NCBI RefSeq assembly: GCF_036226465.1
Contig: NZ_CP108476.1
Coordinates: 5,704,001-5,768,000, forward strand
Direction of reading: 5' to 3'
Origin: Kitasatospora sp. NBC_01250
GTDB lineage: Bacteria; Actinomycetota; Actinomycetes; Streptomycetales; Streptomycetaceae
DNA: 64,000 nucleotides
Position 1 is the first letter of the stretch, and each line of letters begins with the position of its first letter. Position numbers and translations under genes: made by a program. The notes under the pieces were generated by a model, which was given only the letters and a program-made list of their open reading frames with translations, had not been told where the DNA came from and did no database searches. Below, one piece after another: positions 1-64,000 of this stretch.

Positions 1-701
1 GTCAGCGACAGCCGCAGCTCCTGGAGCCGGCGCGGCACCCGCACCGCCCAGCCCTTGTCCCGGAAGTGCCGCTTGATCTCGCCCACGATGGTCGGGGTGG
101 CGTAGGTGGAGAACTCCACCCCGCGCTCGTGGTCGAACCGGTCCACCGACTTGATCAGCCCGATGGTGGCGACCTGGGTGAGGTCGTCCAGCGGCTCGCC
201 GCGGTTGCGGAACCGCCGGGCCAGGTGTTCGACCAGCGGGATGTGCATCCGGACCAGCTGGTTGCGCAGCTCGACCCGCTCGGCCGAGCCCTCGGGCAGC
301 GCGGCCAGCCGCACGAACAGCGCCCGGGCGGCCTCCCGGTCCGGGGCGGCCGTGCGGTGCCCGACCACCTGGGCGGGCAGCGAGGCCTGGACCACCTCGG
401 TCAGCTCCTGCTCGGCCCCGCCCGCGGCCTCCCCGCTGAGGTCGTCCGCGTCCGCCGTCGGGCGGCTGGGCGCCGTCGGCTCCGGCATCGGGTCGGTCGG
501 TTGGCTCATCCGCTGGGAGTCCTTCGAGTACGCGTCGTGGGTGGCGGCGGCGGGTGCGGGCACGGTACGGCGGCGTGGGCCGGCGTGGCCGCTCCCGGGC
601 ACGGCGGCGCCGTCGGCGGGCCCGTGGCCCGGCACCGCTTCCGTGGGCAGGCCGTCCACGGGCCGCGCTCCGGCGGCAGAGTTGCGATCCAGATCACTCA
701 C
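1..701 (-). CDS. sigH: SigB/SigF/SigH-family RNA polymerase sigma factor, C-terminus cut by window edge
   Basis: Reads leftward off the window, so only about 233 residues are visible. Region 2 is clear: NQLVRMHIPLVEHLARRF, then DDLTQVATIGLIKSVDRFD, then FSTYATPTIVGEIKRHFRDKG, the signature of the SigB/SigF stress and sporulation group. GTG at 701 follows a GGGGATCGCC ribosome site and adds a 64-residue Ala/Pro/Gly-rich extension; an in-frame ATG at 509 follows AAGGA and would give a short form. The gene lies behind an RsbW-like anti-sigma factor, as in S. coelicolor ushX-sigH, where several SigH forms are known. The neighbouring sodN, malic enzyme, kgd and lon genes also fit that locus, hence the symbol. 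Orthology to SigH rather than SigF or another paralogue is inferred. Confidence 0.85.
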   Translation of the reverse strand, partial: MSDLDRNSAAGARPVDGLPTEAVPGHGPADGAAVPGSGHAGPRRRTVPAPAAATHDAYSKDSQRMSQPTDPMPEPTAPSRPTADADDLSGEAAGGAEQELTEVVQASLPAQVVGHRTAAPDREAARALFVRLAALPEGSAERVELRNQLVRMHIPLVEHLARRFRNRGEPLDDLTQVATIGLIKSVDRFDHERGVEFSTYATPTIVGEIKRHFRDKGWAVRVPRRLQELRLSL

Positions 702-781
702 GGCGATCCCCCGTTCCGTTCCGGGAGCGCCCGGGCCGCCGGCGCGGCCGGGCCATCACATTGGTTGTACCGCGACCGGGC

Positions 782-809
782 TCCGGAGCGGGAACGACTC
801 CGCTCCGGA
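782..809 (-). terminator. Intergenic hairpin between anti-sigma and sigma genes
   Basis: TCCGGAGCGG (782-791) pairs perfectly with CCGCTCCGGA (800-809) around an 8-base loop. It sits 30 bases past the anti-sigma stop and about 80 bases before the sigma GTG. It has no U-tract, so it may be a weak terminator, an attenuator or an mRNA stabiliser that sets the ratio of anti-sigma to sigma. Confidence 0.5.
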
Positions 810-838
810 AGCGGCCGTGGCGCGGCCGGGAGGCCGGC

Positions 839-1324
839 TCACGGCTGGAGGATCGACCCGCCGCGCTTCTTGTGCAGGCTGATGCTGACCGTGCGGTCCT
901 CGGCCACCGAGGACTCCACCTCGCCGGCCAGTGCGGAGAGCACCGTCCAGGCGAAGGTGTCCCGCTCGGGCGCCCGGCCGTCGGTGGTCGGGGCCGAGAC
1001 GGTGACTCTCAGCGCATCGCCGACCAGCCGGAACTCGCAGGTGAGCACCGAACCCGGCACCGCCTGCTGGAGCAGGATGGCGCAGGCCTCGTCCACCGCG
1101 ATCCGTAGGTCCTCGATCTCGTCGAGGGTGAAGTCCAGGCGGGCTGCGAGACCGGCCGTGGCCGTGCGCAGGACCGAGAGGTAGGCGCCCTGGGCGGGCA
1201 GCCGCACCTCCACGAAGTCCTTTGCCGTCTCGGCAGTCTCAGCCGTCTCGGCGGCCTCGGCCGCTTCGGCGGGCTGGTCCGCCCGGTCGTCCAGGCTCCC
1301 GGGATCGCCGTCGGTCTGGGACAC
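839..1324 (-). CDS. RsbW-like anti-sigma factor (HATPase_c family), 161 aa
   Basis: Compact GHKL/HATPase-fold protein. The core from about residue 50 shows FVEVRLPAQGAYLSVLRTAT, LDFTLDEIEDLRIAVDEACA, and a C-terminal beta sheet ending in a Lys/Arg tail. A low-complexity linker of repeated Ala-Glu-Thr lies near residues 20-45. GTG at 1324 is chosen because AGGAGG lies five bases upstream (1330-1335). RsbW-type proteins bind and inhibit the cognate sigma factor and phosphorylate an anti-anti-sigma partner. The sequence DEACAILL replaces the usual Asn-containing N-box, so kinase activity is not assured. The location directly upstream of the SigB-like gene indicates a partner-switch pair equivalent to UshX/PrsH of S. 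coelicolor. Confidence 0.85.
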   Translation of the reverse strand: MSQTDGDPGSLDDRADQPAEAAEAAETAETAETAKDFVEVRLPAQGAYLSVLRTATAGLAARLDFTLDEIEDLRIAVDEACAILLQQAVPGSVLTCEFRLVGDALRVTVSAPTTDGRAPERDTFAWTVLSALAGEVESSVAEDRTVSISLHKKRGGSILQP

Positions 1325-1440
1325 CCTCACCTCCTGGGTGACGCGCTGTGCTGGTGACCCAAGGGCCGCGGCACGTTCTGTTGCTTGGCTCAACTGCTTC
1401 GCCCCAACTGTCTTGAGGGGTGGTGCGGTACGTCCCAGTC

Positions 1441-1466
1441 CTACCCAACAGGTCGGCGCCGGACGC
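1441..1466 (-). promoter_or_regulatory. Possible SigB/SigH-type promoter upstream of the anti-sigma gene
   Basis: On the minus strand GCGT, 16 bases, then GGGTAG resembles the SigB-like consensus GNNT-N14-16-GGGTAY, with the last position mismatched. It lies about 117 bases before the anti-sigma GTG. Autoregulation by the encoded sigma factor would be normal for this family, but the match is short. Confidence 0.25.
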
Positions 1467-1526
1467 GGGCCGTCCGCCGAGACGTTACCGCGATCGGCCG
1501 ACGGATGTCGCGACCCTGGACCGGAT

Positions 1527-2039
1527 TCACCCCGCGGGCTGCGGGTTTTCATCTGCACTGACGGGTTCTGCGGTGCCCAGCTCACGCAGCGCCGGGCCGG
1601 TCAGCCGGAAAACCGTCCACTCGTCCATCGGCTGGGCGCCGAGTGCCTTGTAGAACCCGATCGAGGGCTCGTTCCAGTCCAGCACCGACCACTCCAGGCG
1701 GCTGCAGCCGCGCTCCACGGCGATCCGGGCGAGCTCGGTGAGCAGGGCCTTGCCGTGCCCGCCCCCGCGTGCGCTCGGGCGCACGTAGAGGTCCTCCAGG
1801 TAGATCCCGTGCGTCCCGGTCCAGGTGGAGAAGTTGCGGAACCAGAGCGCGAAGCCGACGGTCGTGCCCGTCCCGTCCTCGGCGATCAGTGCGAAGACCG
1901 CCGGCTGCTCGCCGAACAGCGCCTCGCGCAGTTGCTCCTCGGTGGCCTTGGCCTGGTCCAGGGCCTTCTCGTACTCCGCCAGTTCGCGGATCAGCTCGAT
2001 GATGGTGGGAACGTCCTCGACGACAGCGGTTCTGATCAT
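1527..2039 (-). CDS. GNAT family N-acetyltransferase (diamine acetyltransferase-like), 170 aa
   Basis: Complete GNAT fold: N-terminal MIRTAVVEDVPTIIELIREL, central VGFALWFRNFSTWTGTHGIY and LEDLYVRPSARGGGHGKALL, where R-x-x-G-x-G/A binds acetyl-CoA, and C-terminal LEWSVLDWNEPSIGFYKALG. The F-x-N-x-S-T-W and LEDLYV features are typical of the SSAT/diamine N-acetyltransferase branch, so a polyamine or amino-group substrate is likely but unproven. The ATG at 2039 is the first codon that begins the conserved beta strand; upstream codons read through the sodN terminator. It transcribes toward the anti-sigma gene, 202 bases away. Confidence 0.85.
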   Translation of the reverse strand: MIRTAVVEDVPTIIELIRELAEYEKALDQAKATEEQLREALFGEQPAVFALIAEDGTGTTVGFALWFRNFSTWTGTHGIYLEDLYVRPSARGGGHGKALLTELARIAVERGCSRLEWSVLDWNEPSIGFYKALGAQPMDEWTVFRLTGPALRELGTAEPVSADENPQPAG

Positions 2040-2074
2040 GCTGCCGAGCGTACTTGGCTCCCCCGAACGCGCGA

Positions 2075-2102
2075 TGCCCCTCACTCCACGGAGTGAGGGG
2101 CA
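2075..2102 (-). terminator. sodN terminator hairpin
   Basis: A perfect 13-bp inverted repeat, TGCCCCTCACTCC (2075-2087) against its complement (2090-2102), lies 20-47 bases past the sodN stop. It closes the sodN transcript and separates it from the GNAT gene. In S. coelicolor the sodN 3' UTR gives rise to a regulatory small RNA, so the 2075-2121 segment matters beyond termination. Confidence 0.85.
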
Positions 2103-2121
2103 CCGATGACGCGGGCGGCGA

Positions 2122-2517
2122 TCAGGCCTGCTTGGTCTCCCAGAAGATCTTGTCGATCTGGGCGATCAGGTCGAGCAGCGCCTGGCCGGTGGCCGGGTCG
2201 GTCGAGGCCTTGGTGGCCGAGGCGGCCTTCAGGGCGTCGTTGAAGAGCTGGTGCAGCTGCGGGTACTTCTCGAAGTGCGGGGCCTTGAAGTAGTCGCTCC
2301 ACAGCACCGAGAGGTGGTGCTTGACGGCCTCGGCGCGCTGCTCCTTGATGATGATGGCGCGAGCGCGGAAGTGCGCGTCCTCGTTGGCCTGGTACTTCTC
2401 CTGAGTGGCCTTCACCGACTCGGCCTCGATACGGGCCTGCGCGGGGTCGTAGACGCCGCACGGAAGGTCGCAGTGGGCGTGAGCCGTGACCCGCGGGGCG
2501 AACAGACGAGAGAGCAT
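2122..2517 (-). CDS. sodN: Nickel-type superoxide dismutase SodN, 131 aa
   Basis: The mature N-terminus HCDLPCGVYDPAQARIEAES is the nickel hook: His1, Cys2 and Cys6 are the Ni ligands. A 14-residue leader MLSRLFAPRVTAHA precedes it and must be removed to expose His1. The rest is the four-helix bundle of NiSOD, and the length matches the Streptomyces family. ATG at 2517 has an AAGGAAGGA ribosome site. The enzyme dismutes cytoplasmic superoxide as a hexamer. The divergent neighbour sodX encodes the leader protease. In Streptomyces sodN is induced by nickel and opposes sodF through Nur. Family assignment is essentially certain. Confidence 0.98.
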   Translation of the reverse strand: MLSRLFAPRVTAHAHCDLPCGVYDPAQARIEAESVKATQEKYQANEDAHFRARAIIIKEQRAEAVKHHLSVLWSDYFKAPHFEKYPQLHQLFNDALKAASATKASTDPATGQALLDLIAQIDKIFWETKQA

Positions 2518-2717
2518 GGAAAGTCCTTCCTTAGATCGTCTTCCCGGGGCTGAGATTACCCCGCGGCGCCTCGAATCTCGCGGCCGGGACAGGGGCCTAG
2601 GGCAAAAGGCGGAGTCGGAACCGGTCGATATCGGGCACGCGTTGTCCATGCGGGATGCTGGTCTCTGCCCGGCCGACGAGCGGCGGGCGCAGCCGGTGCG
2701 ACGAGGAGGCGGGCACG

Positions 2718-3194
2718 ATGGCGGCGATGCGGCGACGTGACACTGACGCAGACCCAGAGCCGGTGGAGAGCGCGGGAGGTGGGCTGCTGCCGTTCGGCCT
2801 GATGGACGTGGCCGGGCCGTCGATGGTCCCGACCCTGTACCACGGCGACCGGGTGGTGGTCAGGTACGGAGCCCGGGTGCGGCCCGGCGCGGTGGTGCTG
2901 GTGCGGCACCCGCTGCGGCAGGACCTGCTGGTGGTCAAGCGGGCCACCGAGTTGCGGGCCAAGGGCTGGTGGCTGCTGTCGGACAATCAGTTCGTCGAGA
3001 GCGACAGCCGGGAGTACGGCGCGGTACCTGACGATCTGGTGCTCGGCCGGGTGCTGCTGCGGATCGCGCCGAACCCGGTCTGGCTGGCCCCGGCGGGCTG
3101 GCTGGAACGGCTGCTCTGTACCAGGCCGCTGGGCCGCTGGCCGGGTCTGGCCGCCCGGTTCGGTGTCTTCAGGCGCCTGCGTCCGGAGCTGTAG
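2718..3194 (+). CDS. sodX: Nickel-type superoxide dismutase maturation protease SodX, 158 aa
   Basis: S26 (signal peptidase I-like) protease with catalytic Ser in VAGPSMVPTL (about residue 35) and general-base Lys in LVVKRAT (about residue 74). The box LLSDNQFVESDSREYGAV matches S26 region E. It is short and lacks a convincing N-terminal membrane anchor, as expected for SodX, which clips the SodN leader in the cytoplasm. ATG at 2718 follows GAGGAGG by eight bases. It is divergent from sodN across a 200-base intergenic region, and its 3' end overlaps the convergent CGNR gene by 26 bases. Confidence 0.93.
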   Translation: MAAMRRRDTDADPEPVESAGGGLLPFGLMDVAGPSMVPTLYHGDRVVVRYGARVRPGAVVLVRHPLRQDLLVVKRATELRAKGWWLLSDNQFVESDSREYGAVPDDLVLGRVLLRIAPNPVWLAPAGWLERLLCTRPLGRWPGLAARFGVFRRLRPEL

Positions 3195-3828
3195 CCGGCC
3201 CGGTCGCGGTGGTGGCCGGACCGGCCGCGGCGGTACCCGGATCGGTGCCGGCCAGGGCGGCCGCGGCCTCCTGGCGCTTGCGGGCCCGGTAGGCGGCCAC
3301 GTTGGCCCGGGTCGCGCAGCGGTCCGAGCAGTAGCGCCGCGAGCGGTTGGTCGAGGTGTCCAGGTAGGCGTTGCGGCACGGCGCGGCCTGGCAGATGCCC
3401 AGCCGGTCGGCGCCCAGCTCGGTCAGGTGGATCGCCAGACCCATGCAGGCCACCGCGGTGAAGGTCGCGGTGGCGCTCGGCGCGTTGTCCGCCAGGTGCA
3501 GGTGCCAGCGCGGCCGGCCGCTCTCGTCCAGGTGGTCGTGGCCCGAGACCAGCGGGCTGACCGGGTACTCGACCATCAGGGCGTTCAGCAGGTTGACGCC
3601 GGCCACCTCGTCGCCGCCCGCCGCGGCCTCGAAGACCGCGCGCAGCCGGGCCCGCACCGACCGCAGCCGGGGCACGTCGGCGGGTTCGGCCAACTGGGCG
3701 CCGCGCGAGGCCGGGCTGCTGAACAGCGCGCGGACCGCGTCCACGCTGACCAGCGTGTCGGTGCCGCGCTCCGGCTCCTCGCTGTTCACCAACCGAACGG
3801 CGAAGTCGGCGTACAGGGCGAGCTCCAC
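3169..3828 (-). CDS. CGNR zinc-finger (ABATE domain) putative regulator, 219 aa
   Basis: The N-terminal two thirds resemble the ABATE stress-induced domain. The C-terminal zinc finger runs from RLGICQAAPC to YCSDRCATRANVAAYRARKR with Cys at about 146, 151, 167 and 171 in the C-x4-C-x15-C-x3-C spacing of the family; the CGNR signature itself reads CATR here. An Ala/Thr/Gly-rich tail follows. GTG at 3828 has GGAGG seven bases upstream. Members are presumed DNA-binding transcription regulators, and the target is unknown. An inverted repeat just upstream may be its operator. Confidence 0.85.
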   Translation of the reverse strand: MELALYADFAVRLVNSEEPERGTDTLVSVDAVRALFSSPASRGAQLAEPADVPRLRSVRARLRAVFEAAAGGDEVAGVNLLNALMVEYPVSPLVSGHDHLDESGRPRWHLHLADNAPSATATFTAVACMGLAIHLTELGADRLGICQAAPCRNAYLDTSTNRSRRYCSDRCATRANVAAYRARKRQEAAAALAGTDPGTAAAGPATTATGPATAPDAGA

Positions 3829-3854
3829 CGGAAATCCTCCGCGAATACGTAACG

Positions 3855-3879
3855 GGTAACCAGCTTTAAGCCTATTACC
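3855..3879 (-). promoter_or_regulatory. Inverted repeat in the CGNR gene promoter
   Basis: GGTAA (3855-3859) and TTACC (3875-3879) flank an AT-rich 15-base spacer in an otherwise GC-rich region, 27-51 bases before the CGNR start. It may overlap the promoter and serve autoregulation. The arms are only five bases. Confidence 0.3.
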
Positions 3880-3898
3880 TCGGCCGGGAAATGACGAA

Positions 3899-3922
3899 GG
3901 CGCCGACCACCGGGCCGGCGCC
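3899..3922 (-). terminator. Terminator hairpin after the amino-acid ABC operon
   Basis: GGCGCCG (3899-3905) pairs with CGGCGCC (3916-3922), about 40 bases downstream of the ATPase stop. It is a GC-rich stem without a U-tract, common in Streptomyces. Confidence 0.55.
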
Positions 3923-3962
3923 GTCCCGCCCAGGGCACCTCCAGGGCGCCTTCAGCGCACCC

Positions 3963-4757
3963 TCAGAGCACCTTGGACAGGAAGGCCTTGGTGCGCTCGT
4001 GCTGCGGATTGCCGAGCACCTCGCGCGGGGTCCCGGACTCCACCACCGTGCCGCCGTCCATGAAGACCAGCGCGTCGCCCACCTCGCGGGCGAAGCCCAT
4101 CTCGTGGGTGACCACGATCATCGTCATGCCCTCCTGGGCCAGGCCGCGCATGACGTCCAGCACCTCGCCGACCAGCTCGGGGTCGAGTGCCGAGGTGGGC
4201 TCGTCGAAGAGCATCAGCTGGGGCTCCATGGCCAGCGCCCGGGCGATCGCCACCCGCTGCTGCTGGCCGCCGGAGAGCTGGGAGGGGTAGCTGTCCGCCT
4301 TGTCGGACAGGCCCACCCGTTCCAGCAGGGCCCGGGCCCGGTCCCGCGCGCCCGCCCTCGGCTCGCCCTTGACCTGCACCGGCGCCTCGACGATGTTCTC
4401 CAGCGCGGTCATGTGCGGGAAGAGGTTGAAGTGCTGGAAGACCATGCCGATCTCCCGGCGCTGCAGCGCGACCTCGCTGTCCCGCAGCTCGTAGAGCCGG
4501 TCGCCCTTCTGCCGGTAGCCGACCAGGTTGCCGTTCACGTAGAGCCGCCCGGCGTTGATCTTCTCCAGGTGGTTGATGCAGCGCAGGAAGGTGGACTTGC
4601 CGGAGCCGGACGGGCCGACCAGGACGAACACCTCGCCCTGGCGCACCTGGAGCTCGATGCCCTTGAGCACCTCCACCAGGCCGTACGACTTGTGCACCTG
4701 TTCGGCCTTGACCATCGGCGCGGTCGGCGGGCCGGCGGACTTCAGCGGGTCGCTCAC
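3963..4757 (-). CDS. Polar amino-acid ABC transporter ATP-binding protein (GlnQ type), 264 aa
   Basis: Complete ABC ATPase: Walker [10 protein letters not shown] (about 48-56), Q-loop in [18 protein letters not shown], signature [16 protein letters not shown], Walker [13 protein letters not shown], and switch His in [13 protein letters not shown]. The NLFPH and [10 protein letters not shown] wording is that of the GlnQ/HisP/ArtP polar amino-acid group. GTG at 4757 overlaps the permease stop by GTGA, so translation is coupled. With the permease and lipoprotein upstream it forms a canonical importer. The substrate cannot be told from sequence alone. Confidence 0.95.
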
Positions 4758-5728
4758 AGGTGACCGCCTCCTTCGAGACCGGGGACCACATCCGGCGTGC
4801 TGGGCCGCACCGGGCGGCCGTGGAACAGGCCGCGCAGCCGCTGCAGCGGCGTCGGGGGCAGCACCCGGTTGGCGCCCCGGGCGTAGTGGCGTTCGATGTA
4901 GTACTGGAAGACCGTGAGGATCGAGGTCAGCAGCAGGTACCAGAGGCTCGCCACGATCAGCAGCGGGATGGTCTGGAAGGTGCGCGAGTAGATGTCGTGG
5001 GCCGCGCCGAGCAGCTCGACCAGGGAGATCGAGTACGCAAGCGAGGTGGTCTTCAGCATCGAGATGGTCTCGTTGCCGGTCGGCGGGATGATCACCCGCA
5101 TCGCCTGCGGCAGGACGATCCGCCGCATCGTCCTGGCCTGGCTCATGCCGAGCGCGTGCGCGGCCTCGGTCTGGCCCAGCGGGACGGACTGGATGCCGCC
5201 GCGGACGATCTCCGCCATGTAGGCGGCCTCGTTCAGGCCGAGCCCGAGCAGCGCGGCGGTGAAGACCGGGATCAGCTGGTTGGTGGACTCGGACCAGAAG
5301 CTGCTGCCGAACGGGATGCCGATCGACAGCCGGGGCCACAGCGAGCCCATGAACTCCCAGAACAGCAGCTGGACCAGGACCGGGGTGCCGCGGAACACCC
5401 AGATGTAGAACCAGGCGGTCCCCGACAGCAGCGGATTGGGCGACAGGCGCATGATCGCCAGGACGACCCCGCCCACCACACCCATCAGCATCGCGAGCGC
5501 GGTCAGCTCCAGCGTGGTGACCAGGCCGTTCATGATGGTGGGATGGAACAGGTACGTGCCGACGACGTGCCATTGGAAGGCTTTGTTGAAGAGCAGGGCG
5601 TGGATCAGCATCGCCGCGAGCACCGCGACGACGACGGCTCCGGCCCAGCGGCCGGGGTGGCGGACCGGTACGGCCTTGATGTCCTCAGGCCGCTTCCTGG
5701 TCGCCGACCCCTGATCGGACTGGTTCAC
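4754..5728 (-). CDS. Polar amino-acid ABC transporter permease (HisM/GlnP type), 324 aa
   Basis: Has the membrane segment [17 protein letters not shown] near residue 30, then the his/glu/gln/arg permease domain: [38 protein letters not shown], and the EAA loop [20 protein letters not shown], which docks with the ATPase. The N-terminal extension of about 30 residues contains VPVRHPGRW, also found in the permease at 39039, so the two are paralogues. ATG at 5728. It lies 31 bases after the binding-protein gene in the same operon. Confidence 0.94.
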
Positions 5729-5759
5729 GGTGGCCCCAGGGGAGTAGGTCGGGCGTCGG

Positions 5760-6683
5760 TCAGCTGCTGGCGCCGTTGATCACGGACTGGTTGACGGAGC
5801 CGGCCTGGACGCCCCACTTGGTCAGGATCGACTTGTAGACACCGTCGGCCATCAGCGAGGTCACCGCGCCCTGCACGGCTTTGGTCAGCGGCGAGTTCTT
5901 GGCGACCACGATGCCGTAGGGCGCGGTGTCCGTGGTGCTGCCGATCTTCTCCAGCTGGCCGCCGGTCTGCTGGACCGCGTAGTCGACCACCGGGGAGTCG
6001 GCGAGCATGACGTCGTCGCGGCCGGCCACCAGCGCCTGCGTGACGTCGGTCTGCAGGTCGAACTTGTCGCCGCCGTTCGGGACGGTCGGCTTGCCGGCCT
6101 TCTGGCAGGCGGGGTTGATCACGTTCGTGATCTCGTCGGCCTGGGTGGTGCCGGTCTGCACCGCGACCTTCTTGCCGCACAGGTCGTTCGGGTCGACGTT
6201 CGCGGGGTTGCCCGCCTTGACCGCGGTGCTGGTGCCGGCGGAGAAGTAGGTCACCATGTCGACGGTGGCCTCGCGGTCCTTGGTGTCGGTGAAGGAGCTC
6301 ATGCCGAGCTGGTACTTGTTCGCCGTGATGCCGGGGATGATCGAGGTGAAGTCGGCGTTCTGCACCTCGGCGGTCAGACCCAGGGTCTGCGCGACGGCCT
6401 TGGCCATGTCGACGTCCATCCCGACGATGTTCCCGTTGGCGTCCTTGAACTCGTTGGGCGCGTACGAGGCGTCGGTGGCCACCACGAGCTTGCCGCTCGC
6501 CTTGACGTCGGCCGGCAGCAGCGAGGCCAGCGAGGCCACGGCGCTGGGGGTGGGGATCGCCGACGAACCGGCGGAGCTGCTCGTGCTGCTGCTACTGCTG
6601 CTGCAACCGGTGACGACCAGGGTGCCTGCGGCGAGCAGGGCACCGAATCCGGCGGGACCGGAGCGGCGGGTGCGGATTCGCAT
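5760..6683 (-). CDS. Amino-acid ABC transporter substrate-binding lipoprotein, 307 aa
   Basis: Lipoprotein signal: basic MRIRTRRSG, hydrophobic stretch, then lipobox LVVTGC with the lipidated Cys at about 27, followed by a Ser-rich tether. The mature part is an SBP_bac_3 domain (SLLPADVKASGKLVVATDAS, GMDVDMAKAVAQTLGL, ATVDMVTYFSAGTS). First gene of the operon; ATG at 6683 follows AGGAGG. It delivers a polar amino acid to the permease/ATPase pair downstream. Specificity is unknown. All three binding proteins in this window share the PADV motif before the first strand. Confidence 0.93.
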   Translation of the reverse strand: MRIRTRRSGPAGFGALLAAGTLVVTGCSSSSSSTSSSAGSSAIPTPSAVASLASLLPADVKASGKLVVATDASYAPNEFKDANGNIVGMDVDMAKAVAQTLGLTAEVQNADFTSIIPGITANKYQLGMSSFTDTKDREATVDMVTYFSAGTSTAVKAGNPANVDPNDLCGKKVAVQTGTTQADEITNVINPACQKAGKPTVPNGGDKFDLQTDVTQALVAGRDDVMLADSPVVDYAVQQTGGQLEKIGSTTDTAPYGIVVAKNSPLTKAVQGAVTSLMADGVYKSILTKWGVQAGSVNQSVINGASS

Positions 6684-7355
6684 GGGAGCCTCCTGCTCGA
6701 GCGGAGCACTCGGCACAGCAAAAAGTGGATAAAGCGATAGCTCCGCGGCATGTGCAGTCAGGTTCTCACCGGAGGTCAGCTTCCGCCCGGTGGTGGGGTC
6801 TGGGTGTGCGACGTCCCAGGTGACGGCGGAGTGAGGTCCGCCACGGCCACCGGCGCCCATCTGCCGCGCCGGGTGGCGGGTGTGTCAGAATCTGGTATCG
6901 GGTGACCCCCGACACCGAACAGAGACCACCGGTTCGCCACAGAGCCGGGGTGCCGAGGACCGGAAGTCGACGACGCCGACTCCGTATCCGAAGCGCCGGT
7001 TCCCCTCCAGGCCTCTGTTCACTCCTGCGGGTGCGCGTACCGAATCGCCGTCGATGCCACCGGTACTCGGGTTCTTCCGAAACCCGAGCGCCGCCATGGA
7101 GGCTCACGGGGTGAACAGTGCGTGACGAGGAATCCAAGGCACAGGTGCGGTGCCGATTCCCGGGCCTAGGCTCAGCGCTGACGTGCAACGCAGGCGGTAG
7201 ACAAAACCCTCATCCGAGGGCGCAGTTCGACGCGCCCCCGGCCTCCCGGGTCCCGGGTCCGTGACAGCGGATCCGGGGGCTTGAGTTTTCCCGGAACAGG
7301 CCGACCGCGCTCGGGCCGGTGCCCTCACCGAACCGAACATGACGAAGAGGTCATC
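6684..7355. other. 672-base intergenic region between divergent ABC operon and malic enzyme
   Basis: No credible gene. It must hold the two divergent promoters. A hairpin, CTCGGGTT (7066-7073) against AACCCGAG (7081-7088) with a 7-base loop, is the only clear structure. Short open frames here lack codon bias and ribosome sites. I recognise no riboswitch. Confidence 0.5.
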
Positions 7356-8552
7356 GTGGCAGCGGAGCTCATTCACCCTCGTACCCCGGACACCGACGCC
7401 CCCGTCGACGCCGTCTTCGCGCTTCACCGCGGCGGCAAGATGGAGGTGCGCGCCACGGTTCCGGTGCGGGACGCGGACGATCTGTCCCTCGCCTACACCC
7501 CCGGTGTTGCACGCGTCTGCACCGCCATCGCCGAGCAGCCCGAGCTGGTCGACGACTACACCTGGAAGGCCAACACGGTCGCGGTGGTCACCGACGGCAC
7601 CGCCGTGCTGGGCCTGGGCGACATCGGCCCGCAGGCCTCGCTGCCGGTGATGGAGGGCAAGGCGATCCTGTTCAAGCAGTTCGGCGGGGTGGACGCGGTC
7701 CCGATCGCGCTGGACTGCACCGACGTGGACGCGATCGTGGAGACCGTGGTCCGGCTCGCCCCGTCCTTCGGCGGCGTCAACCTGGAGGACATCTCGGCGC
7801 CCCGCTGCTTCGAGATCGAGCGCCGGCTCCAGGCGGCGCTGGACATCCCGGTCTTCCACGACGACCAGCACGGCACCGCGATCGTCACCACCGCCGCGCT
7901 GTGGAACGCCGCCAAGGTGACCGGGCGGGAGATCGGCGCGCTGCGCGCGGTCATCTCGGGCGCCGGCGCGGCCGGCATCGCGATCGCCAAGATGCTGGTG
8001 GCCGCGGGCATCGGCGACGTGTCGCTCTGCGACCGGCGCGGCGTGGTGCACCAGGGCCGCGAGGACCTGACCGACGTCAAGGCCGAGATCGCCGAGCTGA
8101 CCAACAAGGCCGGCCTCAAGGGCTCGCTGGTCGAGGCGCTTCAGGGGGCGGACGTCTTCATCGGCGTCTCCGGCGGCACGGTGCCCGAGGAGGCGGTGGC
8201 CACCATGGCCAAGGACTGCCTCATCTTCGCGATGGCCAACCCGAACCCGGAGATCCACCCCGAGGTCGCCGCCAAGTACGCGGCCGTGGTGGCCACCGGG
8301 CGCTCCGACTTCCCCAACCAGATCAACAACGTGCTGGCCTTCCCCGGCATCTTCGCCGGCGCGCTCCAGGTGCGGGCCCGGCAGATCACCGAGGGCATGA
8401 AGCTGGCCGCCGCGCAGGCGCTGGCCGCGGTGGTGGCCGACGAGCTGACTCCGCAGCAGGTGATCCCCTCCCCGTTCGACCCGCGGGTGGCCGCCGCGGT
8501 CGGCAAGGCGGTCGCCGAGGCGGCCCGCCGCGAGGGCGTCGCACGACGCTGA
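7356..8552 (+). CDS. NAD(P)-dependent malic enzyme, 398 aa
   Basis: Short (bacterial, about 400 aa) malic enzyme. The malic domain has [18 protein letters not shown], the glycine-rich [20 protein letters not shown], and metal/substrate residues in DDQHGTAIV. The NAD-binding domain has [15 protein letters not shown]. The C-terminal part [20 protein letters not shown] is diagnostic. It oxidatively decarboxylates malate to pyruvate. GTG at 7356 is used because AAGAGG lies five bases upstream; an upstream ATG at 7339 is out of frame. Cofactor preference (NAD or NADP) cannot be set confidently from sequence. Confidence 0.95.
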
Positions 8553-8568
8553 TCTACTGACGAGTAGT

Positions 8569-8620
8569 CAGGGCCCGGGCACGCGGCGCAGGTCACACCC
8601 GCCGCTGGTTCCGGGCCCTG
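8569..8620 (+). terminator. Possible terminator after malic enzyme
   Basis: CAGGGCCCGG (8569-8578) and CCGGGCCCTG (8611-8620) are perfect complements separated by 32 bases. A smaller hairpin, CTACT/AGTAG (8554-8567), precedes it. The long loop lowers confidence. Confidence 0.4.
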
Positions 8621-8646
8621 GTGGTCTGCGGCTAGTGTCCGGTGCC

Positions 8647-9609
8647 ATGTTCGCCGCCTATGCCGCACGCATCGATCCCGACGATCCGCTCAGCGCCCTG
8701 GAGCTCGGGGAGCTGCCCGAGCCCGAACCGCGGCCGGGCTGGAGCGTGGTGACCGTCAAGGCGGCCACCCTCAACCACCACGACCTGTGGTCGCTGCGCG
8801 GCGTGGGCCTGCCCGCCGAGCGGCTGCCGATGATCCTGGGCTGCGACGCGGCCGGGATCGACGAGCACGGCAACGAGGTGGTGGTCTTCCCGGTGGTCGG
8901 CTGGCACGGCCTGGGGGTGCCGGCGGGGGAGCAGCGCTCGATCCTGACCGAGCGCTACCACGGCACCTTCGCCCAGCGGCTCGCGGTGCCGACCGGGAAC
9001 CTGCTGCCCAAGCCGGCCGAGCTCTCCTTCGCCGAGGCGGCCTGCCTGCCCACGGCCTGGCTGACGGCCTACCGGATGCTCTTCACCAACGCCGGGGTCC
9101 GGCCGGGGGACACCGTGCTGGTCCAGGGCGCCGGCGGCGGCGTGGCCACCGCGCTGATCGTGCTGGGCAAGGCGGCCGGTCTGCGGATCTGGGTCACCGG
9201 ACGGGACGAGGAGAAGCGGGCCAGGGCGATCGGGCTCGGCGCCGCCGCCGCGTTCGAGAGCGGGGCCCGGCTCCCGGAGCGGGTCGACGCGGTGATGGAG
9301 ACGGTGGGGGCGGCCACCTGGTCCCACTCGGTGCGGTCGCTGCGCCCCGGCGGGACCATCGTGATCTCCGGCGCGACCAGCGGTTCGAGGCCGGCCGACG
9401 CCGAGCTGACCCGGATCTTCTACCACGAGCTGAAGGTGGTCGGCTCGACCATGGGGACCAAGGAGGAGCTGGCCGCACTGCTGGCCCTGTGCGGCCACGC
9501 GGGAGTGCGTCCGCTGGTGGACTCCGTCGTGCCGCTGACCGAGGCGCGCGAGGCGTTCGGACGGCTCGCGAAGGGCGACGTGTTCGGCAAGATCGTGCTG
9601 GAGCCGTGA
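8647..9609 (+). CDS. Zinc-binding/quinone-oxidoreductase-like MDR dehydrogenase, 320 aa
   Basis: MDR-superfamily protein: N-terminal GroES-like domain with VVTVKAATLNHHDLWSLRGVG and GCDAAGIDEHGNEVVVFP; Rossmann domain with VLVQGAGGGVATALIVLGKA and GRDEEKRARAIGLGAAAAFE; C-terminal KGDVFGKIVLEP. The structural zinc Cys cluster of classical alcohol dehydrogenases is not evident, which favours the quinone-oxidoreductase branch. ATG at 8647 lies nine bases after TAGTGT (8633-8638), suggesting leaderless or nearly leaderless transcription and explaining the lack of a ribosome site. The physiological substrate is unknown. Confidence 0.88.
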   Translation: MFAAYAARIDPDDPLSALELGELPEPEPRPGWSVVTVKAATLNHHDLWSLRGVGLPAERLPMILGCDAAGIDEHGNEVVVFPVVGWHGLGVPAGEQRSILTERYHGTFAQRLAVPTGNLLPKPAELSFAEAACLPTAWLTAYRMLFTNAGVRPGDTVLVQGAGGGVATALIVLGKAAGLRIWVTGRDEEKRARAIGLGAAAAFESGARLPERVDAVMETVGAATWSHSVRSLRPGGTIVISGATSGSRPADAELTRIFYHELKVVGSTMGTKEELAALLALCGHAGVRPLVDSVVPLTEAREAFGRLAKGDVFGKIVLEP

Positions 9610-9630
9610 CGGGCACCCGCCAGGACGCCG

Positions 9631-9669
9631 ACGGCCTGTCCGTGCGCCCGGGGCGCACGGACAGGCCGT
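9631..9669. terminator. Bidirectional terminator between convergent genes
   Basis: A 19-bp perfect inverted repeat (9631-9649 against 9651-9669, outer arm ACGGCCTGTCCGTGCGCCC) lies between the dehydrogenase and PadR stops and can stop both transcripts. Confidence 0.85.
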
Positions 9670-9690
9670 CCGGCTGGTGACGCCCGGCCG

Positions 9691-10716
9691 TCAGCCGAGC
9701 AGGCGCCGCAGTCGCTCGCCCGCCGAGGCCAGCACCGTCTGGGCCTCGCCCAGCTGGGCGGCGGTCACCGGGCCGCCGTCCCGGGAGGCGTCGCGGACCT
9801 GGTCACGGAACCGGTCGAGCAGGCGCTCCAACTCGCGTGCGGGGTCGGCCCCCGGCTCGGTGCGGGCCCAGCCGGGCAGGTCCGCCGGGGCGTCCTTGTC
9901 CAGGTCGACCTTGCCGGCCGCGCCGGCGCCGGCCCCGGAGGTGTCCCAGCGGCTGGAGTCCGCCAGCCCGGTCAGGCCCCGGGTCAGCTCGGAGAGCCCC
10001 TCGGCCAGACCGGTGGGCCAGTCGCCCTTGCTGACGTGCTCGCGGACCTGCTGCTCCACCCGGCGCTTGATCCGCAGCGCCTCCTGCTGGGCCGCCTGCC
10101 GCACCGCCTGCGACTGCTCGCGGGCCTTGCGGGCCTCCTCCTTGGCCTTCTTGGCCTGCTCCTTGGCGGCCCGCTCCTGCTCCTTGGCCTTCTTGGCCTG
10201 GGCCTTGAACTCGGCGAACTCCTCCTTGGTGCGCTGCCAGCCGGCCGGGTCGCCCAGCAGCCGCTCGGACCAGGCGCCCGAGGCACCCTCACCGGCCTCG
10301 GCGCCGGCCGCCGGGGCGGCGCCGGCCTGCCGGGCCGAGCGGGCGGCGTTGCGCAGCTCCTCGCGCAGGTCCTTCGCGGAGTCCCGGACGTCCTCGCGGA
10401 TCGCCCCGGCCAGCTGGGAGACCGAGTCGCTGATCTCCACCTCCAGCTCCGCGAGGTCCTCCTGGCGCTCGGTCAGCTCGGCCCGGCCGACGTCGGTGAT
10501 CCGGTAGACCTTGCGGCCGCCCTCGGTGCTGTGCTCCACCAGCCCCTCCTGCTCCAGCTTGGCCAGCCGCGGGTAGACGGTGCCGGCCGAGGGCGCGTAG
10601 AGGCCGTGGAAGCGCTCCTCCAACAGGCGGATCACCTCGTAGCCGTGCCGGGGCGACTCCTCCAGCAGCTTCAGCAGGTAGAGCCGGAGCCGGCCGTGTC
10701 CGAAGACGCTGCTCAT
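9691..10716 (-). CDS. PadR-family regulator with long helical C-terminal extension, 341 aa
   Basis: The N-terminal winged helix is classic PadR: LRLYLLKLLEESPRHGYEVI, ERFHGLYAPSAGTVYPRLAK, GGRKVYRITDVGRAEL. Typical PadR proteins are about 110-200 residues; here about 230 more follow, including a highly charged Lys/Glu/Ala heptad stretch (about 165-235) that should form a long coiled coil. ATG at 10716 overlaps the DUF4097 stop by ATGA, so the two are translated together. It probably represses the operon through the CGATRTATCGCGT repeats at 11691-11729. The signal sensed is unknown. Confidence 0.9.
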   Translation of the reverse strand: MSSVFGHGRLRLYLLKLLEESPRHGYEVIRLLEERFHGLYAPSAGTVYPRLAKLEQEGLVEHSTEGGRKVYRITDVGRAELTERQEDLAELEVEISDSVSQLAGAIREDVRDSAKDLREELRNAARSARQAGAAPAAGAEAGEGASGAWSERLLGDPAGWQRTKEEFAEFKAQAKKAKEQERAAKEQAKKAKEEARKAREQSQAVRQAAQQEALRIKRRVEQQVREHVSKGDWPTGLAEGLSELTRGLTGLADSSRWDTSGAGAGAAGKVDLDKDAPADLPGWARTEPGADPARELERLLDRFRDQVRDASRDGGPVTAAQLGEAQTVLASAGERLRRLLG

Positions 10717-11627
10717 CCCTGGTCACCGTCCTCGGGGGCCTTGTCGGCGCTCTCAGCGGTGGTCAGTTCCTTGACCAGGCTGGGCGCCTCGTCCTCGGTC
10801 TCCGTGCGACGCAGCACCGAGATCGCCCCCGAGACGGTCGAGACCTGCAGCTTGCCGGTGCCGGCGCCGAGCTTGCCGCTGAGCCTCTTGGCCCCCCAGC
10901 TGCCACCCACCGTCAGCTCGTCGAAGGCGCTGGAGAACTGGCCGTTGGTGCTGCCCGCCTCGACCGTGGTGTCGGCCGGCTGCGGCAGCCGGACCGCGAC
11001 GTCCCCGCTGACGGTGTTGATCTTCACGGTGGCCGGCCCGGTGCCCGCCAGGTCCAGCGTCACCGCGCCGCCGACCGTGTTGGCGTGCAGCGTGTCGGGC
11101 GTGCTGGCGATGACGGTCAGTTCGCCGGAGACGGTGTTGACCGTCAACTCGCCGGTGACCGACTGGGCGTCCACGTCGCCGGAGACGCTCTTGGCGCTGA
11201 CCTGGCCGTCCAGGCCGACCAGCGTGATGCCGCCGGCCACCCCGTAGACGCTGGTGCCGCTCCGGACTCCGGAGACGGTGGCCTCGGCGGTGACCGTGCC
11301 GACCTTGACCGCGGCCTCGGCCGGGACGGTCAGCGAGACCACGGCGCGGCGCTTGCGGCGCAGCGAACCGAGCAGGCCCTTGACCGCCTCGACGGACTTG
11401 AGCTTGTCGCTGAAGTCGGCCCAGTTGAGGTTGGGGTAGGTCACCGTCAGCACGCCGTCCACCAGGGTGACCTCGAGCGGCTCGCCCTCCAGCTCGGTGA
11501 CCTCCAGTCGGGCCGGGCCCTCGGCCGCGACCACGTTGACCGCTCCGCCGATGATCCGCACGTGCAGTGCGCTGACCGTCTCGTCGATGGTGATCCGGTC
11601 AGGCCCGCTGACTGTCCACTGGCTCAT
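10713..11627 (-). CDS. DUF4097 beta-helix repeat protein, 304 aa
   Basis: Repeated short strands such as VSGDVDAQSVTGELTVNTVS and INTVSGDVAV form the right-handed beta-helix expected of DUF4097/adhesin-like proteins. No signal peptide or membrane segment is seen, so it is likely cytoplasmic. ATG at 11627 has GGAGG eight bases upstream; the open frame further upstream runs through the operator. It is first in an operon with the PadR gene, the pairing usual in Streptomyces. Function is unknown, possibly ligand sensing or modulation of the PadR partner. Confidence 0.85.
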   Translation of the reverse strand: MSQWTVSGPDRITIDETVSALHVRIIGGAVNVVAAEGPARLEVTELEGEPLEVTLVDGVLTVTYPNLNWADFSDKLKSVEAVKGLLGSLRRKRRAVVSLTVPAEAAVKVGTVTAEATVSGVRSGTSVYGVAGGITLVGLDGQVSAKSVSGDVDAQSVTGELTVNTVSGELTVIASTPDTLHANTVGGAVTLDLAGTGPATVKINTVSGDVAVRLPQPADTTVEAGSTNGQFSSAFDELTVGGSWGAKRLSGKLGAGTGKLQVSTVSGAISVLRRTETEDEAPSLVKELTTAESADKAPEDGDQG

Positions 11628-11690
11628 CTCTTCGTCCTCCCGTCCGGCGGCCGCCGTCGTACCCTGGAGGGGCGACGATCCGGCGAGTCG

Positions 11691-11729
11691 CGATGTATCG
11701 CGTCTTCCAAGTAACACGATATATCGCGT
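11691..11729 (-). promoter_or_regulatory. Probable PadR operator: two CGATRTATCGCGT repeats
   Basis: CGATGTATCGCGT (11691-11703) and CGATATATCGCGT (11717-11729) are near-identical direct repeats with start points 26 bases apart; the core CGATATATCG is self-complementary. They sit 64-102 bases upstream of the DUF4097 start in the only AT-rich patch of the region. An autoregulatory PadR site that overlaps the promoter is the simplest reading. Confidence 0.65.
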
Positions 11730-11764
11730 GGCGGGGAAGTCAAGCACTTCCTCGTGCCGAGAAC

Positions 11765-11806
11765 GCAGCAGGGCCCGGCAAGCGGTTGCTTGCCGGGCCC
11801 TGCTGC
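11765..11806. terminator. Strong hairpin between PadR operon promoter and DUF6104-like gene
   Basis: A 19-bp perfect stem (11765-11783 against 11788-11806; arm GCAGCAGGGCCCGGCAAGC) with a GGTT loop lies 30 bases past the DUF6104-like stop on the minus strand. Confidence 0.85.
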
Positions 11807-11835
11807 ACTGCTCCCCGCCGCTGTCGCGGTGGCCG

Positions 11836-12018
11836 TCAGTCCTCGTCCTCGTCGTCGTCCAGCCGGGCCAGCCAGGTGGCCAGCCGCTCGACGGGGACCT
11901 CGAAGTCGGGGTTGAGGTCCACGAACTCGCGCAGGCGCTCGGCCAGCCACTCGAAGCTGACCTCCTCCTCGCCGCGCCGGCTCTCCAGCTCCTCGATGCC
12001 GCGGTCGGTGAAGTACAC
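11836..12018 (-). CDS. Small acidic DUF6104-like protein, 60 aa
   Basis: Begins VYFTDRGIEELESRRGEEEV, continues FEWLAERLREFVDLNPDFEV, and ends in an Asp/Glu tail. This matches a small conserved Streptomyces protein of unknown function commonly placed after the 2-oxoglutarate decarboxylase gene. GTG at 12018 follows GGAG by eight bases; a longer frame from 12120 would run back through the kgd terminator and is rejected. It is soluble, probably helical and acidic. Confidence 0.75.
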   Translation of the reverse strand: MYFTDRGIEELESRRGEEEVSFEWLAERLREFVDLNPDFEVPVERLATWLARLDDDEDED

Positions 12019-12075
12019 GGTGTGCTCTCCGGATTCAGCGTAGAACGGGTTCAAACGGTCGACGGGTTCCAAACG

Positions 12076-12109
12076 GTCGGGCCCGGTCTCCGTGGAGACC
12101 GGGCCCGAC
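12076..12109 (-). terminator. kgd terminator hairpin
   Basis: GTCGGGCCCGGTCTCC (12076-12091) pairs perfectly with its complement (12094-12109), about 31 bases past the kgd stop. Confidence 0.85.
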
Positions 12110-12139
12110 CCACTGCTCATCAGCTCGATGGAGCAGGCG

Positions 12140-15100
12140 TCAGAGGCTGAAGACCTCTTCGATCAGCGCCTGCTGCTCGGCGGCGTGCCGCTTGGCCGAG
12201 CCCACGGCCGGAGCCGAGGAGGCGCTGCGGGCCACCCGGCGCAGGCGGGCGGCGCCGGCCTTGCGGCCGACCACGACGTCCAGGTGGTCGACCAGGTTCA
12301 TCGCGATGAACGGCCAGGCACCCTGGTTGGCCGGCTCCTCCTGGGCCCAGATGAACTGGACGTCCTCGCCGTACCGGGCCAGCTCCTCCTGGAGCTCGGC
12401 GATCGGCAGCGGGTAGAGGCGCTCGACCCGGACGATCGCGGTGTCGGTGACGCCGCGCTCGGTGCGGGCCGCCTCCAGGTCGTAGTAGAACTTGCCCGCG
12501 GTGATGACCACCTTGCGCACGTTCTTCGGGTCGACCGTGGAGTCGCCGATCACCGGGCGGAACGAGCCGGAGGTGAACTCCTCCGCCGAGGAGGCCGCGG
12601 CCTTCAGACGCAGCATCGACTTCGGGGTGAAGACGACCAGCGGCTTGTGGTGCGGGTTGTGCACCTGCCAGCGCAGCAGGTGGAAGTAGTTCGACGGCGA
12701 GGTGGGCATCGCGACCGTCATGTTGTTCTGCGCGCACAGCTGCAGGAAGCGCTCGGGACGCGCGGACGAGTGGTCCGGCCCCTGGCCCTCGTAGCCGTGC
12801 GGCAGCAGCAGGGTGACGCCGGAGTGCTGGCCCCACTTCTGCTCGGCCGAGGCGATGTACTCGTCGACCACGGTCTGCGCGCCGTTGACGAAGTCGCCGA
12901 ACTGCGCCTCCCACATCACCAGCGAGTTGGGCCGGGTCAGCGAGTAGCCGTACTCGAAGCCCATCGCCGCGTACTCCGACAGCAGGCTGTCGTAGACGGT
13001 GAAGCGGGCCTGGTCCTCGGTCAGGTACAGCAGCGGGGTGTAGTCCTCGCCGGTGACCCGGTCGATCAGCACCGCGTGGCGCTGGCCGAAGGTGCCGCGG
13101 CGGCTGTCCTGGCCGGCCAGGCGGACCGGGTGGCCCTCCATCAGCAGCGAGCCGATGGCCAGGCACTCACCGGTGGCCCAGTCGATCGTGCCGTCCTCGA
13201 TCGAGGCGGCCCGGCGCTGCAGCTGCGGCAGCAGGCGCGGGTGCACGGTCAGCCACTCGGGCAGGTTGACCTGCGAGGCGGCGATCCGCTTGACCATCTC
13301 CTGGGAGATGCCGGTCTGGATGCTGACCGGGAAGTCGGCCACCGGACGGGCGCCGGCCGCCTCGGGCTGCGCCCCGGCCGCGTCGCGGACCTCGGCGAAG
13401 ACCTTCTCCAGCTGGCCCTGGAAGTCCTGGAGCGCCTGCTCCGCCTCTTCCATGGTGATGTCGCCGCGACCGATCAGGCCCTCGGTGTAGAGCTTGCGCA
13501 CCGAGCGCTTCTTGTCGATCAGGTCGTACATCAGCGGCTGGGTGAACGACGGGTTGTCGGCCTCGTTGTGACCGCGGCGGCGGTAGCAGATGAGGTCGAT
13601 CACGACGTCCTTGTGGAACGCCTGGCGGAACTCGAAGGCGAGCCGCGCCACGCGGACCACGGCCTCCGGGTCGTCGCCGTTGACGTGGAAGATCGGGGCC
13701 TCGATCATCCGGGCCACGTCGGTGCAGTACATCGAGGAGCGGCTGGAGGCCGGGGCGGCGGTGAAGCCGACCTGGTTGTTGACCACCAGGTGGATCGTGC
13801 CGCCGGTGCGGTAGCCGCGCAGCTGCGACATGTTCAGGGTCTCCGCGACCACGCCCTGGCCCGCGAAGGCCGCGTCGCCGTGGATCTGGATCGGCAGCAC
13901 CGGGTAGGTGGTGCCGCCCTGGTCCAGGACGTCCTGCTTGGCGCGGACGATGCCCTCGACGATCGGGTCGACCGTCTCCAGGTGCGAGGGGTTGGCGGCC
14001 AGCGAGACCTTGATGGTCTCGCCGTCCAGGCCGGTGAAGGTGCCCTCGGAGCCCAGGTGGTACTTCACGTCGCCGGAGCCGTGCATCGACTTCGGGTCCA
14101 GGTTGCCCTCGAACTCGCCGAAGATCTTGCCGTACGGCTTGCCGACGATGTTGGCCAGCACGTTCAGGCGGCCGCGGTGGGCCATGCCGATGACGGCCTC
14201 GTCCAGGCGGTGCTCGGCGGCGGCGTCGATGGTCGCGTCGAGCAGCGGGATCAGCGACTCGCCGCCCTCCAGCGAGAAGCGCTTCTGGCCGACGTACTTG
14301 GTCTGCAGGAAGGTCTCGAAGGCCTCCGCCGAGTTCAGCCGGCGCAGGATGCGCAGCTGCTCCTCGCGCTCCGGCTTGGTGTACGGCTTCTCGACCCGCT
14401 CCTGGATCCACTTGCGCTGCTTGGGGTCCTGGATGTGCATGTACTCGATGCCGACGGTGCGGCAGTACGAGTTGCGCAGCAGCCCGAGGATGTCGCGCAG
14501 CTTCATGATCTTCTGGCCGCCGAAGCCGCCGACCGCGAACTCGCGCTCCAGGTCCCACAGGGTCAGCCCGTGCTCCACGACGTCCAGGTCGGGGTGCTTG
14601 CGCTGCTTGTACTCCAGCGGGTCGGTGTCGGCCATCAGGTGGCCGCGGACCCGGTAGGAGTGGATGAGCTCCATCACGCGGGCGGTCTTGTTGACGTCGT
14701 CCTCGTGCGTGGTGGCGACGTCGGTGGCCCAGCGGACCGGCTCGTACGGGATCCGCAGCGACTCGAAGACCTCGTCGTAGAACCCGTGCTCGCCCAGCAG
14801 CAGCTGGTGGATCGAGCGCAGGAACTCGCCGGACGCCGCACCCTGGATGACCCGGTGGTCGTAGGTCGAGGTGAGCGTCATGATCTTGGAGACGCCCAGG
14901 CGGGCCAGCGTGTCCGGGTTGGAGCCCTGGAACTCGGCCGGGTACTCCATGGCGCCGACACCGAGGATGGTGCCCTGCCCCTGCATCAGGCGCGGGACCG
15001 AGTGCACGGTGCCGATGCCGCCGGGGTTGGTCAGCGAGACGGTGACGCCAGTGAAGTCGTCCATCGTCAGCTTGTTGGCGCGGGCCCGGCGGACGATGTC

Positions 15101-15898
15101 CTCGTAGGCCTGCCAGAAGCCGAAGAAGTCCAGCGTCTCGGCCTTCTTGATGGCCGCGACGACCAGCTGGCGGTCACCGTTGGGCTTGACCAGGTCGATG
15201 GCCAGGCCCAGGTTCACGTGCTCCGGCTTGACCAGGTAGGACTTGCCGTCCTTGACCGCGTAGCTGTGGTTCATGCCCGGGGTCGCCTTCAGGGCCTGCA
15301 CCAGCGCGTAGCCGATCAGGTGGGTGAAGGAGACCTTGCCGCCGCGGGCGCGCTGCAGGTGGTTGTTGATCACGATGCGGTTGTCGATCAACAGCTTGGC
15401 CGGCACGGCGCGCACGCTGGTGGCCGTCGGCACCTCGAGCGAGGCGTCCATGTTGGTGGCCACGGCCTTGGCCGGACCGCGCAGCGGGACCAGCTCGGGG
15501 CCGGCGCTCTCGGCCGCCACGGGGGCGGCGGGCGCGGCGGCTGCCTTCGGAGCCGGCGGCGCTGCGGGAGCGGCTGCCAGCGGCGCGGCTGCGGCGGGCG
15601 CCGCAGCCGCGGCGGCCACCGGGGCGGCGGCGGGGGCAGGAGCTCCCGCTGCAGCGGTCGCAGCAGGGGCAGGGGCGGCAACGGCGGTCGGCGTGGGGCC
15701 GGCCTGGGTCGCGGCCTGGGTCACTGGGGTCACCTCGGTACCGGGCTTGTAGTCGGCGAAAAAGTCCCACCAGGCTCGGTCGACCGAGTTGGGATCCTGG
15801 AGGTACTGCTGGTAGATCTCGTCGACGAGCCACTCATTGGGGCCGAAGCCTGTGGAGCTTGCCGAGCTGTTGGGGGTTTCAGGGGACTGTGGCGACAC
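12140..15898 (-). CDS. kgd: Multifunctional 2-oxoglutarate decarboxylase / dehydrogenase E1-E2 fusion, 1252 aa
   Basis: Actinobacterial fusion of an E2 acyltransferase catalytic domain with a thiamine-diphosphate E1. Order: an N-terminal recruiting helix [20 protein letters not shown] (21-40), an Ala/Pro linker (about 55-135), the E2 core ending in [16 protein letters not shown] with catalytic His about 348, then E1 with [60 protein letters not shown], and the C-terminal domain. There is no lipoyl domain, as in mycobacterial Kgd. It feeds the TCA cycle by converting 2-oxoglutarate toward succinyl-CoA. GTG at 15898 is preceded by GAGGG about 11 bases away. Confidence 0.97.
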
Positions 15899-16283
15899 GG
15901 CGGCAACCGCCCTCTTCCGCTTCCTTTTGGGATGTTTGGACAGCGGGGATTAAGGCTACGCCCCTGACCAGTCCTCGCGCAGTCCCCGGGGGGTCGGCGT
16001 CGTCCAGATCACAGTGCCGTCGGCCACATTGGCTGGAAAAAGACGTTAGCCACGTGGTCGAGCGGGGAAACGGGCGCTCTTGATCACCGGATTAAACGGT
16101 ATCAAACCGGACAAAGTTGCCCCTGGCCGACCAGATATGGCCGATCTGAGGCTGTCGACTACCAGATTGTCCCAATTTTGTGACAAAGCTGGCCGACGTG
16201 GACAGGACGTGGTGGTCCGGTGTGCCGGTTCACCCGTCGTTCAACCGGACGTTCAACCGGGCGGACGGCCGGGCGGAGCGGGC
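15899..16283 (-). other. 385-base kgd upstream region with a dyad symmetry
   Basis: No gene. The kgd promoter should lie here. TTGTC (16167-16171) and GACAA (16182-16186) form an inverted repeat around a 10-base AT-rich spacer, and CCAG/CTGG (16162-16165, 16189-16192) extends it outward. It is either an operator for kgd or a weak terminator for the histidine-kinase transcript, which ends at 16284. Confidence 0.4.
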
Positions 16284-17414
16284 TCAGCCGCCGGGCAGGG
16301 CGACCTGGATCAGGCAGCCGCGCGAGCCGTCCGCCACCTCGATCCGTCCGCCGTGCAGGTCCACCGCCCAGCGGGCGATGGCCAGGCCCAGGCCGGTGCC
16401 GCCGTCGCTGCCGGGGCCCTGCGCGGTCGCGGTGCCGGCGCGGCTGAACCGGTCGAAGACCCGGGTGCGGTCCGCGGCGGGTATGCCGGGGCCCTGGTCC
16501 TCCACCTCGAGGAGCAGGGCCAGCGGTGCCTCGCCCGCCCGGGCCCGCACCGTCACGGTGCCGCCGGCGGGGGAGTGCTTGCAGGCGTTGTCCACCAGGT
16601 TCGCCACCACCTGGTGCAGCCGCTCCGGGTCGGCCAGTCCGGTCAGGCCCTGCGGCTGGACGTCCAGGCGCAACTGCACGTCGTCGCGCCGGCTCCATGC
16701 GCCGCCCGCCGTCGCACCGTCCACCGTGAGCCCGCGCAGGACGCCGGCCAGGAACGGCGCGACCTCGAACTCGCGGGCGTCCAACGGCACCACGCCGTCG
16801 TCCAGCTTGGACAGGTCCAACAGGTGGGAGACCAGGCGGCCGAGTCGCTCGGTCTGTTCCAGCGCGGCGCCCAGGGTGCCCGGTTCGGGCGGCACCACGC
16901 CGTCCACCATGTTCTCCAGCACCGCGCGCAGCGCCGCGATCGGCGTGCGCAGCTCGTGCGAGACGTTGGCCACCAGCTCGCGCCGGTGGCGGTCGGAGGC
17001 CTCCAGGTCGGCGGCCATCTTGTTGAAGGTCACCGCCAGTTCGCCGATCTCGTCGCGGGAGCCGGTCGTCACCCGGCGGCTGTAGTCGCCGCCGGCCATC
17101 GCGCGCGCCGCCGCGGTCATCTCGCGCAGCGGGGCGGTCAGGGTGTGCGCCAGCAGCTGCATGAAGAGCAGCGAGGCGATCATGGAGAAGGCCATGATCA
17201 CCCGGATCTGGGTCTCCGAGCGGATCGCGATCACCACCAGGCCGGTGGCGACCATCACCGACACGATGACCAGCAGGGCGAGTTTGCCCTTGATCGAGCG
17301 CAGCGGGTCGAACGGCCGGATCTCCCGCCAGATCCGCGCGGCCACGCGTCCCGGCAGCCGCGCCGAGGGTGGCGTCCGGTCGGGCTCGTCGTGAGCCCGT
17401 GGTGAGGTGTTCAT
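16284..17414 (-). CDS. Two-component sensor histidine kinase, 376 aa
   Basis: Two membrane helices (about 44-64 and 72-91) with almost no external loop, then HAMP ([20 protein letters not shown]), then HisKA with [20 protein letters not shown] (phospho-acceptor His about 153), then HATPase_c with N-box [15 protein letters not shown]1 [20 protein letters not shown] and G2 [12 protein letters not shown]. The absence of an extracellular sensor suggests sensing within the membrane. It follows the response-regulator gene by 63 bases in the same direction. In S. coelicolor an equivalent pair sits between kgd and lon; its signal is unknown to me. Confidence 0.93.
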
Positions 17415-17477
17415 CGGTGCTTGGTCCCCGTACTCCCGTGCGCCCCCGTGGCCCCCGCAGCTGGTACCGCGCCCGGC

Positions 17478-18215
17478 TCAGCCGACCGGTGCCTCGAGGG
17501 CGTAGCCCACGCCGTGCACGGTGCGGATCCAGGTGGCGCCGATCTTCCGGCGCAGCGCCTTGACGTGGCTGTCCACGGTCCGGGTGCCGGAGGCGTCGGT
17601 CCAGTCCCAGACCTCGGCCAGCAGCTGCTCGCGGGTCAGCACCGCGCGCGGCTGGGCGGCCAGGCAGGCCAGCAGGTCGAACTCGGTCGGCGTCAGGTGC
17701 ACGTCGCCGGAGGCGAGCCGGACCCGGCGCTGCACGTGGTCGATCTCCAGCTCGCCGAACCGCAGGCTGCCGAGCGCCGGAGTTCTGGCCGCCTGCTGCG
17801 CGCGCTCGACACGGCGCAGCAGCACGTTGACCCGGGCGGCGAGTTCGCGCATCGAGAACGGCTTGGTCATGTAGTCGTCGGCGCCCACACCGAGGCCCAC
17901 CAGCAGGTCGGTCTCGTCGTCGCGGGCGGTCAGCATCAGCACCGGCACCGGCCGCTGGGCCTGGATCCGGCGGCAGACCTCGAGCCCGTCGAAGCCGGGC
18001 AGCATGATGTCGAGCACCACGAGGTCCGGCTGCCAGGTGTGGAAGCCGTCCACCGCGCCCGGGCCGTCGTGGGCCACGGCGACCTTGAAGCCCTCCGCGC
18101 CCAGCCGGGCAGCGATGGACTCGGCGATGGTGGGTTCGTCCTCCACCACCAAGACGCGTCGCTGGGCAATCACACCGCTCGTGCTGGTGTCCTGTTGAAT
18201 CTCTGTCACGGTCAC
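17478..18215 (-). CDS. OmpR/PhoB-family response regulator, 245 aa
   Basis: Receiver domain with acidic pair VVEDEP, phospho-acceptor Asp in LVVLDIMLPGFDGLEV, Thr in LMLTARDDE and Lys in MTKPFSMRELAA; C-terminal winged helix with HLTPTEFDLLACLAAQPRAV and TVDSHVKALRRKIGATWIRT ending VHGVGYALEAPVG. Two GTG starts are possible, 18215 and 18209, both behind GGGGGCGG; the first is chosen. It pairs with the downstream kinase. Confidence 0.94.
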   Translation of the reverse strand: MTVTEIQQDTSTSGVIAQRRVLVVEDEPTIAESIAARLGAEGFKVAVAHDGPGAVDGFHTWQPDLVVLDIMLPGFDGLEVCRRIQAQRPVPVLMLTARDDETDLLVGLGVGADDYMTKPFSMRELAARVNVLLRRVERAQQAARTPALGSLRFGELEIDHVQRRVRLASGDVHLTPTEFDLLACLAAQPRAVLTREQLLAEVWDWTDASGTRTVDSHVKALRRKIGATWIRTVHGVGYALEAPVG

Positions 18216-18748
18216 GCCACCGCCCCCAGGGCCTGCGGGCCGCCACCTGTGGGAATGGCGGGCACCGCTCGTAGTCTTGTTCCGTCGATTTTTCCGGTAC
18301 CGGTTCTGGCACCCCGGCTCCGCCAAGCACGGGTGGACCGCGGCCTGACCGCCGGTCCGGGCGCGCACACCTCGCAGCGTACGGACACCCGGCGAGCACC
18401 GGCAGGTGGTCCGCGGATTTCCGGTCCGCGGGCCGTCACACGCGCCCCGGGGACCCGGTACGGGCCGCTACCTTACCCGTCCATGTCGCCTCACCGTAAC
18501 GGTGTGTATGCGGGAACCCTGCAGGTGGTCCCGGCGCGGGGGGCGGTCGGCTTTGGTCCGTACCAACTCCTGAACTGCCGTAACGGGGACGGCAGGCAGA
18601 TCCTCAGCGGACTCTCAGACGTACGTCGTACCGTGGACGAATTCAGCCAACGATGGCACGGTGTGCACGCGCAGCGAGCGTTCGGGCGCACCGGGTGCGG
18701 CCGTGGCACGGTCCGCCGGGTACATCGGCAGTGAGGGACGGAGGCGCC
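18216..18748. other. 533-base divergent intergenic region
   Basis: Carries the promoters of the response regulator (leftward) and the rhomboid-like gene (rightward). Visible elements are the palindrome CACCGTAACGGTG (18492-18504), a hairpin CTGCCGT/ACGGCAG (18575-18595), and GACGTACGTC (18618-18627). An 83-codon frame from ATG 18483 crosses these elements but has poor codon bias and is not called. Confidence 0.45.
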
Positions 18749-19615
18749 ATGGCGGACGCGTCGTTCGGTGCGTCGGCGGGTGCGCCGACGGGCCCGGTCC
18801 CGGCGGCATCGCCGGCCCCCGCGGCACCGGCGCGGGCATGGGCGGCGGGCCGCCCGGGCGGCCGCCGGCTGCCCGTCGCGCCGCTGGCCTGCCTGCGGTT
18901 CGGGCTGCGCGAGGTTCCGCTGCAGTGGGTGCTGGAACGGCTGCCCACCCCGCGGCGCAACCCCTTCGCCGTCGGCTACCTGGTGGTGCTGGCCGGCACC
19001 ACCGTCTTCGCCCAGGCGGCCAGCCCGGACCTGGTGCACCAGTTGCAGACCATGTCCAGCACCGACGGCCACCACCTGCTGCACACCCCCCTGCGCTCGC
19101 TGCTGATGAGCGGCCTCTGGGTGGCCGGGCCGGCCTGGATGCCCTATCTGTGGGCCTTCGCCTTCACCGTCGCCCCGCTGGAGCGGCGGGTCGGCTCGCT
19201 GCGCGCGGCCGGGGTCTTCGCCGCCGGGCACGTGGTCGGCACCCTGCTCTCCCAGCTGGTGGTGGCGATCGCGGTGGCCACCGGCAAGGTCGGGCCGAGC
19301 ATGCTGGACGAGCTGGACATCGGCGTCAGCTACGGCGTGCTGGCCAGCCTGGGCGCGATGGCCGGGTTGCTGCCGCCGCGCGGGCGCTACCTGGCGGTGG
19401 CCGGGGCGCTGCTGCTGGTCGGCCACCAGGTCCTCTCCAGCCCCGACCTGGTCACCGGGATCGGGCATCCGACCGCGCTGCTGGTCGGGATGGCGCTCGG
19501 GGGCGTGCTGCGCCGCACACCGCCGCCGCGTTCCGGCGGCGGGCGCGGCGGGATGGCGCGCTGGCTGTCGCGCTGGGCGCCGCGCCGGCTCGCGCTGCCC
19601 GACCAGTCGGCCTGA
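18749..19615 (+). CDS. Rhomboid-fold integral membrane protein, 288 aa
   Basis: Has an Ala/Pro-rich N-terminal tail (about 1-50), then about six hydrophobic segments (NPFAVGYLVVLAGTTVFAQA, LLMSGLWVAGPAWMPYLWAF, AAGVFAAGHVVGTLLSQLVV, VLASLGAMAGLLPPRGRYLA, PTALLVGMALGGVLRR). The order and the GHVVGTLLSQ segment resemble rhomboid-like membrane proteins, but the catalytic GxSG serine is not evident (GVSYGVLASLG may mark its place), so proteolysis is uncertain. ATG at 18749 follows GGAGG. Confidence 0.7.
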   Translation: MADASFGASAGAPTGPVPAASPAPAAPARAWAAGRPGGRRLPVAPLACLRFGLREVPLQWVLERLPTPRRNPFAVGYLVVLAGTTVFAQAASPDLVHQLQTMSSTDGHHLLHTPLRSLLMSGLWVAGPAWMPYLWAFAFTVAPLERRVGSLRAAGVFAAGHVVGTLLSQLVVAIAVATGKVGPSMLDELDIGVSYGVLASLGAMAGLLPPRGRYLAVAGALLLVGHQVLSSPDLVTGIGHPTALLVGMALGGVLRRTPPPRSGGGRGGMARWLSRWAPRRLALPDQSA

Positions 19616-19713
19616 CCGACCGGTCGGCGCCGCACCTTCCCGGTCTTCTTCCCCCGATCTTCCTTCATCGCTCAGAGCGAACAAAGTCCCGGGAACATCC
19701 AGCTCTCCCGAAG

Positions 19714-19734
19714 CCTTAGTCATGTCGACTCAAG
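19714..19734 (+). promoter_or_regulatory. HAIR-like HspR operator upstream of lon
   Basis: CCTTAGT-N7-ACTCAAG lies 22 bases before the lon ATG. The right half matches the HAIR consensus (CTTGAGT-N7-ACTCAAG) exactly, and the left half matches five of seven. HspR repression of lon is established in Streptomyces, so heat-shock control is likely. Confidence 0.75.
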
Positions 19735-19755
19735 TTCACTGACTGGGGAGAGATC

Positions 19756-22164
<2,409 letters not shown>

Positions 22165-22177
22165 CGGCGGGCGGCCC

Positions 22178-22223
22178 GCGGTCCGACCCCCGGCGCCGTT
22201 GTCGGCGCCGGGGGTCGGACCGC
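22178..22223 (+). terminator. lon terminator
   Basis: A 21-bp perfect stem (22178-22198 against 22203-22223) with a four-base loop begins 14 bases after the lon stop. Confidence 0.88.
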
Positions 22224-22313
22224 AGTGCCGCAGCGCAGCGACGCGGCCCCGCAGGGTCGCGGGAATGGGGAGTCGGGTGACAGGCGGCCCGGTAGTCATG
22301 CGACACTGCGCCA

Positions 22314-22838
22314 ATGCCGTCGCCTACACAGAAAGCCCTGGCCAAGGTGCCTGGGCCGCTGCGCCCCTTCCTGGTGCAGCACCGAAGTCTGGTGAAGTTC
22401 CTAGTGGTGGGCGGGACGTGTTTCCTGCTGACGCTGGTGATCAACTACGGGCTCAGGTTCACCGTTTGCCAGAACAAGCCGCTCGTCGCACTGACCGTCG
22501 CCAACGCGATCGCCACGGTGGCTTCGTACCTGCTGAACCGGCAGTGGTCGTTCCGCTCGGAGGGCAGCCACAAGGAGGCCATCCCGTTCTTCGTGGTCAG
22601 TGCGGTCGCGGTCGGGGTCAACGACCTGCCGCAGGCCATCAGCCACTACGTGCTCAACCTGCGCACGCCGCACGTGACCCACTTCACCGCCGAGGTCTCC
22701 GACTTCCTGAGCGGCATGATCATCGGCACCCTGGTGGCGATGGCCTTCCGCTACTGGGCGATGAAGCGGTTCGTCTTCACCACCACCCGCAGCTCAGCGG
22801 TCTCCGAGTCCGCCGAGTCGTCCACGCCGGTGCACTGA
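22314..22838 (+). CDS. GtrA-family membrane protein, 174 aa
   Basis: Four hydrophobic segments in the GtrA pattern: SLVKFLVVGGTCFLLTLVIN, ALTVANAIATVASYLLNRQW, PFFVVSAVAVGVNDLPQAIS, and DFLSGMIIGTLVAMAFRYWA; NRQWSFRSEG is the family hallmark. GtrA proteins are thought to move polyprenyl-linked sugars or join cell-wall glycan assembly. ATG at 22314; no strong ribosome site is seen. Confidence 0.88.
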   Translation: MPSPTQKALAKVPGPLRPFLVQHRSLVKFLVVGGTCFLLTLVINYGLRFTVCQNKPLVALTVANAIATVASYLLNRQWSFRSEGSHKEAIPFFVVSAVAVGVNDLPQAISHYVLNLRTPHVTHFTAEVSDFLSGMIIGTLVAMAFRYWAMKRFVFTTTRSSAVSESAESSTPVH

Positions 22839-22845
22839 CCCGGGC

Positions 22846-23904
22846 TCACCCGGCGGTCGTCGTTCCCGGCTCCGACGGGGCGGTCATCTCCCGGCCGCCC
22901 CGGGGCCTGGTGCTCACCGCGACCAGTGTCACCGCCATCCCCAGCACCGCCCAGGCGGCCAGGACCAGCAGCGGGACGGTGAGATTGGTGGCGCCGAAGT
23001 AGGCGATCGACCTGGTCGCGTCGGTGCCCGCGCCGTTCGGCAGCCAGGCGCCGATCGCCCGCCAGAACGGCGGCATCAGCGGCGGCGGGTAGACCCCGCC
23101 GGCGCTCGGGTTGCCGAGCACCACGAAGAGCAGCACGGCCAGCCCGATGCCCACCAGGTCGAAGAGGCACTCCAGGGCCATCGTGACGGTCCCCACCGCG
23201 AAGACCACCAGGCTGCCCACGCCCCAGAGTCCCGCGGTGCTGCCGGGCAGCGCGTTCAGGATCGGCCCCACGATCAGCGCGCCGCCGAGCCCGGCCGCGA
23301 TCGAGTACAGCGCCAGCACCCCGGTGCGGATCAGCGCGCGGTCACGGTTGGCGGGCCGGGAGCCGGCGCTGATGCCCAGGATCGAGGCGACCAGGTAGCC
23401 GCCCACGCACCAGCCGATCACCAGGTAGAACGAGGTCAGCCCGTTGGCGTCGCCCGGCGGCAGCGGGATCACGTCCTTGGTCTGCACGGTGCGGCCCTGG
23501 TGCTGCTCCAGCTGCGTGACGATGCTCTGGGCGGCGGTGGCGGCCGACTTGCCGCGGGCACCGGCCACCAGCAGGGTGTCCTGGCTGCCGGAGGGGTCGA
23601 CGATCAGGGCCGCGTAGAGCTTCTGGTCCTTGATCCGGGCGACCGCGGTGGCCTCGTCGGCCACCGCAGTGGCGCGCACCGCCTCGCCCGGCACCTGGTC
23701 GAGCGCGCCGACCACCTGTGCCTGCTGCTGCGCCGGGGCCACCACGCCGATCGACAGGTGGTGCGGTTTCGGCTCGTGCAGCGCGCCGACGTACGAGGTG
23801 ATGAAGGCGAGCTGGAGCAGCAGCACCGCGACCACCAGCAGTGCTGAGCGTCCGCTGACGGCGTCCTTGAGTTCCTTGACGAAGCCCTGGCTCTGGTGGG
23901 ACAT
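22846..23904 (-). CDS. DUF3533/ABC-2-like multi-pass membrane protein, 352 aa
   Basis: Topology: short cytoplasmic N-terminus, one membrane helix (ALLVVAVLLLQLAFITSYVG), a roughly 150-residue extracytoplasmic domain, then five hydrophobic segments (FYLVIGWCVGGYLVASILGI, TGVLALYSIAAGLGGALIVG, GVGSLVVFAVGTVTMALECL, LVGIGLAVLLFVVLGNPSAG, LLVLAAWAVLGMAVTLVAVS). This is the YhgE/DUF3533 arrangement. ATG at 23904 follows GGAG. It diverges from a MarR gene across a 25-base dyad, so it is probably controlled by that MarR, as with many drug-efflux-associated proteins. Function is unknown. Confidence 0.75.
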   Translation of the reverse strand: MSHQSQGFVKELKDAVSGRSALLVVAVLLLQLAFITSYVGALHEPKPHHLSIGVVAPAQQQAQVVGALDQVPGEAVRATAVADEATAVARIKDQKLYAALIVDPSGSQDTLLVAGARGKSAATAAQSIVTQLEQHQGRTVQTKDVIPLPPGDANGLTSFYLVIGWCVGGYLVASILGISAGSRPANRDRALIRTGVLALYSIAAGLGGALIVGPILNALPGSTAGLWGVGSLVVFAVGTVTMALECLFDLVGIGLAVLLFVVLGNPSAGGVYPPPLMPPFWRAIGAWLPNGAGTDATRSIAYFGATNLTVPLLVLAAWAVLGMAVTLVAVSTRPRGGREMTAPSEPGTTTAG

Positions 23905-23948
23905 CAACTCTCCTCGATCGGCGGTGCGATGGGCGGAGAAAAACGGAC

Positions 23949-23973
23949 CTTGCAGATAATTCATATCATCAAG
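23949..23973. promoter_or_regulatory. 25-base dyad operator between DUF3533 and MarR genes
   Basis: CTTG-N2-GATA-N5-TATC-N2-CAAG is an interrupted perfect dyad in an AT-rich island between the divergent genes. A MarR dimer is the obvious candidate to bind it. Confidence 0.55.
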
Positions 23974-24062
23974 CACTTTCCCGGCGATCCCTACCGCGCC
24001 GGGCTGATGGATACTGATCACGCGCCGGCGACCGGTGCCGCGCGGACGAGCGACGGGTTGGC

Positions 24063-24548
24063 GTGGACGAGCAACTGACGAACGGTGAGGTCGGCGCGGT
24101 CTACCGCGCGGTGGAGCGCGAGGTCGCGGTGATGTTCCGCCGGGGGCGGGCCCGTTCGGCCGAGATGTCCCGACTGGTGCACCCCAAGCTGGAGGGGCTG
24201 GCCTACAGCCTGCTGGCCCACCTCGCCGAGGCCGGGCAGGTGCGGGTGACCGACGTCGGCGCGCACTTCGGGGTCGGCAAGGCGACGATCAGCCGGCAGA
24301 TCAAGGCGCTGGAGGAGCTGGGCCTGGTGGCCCGCGAGTCGGACCCGCTGGACGGCCGGGTCTCGCTGGTCTCGCTCACCGAGGACGGCGCCCGTCGCTA
24401 CCTGCGCGCCCACGAGTACCGGATCACCACGTTCCGCGCGATGCTCGCCGACTGGGAGCCCGCCGAGCTGCGGCAGTTCGCCCGGCTGCTGGCCCGGTTC
24501 AACGACACGGTGGCCGGTGCCGGCCGGTACGAGGAGCCGTTGGAGTAG
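24063..24548 (+). CDS. MarR-family transcriptional regulator, 161 aa
   Basis: Winged helix with SLLAHLAEAGQVRVTDVGAH, recognition helix GVGKATISRQIKALEELGLV, and wing ARESDPLDGRVSLVSLTEDG, flanked by dimerisation helices. GTG at 24063 with no clear ribosome site, so leaderless or weak translation. Between the divergent DUF3533 gene and the co-directional MFS gene; both flanks carry palindromes it could bind. Expected to be a repressor released by a small, probably toxic, ligand. Confidence 0.9.
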   Translation: MDEQLTNGEVGAVYRAVEREVAVMFRRGRARSAEMSRLVHPKLEGLAYSLLAHLAEAGQVRVTDVGAHFGVGKATISRQIKALEELGLVARESDPLDGRVSLVSLTEDGARRYLRAHEYRITTFRAMLADWEPAELRQFARLLARFNDTVAGAGRYEEPLE

Positions 24549-24613
24549 CCGCCCGGTCCGCCGGGTTGCGAGGGCCGTCCGCCGTGACGGGGGTCCGGTG
24601 CGGCCGCGAAAAG

Positions 24614-24657
24614 GTTGCCCTGGTCAACTATCCTGGCCTATGGTTGCCCTAGGCAAC
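24614..24657 (+). promoter_or_regulatory. Tandem palindromic operators before the MFS exporter
   Basis: GTTGCCCTGGTCAAC (24614-24628) and GTTGCCCTAGGCAAC (24643-24657) are two copies of a GTTGCC-N3-GGCAAC palindrome, the second perfect, with start points 29 bases apart and so on one helix face or nearly so. They overlap the presumed promoter, ending 17 bases before the MFS start. Confidence 0.7.
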
Positions 24658-24674
24658 GATTTCTAAGGACCCCC

Positions 24675-26279
24675 ATGACCAGCAGCCAGCCGGCCCACCG
24701 CCGTCACCACGGCGCGGCCGACTCCGACCGCCCGATGACGCACCGCGAGATTCTCGAAGCGCTCTCCGGGCTGCTGCTCGGCCTCTTCGTGGCGGTCCTC
24801 TCCTCGACCATCGTCTCCAACGCGCTGCCGACCATCCTCAACGACCTGCACGGCGGGGAGTCCGCCTACACCTGGGTGATCACCGCGGCACTGCTCTCGC
24901 TCACCGCCTCCACCCCGATCTGGGGCAAGCTCTCCGACCTGGTGAGCAAGAAGCTGCTGGTCCAGCTGGCGCTGGTGATCTACATCGTCTCCTCCACCCT
25001 GGCCGGTCTCTCGCAGAACACCAGCGAGCTGATCGCCTGCCGGGTGCTCCAGGGGCTGGGCGCGGGCGGGGTGGTGGCGCTCGGCCAGATCTGCCTGGCG
25101 GCGATGGTCCCGCCGCGCGAACGCGGGCGCTACAGCGGTTACTTCGGCGCCGTCTTCGCGCTGGCCACGATCGGCGGACCGCTGATCGGCGGGGTCATCG
25201 TGGACACCGGCTGGCTGGGCTGGCGCTGGTGCTTCTACGTCGGCATCCCGTTCTCGGTGATCGCCATCATCGTGCTCCAGCGCACCCTGCACCTGCCGGT
25301 GGTGAAGCGGAAGGCGAAGATCGACTACCTGGGCGCGCTGCTGATCGCCGGTGCGGTCAGCCTGCTGATGGTCTGGGTCACGCTGGCCGGCAAGAACTAC
25401 GCCTGGGGCTCCTGGCAGACCGTGGCGATGGTCGGCGGCGGGCTGCTGCTCGTCGTGCTCTTCGTCCTGACCGAGCGCCGGGCGGCCGAGCCGATCATGC
25501 CGCTCACCCTGTTCCGTCACCGCACGGTGAGCCTGGCCGCGGTGGCCAGCACCTTCGTGGGCATCGGGATGTACGGCGCCACCACCTTCCTGAGCCAGTA
25601 CTTCCAGCTGGCCAAGGAGAAGACGCCGACCATGGCCGGCATCATGACGCTGCCGATGATCCTGGGCCTGGCCGTCTCCTCGGCCGTCGCCGGGCGGCTG
25701 ATCACCAAGTACGGCAAGTGGAAGCGCTACCTGGTGGCCGGCACCTTCCTGCTCGCGCTCGGCTTCCTGCTGCTCGGCACCGCCCGGGCCGACACGGGCT
25801 ACGGCCTGCTCTCGCTCTACATGGCGGCCACCGGCGTGGGCCTCGGCCTGACCTCGCAGAACCTGGTACTGGCGGTGCAGAACACGGTCACGGCCAAGGA
25901 GTTGGGCACAGCCAGCTCGACCGTCACCTTCTTCCGCACCATGGGTGGCGCGATGGGCGTCTCGGCGCTCGGCGCACTGCTCGGCACCCGGGTGACCCAC
26001 TACCTGACCCAGAACCTGACCGCCGCGCACATCCCGCCGGCCGGCGCCGCCGCGCTGGGCGGCGGCGACCTGCCGGACCTGCACACGCTGCCCGCACCGC
26101 TGGTCCCGCTGGTCACCGATGCCTTCGGGCACGGGGTGGGCACCGTCTTCCTGGTGGCCTCGCCGTTCGCGGCGGTGGCCTTCCTGGTGGTGCTGCTGAT
26201 CCGCGAGGTGCCGCTGCGCACGGCCTCGGCCGCCGCACCCGCACCCGCGCCGGCCGAGGCGGTCAGCGAGCCGGCGTGA
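24675..26279 (+). CDS. MFS drug exporter, DHA2-like (14-helix) family, 534 aa
   Basis: Motif A-like SDLVSKKLLVQLALVIYIVS, motif C-type GPLIGGVIVDTGWLGWRWCF, and TMS1 with LSSTIVSNALPTIL place it with DHA2 multidrug exporters of the EmrB/Mdr type. Fourteen hydrophobic segments can be counted. ATG at 24675 follows AAGGAC. Directly downstream of the MarR gene and behind two palindromes. Exported compound unknown. Its last 17 bases overlap the convergent small membrane gene. Confidence 0.9.
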   Translation: MTSSQPAHRRHHGAADSDRPMTHREILEALSGLLLGLFVAVLSSTIVSNALPTILNDLHGGESAYTWVITAALLSLTASTPIWGKLSDLVSKKLLVQLALVIYIVSSTLAGLSQNTSELIACRVLQGLGAGGVVALGQICLAAMVPPRERGRYSGYFGAVFALATIGGPLIGGVIVDTGWLGWRWCFYVGIPFSVIAIIVLQRTLHLPVVKRKAKIDYLGALLIAGAVSLLMVWVTLAGKNYAWGSWQTVAMVGGGLLLVVLFVLTERRAAEPIMPLTLFRHRTVSLAAVASTFVGIGMYGATTFLSQYFQLAKEKTPTMAGIMTLPMILGLAVSSAVAGRLITKYGKWKRYLVAGTFLLALGFLLLGTARADTGYGLLSLYMAATGVGLGLTSQNLVLAVQNTVTAKELGTASSTVTFFRTMGGAMGVSALGALLGTRVTHYLTQNLTAAHIPPAGAAALGGGDLPDLHTLPAPLVPLVTDAFGHGVGTVFLVASPFAAVAFLVVLLIREVPLRTASAAAPAPAPAEAVSEPA

Positions 26280-26736
26280 CCGGCGTGACCGGCGTGGCTG
26301 GCAGGGCCGGGACGGCCGGGGTGGCCGGGGCGGCGAGTCCGGCGCAGTAGGTCGGCCGGTGACCGCTGTCGTGCGCGGCGCTGTTCAGCACCAGCGCCTG
26401 GACCAGCAGCGGGACCAGCAGGACCGTCAGCACCAGCCAGCCCACCGGGTGCGTGCGCCTGGTCAGCAGCCCGCGGAGCAGCCAGAGGACGGCGCCCAGC
26501 GAGGCCAGTGCCCCGGCCCAGGCCAGCGCGAGCCCGTAGCCGGGGATCCCGTTGCTGTCGTGGCACTTGCTCATGACCTCGCGCACGAAGTGCGAGTCGG
26601 CCCACATCGCCAGGGCGCTGGCCGGGATCCCGGAGGCCGCCACCAGCAGTGGGTAGCCGATGCCGAGCAGCGGCGGGTGGCTGCGGTGCGCCGTGGTCGG
26701 CGGTGCGACCGGCACCGCAGTGGCGTAGTTGTTCAT
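26263..26736 (-). CDS. Small integral membrane protein, unknown, 157 aa
   Basis: Three to four hydrophobic segments (PPLLGIGYPLLVAASGIPAS, YGLALAWAGALASLGAVLWL, PVGWLVLTVLLVPLLVQALV) and a C-terminal Thr/Pro-rich tail ending PATPVTPVTPAR. I do not recognise a family. Its stop overlaps the convergent MFS gene by 17 bases. Codon usage is normal for the window, which supports a real gene. Confidence 0.6.
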   Translation of the reverse strand: MNNYATAVPVAPPTTAHRSHPPLLGIGYPLLVAASGIPASALAMWADSHFVREVMSKCHDSNGIPGYGLALAWAGALASLGAVLWLLRGLLTRRTHPVGWLVLTVLLVPLLVQALVLNSAAHDSGHRPTYCAGLAAPATPAVPALPATPVTPVTPAR

Positions 26737-26813
26737 GATCCCCCTTGGTCGGCGCCCATCCTAGGCAGTGCCACACGGCCGGTTCGCGCAGGTCGCGCGC
26801 GGGGGAGCGGGTA

Positions 26814-26856
26814 CGAGGAAGGCCGCGAGCTGCCCAGCAGCTCGCGGCCTTCCTCG
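26814..26856 (-). terminator. Terminator after the phosphate transporter operon
   Basis: A 20-bp perfect stem (26814-26833 against 26837-26856; arm CGAGGAAGGCCGCGAGCTGC) with a CCA loop, 23 bases after the 80-residue protein stop. Confidence 0.88.
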
Positions 26857-26878
26857 TCCTGCGGGTGTCTCGGGGTCG

Positions 26879-27121
26879 TCAGCTCGCGATGAGCGTCAGG
26901 CCGTAGCCCACCGCGGCGGCGCAGGCGGCGAAGCAGACGCCGGCCGCGGCCAGCGCCACGGTGCCGCTGCCGCCGCCCGGGGCACTGGCCTTGGCAGCCT
27001 CGACGGCGGCCTCACGACGGGACAGGGCCAGGATGCCGAGGGCGAAGGCGCTCACCACGGCGACGGTGACCAGGAAGCTGACGCCCGCGGTGTCGGCCAG
27101 GGCGCTCCAGTTGATGTGCAT
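26879..27121 (-). CDS. Small two-helix membrane protein cotranscribed with Pit, 80 aa
   Basis: Two hydrophobic helices (AGVSFLVTVAVVSAFALGIL and TVALAAAGVCFAACAAAVGY) joined by a short charged loop (SRREAAVEAAK). It starts 10 bases after the Pit stop, so the two are cotranscribed. Small membrane partners beside pit genes are known in Streptomyces. An accessory role in transport is inferred only. Confidence 0.7.
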   Translation of the reverse strand: MHINWSALADTAGVSFLVTVAVVSAFALGILALSRREAAVEAAKASAPGGGSGTVALAAAGVCFAACAAAVGYGLTLIAS

Positions 27122-27131
27122 GGCGAGCCCC

Positions 27132-28397
27132 TCAGGCGGCGACGGTGGCGGTGGGCGGGGTGGTGGGCGTGGCCGGCGGCGTCACCGGGGTGACGGTGAT
27201 GCCGGGCGGCGTCACCACGGCCACGTCGGACAGTTCCGGCGAGAGCTCGGCGACGACCGGGAGCTCGGTGCCCTCGGTGCGCGCGCCCTCCTGCGGCAGC
27301 TCGTTGACGTTGCTCGCGGTCACCGGCTGGCGGCGCGAGAGCATCCACATCGCGCCCGAGCCGGCCACCAGCGCGGCGCCGACCAGCACGACGCCCCAGG
27401 TGCCCTGGACGGCGACGTAGGCGGCCGCACCGGCCACCACGGCGGCGGCGGGCAGGGTCAGCGCCCAGGTGTAGACCATGCGGCGGGCCATGCTCCAGTG
27501 CACCTGGGCCTTGGGGCCGCCCAGGCCCGCGCCCATGATGCCGCCGGAGACCACCTGGGTGGTGGACAGGCCGTAACCCATGTGCGAGGAGGTCAGGATC
27601 ACCGCGGTGGTCGCGCTCTCGGCGGCGAAGCCCTGCGGCGCCTGGACGTCGGTCAGGCCCTTGCCCATGCTGCGGATGATCCGCCAGCCACCGCTGTAGG
27701 TGCCCAGCGCGATGGCCAGACCGGCGCTGGCGATGACCCAGGTGGGCGGCAGCGCGTGCTTGGGCAGCGCGCCGACCGAGACCAGGGTCAGGGTGATGAT
27801 GCCCATCGTCTTCTGGGCGTCGTTGGTGCCGTGGGCCAGCGAGACCAGCGAGGCGGAGAAGATCTGGCCGGTCTTGAAGCCCTTGGTGGTGGTCTTCTCG
27901 TTGCCGCGCCTGGTGATGAGGTAGGCCATCTTGGTGGCGCCCCAGGCGGCCGCGCCGGCCACGATCGGGGAGGCGACGGCCGGGATGAGGATCTTGGTGA
28001 CCACGGTGCTGAAGTTCACGCCGTCGAGGCCGACTCCGACGACAGTGGCGCCGATCAGACCGCCGTACAGCGCGTGCGAGGAGCTGGAGGGCAGGCCGCG
28101 CAGCCAGGTCAGCAGGTTCCAGAGGATCGCACCGACCAGCGCGGCGAAGATCACCGCCGGGTGGATGCCGGCCTTCTCGTTGACGATGCCGCCGGAGATG
28201 GTGCTTGCCACCTTCACGGACAGGAAGGCACCGGCGAAGTTGAGGACCGCCGAGATGGTGACGGCGATCTTGGGACGCAGCGCGCCGGTGGCGATGGAGG
28301 TGGCCATCGCGTTGGCGGTGTCGTGGAAGCCGTTCGTGAAGTCGAAGGCCAGGGCCGTGACGATCACTACCGCCACCAGGAACGTGATGTGTTCCAT
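27132..28397 (-). CDS. pit: Low-affinity inorganic phosphate transporter (Pit family), 421 aa
   Basis: Two PD001131-type signatures mark the family: FDFTNGFHDTANAMATSIAT near the N-terminus and SLAHGTNDAQKTMGIITLTL in the middle. About ten hydrophobic segments are present, and the C-terminal tail is Pro/Thr-rich. ATG at 28397 is preferred to an upstream TTG at 28403; no clear ribosome site is present. Pit proteins co-transport metal-phosphate with protons. A PHO box about 70 bases upstream predicts PhoP control, as reported for pitH2 of S. coelicolor. Confidence 0.93.
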   Translation of the reverse strand: MEHITFLVAVVIVTALAFDFTNGFHDTANAMATSIATGALRPKIAVTISAVLNFAGAFLSVKVASTISGGIVNEKAGIHPAVIFAALVGAILWNLLTWLRGLPSSSSHALYGGLIGATVVGVGLDGVNFSTVVTKILIPAVASPIVAGAAAWGATKMAYLITRRGNEKTTTKGFKTGQIFSASLVSLAHGTNDAQKTMGIITLTLVSVGALPKHALPPTWVIASAGLAIALGTYSGGWRIIRSMGKGLTDVQAPQGFAAESATTAVILTSSHMGYGLSTTQVVSGGIMGAGLGGPKAQVHWSMARRMVYTWALTLPAAAVVAGAAAYVAVQGTWGVVLVGAALVAGSGAMWMLSRRQPVTASNVNELPQEGARTEGTELPVVAELSPELSDVAVVTPPGITVTPVTPPATPTTPPTATVAA

Positions 28398-28743
28398 TAC
28401 CAAACAATCGTCGTAGTAGTCGGACTGTGGTTTCTGCTGCCGTGTTCAGCGCGACCGTAGGGATGGCGGGTGAACGGAAGGTTAACTGGGCTGGGACTCC
28501 GGGCTCCGTTTCCTTCCTGCACCTTACAAAGAGGAGTCTGTCAGGTGTCTGGCCTGGTCTTATGCGAACAACGTCCGGTTTGCTGCCGGATTGCTGAGAT
28601 CTGTGTCACGGCCCGGCGGTGCCGAGAATTCATCCACGGGTACGGACGCTCCCTGCCGCAGCCGGTCCTTGGCATGGCAGGATCGGTCGGGGTTCGCCGT
28701 CGGCGGGCCGTGGGGTGTCACCGGACGTTGGGGAGGCGGGCCG
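28398..28743. other. 346-base divergent region: pit promoter side and NlpC/P60 leader
   Basis: Holds the PHO box at 28469-28486 and a small hairpin TCCGG/CCGGA near 28571-28588. A c-di-AMP riboswitch was looked for, since Streptomyces wall hydrolase genes often carry one, but its conserved cores could not be found. No gene is called. Confidence 0.45.
28469..28486 (-). promoter_or_regulatory. PHO box (PhoP operator) upstream of pit
   Basis: On the minus strand GTTAACC (28486-28480), four bases, GTTCACC (28475-28469): two direct-repeat units in exact 11-base register, the second identical to the PHO-box core. Located about 70-90 bases before the pit ATG. Confidence 0.7.
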
Positions 28744-30381
28744 ATGCGTGCCGTGCGGCGCGAACACATGGTCGGGACTCAGCCGTGGCTGCGGGCCGCG
28801 CTGCGCTGCGGAGCGGTGCTCGCGATGGCGGCCCTGGTGCTGCCGCTGGCCGGGCAGAGCGCCTTCGCCGCCGGCGAGCCGGCGCCCGGCGCCTCCTCAG
28901 CGCCGTCCACCGCTGCGGGCGCCCCCGGTGCCGATCCGCTGGCCCAGGCCGAGGCGACGCTCGGCCCGCTGCTCGACAAGATCCACCTGCTCTACCAGAA
29001 CGCCGAGGCCGCCACCGAGCAGTACAACGCCACCGCCCAGCAGTTGGCCACCCAGCAGATCACCGCGGCCGGCATCGACAGCAAGGTCGACGCCCAGCAG
29101 GCGCTGGTCGACCAGGGCATCGACGTCGCCTCGGAGATCGCCTCCGAGCAGTACCGCAACGGCGACCTCTCCGGCTTCGGCGAGCTGCTGCTGACCAACG
29201 ACCCGTACCAGGCCGCCCACCTCGCGGCGCTGCTGTCCGCCGCCAGCCGTTCGCAGGCCGAGTTCATCGGTCAGCTGAAGAGCGACCAGGCGTCGCTGCA
29301 GCAGTTGAAGAAGCAGTCCGGCGACGCGGTCAACGCCAGCAAGGCGCTGCTCGCCCAGCAGGACCAGAACAAGGCCGACATCTCCCGCCAGCTGGCCACC
29401 GTCGAACAGGTGGTCTCCTCGCTCACCGGCGCCCAGCAGAACGAGCTCCAGCAGTTGGAGCAGCAGCAGATCGACCAGGCGCAGCTGGCCTTCCTGGCCT
29501 CCGGCGCGCTCGGCCAGGGGGAGCGCACGCCCTCGGCCGCCGGGCGCAAGGCGGTGGCCTACGCGCTCGCCCAGCTCGGCAAGCCGTACCTGTGGGGCGG
29601 CATCGGGCCAGAAGCCTACGACTGCTCCGGCCTCACCTCGCAGGCCTGGCTGAGCGCGGGCGTGCAGATCCCGCGCACCAGCCAGGACCAGTGGGCCCAG
29701 CTGCCGCACGTCCCGCTGAACCAGCTGCGCCCCGGTGACCTGGTGGTCTACTACGAGAGCGCCGAGCACGTCGCGATGTACATCGGCGGCGGACTGGTCG
29801 TGCAGGCCCCGCACACCGGCGCGTTCGTGCGGGTCTCGCCGATCGGCATGGCGCCGATCCTGGGCGCGGTGCGGCCCGACCCGCAGAACGCCTCGGACGA
29901 GGCGGGCGGCGCCTGGAAGGTGCCCGCCACGCTGCAGGACGCCGAGACGATCACGCCGATCGCCCCTGGCCCGGCCACCGCGCCCGGCCTGCCGAGCGAG
30001 CCGCCGCTGCCCGCGCTGCTGCCGGTGGTGCCGATCAGCCCGTCGGCGCCGCCGTCCGCCGCCAAGCCCTCGCCCGGCTCCTCCTCGCCCTCCGGTGCCT
30101 CGCCCTCCGGCGGCTCCCCGTCGCCGGCCGGCCCGGGGCCGGCCGCGCCGTCGGGCAGCACCTCGCCGACGCCGTCCGGGTCGCCCTCGGGTACCGCGCC
30201 GGTGAGCGCCTCGCCCTCGGGCAGCACCTCGCCGACGCCGTCCGGGTCGCCCTCCGGCACCGCGTCGGTGGGCCCCTCGCCCTCGGGCAGCGGTTCGGGC
30301 AGCCCGTCGGCCTCGCCCTCGGGCACCGCGCCGGTGAGCGGTCCGCCCTCGGGCACGCCGTCCGACAGCCCCTCGCACTGA
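28744..30381 (+). CDS. Secreted NlpC/P60 peptidoglycan endopeptidase, 545 aa
   Basis: Signal peptide (GAVLAMAALVLPLAGQSAFA). Then a long coiled coil (about 60-240) of Gln/Ala/Leu-rich helices as in RipA-type hydrolases. The NlpC/P60 domain follows, with catalytic Cys in YDCSGLTSQAW, RTSQDQW, and His in AEHVAMYIGGGLV. Finally there is a roughly 150-residue Ser/Pro/Gly tail with a tandem repeat. It cleaves D-Glu/gamma-linked bonds in peptide stems during growth and division. ATG at 28744 follows GGGGAGG. The tail may span or bind the wall; it has no LPXTG motif. Confidence 0.93.
   Translation: MRAVRREHMVGTQPWLRAALRCGAVLAMAALVLPLAGQSAFAAGEPAPGASSAPSTAAGAPGADPLAQAEATLGPLLDKIHLLYQNAEAATEQYNATAQQLATQQITAAGIDSKVDAQQALVDQGIDVASEIASEQYRNGDLSGFGELLLTNDPYQAAHLAALLSAASRSQAEFIGQLKSDQASLQQLKKQSGDAVNASKALLAQQDQNKADISRQLATVEQVVSSLTGAQQNELQQLEQQQIDQAQLAFLASGALGQGERTPSAAGRKAVAYALAQLGKPYLWGGIGPEAYDCSGLTSQAWLSAGVQIPRTSQDQWAQLPHVPLNQLRPGDLVVYYESAEHVAMYIGGGLVVQAPHTGAFVRVSPIGMAPILGAVRPDPQNASDEAGGAWKVPATLQDAETITPIAPGPATAPGLPSEPPLPALLPVVPISPSAPPSAAKPSPGSSSPSGASPSGGSPSPAGPGPAAPSGSTSPTPSGSPSGTAPVSASPSGSTSPTPSGSPSGTASVGPSPSGSGSGSPSASPSGTAPVSGPPSGTPSDSPSH
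30151..30282 (+). repeat. 66-bp tandem repeat encoding a Ser/Pro-rich tail
   Basis: Two consecutive 66-base units (30151-30216 and 30217-30282), differing at few positions, encode the 22-residue unit beginning SGSTSPTPSGSPSGTA in the wall-hydrolase tail. Shorter SPSG units flank it. Copy number is likely to vary between strains. Confidence 0.7.
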
Positions 30382-30410
30382 CCGGGCGCCGGCCGAGCAC
30401 TGACCGCGCG

Positions 30411-30440
30411 GGCCCGTCGGTCCTGGTGACCGACGGGTCC
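30411..30440. terminator. Terminator between convergent NlpC/P60 and oxidoreductase genes
   Basis: GGCCCGTCGGTC (30411-30422) pairs with GACCGACGGGTCC (30428-30440) with one bulge and a five-base loop, between the two stops. Confidence 0.7.
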
Positions 30441-30448
30441 AGTGCGGA

Positions 30449-32731
<2,283 letters not shown>

Positions 32732-32754
32732 TGTCGCCCACCTCCAGCTTGGGA

Positions 32755-34716
32755 TCAGGGCCGCGCCGTCGTCAGCCCCACCACCATCCTGTCATCTGCC
32801 GCAACCGGGCCCACCTGGCCGGGAGCCGCCAGCGCGCGCAGCAGGGTGCGGGCGGCTGCGTCGTTCTGCCGGAAGGCCGGGGCGTTGGTGCGCGGGCGGG
32901 CGAAGGCGGCCACGGCACGGCCGTTGGTGTGCGGGCCGAGCGCGAGGCGGCGCGGGTGCGGGGCACCGCCGAGGCCGGGGTCGAGCAGCCGCCCGTCGCG
33001 GGGGTCGACGGTCAGCAGGCCGGAGCGGTGGATGAAGTCCGGGTCGGCGAGCACCTCCTCGGCGAGCCGGCCCTCGCGCAGCAGCTGCGCGAGCACCCGG
33101 TCCTCGGTGCGCGCCAGGTCGTGCCGGGGCAGGTAGGCCTCGATCAGCGCGGTGGCGGTGGTCCGGTGGCCCGGCAGGCTCTCGCTGGCGGCCACGAAGG
33201 TGCCGCTCGCCTCGTCCTCGCTCACGGTCAGGCCGGCGCCCAGGAAGCGGACCACGCCGGCCTCGGAGAGCGCCAGCAGTTCGCGCAGCCGGAAGCCCGG
33301 CGGGCCGGAGGCCAGGAAGCTGAAGAAGCCCTGCCACCAGCCGTCCAGCTCCCGCGCGGTCGAGCGGGCGGTCAGCCGTCCGGCGGCCAGCAGCCGGGGG
33401 AGCTGGCCGTAGAGCGAGAGCAGGGCCAGGAAGGCGCCCAGGTCCGCGCTGTACGCGGGGTCGGCACGGCGGTCGGCGTCCGCCCGGATGTACGCGCGCA
33501 ACTGCTGCTGGAGCTGCTCGGGGTCGGTGAAGCGCAGACCGGCGAGCGGGCGGTCCAGCCGCTCGAAGTCGAGCCGGTCGCCCGGTTCTGGCACCGCGCG
33601 CTCGACCAGGGCCGTCAACTCCGGCTGGTACCAGCCGTACCGGTCGTAGCCGGCCAGGAACTCGGCCCAGGGCAGCGTCGTCCGCTCGGGGTGCGCGTGG
33701 AAGAGCTCGTGGTAGTAGCCGAAGCCGATCTCCTTGGCCATCAACGGCCAGGCGTCCCGGCGCAGTTCGAGCGGTCCGGGGCGGTCGAGCAGCTCCTCGA
33801 CGGCGGCCGGGCCGAAGTAGCGCGGCAGCGGGGCGGGCGGGCCCTGCAGCGGGTAGCCGGTCTTCGAGTGGTAGGGCACTCCGCGCCGCGAGCCGACCAG
33901 CAGCAGCGGTTCGCGGCCCGAGGGGTGGTAGTGCACCCCGCCGTCCGGGCGGTGCTCGAACCGCCCGCCGCGGCCCTCGGTGAGCAGTGCCATCAGGTCG
34001 ACGAAGGCCAGGCCGAAACCGCGCAGGATCACCCGCTCACCCGGGGCGACGGCGGCGACGGCGGCCTCGCAGGAGAAGGCGGGCGGCAGGTGGAAGCGGC
34101 CGTGGCGGCGGGCGAACGCGGCGGTGGCGGCGTGCCGTTCGTCCGGCGCGGAGCCCAGGTGGCCCACGGTCAGCACCACCTGGTCGGCCCGCAGCTCGCG
34201 CCCCGAGGCCAGCGTGATGTGCTGCGGGCCGTCGGCGGGGCCGTGCAGGGCGACGGCCGCCTCGCGGTGCACGGTGAGCCTGATCCGGTCGGGCAGCTGG
34301 GCCGCCGCCCGCCGGAACACCCAGTCCAGGTAGGCGCTCTGGGCCCGCCGGGTGGCGAAGTCGGTGGGCGCCAGGGCGGCCAGCTCGGCCCGCACCGCCG
34401 GGTCGGCCACCGGCCGGTAGGGCGCGAAGGCCGGCTGGTCGGCGGCCCACTCGGCGAGCGAGGGGCCGGGGCGGACCGGTCCCTCGACGACGGAGGTCTC
34501 GTCGGTGAACATCGTGACGTCCGCGGCCATCGAGTTCATCCGCAGCAGCGGCGACTGCCGGTGGCGCCAGATCCGGCCACCGCCGGGCGGCTGCGGGTCG
34601 ATCAGGTGGATCTCCAACTGCTGCTCCGCGGGCAGCAGTTCGCAGGCGCTGGCGGCGATCCGCTCCAGCAGGCCGGTGCCGCGCGGCCCGGCGCCGATGA
34701 TCGCGAGTGCCCTCAT
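32755..34716 (-). CDS. FAD/NAD(P)-binding protein (FAD-NAD(P)-binding Pfam type), 653 aa
   Basis: Begins MRALAIIGAGPRGTGLLERI, a Rossmann GxGPxG dinucleotide site, followed by HLIDPQPPGGGRIWR and QVVLTVGHLGS, typical of the HI0933/FAD-NAD(P)-binding group. Large C-terminal part of unknown role. ATG at 34716 overlaps the permease stop (ATGA). Proteins of this family often neighbour flavin monooxygenase and amino-acid transport genes; here it lies opposite an SsuD-like monooxygenase. Possible role: flavin- or NADPH-dependent oxidation of an imported sulfur or amino compound. Exact reaction unknown. Confidence 0.8.
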   Translation of the reverse strand: MRALAIIGAGPRGTGLLERIAASACELLPAEQQLEIHLIDPQPPGGGRIWRHRQSPLLRMNSMAADVTMFTDETSVVEGPVRPGPSLAEWAADQPAFAPYRPVADPAVRAELAALAPTDFATRRAQSAYLDWVFRRAAAQLPDRIRLTVHREAAVALHGPADGPQHITLASGRELRADQVVLTVGHLGSAPDERHAATAAFARRHGRFHLPPAFSCEAAVAAVAPGERVILRGFGLAFVDLMALLTEGRGGRFEHRPDGGVHYHPSGREPLLLVGSRRGVPYHSKTGYPLQGPPAPLPRYFGPAAVEELLDRPGPLELRRDAWPLMAKEIGFGYYHELFHAHPERTTLPWAEFLAGYDRYGWYQPELTALVERAVPEPGDRLDFERLDRPLAGLRFTDPEQLQQQLRAYIRADADRRADPAYSADLGAFLALLSLYGQLPRLLAAGRLTARSTARELDGWWQGFFSFLASGPPGFRLRELLALSEAGVVRFLGAGLTVSEDEASGTFVAASESLPGHRTTATALIEAYLPRHDLARTEDRVLAQLLREGRLAEEVLADPDFIHRSGLLTVDPRDGRLLDPGLGGAPHPRRLALGPHTNGRAVAAFARPRTNAPAFRQNDAAARTLLRALAAPGQVGPVAADDRMVVGLTTARP

Positions 34717-35738
34717 GCCCGAGCCTCCGGCGCCGGAGGTGCGTCCACCGCGGCGCGCAGCCGCGACAGCCGGGCGCCGAGGCGCCCGAGCGGGGTGGGC
34801 GGCAGCGCGCCGCGGGTCGAGCCGCGGGCGAAGTGCCGCTCCAGGTAGTACTGCAGGACCGACAGCAGGGTGGTCAGCAGCAGGTACCAGAGGGTGGCCA
34901 CCAGCAGCAGCGGGATCACCTGGTAGGTCTGGTTGTAGATCAACTGCACCGAGTAGAGCAGGTCCTGGACGGCGAGCACGCTGACGATGCTGGTGCTCTT
35001 GAGCAGACCGACCAGCATGTTCCCGGCGGTCGGCACGATCGAGCGCATCGCCTGCGGCAGCACGATCCGGCGCATCACCCGCAGCCGGCCCAGGCCCAGC
35101 GACTGGGCGGCCTCCAACTGCCCCTGGTCGACCGAGAGGATGCCGCCGCGCACCACTTCGGCCGCGAAACCGGCCTCCAGCAGGGTCAGTCCGATCACCG
35201 AGGTGAGCACCGGGCCGAACAGGTGCACCGTCCTGACGGTGACGAACTCGGGACCGAACGGGATGCCGAGGCCGAGCGTCGGGTAGAGGGCGCCGAGGTT
35301 GAACCAGAGCAGCAGCTGGACCAGGGGCGGGATCGAACGGAACAACCAGACGTAGCCCCAACTCAGACTCCGCAGAAGCAGGTTGCCCCAGATCCGGGCG
35401 GCGGCCAGCAGGGTGCCGAGGGTGAAGCCGAGCACCATGGTGGCGGCGGTCAGCCAGAGCGTGAGGGTCAGCCCGTGCAGCACCGCGGTGGTGGTCAGGT
35501 AGGAGCCGACCACGTCCCACTGGAAACGCGGGTTGCGCACGACGGAGTCGGCCACCATCGCCAGCACCAGCAGGGCGAGCGCGGTGGTCAGCCACTGCAC
35601 CGGGCGCCGGCGGCGGGCGATCGGGAGCTCGGCGAGCGGAAGTCCGCCGGCGGGGAGTCCGCCGGGCGGGGGCTCATCGGGCGGGGGAGCGGAGGGTGGT
35701 GGGCCGGTGGCGGGCAGGACCTCGTTCGAGGTGGCCAT
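34713..35738 (-). CDS. Polar amino-acid ABC transporter permease, 341 aa
   Basis: HisM-type permease with an N-terminal Pro/Gly-rich tail (about 1-35). Helices include WLTTALALLVLAMVADSVVR and TLTLWLTAATMVLGFTLGTL; SWGYVWLFRSIPPLVQLLLW and the EAA loop EAAQSLGLGRLRVMRRIVLP are standard. ATG at 35738. No ATPase or binding protein accompanies it on this strand, so it probably shares the ATPase at 39962 and the binding proteins of the divergent operon, giving a two-permease importer. Confidence 0.92.
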   Translation of the reverse strand: MATSNEVLPATGPPPSAPPPDEPPPGGLPAGGLPLAELPIARRRRPVQWLTTALALLVLAMVADSVVRNPRFQWDVVGSYLTTTAVLHGLTLTLWLTAATMVLGFTLGTLLAAARIWGNLLLRSLSWGYVWLFRSIPPLVQLLLWFNLGALYPTLGLGIPFGPEFVTVRTVHLFGPVLTSVIGLTLLEAGFAAEVVRGGILSVDQGQLEAAQSLGLGRLRVMRRIVLPQAMRSIVPTAGNMLVGLLKSTSIVSVLAVQDLLYSVQLIYNQTYQVIPLLLVATLWYLLLTTLLSVLQYYLERHFARGSTRGALPPTPLGRLGARLSRLRAAVDAPPAPEARA

Positions 35739-35935
35739 GGGAGGGCTCCAGAGCAGGCGGGCGGGCGATGGGTCGCCGATCACGCGGGCCGCGTCCCTCA
35801 ACGCGGCGGCACTGCTCTGCTCCGTCAACGATCGTACGTGGCACCGGTGAACGGCTGTCAAGGGTGACCGTGCCGCCGGACCGCGGTTCTGGACAGTGGT
35901 TGACGAAGTCCATGACTCACTGTTCAACTGGGCAC

Positions 35936-36013
35936 ATGAACGCCGCCCAGCCCCTGGTCACTCGCGACCACATCGACTTCGGTCGGGTGTGGTCCGCGGC
36001 GTGTCGCGGCTGA
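35936..36013 (+). CDS. Cysteine-type leader peptide (attenuator uORF), 25 aa
   Basis: The peptide MNAAQPLVTRDHIDFGRVWS ends AACRG. The pattern R-x-H-[IV]-D-[LF]-x-R-[VM]-x-S-A-x-C is that of the short putative leader peptides found before sulfur-metabolism genes in Streptomyces. The cysteine codon lies two codons before the stop, where ribosome stalling at low Cys-tRNA would act. It is followed at 36034-36093 by nested stem-loops and then, 400 bases on, by the monooxygenase gene. A TTGACG at 35900-35905 may be a -35 element. An upstream ATG at 35912 is possible but would not change the core. Confidence 0.75.
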   Translation: MNAAQPLVTRDHIDFGRVWSAACRG

Positions 36014-36033
36014 CCCGGCAGCGGGCCGTCTGA

Positions 36034-36093
36034 CCGGCCCGGCGCCGCGTTCCTCGACGCGGCCATCTCCCTCGGTGCCCCTTCCCGGGCCGG
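36034..36093 (+). promoter_or_regulatory. Nested stem-loops following the leader peptide (putative attenuator)
   Basis: Outer arms CCGGCCCGG (36034-36042) and CCGGGCCGG (36085-36093) enclose the hairpin CCGCGT-tcctcg-ACGCGG (36045-36062). The outer arm begins 20 bases after the uORF stop, where a ribosome stalled at the Cys codon could affect folding or Rho access. Confidence 0.4.
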
Positions 36094-36421
36094 GACCTGC
36101 CGTCGGCCGCCGCCACACGCGCACCGCGCACCGTGGAGCCGCCGTCGGCCGCCAGGCGCACGCTGCCGCCGCCCTCGCCAACCGCTGAGGCTGATCGCCC
36201 GCACGCGCCTGCTCCGCGCCTGTGCCCCGCCCGCGCCCGCCGTCCGTCGTTCGCCGCCCCGGAACCGCGCCACCGCGCCGTCCGCGCCACCGTGCCGTCC
36301 GCGCCACCGCACCGTCCGTCCCATCCCGCCGTCCGCCCCGTGCCCCGTGGCCGCCTCCGCGCTGCCCGTCCGCCGCCAGGGGCTCCTGCGGCGTGCCCCA
36401 TCACCTGAGAGGTCGTCAGTC

Positions 36422-37585
36422 ATGCCCGTCGAGTTCCTCGGTATCGCCGCCACCAGTGACGGCTCGGAGACCACCGCCCGCAGCACCGAAGCCTTCGACC
36501 GCGACTACACGCTGCGGCTGGGCCGGGCCCACGAGGAGAACGGCTGGGACCGGGTGCTGTTCGCCTACGGCTCCGGCTCGCCGGACCCGGCGCAGGGCGC
36601 CGCCTTCCTGGCCAGCAAGCTCGACCGGCTGCAGATCCTGCTCGCCCACCGGCCCAACCTCTCCATCCCGACCTTCGCCGCCAAGACCTTCGCCACCCTG
36701 GACCAGATCAGCCAGGGCCGGCTCACCGTCCACTTCATCACCGGCGGCAACGACCACGAGCAGCAGCGCGAGGGCGACTTCCTGACCAAGGACCAGCGCT
36801 ACGACCGCACCCGGGAGTACATCCAGATCGTCAAGCGGGCCTGGACCAGCCACGAGCCCTTCGACCACGAGGGCGAGTACTACCGCTTCAACGACTTCGT
36901 CGCGGACGTCTTCCCCGTCCAGCAGCCGCGCCCCGGCGTCTCGTTCGGCGGCTCCTCGGAAGCGGCGTACGCGGCCGGCGGGGCCGAGGCGGACATCTTC
37001 TGCCTGTGGGGCGAGCCGCTGGCCGAGACCGCGGCGCAGATCGAGCGGGTGCGGCAGGCCGCCGCTGCCGCCGGGCGCACGACCCCGCCGCGGATCCAGG
37101 TGGCGTTCCGGCCGATCATCGCGCCCACCGAGGAGCTGGCCTGGGAGAAGGCGCACCGGACGGTGGAGCGGATCAACGCCCGCAAGGCCGGCGGCGAGCT
37201 GGTCCGGCGCGGCACCGCTGGTGAGGCACCCGAGAACACCGGTTCGCAGCGGCTGATCGCCATCGCCGAGGCGGGCGAGCGCTACGACCGGGCGCTGTGG
37301 ACGCCGACCGCTGCCGCCACCGGCGGGGCCGGCAACTCCAACGCCCTGGTCGGCACCCCCGAGACGGTGGCCCAGGCCCTGCTCGACTACTACGACCTGG
37401 GCGTGGACATCCTCTCGGCGCGCGGCTACCACCTGCTGAACGACGCGATCGACTTCGGCCGCTACGTGATCCCGCTGGTCCGCGAGGAGGTCGCCAGGCG
37501 CGACGCCGCGGTGGCGGCCGAGCGGGCCCGCAAGGCGGCCGAGGCCGAGCGGGACCGCCACCAGCTCATCGCGGTCCAGGCGTGA
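36422..37585 (+). CDS. LLM-class flavin-dependent monooxygenase, SsuD-like, 387 aa
   Basis: Bacterial-luciferase-fold enzyme close to alkanesulfonate monooxygenase: RPNLSIPTFAAKTFATLDQI, SQGRLTVHFITGGNDHEQQR, VSFGGSSEAAYAAGGAEADI, and NSNALVGTPETVAQALLDYY with the flavin- and substrate-binding Gly/Ser segments. Uses FMNH2 and O2, normally to cleave a C-S bond and release sulfite from sulfonates or related thio compounds. ATG at 36422 follows GAGAGG. It leads a six-gene operon, and its stop overlaps the GNAT start (GTGA). The cysteine-type leader upstream supports a sulfur-starvation role. It could alternatively act on S-alkylcysteine derivatives. Confidence 0.88.
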   Translation: MPVEFLGIAATSDGSETTARSTEAFDRDYTLRLGRAHEENGWDRVLFAYGSGSPDPAQGAAFLASKLDRLQILLAHRPNLSIPTFAAKTFATLDQISQGRLTVHFITGGNDHEQQREGDFLTKDQRYDRTREYIQIVKRAWTSHEPFDHEGEYYRFNDFVADVFPVQQPRPGVSFGGSSEAAYAAGGAEADIFCLWGEPLAETAAQIERVRQAAAAAGRTTPPRIQVAFRPIIAPTEELAWEKAHRTVERINARKAGGELVRRGTAGEAPENTGSQRLIAIAEAGERYDRALWTPTAAATGGAGNSNALVGTPETVAQALLDYYDLGVDILSARGYHLLNDAIDFGRYVIPLVREEVARRDAAVAAERARKAAEAERDRHQLIAVQA

Positions 37586-38070
37586 GCCCGGTCCTGACCT
37601 TCCGCGAGGCGGGCCTGGCGGACGAGCTGGCCGAGCCGCTGATCCGCGAGCTGACCGAGGAGTACGTGGCCCGGTACGGCGAGGGGGCGCACGAGGAGAT
37701 GGCCCGCTACCCGGCCGCCGAGTTCGCCCCGCCGCACGGCCTGCTGCTGCTCCTGCTGGCGGACGGCGAACCGGTGGCGGGCGGTGCCTTCCGCCGCTAC
37801 GACGAGTCGAGCGCCGAGCTCAAGCGGATGTGGACGCACTCCGCGCACCGCCGCCGCGGCCTGGCCCGCCGGGTGCTGGGCGAGCTGGAGCAGCGCGCCC
37901 GCCTCGCCGGCTACCGGCGGATCTTCCTGACCACCGGGCCGCGCCAGCCCGAGGCCAAGGGTCTCTATCTGGCGGCCGGCTACACCCCGCTCTTCGTGGA
38001 GGGCGAGCCCGCGACCCCGGGCCCGCTGCCCTTCGAGAAGTTCCTGAACCGAGAGGCACGAACCCCGTGA
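37582..38070 (+). CDS. GNAT family N-acetyltransferase, 162 aa
   Basis: GNAT domain: [40 protein letters not shown], acetyl-CoA loop [20 protein letters not shown], and [23 protein letters not shown] at 37582 overlaps the monooxygenase stop, and its own stop overlaps the binding-protein start, both by four bases, so stoichiometry is tight. Position between a monooxygenase and an amino-acid importer recalls SnaA/SnaB of Bacillus, which N-acetylate S-alkylcysteines before oxidation. That role is inferred here. Confidence 0.85.
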
Positions 38071-38999
38071 GACCCCGCACCGCCGCCCTCGCCGTCGCCC
38101 TGCTGCCGCTGCTCGCGCTCACCGCCTGCGGCTCCGGCAGCAGCGGCGCCACGGCCCGGCCGGCCGCCCAGGGGGTGGACCCGAACCGCGACGTGGTCTC
38201 CCAGGAGCAGAAGGTCGACGCGATCGCCGCCCTGCTGCCCGCCGACGTCCGCCAGGGCGGCACGCTCAAGGTCGGCAGCTCCTTCGGCACCCCGCCCAGC
38301 GCCTACTACCCCGACCCGGCGACCAAGAAGCCGGCCGGCCTGGACGTGGACGTCACCGACGCCGTCGCCCGGGTGCTGGGCCTGAAGGTGGACCGCGAGG
38401 ACGCCGCCTTCGAGACCATTCTGCCCGCGCTCGGCAGCGGCAAGTACGACGTGGGCACCGGCAACTTCGGCGTCACCACGGCCCGGCTGAAGACCATCGA
38501 CTTCGTCACCTACATCGACGACGGCCAGGGCTTCGCCGTCCGCAAGGACAACACCGCGCTGACCGACGTCACCCAGCTCACCCAGCTGTGCGGGCTGACC
38601 ATCGGCACCGGCGCCGGCACCACCTTCGAGACCACGCTCAACACGCAGAAGCACCTGTGCACCGACGCCGGCAAGAAGCCGTACACCGTGCAGTCCTTCT
38701 CCGAGAACGGCGCGATCCTGACCAGCCTCCAGCAGGGCCGGATCGACGCGGTGATGTCCACCATCAACGGCCTGCGCTACCAGGCCGCCCAGCCGGCCGC
38801 CGGGACGAAGTTCGTCGGCGAGTTCCACCGCCTGGACGTCGGCTTCGCGTTCAAGAAGGGCAGCCCGCTGACCCCGGCCTTCCAGGCGGCGGTCAACCAG
38901 CTGATCAAGGACGGCACCTACCAGCGGATCCTGGACAAGTGGGGCACCGGCGGCTCGGCCATCACCCAGTCGCAGATCAGCCCGCCCGAGCACACGTGA
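38067..38999 (+). CDS. ABC transporter substrate-binding lipoprotein, 310 aa
   Basis: Starts [20 protein letters not shown] then lipobox Cys (LTAC, about residue 21). SBP_bac_3 domain: [58 protein letters not shown]. Two extra Cys in the second half ([10 protein letters not shown] and HLCTDAG) could form a disulfide. GTG at 38067, coupled to the GNAT gene. Binds an unidentified small amino-acid-like compound for the downstream permease. Confidence 0.92.
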
Positions 39000-39038
39000 T
39001 CCCGTGTCCTCCCCACCCCACCGACAGGAGTCCTCCGC

Positions 39039-39965
39039 GTGAGCCTCACCCTGCGCCGGGCCGCGGCCCCGCCCGGCTCCGACGCCGATCCCGCCACCCT
39101 GCCGGTGCGGCCGGCCCGGCATCCCGGGCGCTGGCTGGCCGCCCTGCTCGCCCTGCTGCTGGTCGGCCAGTTCGTCCACGGGCTGGCCGTCAACCCCGGC
39201 TGGGACTGGCCGACCTTCGCCCGCTACCTGACCACGCCGTCCATCCTGCGCGCGGTCGGCACCACCCTCGAACTCACCGCCTACGGCACCGTGCTGGGCT
39301 TCGCCCTCGGCGTCGTGGTGGCCTTCGGGCGGCTGTCGGGCAGTCTGGTGCTGCAGAGCATCGCCTGGACCTACACCTGGGTCTTCCGGTCGATCCCGCT
39401 CATCGTCCAGCTGGTCTTCTGGTTCAACATCTCCTACCTCTACCAACACCTGGCGCTGGGCGTGCCGTTCGGCCCCGAGCTGTGGTCCTTCCGGACCGTC
39501 GACGTGCTCAGCGCGCAGGGCGCGGCCGTGCTGGGGCTGGCGCTCTACCAGAGCGCGTACGCGGCCGAGGTGGTGCGCGCCGGGGTGATCGCGATCGAGG
39601 CCGGGCAGTTCGAGGCCGCCGCCGCGCTGGGCATCCCGCGGCTGCGCCAGATCCGCCGGATCGTGCTGCCGCAGGCGATGCGCTCCATCCTGCCGAACGC
39701 CGCCAACCAGGTGATCGCGCTGCTCAAGAGCACCTCGGTGGTCTACGTGATGGCGATCGGCGAACTCTTCTACCAGGTCCAGGTGGTCTACGGGCGCAAC
39801 GGCCGGGTGGTGCCGCTGCTGATGGTGGCCACCGTCTGGTACGTGCTGCTGACCACCGTGCTCTCCGTCCTGCAGTACTACGTGGAACGGCACTTCGCCC
39901 GCGGCGCGCAGCGCACCGCGGCGCCGACGCCCCTGCACCGTCTGATCCGAAGGGTCCAGTCATGA
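39039..39965 (+). CDS. Polar amino-acid ABC transporter permease, 308 aa
   Basis: HisM-type permease: N-terminal helix [20 protein letters not shown], then [40 protein letters not shown], and EAA loop [20 protein letters not shown]. The tail [20 protein letters not shown] is common to the family. GTG at 39039 after AGGAG. It shares the RHPGRW motif with the permease at 4754, pointing to duplication within this chromosome region. Stop overlaps the ATPase start (ATGA). Confidence 0.94.
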
Positions 39966-40729
39966 GCGCCAGCGCGATGGTCGAGGTCCGGGGCGTCCAC
40001 AAGAGCTTCGGCACGCTGGAGGTGCTGCGCGGGGTGGACCTGAGCGTGCCGGCCGGCTCGGTCACGGTGATCCTGGGGCCGTCCGGCTCCGGCAAGTCCA
40101 CGCTGCTGCGCAGCATCAACCACCTGGAGAAGCTGGACCGCGGGGTGGTCTCGATCGACGGCGAGCTGATCGGCTACCGGCGGGTGGGGGACCGGCTGCA
40201 CGAGCTGCGCGAGCGCGAGGTGCTGCGCCAGCGCACCCGGATCGGCTACGTGTTCCAGAACTTCAACCTGTTCCCGCACCTGACGGTGCTGGAGAACATC
40301 ACCGAGGCGCCGATCAGCGCGCTCGGCCGGCCCAGGGCGCAGGCCCGGGAGGCGGCGCTGGAACTGCTGGGCCGGGTGGGCCTCGAGGACAAGGCGAAGG
40401 CCTACCCGCGCCAGCTCTCCGGCGGGCAGCAGCAGCGGGTGGCGATCGCGCGGGCGCTGGCCCTGACGCCCAAGGTGCTGCTCTTCGACGAGCCCACCTC
40501 GGCGCTCGACCCGGAGCTGGTGGGCGAGGTGCTGGAGGTGATCAAGGGCCTGGCCGGCTCCGGCACCACGATGATCGTGGTCACCCACGAGATCGGCTTC
40601 GCCCGCGAGGTGGCGGACACCGTGGTCTTCATGGACGGCGGGGTGGTGGTCGAACAGGGCCCCGCCGCCGCGGTGCTGGACCACCCGCAGCACGAACGCA
40701 CCCGCGCCTTCCTCGCCAAGGTTCTCTGA
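39962..40729 (+). CDS. Polar amino-acid ABC transporter ATP-binding protein, 255 aa
   Basis: GlnQ-type ATPase: Walker [15 protein letters not shown]-loop [18 protein letters not shown], signature [16 protein letters not shown], Walker [21 protein letters not shown], and switch His [16 protein letters not shown] at 39962. It is the only ATPase in the 32.7-41.7 kb locus and so must serve both the permease beside it and, probably, the one at 34713-35738. Confidence 0.95.
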
Positions 40730-40742
40730 GAGGAGCCGACCC

Positions 40743-41711
40743 ATGACCCGCACCCGCCTGCCCCGCCTGCTGCTCGCGCTCACCGCCGCCCTGGCTCTGG
40801 CCGGCTGCGCCAGCGCCACCGCCGATCCCGGCCCGGCCGCCGCCGCCGGCACGGGCACAGGCATCAACCTGACGCCCCAGCAGAACCGGATCAGCACCCC
40901 GAAGGTGGATTCGATCGCCGCGCTGGTCCCCGCGGACGTGCGCGCCCACGGCACCCTGGAGGTGGTCGACTCCCTCGGTACCGTCCCGCCGCTGGACTTC
41001 TACGCCACCGACGACAAGACCGTGATCGGCGCCGAACCCGACCTCGCCACCCTGGTGGCCGACGTCCTCGGCCTCAAGGTGCAGTTCCACCCCGAGAGCT
41101 GGGAGAACGTCTTCGTCGGCCTGGACAGCGGCAAGTACGACGTCGGCTTCACCAACATCACGGTGACCGAGACCCGCAAGGAGAAGTACGACTTCGCCAC
41201 CTACCGGCTGGACAACCTGGCCTTCGAGGCCAAGAAGGGCGCCGACTGGAAGGTCACCGGTCCCAGGGACGTGGCCGGCCGCACCATCGGCGTCTCCTCC
41301 GGCACCAACCAGGAGAAGCTGCTGCTGGACTGGAGCGCCCAGGACGTGGCGGCCGGCCTCAAGCCGGTGAAGATCGCCTACTACCAGAACTCCTCGGACT
41401 ACTACCTGGCGCTCGGCTCGGGCCGGATCGACGCCTGGGTCGGGCCCAACCCGACCAGCGCCTTCCACGCCGCGCAGACCGGGCAGACCCAGGTGATCGG
41501 CACCTACTCGGGTGCCGGGGCGAGTCTGCAGGGCAAGATCGCGGCCACCGTCAAGAAGGGCAACCCGCTGATCACCGCGGTCCAGGCGGCGCTCGACGAG
41601 GTGATCAGGAACGGGACGTACGGGCAGGTGCTGCAGCGCTGGGGGCTGTCGAACGAGGCGGTGCCGAGCTCCGAGCTCAACCCGCCGGGCCTGCCGAAGT
41701 CCGACGGCTAG
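40743..41711 (+). CDS. Second ABC transporter substrate-binding lipoprotein, 322 aa
   Basis: Signal MTRTRLPRLLLALTAALALA then lipobox Cys (LAGC). SBP_bac_3 domain: ALVPADVRAHGTLEVVDSLG, IGAEPDLATLVADVLGLKVQ, GKYDVGFTNITVTETRKEKY, RIDAWVGPNPTSAF. Clearly a paralogue of the protein at 38067 but divergent, so it may widen or shift substrate range. Last gene of the operon, 13 bases after the ATPase, ATG with GAGAGGAG upstream. Confidence 0.92.
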   Translation: MTRTRLPRLLLALTAALALAGCASATADPGPAAAAGTGTGINLTPQQNRISTPKVDSIAALVPADVRAHGTLEVVDSLGTVPPLDFYATDDKTVIGAEPDLATLVADVLGLKVQFHPESWENVFVGLDSGKYDVGFTNITVTETRKEKYDFATYRLDNLAFEAKKGADWKVTGPRDVAGRTIGVSSGTNQEKLLLDWSAQDVAAGLKPVKIAYYQNSSDYYLALGSGRIDAWVGPNPTSAFHAAQTGQTQVIGTYSGAGASLQGKIAATVKKGNPLITAVQAALDEVIRNGTYGQVLQRWGLSNEAVPSSELNPPGLPKSDG

Positions 41712-41810
41712 TCAGCGCGGTACGGACCGGCGGCCGGGCGGGGAAGGCAGGCGATGGCCGGGCGGGGAAAGCCAGTTCCGCCGACCTCCCCGCCCGATAG
41801 GCTGATCCGC

Positions 41811-43028
41811 ATGTCAGATCTCCAGGCCCCGCCGGTGGACGACCGCTATCAGATGGTGCGCCGACTGGGTCAGTCGGTCACCGGGGACCGCTGGGAGGCG
41901 GTCGACCGGTCCGACGGTCACCGGGTCGTCCTCCACCTGGTGCCGCCGCACTCCCCGGCCCCGCCGCCCGCGGTGGACCGCTTCCTGGACGAGGCCGAGC
42001 GGGCCGGCCGGCTGGGCCACCCGCACCTGGTGGCGGTGGAGAACCGCGCCCCGCGCGCGCTGGCCCTGGAGCTGCTCAGCGGCCACACCCTGGACGCCGT
42101 GATCGCGGCCGGCCCCGCCGACCTTGGGCACGTGCTGGTCTGGGCCCAGCAGATCTGCGAGGCGCTGAAGGCCGCGCACGCCGCGGGGGTGGTGCACTGG
42201 GGGGTCAAGCCGGGGCGCATCTTCCTCCTCACGCCCCAGCCGGTCGCCGGTGGCGCCCCCCTGGGCGCGATCAAGCTGCTCGGCTTCGGCACCGCCCACC
42301 TGGCGCCCGCCACCGAGACCGGCAACGCCCCGTACCTGGCGCCCGAGCAGTGGCGCCAGGCGCCCGCCGACGGCCGCTGCGACCTCTACGCGCTGGGCTG
42401 CGTGCTCTTCGAGCTGTGCACCGGGCGCCCGCCCTACCTCGGCGGGTCCGCGCAGGAGTTGATGCACCGGCACCTGAACGACCCCGTCCCGTGGCCCGGT
42501 CAGGTCCGCCCCGACCTGCCGCCGGGCCTGGACCAGGTGGTGCAGGCGCTGCTCGCCAAGGAGCCGGCCGCCCGCCCGGCGGACGCCGCCGACGCCGGGG
42601 CCCGGCTCGCCGCGGTGGCGGCCGGCTACCGGGGCCCGGTCCAGCCCGACCCGCGGGACCAGCTGCAGGCCCAGGTCGACCAGGCCTGGGCCTTCGGCGA
42701 GGCCGGGCAACCGGGCGAGGCCGTCGGCCGGCTGACCGCACTGGTGACGCACGCGGCCCGGCTGCTCGGCGCCGCCGATCCGCTGACCCTGCAGATCTGC
42801 TACGACCTTGCCATCTGGCGGGGGATGGCTGACGATATCGCTGGAGCGGCAGGACTGTTGGGCGAGTTGCTGCCGCTGATGACCGCCACCTTGGGACCGG
42901 GGGACGAGGACGTGGCGAAGGCGACACAGGACCTGTGGTCCTTCTCTCGTGATCTGGAGCGCAAGCGCAATCGTGGCCACTCCCGCCCCGGGGAGCTGGC
43001 GATGCTGCTCGGCCTCCCCGTCTACTGA
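41811..43028 (+). CDS. Serine/threonine pseudokinase with C-terminal helical domain, 405 aa
   Basis: Protein-kinase fold by length and by retained landmarks (YLAPEQWRQ near 175, DLYALGCVLFELCTGRPPYL), but three catalytic elements are lost. The VAIK lysine position reads VVLH (about 39-42), HRD reads HWG (about 129-131), and DFG reads GFG (about 158-160); the glycine loop is also degenerate. Phosphotransfer is therefore unlikely. The last 110 residues resemble the helical tail of the neighbouring active kinase. ATG at 41811. It ends 19 bases before that kinase, so they are probably cotranscribed and may interact. No membrane segment. Confidence 0.85.
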   Translation: MSDLQAPPVDDRYQMVRRLGQSVTGDRWEAVDRSDGHRVVLHLVPPHSPAPPPAVDRFLDEAERAGRLGHPHLVAVENRAPRALALELLSGHTLDAVIAAGPADLGHVLVWAQQICEALKAAHAAGVVHWGVKPGRIFLLTPQPVAGGAPLGAIKLLGFGTAHLAPATETGNAPYLAPEQWRQAPADGRCDLYALGCVLFELCTGRPPYLGGSAQELMHRHLNDPVPWPGQVRPDLPPGLDQVVQALLAKEPAARPADAADAGARLAAVAAGYRGPVQPDPRDQLQAQVDQAWAFGEAGQPGEAVGRLTALVTHAARLLGAADPLTLQICYDLAIWRGMADDIAGAAGLLGELLPLMTATLGPGDEDVAKATQDLWSFSRDLERKRNRGHSRPGELAMLLGLPVY

Positions 43029-43047
43029 ACCTGGTGCTGGGGGAGAG

Positions 43048-44229
43048 ATGAGAGCCGGCGAGCTGCTGGGAGACCGCTACCGCCTGGTCGGCGAACTGGG
43101 CCGTGGCGGGTTCGGGGTGGTCTGGGAGGCCTACGACCAGCGGCTCGGCCGCCAGGTGGCGGTCAAGACGCTGCTCCACCAGCACGGTTCGCCGAGCACC
43201 GGGACCGACCTGGCCAGGTTCGCCCGGGAGATGAAGGTGCTGGCCCGGGTGGTCCACCCGAGCGTGGTGCTGATCTTCGACCAGGGCGAGGCGGCCGAGC
43301 CCGGCCGCAGCTACAGCTATCTGGTGATGGAGCTGCTCAACGGCCTGACCCTCAAGCAGGTGCTCGCCGATCAGCGCCCGGCGCTCCCGCGCGCGCTGCT
43401 CTGGGCCCGCCAGTTGTGCGACGCGCTCGCCGCCGCGCACGCCGCCGAGGTGATCCACCGTGACGTCAAGCCGGAGAACATCATGTTCACCGGGCCCGAC
43501 CAGCAGCTGCTCAAGGTGCTGGACTTCGGCATCGCCCAGATCGGTGACAACCAGGAAGCGATCACCACCGAGGGTGCGGTGATCGGCAGCGCGCCCTACC
43601 TCGCCCCCGAGCGCTGGCGCGGCGAGCCGGGCACGGTGCGCAGCGACCTCTACTCGGTCGGCTGCGTGCTCTTCGAACTCTTCACCGGCGCCCGCCCGTT
43701 CACCGCCACCAGCACCTACGGCCTGATGGCCCAGCACCTGGACGAACCCCCTGCCCGCCCGCCGGCGCTGCCCGTCGAGCTCGCCGACCTGCTGCTCGAA
43801 CTGCTCGCCAAGGAGCCCGCCGACCGGCCCGCCGACGCCGTCGCCGTGGGCCGCCGCCTGGAGCGGGCCGCCGACACCATCCGCGACCTGCGCAGACGGG
43901 CCGACGCCGCGTTCCTGGCGGCCGGCGAGGGCAAGGCCGCCGAGGCGCTCGACGAGCTCCGGCCGCTGATCGAGCAGTTCGCGCTGGCCTTCGGGCCGGG
44001 CGACGGCCGCACCGTGCGCACCTGCCACGACTTCGCGGTGCTGCTGACCCGGGTCGGCGCCTTCGACCAGGCGTACTGCCTGCTGGACGAGCTGCTCCCG
44101 CACGCCACCGCGGCCCTCGGCGAGGGGCATCCGGACGTCGAGGACATCCAGCGCCGGCTCGCCCGCACCCCCGCCCCCGAACGCCCCTGCCCGGCGGGCA
44201 TGCTCGCGGCGCTGCTCGGGTCGGTCTGA
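43048..44229 (+). CDS. Soluble serine/threonine protein kinase, 393 aa
   Basis: Intact Hanks-type kinase: G-loop GELGRGGFGVVWEA, ATP-anchoring Lys in VAVK (about 40), catalytic loop HRDVKPENI (137-145), metal site DFG (159-161), and APERW. No transmembrane or PASTA part, so cytoplasmic. C-terminal about 290-393 is helical with short repeats (RRADAAFLAAGEGKAAEALD), TPR-like. ATG at 43048 with GGGGGAG just upstream. It pairs with the pseudokinase upstream, which shares the same C-terminal architecture. Targets unknown. Confidence 0.93.
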   Translation: MRAGELLGDRYRLVGELGRGGFGVVWEAYDQRLGRQVAVKTLLHQHGSPSTGTDLARFAREMKVLARVVHPSVVLIFDQGEAAEPGRSYSYLVMELLNGLTLKQVLADQRPALPRALLWARQLCDALAAAHAAEVIHRDVKPENIMFTGPDQQLLKVLDFGIAQIGDNQEAITTEGAVIGSAPYLAPERWRGEPGTVRSDLYSVGCVLFELFTGARPFTATSTYGLMAQHLDEPPARPPALPVELADLLLELLAKEPADRPADAVAVGRRLERAADTIRDLRRRADAAFLAAGEGKAAEALDELRPLIEQFALAFGPGDGRTVRTCHDFAVLLTRVGAFDQAYCLLDELLPHATAALGEGHPDVEDIQRRLARTPAPERPCPAGMLAALLGSV

Positions 44230-44386
44230 CGGTTCCCCGGGCCTGTCAACCGTACGGGTGGCTGATCCGGACCCCCGGGCGCTTGGAGGAATTGATAGGA
44301 ACTGGCCGAGGAGCACCCCCTGGCTGGCCGCCGCGCCCGGTTGATATACCTCGGGGACCGACGAGACCACAGGTGGTGATGGGCAG

Positions 44387-45238
44387 ATGAAGCTCCTCCG
44401 AGTTGGCCCCCCGGGCGCCGAGCGCCCGATCGTGCTGGGCCCGGACGACACCGCGTACGACCTCTCGGGGCGCACTCCCGACCTGGACGGGGCGTTCCTG
44501 TCCCGGCTGGACACCGCCGAGCTGACCGGTGCGCTGGGGCGCGGTGAGCTGCCGGTCGTCGACCTCGCGGGGCAGCGGATCGGTGCGCCGGTGGCGCGGC
44601 CGGGCAAGGTGGTCTGCGTCGGGCTGAACTACCGCGACCACGCCGCCGAGGCGGGCGCGGCGATCCCCGCGGAGCCGGTGCTCTTCCTCAAGGCGAGCAA
44701 CACCGTGGTGGGCCCGAACGACGAGGTCCTGGTCCCGCGCGGCAGCACCAAGACGGACTACGAGGTCGAGCTGGCCGTGGTGATCGGGCGCACCGCCCGC
44801 TACCTGGAGAGCGCGGAGCAGGCGGCAGCGGTGATCGCCGGCTACACCGTCTCCAACGACGTCACCGAGCGGGCCTTCCAGCTGGAGCGCGGCGGCCAGT
44901 GGGACAAGGGCAAGTGCTGCGAGACCTTCAACCCGCTGGGCCCCTACCTGGTCACCCCCGAGGAGCTGGGCGACCCGCAGGCGCTGGAGCTGCGGCTGTG
45001 GGTCAACGGCGAGCTGCGGCAGGACGGTCGGACCGCCGACATGATCTTCCCGGTGCTGGAGGTGATCCGCTACATCAGCCAGTTCATGGTGCTGGAGCCC
45101 GGTGACGTGGTCACCACCGGCACTCCGGCCGGCGTCACCATGGGCCGGCCCGGCACCGCCTTCCTGCAGCCCGGCGACGTGCTGGAGCTGGAGGTCAGCG
45201 GGCTCGGCCGGCAGCGGCAGGTGCTCGGCAAGGCCTGA
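44387..45238 (+). CDS. Fumarylacetoacetate hydrolase (FAH) family protein, 283 aa
   Basis: FAH C-terminal-type domain: GKVVCVGLNYRDHAAEAG, KTDYEVELAVVIGR with metal-binding acidic residues, YTVSNDVTERAFQ, NPLGPYLVTPEEL, TGTPAGVTMGRPGTAFLQPG. The family includes ureidoglycolate lyase-like, acylpyruvase and 2,4-diketo-acid hydrolases; specificity is not set by sequence here. ATG at 44387 after GGTGATGGG. Convergent with the TetR gene. Confidence 0.9.
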   Translation: MKLLRVGPPGAERPIVLGPDDTAYDLSGRTPDLDGAFLSRLDTAELTGALGRGELPVVDLAGQRIGAPVARPGKVVCVGLNYRDHAAEAGAAIPAEPVLFLKASNTVVGPNDEVLVPRGSTKTDYEVELAVVIGRTARYLESAEQAAAVIAGYTVSNDVTERAFQLERGGQWDKGKCCETFNPLGPYLVTPEELGDPQALELRLWVNGELRQDGRTADMIFPVLEVIRYISQFMVLEPGDVVTTGTPAGVTMGRPGTAFLQPGDVLELEVSGLGRQRQVLGKA

Positions 45239-45299
45239 GCCGCGCCCGGTCCGGGCCCGAGCCGTGTGCGGCAGGCCCTGACCGGCGGGTGCGTCCTCG

Positions 45300-46076
45300 T
45301 CAGGTGCCGACCCGCAGCGCGGCCAGCCGGGCCAGCAGCGCGGCAGCCCGTCCGTCCGGGGCCTCCAGCGCCAGCAGACCGGTCAGCACCTCGGCGCTCT
45401 GCGGGTCGTGCGCGGCGGTGGCCGCCGTCATCGCCACGAACTCGTCCACCAGCCACTCCCGCAGCTGGCGCTGCGGGATCTGCCGGCCCTCGTCCAGCCA
45501 GCTGAGCGAGGAGGCCTCCACCACCGAGATCCAGGAGCGGACCAGCAGGGTCAGCCGGGGCCCGGCCTCGGGCACGCCCATGTAGCGCAGGGTGCGGCGC
45601 AGCGCGGAGCGGCGCACCCGGTCCACGATCGCGCCGGTGCGCGCGGTCTCCACCACCGAGCCGCCGCGCAGCAGCGCGCCGTAGCCGGCCGCGTGCTCGG
45701 CGACGAACGAGAAGTAGCCGTCCAGCACCGCGCCCAGCTGCTCGGTCGGAGTGCCGCGCGGCGGCACCGTGAAGCGGCTGATCAGCTCCTCGGCGGCGCT
45801 GTTCAGCGCGGCCTCGTAGAGCTGCTGCTTGCCGCCGGCGAAGTAGCGGTAGACCAGCGGGCGGGAGGCGCCGGAGGCCTCGGCCACGTCGTCCAGGCTC
45901 ACCTCGTCCGGCGGGCGGGTGCTGAACAGCTCCAGCGCCACGGCGATCAGCTGCTCGCGGCGCTGCTGCACCGGCAGGCGGCGGTACCCGGCGCGCCGGG
46001 GCCGCTCGTCCGGGGCACCGGGCGCTGCGGCGTCCGCTCTGTCGGCTCTGTCCGCGACCGGCTCGCTGGCGTTCAT
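45300..46076 (-). CDS. TetR-family transcriptional regulator, 258 aa
   Basis: HTH domain at about 45-90: RREQLIAVALELFSTRPPDE, VSLDDVAEASGASRPLVYRY, FAGGKQQLYEAAL. C-terminal ligand domain of usual size. An N-terminal tail of about 30 residues is Ala/Asp-rich. ATG at 46076 lies just after TACGCT (46088-46093 on the minus strand), which suggests leaderless expression; no ribosome site is seen. Divergent from the DUF885 gene with 151 bases between them. Target unknown. Confidence 0.88.
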   Translation of the reverse strand: MNASEPVADRADRADAAAPGAPDERPRRAGYRRLPVQQRREQLIAVALELFSTRPPDEVSLDDVAEASGASRPLVYRYFAGGKQQLYEAALNSAAEELISRFTVPPRGTPTEQLGAVLDGYFSFVAEHAAGYGALLRGGSVVETARTGAIVDRVRRSALRRTLRYMGVPEAGPRLTLLVRSWISVVEASSLSWLDEGRQIPQRQLREWLVDEFVAMTAATAAHDPQSAEVLTGLLALEAPDGRAAALLARLAALRVGT

Positions 46077-46227
46077 GCCGGTCAGCGTAGTGGCCGGGCG
46101 GCCCGGCGGAACCCCCGCGTGCGCGACCTGCGGGTGCGCAGGCGCTCGGCCACGGCCCCGCGGATCCCGAAGGCCCGGTTCCGGAAAAGGGGCTTGCAAA
46201 GCGTCCTGGCTGCGAAAAGATGTCCGG

Positions 46228-47979
46228 ATGGCTTCCGAACCGAATCCCGCCGCCGACGGCCGTACCCCGCGCCAGATCGCGGACGCGTACGTCCAGGCCC
46301 TCGCCGACCTCGACCCGCTGACCGCGGTCTACCTCGGGCTCAACCCGCAGGACGACCGCCTGCCCGACCTGTCACCGGAGGGCCACAAGGCCGTCGCCGA
46401 TCTCGGCCGCCGCACCCTGGCCGAGCTCGACGCGGCCGAGGCGGCCGGCGCCGGCGGTGCGCTCGGCGCCGCCGATGACACAGCGGCCGAGCAGCGCTGC
46501 GCCCGGCTGCTGCGCGAGCGGCTGACCGCCGAACTGGCCGTGCACGAGGCCGGCGAGGAGCTGCGCGCGGTGCGCAACCTGGGCTCGCCGCTGCACAACG
46601 TCCGCGAGGTCTTCACCCTGCTGCCCACCGAGACCGAGGAGGACTGGGCCCGGCTCGGCCGGCGCCTGGCCCGGTTCCCGCTGGCCGTCCGGCAGTACCG
46701 CGCCACGCTGGCCGAGGGCATCGAGCAGGGCCTGCTCTCCGGTCCGCGCCAGGTCGTCACGGTGCTGGAGCAGATCGCCGAGTGGCTGGCCCCGGACGCC
46801 TCCGCCCGGCCCGAGGCCGCCGGGGCCGGCTGGTTCGGCGCCCTGGTCGAGCCCGCGCCCGAGGCGCTGCGGGCCGAGCTGACCGGGCACGCGCTGGCCG
46901 GCTCCGCCGCCCTGGCCGAGCTGCGCGACTGGCTGGCCGAGGTCTACGCCCCCGCCGCCGCCGGCACGCCCGACCCGATCGGGCGCGAGCGCTACCAGCG
47001 CTGGGTGCGGCTGTGGAACGGCGCCGACCTGGACCTGGACGAGGCCTACCGGTGGGCCTGGACCGAGTTCCACGACCTGGCCGCGCAGATGCGCGTCGAG
47101 GCCGAGAAGGTGCGCCCGGGCAGCACGCCGATGGAGGCGATGCACTGGCTGGAGAACGAGGGCCCGGCGATCGCCGGCAGCGAGGCCGCCCGGGAGTACC
47201 TGCAGGGCCTGATGGACCAGGCGATCAACGACCTGCAGGGCGTCCACTTCGACCTCGCCGAGCCGGTCACCCGGGTGGAGTCGAAGATCGCCCCGCCCGG
47301 CACCGCCAGCGCCCCCTACTACACCGCGCCCTCGCTGGACTTCAGCCGCCCCGGGCGGACCTGGCTGCCGCTGATGGGCCGTGACAGCTTCCCGGTCTGG
47401 GACCTGGTCAGCACCTGGTACCACGAGGGCGTGCCCGGCCACCACCTGCAGCTCGCGCAGTGGAACTACGTGGCCGGCAGCCTCTCCACCTACCAGGTCA
47501 GCCTCGGCGGGGTGAGCGCCAACCTGGAGGGCTGGGCGCTGTACGCCGAGCGCCTGATGGACGAGCTGGGCTACCTGACCGACCCCGGCCACCGGCTCGG
47601 CTACCTCAACGCGCAGATGCTGCGGGCGCTGCGGGTGATCGTGGACATTGGCATGCACGTGGGCCTGGAGTTCCCGGCCGACTCGCCCTACCGTCCCGGC
47701 GAGCTGATGACGCCGGAGTCGGCCCGCGAGTTCTTCGGGCAGTACTGCGGCCTGGCCCCCGCGTTCCTGGACAGCGAGCTGGTCCGCTACCTGGGCCTGC
47801 CGGGCCAAGCGATCGGCTACAAGCTCGGCGAGCGCGCCTGGCTGCGCGGCCGGGCGGCGGCGCGGGCGGCGCACGAGGCGCGCGGCGAGGAGTTCGACCT
47901 CAAGGCCTGGCACATGGCCGCGCTCTCGCAGGGCTCGCTCGGGCTCGACGACCTGGAGGCGGTGCTCGCGCAGCTCTGA
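46228..47979 (+). CDS. DUF885 family protein (putative metallohydrolase), 583 aa
   Basis: Full-length DUF885: N-terminal DGRTPRQIADAYVQALADLD and the hallmark WYHEGVPGHHLQLAQWNYVA, whose HEGxPGHH resembles a zinc-binding HExxH-like site, then EGWALYAERLMDELGYLTDP. No signal peptide, so probably cytoplasmic; family members are considered peptidase-like. ATG at 46228 is the first codon in phase with the conserved N-terminus; ribosome site weak (AAAGATG). Confidence 0.88.
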   Translation: MASEPNPAADGRTPRQIADAYVQALADLDPLTAVYLGLNPQDDRLPDLSPEGHKAVADLGRRTLAELDAAEAAGAGGALGAADDTAAEQRCARLLRERLTAELAVHEAGEELRAVRNLGSPLHNVREVFTLLPTETEEDWARLGRRLARFPLAVRQYRATLAEGIEQGLLSGPRQVVTVLEQIAEWLAPDASARPEAAGAGWFGALVEPAPEALRAELTGHALAGSAALAELRDWLAEVYAPAAAGTPDPIGRERYQRWVRLWNGADLDLDEAYRWAWTEFHDLAAQMRVEAEKVRPGSTPMEAMHWLENEGPAIAGSEAAREYLQGLMDQAINDLQGVHFDLAEPVTRVESKIAPPGTASAPYYTAPSLDFSRPGRTWLPLMGRDSFPVWDLVSTWYHEGVPGHHLQLAQWNYVAGSLSTYQVSLGGVSANLEGWALYAERLMDELGYLTDPGHRLGYLNAQMLRALRVIVDIGMHVGLEFPADSPYRPGELMTPESAREFFGQYCGLAPAFLDSELVRYLGLPGQAIGYKLGERAWLRGRAAARAAHEARGEEFDLKAWHMAALSQGSLGLDDLEAVLAQL

Positions 47980-47990
47980 ACCGCTGCGGC

Positions 47991-48020
47991 GTGGGCCCCG
48001 CTCGGGGGAGCGGGGCCCAC
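47991..48020 (+). terminator. Terminator after the DUF885 gene
   Basis: GTGGGCCCCGCTC (47991-48003) pairs perfectly with GAGCGGGGCCCAC (48008-48020) around GGGG, 12 bases after the stop. Confidence 0.88.
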
Positions 48021-48046
48021 CAGCCTGGACAAGCCTGTTAAAGCTT

Positions 48047-48069
48047 GGACAAAAGATGGCTTTTTGTCC
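48047..48069 (+). promoter_or_regulatory. Inverted repeat upstream of the DHA2 exporter gene
   Basis: GGACAAAA (48047-48054) and TTTTGTCC (48062-48069) form an 8-bp dyad in a short AT-rich island between the DUF885 terminator and the exporter start. Likely promoter/operator. Confidence 0.45.
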
Positions 48070-48175
48070 GTATTTGTCAGCACTTTCGCTTGCCCCTTCC
48101 CCCGATCGCGAGCTTGGCTGGAGAACAGTGCCGTTCGCGCACGCCGACGGCACCCCCGTCCGGAAGGCTCCTGCC

Positions 48176-49684
48176 GTGTCCGCGCAAAACGCCATGGTCG
48201 AATCGGTGCCGGACCCCCGCCGCTGGCGGGCGCTCGCAGTGATCGCCATCGCCCAGCTGATGATCGTGCTCGACATCACGATCGTGAACATCGCCCTCCC
48301 CTCCGCCCAGCGCGACCTGGGGATCTCCAACGGTGACCGGCAGTGGGTGGTGACCGCCTACACGCTGGCCTTCGGCGGACTGCTGCTGCTCGGCGGCCGG
48401 GTGGGAGACCTCTACGGCCGAAAGCGCACGTTCACGGTCGGACTGCTGGGCTTCGCCCTGGCCTCCGCCCTCGGCGGCGCCTCGGTGACCCCGGTGATGC
48501 TCTTCGCCGCCCGCGCCCTGCAGGGCGCCTTCGGTGCCCTGCTCGCCCCCTCGGCGCTCGGGCTGCTCTCCACCACGTTCACCGAGCCGAAGGAACGGTC
48601 CACCGCCTTCGGCATCTTCGGCGCGATCGCCGCCGGCGGCAGCGCGATCGGCTTCATCGTGGGCGGGGTGCTGACCGAGTACCTGAACTGGCGCTGGTGC
48701 CTGTTCGTCAACGTGCCGATCGCGCTCGTCACGGCCGTCGGCGCCGCCCGGCTGCTGCACCGCGACCACATCGCCAAGGGCAAGCGGATCCCGCTCGACC
48801 TGCCCGGCGCCCTGCTCGGCTGCGGCGGGCTGCTGGCGATCGTCTACGGCACCTCGGAGGCCGAGTCGCGCGGCTGGGGCGACTGGCTGGTGCTCTTCTG
48901 CCTGGCCCTGGGCGCGGCCCTGCTGGCGCTCTTCGTGGCTGCCGAGCGACGCTCTGACCACCCGCTGCTGCCGCTGCACATCGTCGGAGACCGCAACCGC
49001 GGCGGCGCGGCGCTCTCGGTCGGCCTGGCGGTGGTCGGACTCTTCGGCCTCTTCCTCTTCCTGACCTACTACCTCCAGGAGATCAAGAACTTCTCGCCGC
49101 TGATGACCGGCGTCGCCTTCCTGCCGATGACCGGTGCGATCATCCTCAGTTCCACCGGCTTCGCCGCCCGACTGATGACCAGAGTGCCCTCGCGCAACCT
49201 GATCGTGCCCGGCCTGCTGCTGGCCGCCGCCGGCATGGCCTGGCTGACCCAGCTCAAGGTGAGCAGCGCGTACGTCGATTCGGTGCTGCCGGCCGAGCTC
49301 CTGCTCGGGCTGGGCATGGGCCTGGTCTTCATGCCCTCGATGAACCTGGCGACCCTGGGCGTCGCCCCACGGGAGACCGGCGCGGCGGCGGCCACCATCA
49401 ACTCCGCCCAGCAGGTCGGCGGCTCGATCGGCACCGCGCTGCTCAACACCATCGCGGCCAGCGTCACCACGACCTACCTGGTGGGCCGCGACGCCGGCAG
49501 CAAACTGGTCCAGGCGACCGCCTCGGTGCACGGCTACACGGTGGCCACCACGGTGGCGCTGGGCGTGCTGATCTTCGCGGCGGTGCTCGCCTTCGTGATG
49601 GTCGACCACCGGCCCGCGCCCGGCGAGGCGACGGGGGAGAGCGCCGCGGCGGAGGCCCCCAGGGCGGCCTGGCAGGAGGACTGA
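48176..49684 (+). CDS. MFS drug exporter, DHA2 (14-helix) family, 502 aa
   Basis: DHA2 features: LDITIVNIALPSAQRDLGIS in TMS1, motif A GGRVGDLYGRKRTF, motif C-like AAGGSAIGFIVGGVLTEYLN, NWRWCLFVNVP, and fourteen hydrophobic segments. GTG at 48176 has GGAAGG eight bases upstream; an in-frame GTG at 48128 behind GGAG could add 16 residues. No regulator is immediately adjacent. Substrate unknown. Confidence 0.92.
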   Translation: MSAQNAMVESVPDPRRWRALAVIAIAQLMIVLDITIVNIALPSAQRDLGISNGDRQWVVTAYTLAFGGLLLLGGRVGDLYGRKRTFTVGLLGFALASALGGASVTPVMLFAARALQGAFGALLAPSALGLLSTTFTEPKERSTAFGIFGAIAAGGSAIGFIVGGVLTEYLNWRWCLFVNVPIALVTAVGAARLLHRDHIAKGKRIPLDLPGALLGCGGLLAIVYGTSEAESRGWGDWLVLFCLALGAALLALFVAAERRSDHPLLPLHIVGDRNRGGAALSVGLAVVGLFGLFLFLTYYLQEIKNFSPLMTGVAFLPMTGAIILSSTGFAARLMTRVPSRNLIVPGLLLAAAGMAWLTQLKVSSAYVDSVLPAELLLGLGMGLVFMPSMNLATLGVAPRETGAAAATINSAQQVGGSIGTALLNTIAASVTTTYLVGRDAGSKLVQATASVHGYTVATTVALGVLIFAAVLAFVMVDHRPAPGEATGESAAAEAPRAAWQED

Positions 49685-49755
49685 CCGGGAACGCTGCCCG
49701 GGGTCCCTGTCGGCCCCTTTTGACCTGGCCTTTAACGGCAGACACTCTTCTCGCG

Positions 49756-49785
49756 CCGGGACCCGTCCGACATGATGGGTCCCGG
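49756..49785 (+). terminator. Possible terminator after the DHA2 exporter
   Basis: CCGGGACCC (49756-49764) pairs with GGGTCCCGG (49777-49785) across 12 bases, about 70 bases after the stop. Confidence 0.45.
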
Positions 49786-49953
49786 TCAGCTGTTGCGGCC
49801 TCCTGAGCCGCCCGGTGGATTCTCACACGGCTCTCAGTGCAGGATCATCGCGTTCGCAGCGAGGGGGGCGATAGTCGTAGGTAGCCGGGCACGCTTCGGG
49901 TGCCGACCAATCGGCCGCCAGGCCACCGATCGCGGGCAGGAGTAACCGACCTG

Positions 49954-51051
49954 ATGACAAGTCAGCAGCGCCGGCACCGCAGTCCCCGTCCCCTCTTCCT
50001 GCGTCCGACCGTTCTGGTGGCCTCGCTCGCCACCCTGCTGCTCGTGGCCGTGGCCGGGATCAGCCTGCTGACCTCGCAGGCCTCCGCCTCCAGCCGGCTG
50101 GCCAGCGCCCTGACCGCCTCGGTCGTGAAGAACACCAAGGGCACCGCGTCGAGCACCCCCTCCCCGTCGGCCGACCCCGCGCCGTCCGCCGGCGACGCAC
50201 CGGCCGGACCGCCCGCCGCCAGCTCCATGCCGCTGGCCCAGCTGCCGCCGGTCAACTCGCCGACACCCACGCCGACGCCCACGCCCACGCCCACGCCGAC
50301 CCCGACGCCCAGCCCCAGCGACTCGGCCACGCCGTCCGCGGCTCCCTCGCCGAGCGACTCCACGGACGCGACCGACTCCACCGACTCCACGCGCTCGCTG
50401 GCGACCACCAGCACGGCACCGTCGAACTCCGAGGCCAACCGGGTCGGCGCCCTGTTCAGCGGCGGCTCCGCGACCCCCGGCAACCACTTCTGCTCCGCCA
50501 GCGTGGTGCACAGCAGCACCCGCAACCTGCTGGTCACCGCCGCCCACTGCGTGAGCAGCCCCAGCGGCGTGGTCTTCGCCCCCGGTTACCGCAACGGCCA
50601 GACCCCGTACGGCGTCTGGCAGGTCACCCAGGTTTACGAGACCACCGGCTGGACCCAGAACGGCGACCCCGACCAGGACTTCGCCTTCCTCCAGGTCGCC
50701 CCCAACAGCAGCGGCCAGCGCATCGAGGACGTGGTCGGCGGCAACCAGCTCGGCCTCAACGAGTCCTTCAGCGCCACCGTCCGCCTCTACGGCTACCCCA
50801 ACAGCGGTGAGACGCCGCTGCTCTGCTCCAACACCACCGGCCAGCAGAGCACCTACCAGCGCAGCATCTACTGCCCCTCCTACACCGGCGGCACCAGCGG
50901 CGGCCCCTGGATCAACACCGCCGACGGCAACATCATCGGCATCATCGGCGGCTACCAGCAGGGCGGCAACACCCCGGACACCTCGTACAGCGCCTACTTC
51001 GACCAGACCATCGGCAACCTGTACGCCCACGCCGTCTCCAGCGCCACCTGA
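49954..51051 (+). CDS. Membrane-anchored or secreted trypsin-like serine protease, 365 aa
   Basis: Basic N-terminus, one hydrophobic segment (PTVLVASLATLLLVAVAGIS, about 18-40), a low-complexity linker with eight Thr-Pro pairs (104-119) and Ser/Asp runs, then an S1-fold protease domain. Catalytic triad: His in LLVTAAHC (about 198), Asp in PDQDFAFLQ (about 242), Ser in GGTSGGPW (about 315). Two Cys pairs could form disulfides. The long hydrophobic segment lacks a clear cleavage motif, so either a signal anchor or a signal peptide is possible. ATG at 49954 follows AGGAG at a longer spacing of about 12. Confidence 0.9.
   Translation: MTSQQRRHRSPRPLFLRPTVLVASLATLLLVAVAGISLLTSQASASSRLASALTASVVKNTKGTASSTPSPSADPAPSAGDAPAGPPAASSMPLAQLPPVNSPTPTPTPTPTPTPTPTPSPSDSATPSAAPSPSDSTDATDSTDSTRSLATTSTAPSNSEANRVGALFSGGSATPGNHFCSASVVHSSTRNLLVTAAHCVSSPSGVVFAPGYRNGQTPYGVWQVTQVYETTGWTQNGDPDQDFAFLQVAPNSSGQRIEDVVGGNQLGLNESFSATVRLYGYPNSGETPLLCSNTTGQQSTYQRSIYCPSYTGGTSGGPWINTADGNIIGIIGGYQQGGNTPDTSYSAYFDQTIGNLYAHAVSSAT
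50264..50319 (+). repeat. ACGCCC microsatellite encoding a Thr-Pro linker
   Basis: Runs of ACGCCC/ACGCCG hexamers encode the eight Thr-Pro pairs of the protease linker. Such short repeats are prone to length change. Confidence 0.7.
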
Positions 51052-51067
51052 GCCCCCCCACCACCAC

Positions 51068-51105
51068 CCCGAAGGCCCGGGCCCCCAGGGACCCGGGCCT
51101 TCGGG
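51068..51105 (+). terminator. Terminator after the protease gene
   Basis: CCCGAAGGCCCGGG (51068-51081) pairs perfectly with CCCGGGCCTTCGGG (51092-51105). Confidence 0.88.
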
Positions 51106-51170
51106 TGTGCCCCGCCGCCCGGCGGCCGCCGATCACGGGTAGCCTCGCACCCGACGAGAGGAGTGTCGCC

Positions 51171-51521
51171 ATGAGCCAGCCCGTGCACGACGGAGTCGCG
51201 ATCATCCCCCGACCGGAGAAGACCCCGGCCGCGCTCAAGGCGGCGCTCGCCGTCGTGGCCGCGGACCGCCTCCCGGAGATGGTGGACGGGCAGACCCGGG
51301 CCATGGCGGAGGCGGTCACCCAGGGCAGCGTCAACCCGATCCGCGCCTTCCTGGCCCACTGGGCCGCGATCGTGGAGATCGAGCGCCACCCGCACACCGC
51401 CCAGGCCTACCACCGCGGGAACTACCTGGCCAACCACGCCGAGAGCACCCTGGAGTGCCGGTCCCACGCCGTCGAGGTCGCCGAGATCTACCGCACTGCC
51501 TTCGCCGCGGTGAACGGGTGA
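51171..51521 (+). CDS. DUF6247-like small protein, possible antitoxin, 116 aa
   Basis: ATG at 51171 with GAGAGGAG upstream. Sequence features PRPEKTPAALKAALAVVAAD, RLPEMVDGQTRAMAEAVTQG, and a tail that is probably helical. The start region resembles the DUF6247 group of small actinobacterial proteins. Its GTGA overlap with the next small gene is the typical antitoxin-toxin arrangement, so an antitoxin role is a reasonable guess but not shown. Near tRNA-Arg and a plasmid-type regulator, so probably accessory. Confidence 0.6.
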   Translation: MSQPVHDGVAIIPRPEKTPAALKAALAVVAADRLPEMVDGQTRAMAEAVTQGSVNPIRAFLAHWAAIVEIERHPHTAQAYHRGNYLANHAESTLECRSHAVEVAEIYRTAFAAVNG

Positions 51522-51775
51522 GCTGGGCCTGGGAGTACCTGCCGAGCGAGGAGCACGTCACCGCCGGCGCCCCGGCCGACTTTCTCCGCGCGGTCGCCCT
51601 CAGGGCCGCCGAACTCGTCCGCGCCGCCGAGGCCCGCTACCTGGACGGGACGACCTACGAGGGCAGCGGTGAGCCGATGCAGTACCTCGACGTCGCGGGA
51701 GGCATGATCGCCTACTACGTCATTCCCCGCCTGGAACTTGTCGTCGTCTGCCAGGTCACCCCGCCGCCGGTGTGA
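51518..51775 (+). CDS. Small protein coupled to the DUF6247-like gene, possible toxin, 85 aa
   Basis: GTG at 51518 overlaps the previous stop by four bases. Begins VSWAWEYLPSEEHVTAGAPA and ends YVIPRLELVVVCQVTPPPV, a beta-strand-rich end reminiscent of RelE/ParE-like folds. I do not recognise a catalytic residue set. Convergent, with one base between its stop and that of the GntR gene. Toxin assignment is inference from context. Confidence 0.5.
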   Translation: MSWAWEYLPSEEHVTAGAPADFLRAVALRAAELVRAAEARYLDGTTYEGSGEPMQYLDVAGGMIAYYVIPRLELVVVCQVTPPPV

Positions 51776-51776
51776 T

Positions 51777-52532
51777 TCACGCGTCGAAGTCGTACTCCAG
51801 TACGTAGGACGCAGCGTCGAGCACCATCTCGTTGACCTCCACCGCGCGCCCGTCCGCCGCGTACGCGGTGCGGCAGACGAGGATCACGGGCGTCCCGGCA
51901 CTCAGTTCCAGTCGGGCGGCTTCGTCCTTCACAGGCATCCGGGAGCGGACCTCCTCGCGGAAGTGCACCGGTCCTGCGCCGATCTCGGCCAGCCGGGCAT
52001 AACTCCCGCCCGGCCCGGTGTCCGGCTGCGTGATCCTGGTGCCCGCGACGAGCGCCGCCGGCAGGTACGAGGTGGAGAGCAGCACCGGTTTCCCGTCCAG
52101 CACGAACCGCCGCTCCCGCACGCACACGGCCTCGCCCGGCTCCAGTCCCAGCACCCCGGCGATCAGCTCCGGCGCGGGCTGTTCGAAGACGTCGACCGGG
52201 TCGACTTCCAAAGCACGGTTCTCGATGTCGGCCGCCCAGATCGACCGCCCTGACCTCCACTGACCCTCCGCCAGCCGCTGGATGCTCCGGCGACGCAGGG
52301 GTCGGAAGTCGCGGACGAAGACCCCGGCGCCCTTGCGCGCCTCGGCGATGCCTTCGCTCTGCAGGACTCCCAGCGCCTGACGGGCGGTCATCCGGGCAAC
52401 GCCGTAGCTCTCCATCAGATCGTTCTCGCCGGGGAGCCGGTCACCAGCCCGGTACTGGCCGGAGTCGATGGCCGCCTTCAGGGCGTCGGCAATCCGCTGG
52501 TACTTGGGCTGCTTCTCGCCGCTGGTGGCCAT
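51777..52532 (-). CDS. GntR-family (HutC/UTRA) transcriptional regulator, 251 aa
   Basis: GntR winged helix: KYQRIADALKAAIDSGQYRA, GDRLPGENDLMESYGVARMT, ARQALGVLQSEGIAEARKGA. UTRA ligand domain follows, with GLEPGEAVCVRERRFVLDGK and AVEVNEMVLDAASYVLEYDF. This type includes KorSA of Streptomyces integrative elements. ATG at 52532 behind GAGGAGG. Three CTCTAGAG-centred palindromes lie between it and the divergent gene, so it is very likely autoregulatory and controls the divergent gene too. Confidence 0.9.
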   Translation of the reverse strand: MATSGEKQPKYQRIADALKAAIDSGQYRAGDRLPGENDLMESYGVARMTARQALGVLQSEGIAEARKGAGVFVRDFRPLRRRSIQRLAEGQWRSGRSIWAADIENRALEVDPVDVFEQPAPELIAGVLGLEPGEAVCVRERRFVLDGKPVLLSTSYLPAALVAGTRITQPDTGPGGSYARLAEIGAGPVHFREEVRSRMPVKDEAARLELSAGTPVILVCRTAYAADGRAVEVNEMVLDAASYVLEYDFDA

Positions 52533-52546
52533 GGTCCTCCTCGTTG

Positions 52547-52635
52547 ATCTCTAGACATCCTAGGGCGGCCTCGCGAGGCGAGCGACTGACCGAGGGGCGC
52601 TTGACATCTCTAGAGATGAGGAGTTCTCTAGAGAT
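52547..52635. promoter_or_regulatory. Triple CTCTAGAG operator array of the GntR regulator
   Basis: ATCTCTAGACAT (52547-52558), CATCTCTAGAGATG (52605-52618, perfect 14-bp palindrome) and TCTCTAGAGA (52625-52634). The last two overlap a -35-like TTGACA at 52601-52606 that would drive the rightward gene; the first lies close to the regulator start. The GntR dimer is the obvious ligand. Confidence 0.75.
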
Positions 52636-52662
52636 GTAGCGTCATTCGTTCTGGAGGTCCTC

Positions 52663-53266
52663 ATGGCGGAAGCGAGCCTCGTCCCCTACATCACCGCGTG
52701 GAGCGAGGAGGCGGCTCGTCCGCTCCGAGGTCGTCGCCCATCCCGCCGGCGGGATCGCGTATCGCGACGAAGTGCCGCACGACCGCGATGCCGACGGGAT
52801 TCTCTGGGCGCGGATGACGCTCGCTCGTGGCCGGGGCCGGCCCGACTTCGGGCGGGTGCACGTCGGGCGGCAGCGGCGGGCGATGCGACTTCTTCTCTGC
52901 CAGATCTGTGGTGGCCCCGCCGATCGGACCGAGGAGGGGGTGCTCTGGCTGCTCAGGGACGATCGCGGCGATTGGCCGGGCTGGCCCGAGGGGATGGCGG
53001 CCACCCATCCGCCCGTCTGCCTCCCCTGCGCCGGCCCGGCTGTCCGGATGTGCCCGCACCTGCGCGCGGGGTGCGTCGCCGTCCGGGTGAGGGAGTGTCA
53101 GGAGCTGGGCGTCCACGGCAGGCTGTACCGCCCCGGCCGGGCCGGCGAGGCCGTCGTCGGCGTCGATGAACCGCGCGCCCGGTGGGTGGTGGCCGGGCAG
53201 TTGGCGCGGGTGCTGCGCGGGTGTGCGGTACGAGCCCCGGACATGACGAAGGCCCAGGTCGCTTGA
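52663..53266 (+). pseudogene. Frameshifted gene of plasmid/phage type, Cys-rich CxxC domain protein
   Basis: ATG at 52663, with GGAGG six bases upstream, opens MAEASLVPYITAWSEEA. After about base 52714 that frame turns into Arg-rich nonsense, while the +1 frame continues naturally with LVRSEVVAHPAGGIAYRDEV, then RRAMRLLLCQICGGPADRTE and PPVCLPCAGPAVRMCPHLRA to a stop at 53266. The second frame has no start with a ribosome site before it, so a one-base insertion near 52711-52714 (or a base-calling error) has split one gene of about 200 codons. CxxC pairs suggest zinc binding. Function unknown; divergent from the GntR gene. Confidence 0.7.
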
Positions 53267-53274
53267 CCTGGGCC
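53251..53274 (-). terminator. Terminator for tRNA-Arg, overlapping the frameshifted gene end
   Basis: GGCCCAGGTC (53251-53260) pairs perfectly with GACCTGGGCC (53265-53274) around GCTT, 23 bases past the tRNA 3' end on the minus strand. It overlaps the last codons of the rightward gene, suggesting that gene was joined to older tRNA-flanking sequence. Confidence 0.75.
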
Positions 53275-53296
53275 TCATCCGGCACTTCCTGCGAAG

Positions 53297-53368
53297 TGCC
53301 CCCGGTAGGATTCGAACCTACGCACCCGCCTCCGGAGGGCGGTGCTCTATCCCCTGAGCTACGGGGGC
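53297..53368 (-). tRNA. tRNA-Arg (anticodon CCG)
   Basis: Minus strand, 5' GCCCCCG at 53368 and 3' CGGGGGC plus discriminator A at 53297. D-arm GCTC...GAGC, anticodon stem CCGCC/GGCGG with loop CTCCGGA giving anticodon CCG (decodes CGG), and T-arm TAGG-TTCGAAT-CCTA. CCA is not encoded. Located beside a possible accessory segment, so it may have been an integration site, and 0.7 kb before argS, whose product charges it. Confidence 0.97.
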
Positions 53369-53523
53369 CTGCTCGGTGTTTCGCGTCGCATCGCTGCGAC
53401 GGAGAGAACATTACCAGCTCGGCCGGGTGCTCCGTGCAGGGGTTTTCGATCAGCCGTCGACCGGGCTCCGGCGAAGTCCACAAAGGCCGGACGCGCGAGG
53501 GTGGGCGGTCGTAGGCTCGGGGG

Positions 53524-53943
53524 GTGTCGTCAGGCGTGTCCGGGCGGGTCCTCGTGGTGGACGACAGCGAGGTGATCCGTCAGCTGATCAGGGTCAACTT
53601 GGAGCTGGAGGGCTTCGAGGTGGTGACCGCGGCCGACGGTGCCGAGTGCCTGGAGGTGGTCCGGCGGGTGCGGCCGGACGTGGTGACGCTGGACGTGATG
53701 ATGCCCCGGCTCGACGGGCTGCGCACGGCCGCGCGGCTGCGGGCCGAGAAGCAGACGGCGCGGCTGCCGATCGCGATCGTCAGTGCGTGCACACCGGCGG
53801 ATCTCGACAAGGGGGAGTCGGTCGGCGTCGACGGGTACCTCGGCAAACCGTTCGACCCGGCGGACCTGGTCGCGCTGGTGCGGCGGCTGATGGGGATCAA
53901 GGCGGCGGGCCCGGGCGGCGGGATGACGTTCGGCAGCGGCTGA
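53524..53943 (+). CDS. Receiver-only response regulator, 139 aa
   Basis: Single receiver domain: acidic pair in VLVVDDSEVIRQLIRV, phospho-acceptor Asp in VVTLDVMMPRLDGL, Ser in IVSACTPADL, Lys in YLGKPFDPADLV. No DNA-binding or enzymatic output domain; a 15-residue Gly-rich tail. GTG at 53524 lies six to seven bases after TAGGCT (53512-53517), so the mRNA is probably leaderless. Partner kinase unknown; acts by protein contact. Confidence 0.9.
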   Translation: MSSGVSGRVLVVDDSEVIRQLIRVNLELEGFEVVTAADGAECLEVVRRVRPDVVTLDVMMPRLDGLRTAARLRAEKQTARLPIAIVSACTPADLDKGESVGVDGYLGKPFDPADLVALVRRLMGIKAAGPGGGMTFGSG

Positions 53944-54057
53944 CCCCGTCGACAGGTCGCCCATTTCGCTCACAGCGAACAGGAAACCACCGGTCCGGCC
54001 GTCTCAACGGGTGGCCGCGTGGCCGTGGGCCGGCCGCTCTCGCCTAGGCTTGGGCGC

Positions 54058-55719
54058 GTGACACCCGCAGAGCTCTCCCACGCAGTCCAGGTCGCCGTGC
54101 GCACCGCCGTCGAGGCGGGCGAGCTGTCCGTCGACGTCCCCGAGACGGTGACGGTCGAGCGACCGAAGAACCGCGACCACGGCGACTACGCCACCAATGT
54201 GGCGCTCCAGCTCGCCAAGCCGGCCGGCAAGCCGCCGCGCGCGGTCGCCGAGCTGGTGGCCGCGCGCCTGCGAGAGCTGCCCGGGGTCGCCAAGGTCGAC
54301 ATCGCCGGGCCCGGCTTCCTGAACATCACGCTGGACGCCGCCACCCAGGGCGAGCTGGCCCGCACGATCGTCGAGGCGGGTGCGGCGTACGGCCGCAACG
54401 AGGCGCTCAAGGGCCTGAAGATCAACCTGGAGTTCGTCTCCGCCAACCCGACCGGGCCGATCCACATCGGCGGCGTGCGCTGGGCGGCCGTCGGCGACTC
54501 GCTGGCCCGGATCCTGCGTGCCACCGGCGCCGACGTGAGCACCGAGTACTACCTCAACGACGCCGGCGTGCAGATCTCCAAGTTCGCCGCCTCGCTGCAG
54601 GCCGCCGCGAACGGGCGCGAGGTGCCGGCCGACGGCTACGTGGGCGAGTACATCGGCGACATCGCCAAGGCGATCACCGACGGCGTCCCGGGCGTCCTCG
54701 CGCTGCCCGAGGACGAGCAGTTGCAGGTCTTCCGCACCGAGGGCCTGGCGCTCATGGTGGCCGAGATCCAGCGTTCCATGGACGAGTTCGGCACCCACTT
54801 CGACACCTGGTTCTCCGAGAAGTCGCTGCACGACTCGGGCGCCGTCGAGAAGTCGATCGAGCGGCTGCGCGAGCAGGGCCACGTCTTCGACCAGGACGGT
54901 GCGATCTGGCTGCGGACCACCGACTTCGGTGACGACAAGGACCGCGTCCTGATCAAGGCCGACGGCGAGACCACCTACTTCGCCGCCGACGCCGCCTACT
55001 ACCTCAGCAAGCGCGACCGCGGCAGTGAGGTCAGCGTCTACATGCTGGGCGCCGACCACCACGGCTACGTCAACCGGCTGAAGGCCATCGCGGCCTGCGC
55101 GGGCGACGACATGAACCGCAACATCGAGGTCAAGATCGGCCAGTTCGTCAAGATGCTGCGCGATGGTGAGGAGGTCCGCATGTCCAAGCGGGCCGGCAAC
55201 ATCATCACCATCGACGACGTGGTCGACTGGATCGGCGTGGACGCCGCGCGCTACACGCTGTCGCGCTCCTCCACCGATTCGACGATCACGCTGGACATCA
55301 ACATCCTGACCAGCCAGTCGAACGAGAACCCGGTCTACTACGTCCAGTACGCGCACACCCGGATGTGCGGCGTGGCGCGCAAGGCCGCGCAGCTGGGCGT
55401 CGACAAGGGCGCCGCCGAGCAGTTCAAGCCCGAGCTGCTGGCCACCGAGTGGGAGTCCGACATGCTCGGCGCGCTCGGCGAGTTCCCGCGGATCGTGGCC
55501 AAGGCCGGTCAGCACCGCGAGCCGCACCACGTGGCCCGCTACCTGGAGGACCTCGCGGGCAAGTACCACCGCCTGTACGAGAACTGCCAGTTCCTGCCCA
55601 AGGGCGACGAGGAGCTGACCGACACCCACCGCGCCCGGCTCTGGCTGGTCCAGGCGGCCCAGACGGTCACCGCCAACGGCCTGGCCCTGCTCGGTGTCTC
55701 CGCCCCCGAGCGGATGTAG
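54058..55719 (+). CDS. argS: Arginyl-tRNA synthetase, 553 aa
   Basis: Class I synthetase: N-terminal tRNA-binding (Add-1) domain, then HIGH-type motif in [11 protein letters not shown], then KMSKS-type motif in VRMSKRAGN, then the anticodon-binding DALR domain ending in VSAPERM. Charges tRNA-Arg with arginine. GTG at 54058 lies seven bases after TAGGCT (54045-54050), so it is probably leaderless; the frame upstream of it would lie ahead of this promoter. The tRNA-Arg(CCG) gene is about 0.7 kb upstream. Confidence 0.97.
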
Positions 55720-55775
55720 CCCCGCGCACCTGCGCACCTGCGCCCCCGCGCACGCCCAGAGAGAGACCTTCCCCG

Positions 55776-57170
55776 ATGAGCCGCTCCGCGCACCCCGCAG
55801 GCCCCCGTCACGGCGATGTGCTGCCGGAGGGGCACCACCCGGCCCCGCCGAGCGACCTGAACGCGCTGGACCCCAAGGTCTGGTCGCGCACGGTGGCCCG
55901 CGGCGCCGACGGGGTGGTCACCGTGGGCGGGGTCGCGGTGACGGAGCTCGCGGCCGAGTTCGGCACGCCGGCCTACGTGCTGGACGAGGCGGACTTCCGG
56001 GCCCGGGCCCGGGCCTGGCGGGAGGCCTTCGGGGCCGGGGCCGACGTCTACTACGCGGGCAAGGCCTTCCTCTCCAAGGCCGTGGTCCGCTGGCTGCACG
56101 AGGAGGGGCTCAGCCTCGACGTGTGCAGCCCGGGCGAGCTGGCCGTGGCGCTGGCCGCCGGCATGCCGGCGGCCCGGATCGCGCTGCACGGCAACAACAA
56201 GTCGGTGCACGAGCTGGAGCAGGCCGTGAAGGCGGGGGTCGGCCACATCGTGGTCGACTCCACCCAGGAGATCGACCGGCTGGCCGCCATCGCCGCAGGA
56301 CAGGGCGTGCGGCAGCCGGTGCTGATCCGGGTGACGGTGGGCGTCGAGGCGCACACCCACGAGTTCATCGCCACCGCGCACGAGGACCAGAAGTTCGGCT
56401 TCTCGCTGGCCCAGGGCGCGGCGGCGGACGCGGTCGCCCGGGTGCTCGGGCACCACGAGGCGCTGGAGCTGCGCGGTCTGCACTCGCACATCGGTTCGCA
56501 GATCTTCGACACCGCCGGTTTCGAGGTGGCCGCCCGCCGGGTGGTGGGCCTGCTGGCGCGGATCCGCGACGAGCACGGCGTGGAGCTGCCCGAGATCGAC
56601 CTCGGCGGCGGCCTGGGCATCGCCTACACCAGTGAGGACGACCCCCGCGAGCCCGCCGAGATCGCCGCCGCGCTGGCCGAAATCGTGCGCCGCGAGTGCG
56701 CCGCGCAGCGGCTGCGGGCACCGCGGCTGAGCGTCGAGCCGGGCCGCGCGATCGTCGGGCCGACGGCCTTCACGCTCTACCGGGTCGGCACCGTCAAGCC
56801 GCTGGCGGGCCTGCGCACCTACGTCAGCGTGGACGGCGGGATGTCCGACAACATCCGCACCGCGCTCTACGACGCGGCCTACTCGGTGGCCCTGGTCTCG
56901 CGCCGCAGCCAGGCCGAGCCGATGCTGGTCCGGGTGGTCGGCAAGCACTGCGAGTCCGGGGACATCGTGGTCAAGGACGCCTTCCTGCCGGGCGATCTGA
57001 CGCCGGGTGACCTGATCGCGGTGCCCGCCACCGGCGCGTACTGCCGTTCGATGGCGAGCAACTACAACCACGCGCTGCGACCGCCGGTGCTGGCGGTGGC
57101 CGACGGCGCGGCCCGGGTGATCGTGCGGCGCGAGACGGAGGAGGATCTCCTGCGTCTCGATGTCGGATGA
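55776..57170 (+). CDS. lysA: Diaminopimelate decarboxylase, 464 aa
   Basis: Fold type III PLP enzyme. The PLP lysine lies in [75 protein letters not shown] and [10 protein letters not shown] supply phosphate-binding and active-site residues. Decarboxylates meso-diaminopimelate to L-lysine, the last step of lysine synthesis. ATG at 55776 with GAGAGAG upstream, 56 bases after argS in the usual actinobacterial argS-lysA pair. Confidence 0.97.
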
Positions 57171-57244
57171 CGGAAATCGCGTCTCGAATCCTGAGACGTC
57201 CGTAGATCTTTCCGAATCGTCCCCGAGACTGGAACCAGCCAATG

Positions 57245-57272
57245 TCCGGCGGCTTGCCGAAATGCCGCCGGA
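57245..57272 (+). promoter_or_regulatory. Hairpin in the hom 5' leader
   Basis: TCCGGCGGC (57245-57253) pairs with GCCGCCGGA (57264-57272), ending about 13 bases before the hom ribosome site; a second hairpin CGTCTC/GAGACG lies at 57180-57198. It could attenuate hom or end the lysA message. Confidence 0.4.
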
Positions 57273-57296
57273 AACGAGAAGGATGAGCGGAGTCGG

Positions 57297-58589
57297 ATGA
57301 TGCGTACGCGGCCGCTGAAGGTGGCGTTGCTGGGCTGTGGTGTGGTGGGCTCCGAGGTGGCGCGCATCATGACGACAGACGCCGCCGACCTCGCCGCGCG
57401 CATCGGCGCGCCGGTCGAGCTCGCCGGCATCGCGGTCCGGCGGGCCGGGCGGGTGCGCCCGGGCGTCCCGGAGCACCTGATCACCACCGACGCCGAGGCG
57501 CTGGTCGCACGGGGCGACATCGACGTGGTGATCGAGGTCGTCGGCGGCATCGAGCCGTCGAAGAACCTGATCCTCACCGCCTTCGAGCAGGGTGCCTCGG
57601 TGGTCAGCGCCAACAAGGCGCTGCTCGCCAAGGACGGTGCCGAGCTGCACGCGGCCGCCGCCGAGGCCGGGGTCGACCTCTACTACGAGGCCGCGGTGGC
57701 CGGCGCGATCCCGCTGATCCGCCCGCTGCGCGAGTCGCTGGCCGGGGACCGGGTCAACCGGGTGCTGGGCATCGTCAACGGCACCACCAATTTCATCCTC
57801 GACAAGATGGACACCACCGGCGCCGGCTACTCGGAGGCGCTGGAGGAGGCCACCGCGCTCGGCTACGCCGAGGCCGACCCGACGGCCGACGTCGAGGGCT
57901 TCGACGCCGCCGCCAAGGCCGCGATCCTGGCCGGCATCGCCTTCCACACCAAGGTCACCGCCGCCGACGTCTACCGCGAGGGCCTGACCGAGGTGACCGC
58001 CGCCGACATCGCCAGCGCCAAGGCGATGGGCTGCGTGGTCAAGCTGCTGGCGATCTGCGAGCGGGCCGCCGACGGCGCCTCGGTCACCGCCCGGGTGCAC
58101 CCCGCGATGATCCCGCTCAGCCACCCGCTGGCCTCGGTCCGCGAGGCCTACAACGCGGTCTTCGTGGAGGCCGAGGCGGCCGGGCGGCTGATGTTCTACG
58201 GTCCGGGCGCCGGCGGTGCGCCGACCGCCTCCGCGGTCCTCGGCGACCTGGTCGCGGTCTGCCGCAACAAGCTCAGCGGTGCCACCGGGCCCGGCGACTC
58301 GGTCTACACCCGGTTGCCGGCCAAGCCGATGGACCAGGTCGTCACCCGCTACCACGTCAGCCTGGACGTGGACGACCGCGCGGGCGTGCTGGCCCAGGTG
58401 GCCTCGGTCTTCGCCGAGCACGGGGTGTCCATCGACACCGTGCGCCAGCAGGGCCGCGACGGCGACGCCTCGCTCGTCGTGGTCACCCACCGCGCCACCG
58501 ACGCCGCCCTGTCGGCGACCGTGGACAAGCTCCGCGCGCTGGACAGCGTGCGGGACGTGGCCAGCATCATGCGGGTTGAAGGGGAATAG
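57297..58589 (+). CDS. hom: Homoserine dehydrogenase, 430 aa
   Basis: N-terminal NAD(P) Rossmann site VALLGCGVVGSEVARIM, catalytic domain with VVSANKALLAK, GIVNGTTNFILDKM and ADPTADVEGFDAAAKAAILA, then a C-terminal ACT domain (VSLDVDDRAGVLAQVASVFA), which gives threonine feedback control. Reduces aspartate semialdehyde to homoserine for threonine and methionine. ATG at 57297; a second ATG at 57300 is in frame. Three bases separate it from thrC. Confidence 0.97.
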   Translation: MMRTRPLKVALLGCGVVGSEVARIMTTDAADLAARIGAPVELAGIAVRRAGRVRPGVPEHLITTDAEALVARGDIDVVIEVVGGIEPSKNLILTAFEQGASVVSANKALLAKDGAELHAAAAEAGVDLYYEAAVAGAIPLIRPLRESLAGDRVNRVLGIVNGTTNFILDKMDTTGAGYSEALEEATALGYAEADPTADVEGFDAAAKAAILAGIAFHTKVTAADVYREGLTEVTAADIASAKAMGCVVKLLAICERAADGASVTARVHPAMIPLSHPLASVREAYNAVFVEAEAAGRLMFYGPGAGGAPTASAVLGDLVAVCRNKLSGATGPGDSVYTRLPAKPMDQVVTRYHVSLDVDDRAGVLAQVASVFAEHGVSIDTVRQQGRDGDASLVVVTHRATDAALSATVDKLRALDSVRDVASIMRVEGE

Positions 58590-58592
58590 CCA

Positions 58593-59684
58593 ATGAACGC
58601 CGTGATCGACCAGGTCGGTGGCCGTACCCACCAGTGGCGGGGGATCATCGAGGAGTACCGCGACCGCCTGCCGGTCAGCGCCAGCACGCCGGTGGTCACC
58701 CTGCTGGAGGGCGGCACGCCGCTGGTCCCCGCCCAGGTGCTCTCCGAGCGCACCGGCTGCGACGTCTACCTGAAGGTCGAGGGCGCCAACCCGACCGGCT
58801 CCTTCAAGGACCGTGGCATGACCATGGCCATCTCCAAGGCCAAGGAGGACGGCGCCCAGGCCGTCATCTGCGCCTCCACCGGCAACACCTCGGCCTCCGC
58901 CGCCGCCTACGCGGTGCGCGCGGGCATGGTCTGCGCGGTGCTGGTCCCGCAGGGCAAGATCGCGCTGGGCAAGATGGGCCAGGCCCTGGTGCACGGCTCG
59001 AAGATCCTCCAGGTGGACGGGAACTTCGACGACTGCCTCACCCTCGCGCGTGAACTGTCCGAGAACTACCCGGTCGCGCTGGTGAACTCGGTGAACCCGG
59101 TGCGCATCGAGGGCCAGAAGACGGCCGCCTTCGAGATCGTCGACATGCTCGGCGACGCTCCCGACCTGCACGTGCTGCCGGTCGGCAACGCGGGCAACAT
59201 CACTGCCTACTGGCGTGGTTACCGCGAGTACGCGAAGGACGGCATGGCCACCCGCACCCCCCGGATGTGGGGCTTCCAGGCGGCCGGTTCGGCCCCGATC
59301 GTGGACGGCGCCCCGGTGCTCAAGCCGCAGACCATCGCCACCGCGATCCGGATCGGCAACCCGGCCTCCTGGGCCATGGCCGAGGCCGCCCGGGACGAGT
59401 CGGGCGGCCTCATCGACAAGGTGACCGACCGTCAGATCCTCGCCGCCTATCGTCTGTTGGCCGCGACCGAGGGCGTCTTCGTCGAGCCCTCCTCGGCCGC
59501 CAGCGTGGCCGGCCTGCTGGCCAAGGCGGAGGCCGGCCTGGTCGACCCGGGTCAGCGGATCGTCTGCACGGTGACCGGCAACGGTCTCAAGGACCCGGAC
59601 TGGGCGGTGGCCGGTGCGCCGCAGCCGCACGTGGTCCCGGTGAGCGCCGAGGCCGCCGCCCAGCGCCTGGGCCTGCTGGACTGA
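58593..59684 (+). CDS. thrC: Threonine synthase, 363 aa
   Basis: PLP fold type II enzyme: [20 protein letters not shown] carries the PLP lysine; [20 protein letters not shown] and [20 protein letters not shown] bind phosphate and substrate. Converts O-phosphohomoserine to threonine. ATG at 58593 with GAAGGGGA, right after hom, so cotranscribed. Confidence 0.97.
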
Positions 59685-59736
59685 CGCACCGTCGACAGCG
59701 CCCGGCGCCGGCCGGGCCGCTGTCGAGGAGGTCCCA

Positions 59737-59771
59737 CCGGCCGGGCCGGCCGCCGTGGCCGGCCCGGCCGG
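59737..59771 (+). terminator. hom-thrC terminator
   Basis: CCGGCCGGGCCGGCC (59737-59751) pairs perfectly with GGCCGGCCCGGCCGG (59757-59771) around GCCGT, about 52 bases past the thrC stop. Confidence 0.85.
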
Positions 59772-59913
59772 AATCTGACGAGAAGCGGGCGGGAATCGAT
59801 AGCAGGGTGCCGATTCGTAACGGCCGGGGTGTCGCTTTCGTTGTTCTTTGCGATGTCAATTCCAGCCGGATTCCGGCCATAACCTGCAACACGGCAGATC
59901 GAGAGGGAGCGGG

Positions 59914-60024
59914 GTGTACCGCTGTGGAACCTCTCTTCGATACTCTGAACCTGGCGGTGTGGCACATGCCAAGGGCTCAGCCGTTGCCCCGAACGGGCAG
60001 GACCTGACCCTCGCTGCGCACTGA
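59914..60024 (+). CDS. Possible uORF/small protein upstream of thrB, 36 aa
   Basis: GTG at 59914 has GAGGGAG four bases upstream, stronger than many genes here. The product starts VYRCGTSLRYSEPGGVAHAK. Codon use has low G/C at third positions, unlike neighbouring genes, which argues for a regulatory leader or no function rather than an ordinary protein. It carries no obvious Thr/Ile run. It ends 70 bases before thrB. Confidence 0.35.
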   Translation: MYRCGTSLRYSEPGGVAHAKGSAVAPNGQDLTLAAH

Positions 60025-60094
60025 CACCCCCGCCGCCGTACCACCGCCGGCCCCCCACGACGGGCCTGCCTCACTCCCCAGGAGAGTCCACCGC

Positions 60095-61012
60095 ATGGCC
60101 GGTCCCGCGTTCCGTGCCGCCGCCGTCCGGGTCCGAGTCCCCGCGACCAGCGCCAACCTGGGTCCGGGGTTCGACGCCTTCGGGCTCGCGCTGGGCCTGT
60201 ACGACGACATCGTGGTGCGGGTCGCCGACTCGGGGCTGAGCGTCGACATCGCGGGCGAGGGCGCGGGCGAACTGGCCCGCGACGAGCGCCACCTGGTGGT
60301 CCGCGCGATGCGTGCCGCCTTCGACCGGCTCGGCGGACAGCCGCGCGGCCTCGAAGTGGTCTGCGCCAACCGCATACCGCACGGCCGCGGCCTCGGCTCC
60401 TCCTCGGCCGCGATCTGCGCGGGCATCGTCGCCGCCCGCGCGGTCACCATCGGCGGTCCCGCCGCCCTGGACGACGCCGCGATGCTGGCCCTCGCCTCCG
60501 AGCTGGAGGGCCACCCGGACAACGTCGCCGCCTGCCTGGCCGGCGGGTTCACCATCGCCTGGACCGACGAGGACGGGGCCAGGGCGGTCCGTCTGGACCC
60601 CGCCGCCGAGGTGGTCCCCGTGGTCTTCGTCCCGAGTACCGAGGTGCTCACCGAGACCGCCCGCGGCCTGCTGCCGAAGACCGTCCCGCTGGCCGACGCC
60701 GCGGCCAACGCCGGCCGCTCCGCCCTGCTCGTGGAGGCGCTGACCAGGCGCCCCGAGCTGCTGCTGCCGGCCACCGAGGACCGGCTGCACCAGGACTACC
60801 GCGCCGCCGCGATGCCGGACAGCGCCGCCCTGGTGGCCGCCCTGCGCTCGGAGGGGGTGCCGGCGACGATCTCCGGCGCGGGCCCCACCGTGCTCGCGCT
60901 GTCCGACGAGGCCGGCGCGGAGAAGCTGCTCTCGTTCGCCGGTGAGTCGTTCGCCGCCCATCGGCTGCGCCTCGACCGTGACGGGGCGGGCGTCCTGCCG
61001 TTGGACGGATGA
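60095..61012 (+). CDS. thrB: Homoserine kinase, 305 aa
   Basis: GHMP kinase: VRVPATSANLGPGFDAFGLA at the N-terminus, ATP loop IPHGRGLGSSSAAICAGIVA, and the third motif ISGAGPTVLALSD. Phosphorylates homoserine for threonine synthase. ATG at 60095 after AGGAG. Unlike hom and thrC it stands behind a terminator and its own leader. Confidence 0.97.
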   Translation: MAGPAFRAAAVRVRVPATSANLGPGFDAFGLALGLYDDIVVRVADSGLSVDIAGEGAGELARDERHLVVRAMRAAFDRLGGQPRGLEVVCANRIPHGRGLGSSSAAICAGIVAARAVTIGGPAALDDAAMLALASELEGHPDNVAACLAGGFTIAWTDEDGARAVRLDPAAEVVPVVFVPSTEVLTETARGLLPKTVPLADAAANAGRSALLVEALTRRPELLLPATEDRLHQDYRAAAMPDSAALVAALRSEGVPATISGAGPTVLALSDEAGAEKLLSFAGESFAAHRLRLDRDGAGVLPLDG

Positions 61013-61621
61013 CGTCCGAGCTGCGCGGCCGGCGCGGTGGGCGTCCGCACGGCCGTGCGCCCAATCGGGCAGCGTGGTCGGCCGGCGGGACGGACACGAT
61101 TGGCAAGCACAAGGCTGGGGAATGTGTGAGGGGGTCGGTAGTGTTAACCTCAATGCTGCATCAGGCGCCCCGCGGGGCACGGTGCACCGCGTCCCCCACC
61201 TCTGAGCCCGCTCGTGCGGGGTCACGGCGTTGTCGGGGACCACGATTCTCCGGGAGCCCGCCACAGCGCGTACGCAGCCTGCCTGCGCGACTGAGGCCGC
61301 ATTCCGAAGCCGTGTCGGATCCTGACCCCCAACCGCCTGGGCCGGCCTCCAGCTGACCCCGGACGATCGGGAGCGCGGGAGACCGCCACGCGACGGGGCC
61401 CCGGGTTTCGCCGGCAGCGCGGTCGGCATGAGTACCGTCCGCCACGCCTTTTCGCACCACCGTGCCTCGTGCACCGCACTTCGCACCTCCTCCCCCCAGC
61501 CGGCACCGTGCCGCGTGGAGGGAATACCGCATCGGACTTGCGCACAGCAGAGTGCAGGTCAGACAGCACAACCGGTCGCCGAGCCAGACAGGCCGACGTC
61601 CGCTCCAGGGAAGGACCCTTA
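61013..61621 (+). other. 609-base thrB-rho intergenic region, probable long rho leader
   Basis: TAGTGT at 61139-61144 in TAGTGTTAAC is a good -10 candidate, giving a leader of about 470 bases before the rho GTG. No supported gene lies in it. Long C-rich, unstructured stretches such as 61462-61505 would suit Rho binding, so autogenous Rho-dependent control is plausible. Confidence 0.5.
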
Positions 61622-63703
61622 GTGAGCGACACCACCGATCTGATGGGCGCGCGCCCGGACGCCGACGCGACGGACACGTCCGCCGCCCCCGCGGCGCCGG
61701 CCAAGCGCCGCCGCACCGTTGCCGCAGGCCTTGACGGTCTGGTCCTGGCCGAGCTGCAGAAGCTCGCCTCGACGCTCGGCATCAGCGGGACGGGCCGGAT
61801 GCGCAAGAGCCAGCTCATCGAGGCCATCAAGGAGAAGAGCGGCGGCGACCCGCTGCTCGCCTCCGCCGGCGCGAGCGCGCCGGCCAAGGCCGCCGCCAAG
61901 GAGGCCGCGCCCGCCGCCGAGAAGCCCGCCCGCCGTACCCGGGCCGCCGCCCAGGCCGCGGCCCCGGCCGCCGCCGAGGCGCCGACCCAGATCGAGATCC
62001 CGGGCCAGGCCGCCCCCGAGGCCGCCGCTCCGGCGCGGGCCGAGCGCGGCCGCCGCCGGGCCACCTCCGCCGCCGGTGCCCCCGGCGCCGTCGAGGCCCC
62101 CGCCGCCGCGGTCTCCACCGTGGTGGGCACCGAGGCCCCCGCCGAGCCGGCCGCCGCCGAGCCCAAGGGCGAGGCCCGTGCCGAGCAGACCCGCACCGCC
62201 GAGGGCCAGGGCGAGGCGCGCGAGGGCCGCCGGGAGCGCCGTGACCGCCGCGACCGCGGTGAGCGCGGCGAGCAGCGCGTCGAGACGGCCGAGGGCGACG
62301 GTGGCGAGGGCCGCGAGTCGCGTCGCGACCGCCGCAACCGCCGCGACCGGGCGGACCGCCCCGAGCGCTCCGACCGCCAGCAGGGCGCCCAGCCGGCCGC
62401 CCAGCAGCCGGCCGCCCAGCCCGCCGCCGCCCAGCAGGGCGGCTACGACGACGACGAGTTCGGCGACGGGCGCCGCGGCCGTCGCGGGCGCTACCGCGAC
62501 CGCAACCGCCGGGGCAGCCGCCGCGACGGCTTCGAGGGCGGCGTGGCCGAGCCGCAGGTGGGCGACGACGATGTGCTGATCCCGGTCGCGGGCATCCTGG
62601 ACATCCTCGACAACTACGCCTTCGTGCGGACCTCCGGCTACCTGCCGGGCCAGAACGACGTCTACGTCTCGCTCGCCCAGGTCCGCAAGAACGGCCTGCG
62701 CAAGGGTGACGCGATCACCGGCGCGGTGCGCCAGCCGCGCGACGGCGAGCGCCGCGAGAAGTTCAACGCCATGGTGCGGCTGGACTCGGTCAACGGCATG
62801 GATCCGGAGAGCGGCCGCAACCGCCCCGAGTTCGGCAAGCTCACCCCGCTCTACCCGCAGGAGCGGCTGCGCCTGGAGACCGACCCGGGCGTGCTGACCA
62901 CCCGGATCATCGACCTGGTGTCGCCGATCGGCAAGGGCCAGCGCGGTCTGATCGTCGCCCCGCCGAAGACCGGCAAGACGATGATCATGCAGGCGATCGC
63001 CAACGCGATCACCCGCAACAACCCCGAGTGCCACCTGATGGTCGTCCTGGTCGACGAGCGTCCGGAAGAGGTCACCGACATGCAGCGCTCGGTCAAGGGC
63101 GAGGTCATCTCCTCGACCTTCGACCGTCCGGCCGAGGACCACACCGTGGTCGCCGAGCTGGCCATCGAGCGCGCCAAGCGCCTGGTGGAGCTGGGCCACG
63201 ACGTGGTGATCCTGCTCGACTCGATCACCCGCCTGGGCCGTGCCTACAACCTGGCGGCGCCGGCCTCCGGCCGCATCCTGTCCGGTGGTGTCGACTCGAC
63301 CGCGCTCTACCCGCCGAAGAAGTTCTTCGGCGCCGCGCGCAACATCGAGAACGGCGGCTCGCTGACCATCCTCGCCACCGCGCTGGTGGAGACCGGCTCG
63401 CGGGCCGACGAGGTGGTCTTCGAGGAGTTCAAGGGCACCGGCAACATGGAGCTGCGCCTGGACCGCAAGCTCGCCGACAAGCGGATCTTCCCCGCGGTGG
63501 ACGTGGACGCGTCCAGCACCCGCAAGGAGGAGATCCTGCTCGGCAGCGAGGAGCTGGCGATCACCTGGAAGCTGCGTCGGGTGCTGCACGCGCTCGACTC
63601 GCAGCAGGCGATCGAGCTGCTGCTGGACAAGATGAAGCAGACCAAGTCCAACGCCGAGTTCCTGATGCAGATCGCCAAGACCACCCCCGGTTCGGGCGAC
63701 TGA
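61622..63703 (+). CDS. rho: Transcription termination factor Rho, 693 aa
   Basis: Rho_N helical domain (about 33-75, [20 protein letters not shown]). Then a roughly 230-residue insertion: Ala/Pro-rich to about 200, then Arg/Asp/Gly-rich RDRRDR-type repeats to about 310. Next come the CSD RNA-binding domain ([20 protein letters not shown]) and the RecA-like motor with Walker A APPKTGKT and [20 protein letters not shown]; the R-loop and Q-loop regions are intact. E. coli Rho is about 419 residues, so the insertion accounts for the size. GTG at 61622 after GGAAGGAC. Confidence 0.97.
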
Positions 63704-63715
63704 CCTCGCATCAGC

Positions 63716-63742
63716 AGCACGGCCGTCCTCGGCGGCCGTGCT
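63716..63742 (+). terminator. rho terminator, first hairpin
   Basis: AGCACGGCCG (63716-63725) pairs with CGGCCGTGCT (63733-63742), 13 bases after the stop. Confidence 0.75.
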
Positions 63743-63744
63743 CC

Positions 63745-63789
63745 AACGCCGCCGGCGGCCACGGATTCCCCGTGGCCGCCGGCGGCGTT
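63745..63789 (+). terminator. rho terminator, second hairpin
   Basis: A perfect 20-bp stem (63745-63764 against 63770-63789; arm AACGCCGCCGGCGGCCACGG) with an ATTCC loop directly follows the first hairpin, making a tandem terminator. Confidence 0.88.
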
Positions 63790-63908
63790 CTGCGTGTCGT
63801 CGCAAGGTTGGGGCAGGGCTGTTGCGCAGAACGGACATATGGCACCAAAAGGTCGCTTATCCTCAGAGGAATGGCCGGATCGGCCGACCGACGTGAGGAC
63901 CAGGACCG

Positions 63909-64000
63909 ATGGCCGACGAGCAGCAGGGCGACGCCCCGGACGGGGGCCGCGGGGCGCGCCCCCGCAAGGTGCGCAGCCGCAGGGCGAAGGTGCTGCGGGC
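63909..64000 (+). CDS. N-terminus of a probable LCP (LytR-CpsA-Psr) family protein, cut by window edge
   Basis: ATG at 63909 follows GAGGA by nine bases. Only MADEQQGDAPDGGRGARPRK and a basic run VRSRRAKVLRA are visible, a hydrophilic then very basic start typical of a cytoplasmic tail before a transmembrane helix. In Streptomyces a LytR/LCP gene follows rho, so that family is the best guess; nothing catalytic is visible. Confidence 0.5.
   Translation, partial: MADEQQGDAPDGGRGARPRKVRSRRAKVLR

Follow-up and report, generated by a model that had tools for sequence, protein, structure and literature searches.

We consider it fairly likely that the short open reading frame (ORF) ahead of a sulfur operon in Kitasatospora sp. 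NBC_01250 is a cysteine-responsive leader-peptide attenuator, in which stalling at a UGU codon under limiting Cys-tRNA relieves polarity, probably exerted by Rho, within a long leader. The mini-gene very probably lets ribosomes sense cysteine shortage. The sensor part of this reading is well supported; the read-out part is what we infer. The window is the whole 64,000-nt stretch of DNA that was analysed, and the features on which the argument draws are as follows.

35900..35935 (+): promoter, with TTGACG at 35900-35905, an 18-nt spacer and the -10 element TCAACT at 35924-35929
35936..36013 (+): leader ORF MNAAQPLVTRDHIDFGRVWSAACRG, ATG to TGA, 25 codons, matching NF042936 below its cut-off (E 2.2e-6)
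35967..35993 (+): H1, a hairpin inside the ORF with a cUUCGg tetraloop, from the consensus fold of 78 orthologs
36002..36004 (+): control codon UGU (Cys-23), nine residues past the Asp of the HID motif and three codons before the stop
36014..36421 (+): 408-nt spacer, a candidate Rho loading region, C 50% and G 31%, with no obvious gene
36023..36040 (+): H2, the post-stop hairpin GGGCCG-UCUGAC-CGGCCC from local folds, stem 36023-36028 with 36035-36040
36044..36063 (+): H3, the hairpin GCCGCGU-UCCUCG-ACGCGGC, stem 36044-36050 with 36057-36063
36067..36076 (+): conserved CTCCCTCGGT element (as CTCCCTCGG) after H2 and H3, from spacer comparison
36422..37585 (+): LLM-class flavin monooxygenase, alkanesulfonate monooxygenase (SsuD)-like, first structural gene (Bac_luciferase, E 8e-64)
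37594..38070 (+): GNAT-family acetyltransferase, approximate start (PF00583, E 3.7e-16)
38055..38999 (+): family 3 solute-binding protein of a cystine-type ABC importer, approximate start (PF00497, E 4e-27)
39039..39965 (+): ABC importer permease, best match cystine permease (NF011680, E 1.6e-36, under cut-off)
40743..41711 (+): second family 3 solute-binding protein (NF008426, E 3.2e-29, under cut-off)

The sequence-only reading had described a 25-codon upstream ORF ending in VWSAACRG after an RDHIDFGR core, and the ORF at 35936-36013 is as claimed. Upstream of it, the weak -10 element is preceded by TG and ends 6 nt before the leader ATG. Counted from the first T of TTGACG, the leader ATG begins after 36 nt in the window and after 36-37 nt in nearly all orthologs; on this geometry the transcript is predicted to be leaderless, probably starting at or next to the leader ATG. 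The leaderless start typical of Cys-responsive leaderless sORF attenuators is thus predicted here from promoter geometry. Cystine-type ABC permease genes at 34713-35738 (-) and 39039-39965 (+) belong to divergent operons on either side of the leader promoter. The palindrome GCCGCGTCCCTCAACGCGGC at 35788-35807, which lies between these operons, was kept in most ortholog loci, including those of Lentzea that have no leader peptide. It is possibly an operator, or else belongs to the region where the divergent gene starts; a role as the operator of a regulon was rejected, the exact core being matched once in the genome.

Orthologous loci were gathered via the LLM gene from relatives and from named genomes (Streptomyces, Kitasatospora, Saccharothrix, Umezawaea, and Lentzea). 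In these loci, the peptide core recurred upstream of the LLM/SsuD-like gene in 95 of 110 loci, giving 82 unique sequences. Because the same core precedes the LLM ortholog so regularly, the leader is, by this comparison, not a chance ORF. The core, LV[TS]R-[DG]-HIDFGRVWSA[AS]C, was near-invariant and the N-terminus variable, and the distance from leader to gene ranged from 85 to about 450 nt. No leader was found in 13 Lentzea-type loci among the 110 (L069, L077-L080, L083, L088, L092, L124, which is named Nocardia, L128, L132, L137, and L142), and the remaining two loci, L040 and L110, were cut by contig ends. The leader is therefore dispensable for the operon, which counts against the attenuator reading. 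One Lentzea-type locus, L069, retained a GCGC-CTCCCTCA-ACGCGC hairpin near the LLM gene.

The control cysteine was conserved down to its codon. The Cys at position -3, close to the stop, was TGT in all 82 unique orthologous leaders; the next Cys, where it occurs, was TGC in 43 of 44, and the Cys codon of the downstream LLM genes was TGC in 91 of 91. Among 56 unique paralogous leaders, which precede other operons, the Cys nine residues past the Asp was always TGT (56/56), the Cys two past the Asp was TGC in 19 of 21, and the remaining Cys codons were TGC in 36 of 56. An additional sample gave TGT at the control Cys in 26 of 26 leaders and one leader with Gly instead; in all these counts the sequences are related and do not represent independent events. 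By comparison, the TGT share of all Cys codons was 6.8% for the window (8 of 117) and 12.5% for a set of 80 ortholog loci (55 of 439). Protein models cannot pick a codon, so the UGU result is not circular. In 43 diverse leaders, the L, R, H, D, L, and R of LxxRxH[VI]DLxR were kept as amino acids with free use of synonymous codons; with the Cys fixed as UGU, this indicates conservation of the motif at the peptide level and of the Cys at the codon level. Runs of several Cys codons were not seen in the window leader, which has one Cys, and orthologs have one to four. In L231 (G199:C1:2015500-2015850), Gly replaces the control Cys (LASAMGAPRRG); this leader is perhaps a decayed copy.

Bacteria are generally held to decode both Cys codons with a single tRNA. 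Reading of UGU by tRNA-Cys(GCA) through a wobble pair only could make a single codon a sensitive sensor, and the conserved HxDLxR nascent chain may add to that sensitivity. A stronger version, to which we give rather little weight, is that the conserved LxxRxH[VI]DLxR chain holds the ribosome over one fixed UGU whose wobble U is essential, and that decoding of UGU by tRNA-Cys(GCA) perhaps needs a sulfur-containing tRNA modification, so that one codon would read both Cys charging and sulfur status. Tuning of attenuators by codon choice has been described, with an argument that rests on several isoacceptors (Elf and Ehrenberg 2005, PMC1183508). Our literature search, in which subscription papers were mostly outside the coverage and which is weak evidence in this respect, returned no paper on UGU in Cys leaders.

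With the NCBIfam models NF042936 and NF042934, 11 convincing leaders were identified in the 9.0-Mb genome to which the window belongs, most of them ahead of sulfur genes. The products encoded next to them are the LLM enzyme, sulfite reductase (with a CysH-like ORF behind its gene), cysteine synthase, SsuE FMN reductase (scoring over the cut-off of its model), rhodanese, an SfnB-like enzyme, arylsulfotransferase, a family 3 binding protein, 2OG oxygenase, cysteine dioxygenase, and one protein without assignment. Such leaders were present in 41 of 41 Streptomycetales genomes sampled, at one to about a dozen per genome; an even draw across the phylum yielded few matches outside Streptomycetales, multi-Cys leaders of the Ms4527A type among them. 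In relatives, the HIDFGRVWS leader with its internal hairpin was also seen ahead of another LLM monooxygenase operon, the gene of an ABC binding protein, and others (L241-L252), and in the DLCRVWS form within this set the upper half of the ORF-internal hairpin was missing. At G000:C1:2253722 (L032), a paralogous leader that carries UGU stands ahead of a cysteine dioxygenase gene. Because cysteine dioxygenase degrades Cys, this leader misfits simple induction by Cys shortage.

The LLM gene, placed by the sequence-only reading about 400 bases downstream, starts at 36422, 408 nt past the leader stop, behind the ribosome-binding site (RBS) GAGAGG; it matched TIGR03565 with an E value of 8e-60, yet under the cut-off of that model. 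The binding protein at 38055..38999 matched the cystine-binding model NF008426 (E 2.7e-20), also under cut-off, and the cystine-binding protein was among the best importer matches of the protein at 40743..41711. Sulfur genes therefore stand downstream of the window leader, as an SsuD-like LLM and a cystine-type importer, and downstream of its paralogs, as sulfite reductase, cysteine synthase, and SsuE. The proposal of a Cys-type leader before a sulfur operon was thus strongly supported by the family resemblance, the 11 copies in this one genome, the sulfur genes downstream, the leaderless geometry, and the frozen Cys codon.

The RNA around the control codon carries structure of uneven conservation. 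H1, which the sequence-only reading had missed, is marked by codon choice: its Gly is GGT in 75 of 76 sequences (background 8%), its Val is GTG in 82 of 82 (background 33%), and its Arg is CGG or CGA in 79 of 82, though CGC is the commonest Arg codon. The third base of this Arg codon, G or A, pairs with U or is bulged. In a synonymous-shuffle test, at most 2.6% of the variants folded equally well in 11 of 15 sequences. Because the H1 pairs are mostly invariant, the support for H1 comes from synonymous choice and not from covariation. As a general trait of the leader family, H1 was rejected, the paralogs giving a shuffle median of 0.49 with 1 of 56 below 0.05. H1 is accordingly a feature of the HIDFGRVWS subtype that paralogs lack, and most synonymous variants fold less stably. 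We also rejected the idea that H1 makes RNA polymerase pause near UGU; such a pause fits the his-type spacing poorly and leaves the UGU of leaders that lack H1 unexplained.

H2 lies 9 nt past the stop. Among orthologs, 94.7% of the alignment cells were paired at its positions, and both sides had changed in a compensatory manner in three of the six pairs. At the position of H3, Kitasatospora loci keep the place and not the sequence, and other hairpins stand there; H3 also repeats, imperfectly, the palindrome of 35788-35807. The CTCCCTCGGT/CTCCCTCGG element was found at most 150 nt from the stop in 64 of 85 unique spacers, compared with 2 occurrences in 11.8 kb of more distal spacer. A 156-nt fold was mildly better than shuffled sequence (z -1.74). 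The sequence-only reading had drawn two nested stem-loops here: the inner stem, which is H3, is real in the window, whereas the outer stem, 36034-36042 with 36085-36093, which competes with H2 for bases, could not be established, and the exact nested fold is only partly conserved. At the Rfam gathering threshold the sole match was tRNA, and sub-threshold matches in three ortholog loci were noise.

The spacer between leader and operon is unusual in composition. Its peak of C minus G ranked in the top 0.02% of 78-nt windows over both strands of the whole stretch. The mean value was 0.18 for 83 spacers versus 0.04 for 24 codirectional gaps and 0.08 for 27 divergent gaps, and 82% of spacers reached at least 0.15 versus 7-8% of the control gaps, a small control set of 51 gaps with crude gene calls; 10 of the 11 leaders in the same genome reached at least 0.13. 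The leader is thus followed by a C-rich, G-poor untranslated stretch, as in Rho attenuators, and its composition is suggestive of a Rho loading region. No intrinsic terminator, that is, a G+C-rich stem with a U-tract, was found at 35700-36500. Rho has been suggested for the mycobacterial cys leaders (Seliverstov et al. 2005, PMC1262725).

Both a translational and a Rho-linked read-out had been entertained in the sequence-only reading. By the translational route, as in the mycobacterial poly-Cys sORFs, mRNA structure would hide the RBS of the first gene unless a ribosome stalls in the leader. Translational attenuation is the mechanism reported for the closest relatives that have been studied by experiment (Canestrari 2020, cited in PMC13236596 and PMC9094748), and in the folds the RBS region was paired at a mean probability of 0.54. 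However, over 45 orthologs the RBS paired with the leader ORF at a mean probability of 0.09 and with the first 60 post-stop nt at 0.10, in a long GC-rich RNA that folds unreliably, and the wide range of spacer lengths also speaks against such masking. With so little pairing to either of these parts, masking of the RBS by the leader found no support in these folds, and we regard this route as quite unlikely. The Rho-linked route is favoured as the more probable one by the C-rich, G-poor spacer and the lack of intrinsic terminators.

Classical attenuation by exclusive stems would instead let segment 2 (GGGCCG) pair with segment 3 (CCGGCCC) as H2 while a ribosome waits at UGU, and segment 3 pair with segment 4 (GGGCCGG) once a ribosome on the stop codon covers segment 2, the 3:4 stem terminating without a U-tract. 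A downstream complement of at least 6 nt to the 3' arm of H2 was present in most of 72 unique spacers and often beat shuffled sequence (median p 0.08), the stem 36034-36042/36085-36093 occurs in the 156-nt fold of the window, and usual footprints would put a stop-codon ribosome on segment 2 and a UGU ribosome off it. We nevertheless hold this scheme to be unlikely: such matches come easily in GC-rich sequence, H2 is changed in L094 and L136 with no matching change in segment 4, segment 4 may equally form a local hairpin with CUCGG, and there is no U-tract. As for the sensor, a nascent-chain arrest peptide could respond to something besides Cys-tRNA, for example a sulfur metabolite, with the Cys lying within the arrest motif; retention of LxxRxH[VI]DLxR as amino acids, at a fixed distance to the Cys, in the 43 diverse leaders would suit it. 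Conservation down to the UGU codon, however, argues for decoding rather than the side chain, and Cys-rich relatives are reported to respond to Cys limitation (Canestrari 2020, cited in PMC13236596), so that an arrest peptide of this kind appears very unlikely.

According to the preferred reading, Cys-dependent stalling coupled to polarity, a ribosome supplied with ample Cys-tRNA would complete the leader and be released at UGA, leaving several hundred nucleotides of C-rich RNA naked, on which Rho (or a terminator that needs no U-tract) would halt transcription before the operon. Under a shortage of Cys-tRNA, it would wait at UGU, opening H1 and leaving H2 free to form, and would remain close to RNA polymerase; termination would thereby be relieved, and the sulfonate- and cystine-scavenging genes would be switched on. 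The least secure step in this scheme is how the spacer would be protected while the ribosome waits, for a ribosome at UGU has no obvious reach over the C-rich region.

Cysteine-responsive leader peptides of actinobacteria are already known. Three features appear to be new as far as the searchable literature goes, although some of this may be known: the position-specific UGU, H1 in the HIDFGRVWS subtype, and conservation of H2 together with a C-rich spacer. Attenuation in Streptomyces has so far given ambiguous results, and cys leaders of Streptomyces were not reported in the same study (Seliverstov et al. 2005, PMC1262725). With this leader, control that is coupled to the ribosome and possibly depends on Rho becomes approachable in Streptomyces. 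A rare UGU at the control Cys of every sampled leader that has a Cys there, with neighbours that are mostly UGC, makes a strong and cheaply testable prediction on single-codon amino-acid sensing.

In the E. coli tnaC and trpL systems, the position of a ribosome on a short ORF decides downstream transcription, through a rut-like region in tnaC and alternative stems in trpL. The window leader has the ribosome-position principle in common with both, and differs in its Cys input, leaderless start, lack of a U-tract terminator, and very long spacer. Also comparable are the cys leaders of Mycobacterium, Propionibacterium, and Bifidobacterium, which have Cys codons without terminators and for which Rho-dependent attenuation was suggested; they carry runs of Cys codons, whereas the window leader has a single fixed UGU (Seliverstov et al. 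2005, PMC1262725). The mycobacterial poly-cysteine leaderless sORF attenuators (Canestrari et al. 2020; Shell et al. 2015, PMC4633059, a precedent for the preferred reading) are reported to be alike in the leaderless short ORF, the Cys codons near the stop, the sulfur operons downstream, and the several independent copies per genome. In contrast to them, the window leader has one Cys (UGU), H1, and a 408-nt C-rich spacer, and the predicted folds gave no sign that the leader masks the RBS. Two NCBIfam families, NF042936 ("Ms4527A family Cys-rich leader peptide") and the cis_reg_atten family NF042934 ("putative leader peptide"), display the same LxxRxH[VI]D[LF]xR...C pattern. Because the window peptide scored 27.1 bits in hmmscan against NF042936 over residues 6-24, under the curated cut-off of 45 bits, and had no listed match to NF042934 (cut-off 27 bits), which four other leaders of the same genome pass, it was filed as a relative and not as a member. 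The window leader is thus a variant of the known actinobacterial cysteine attenuators represented by Ms4527A, NF042934, and the mycobacterial poly-Cys sORFs.
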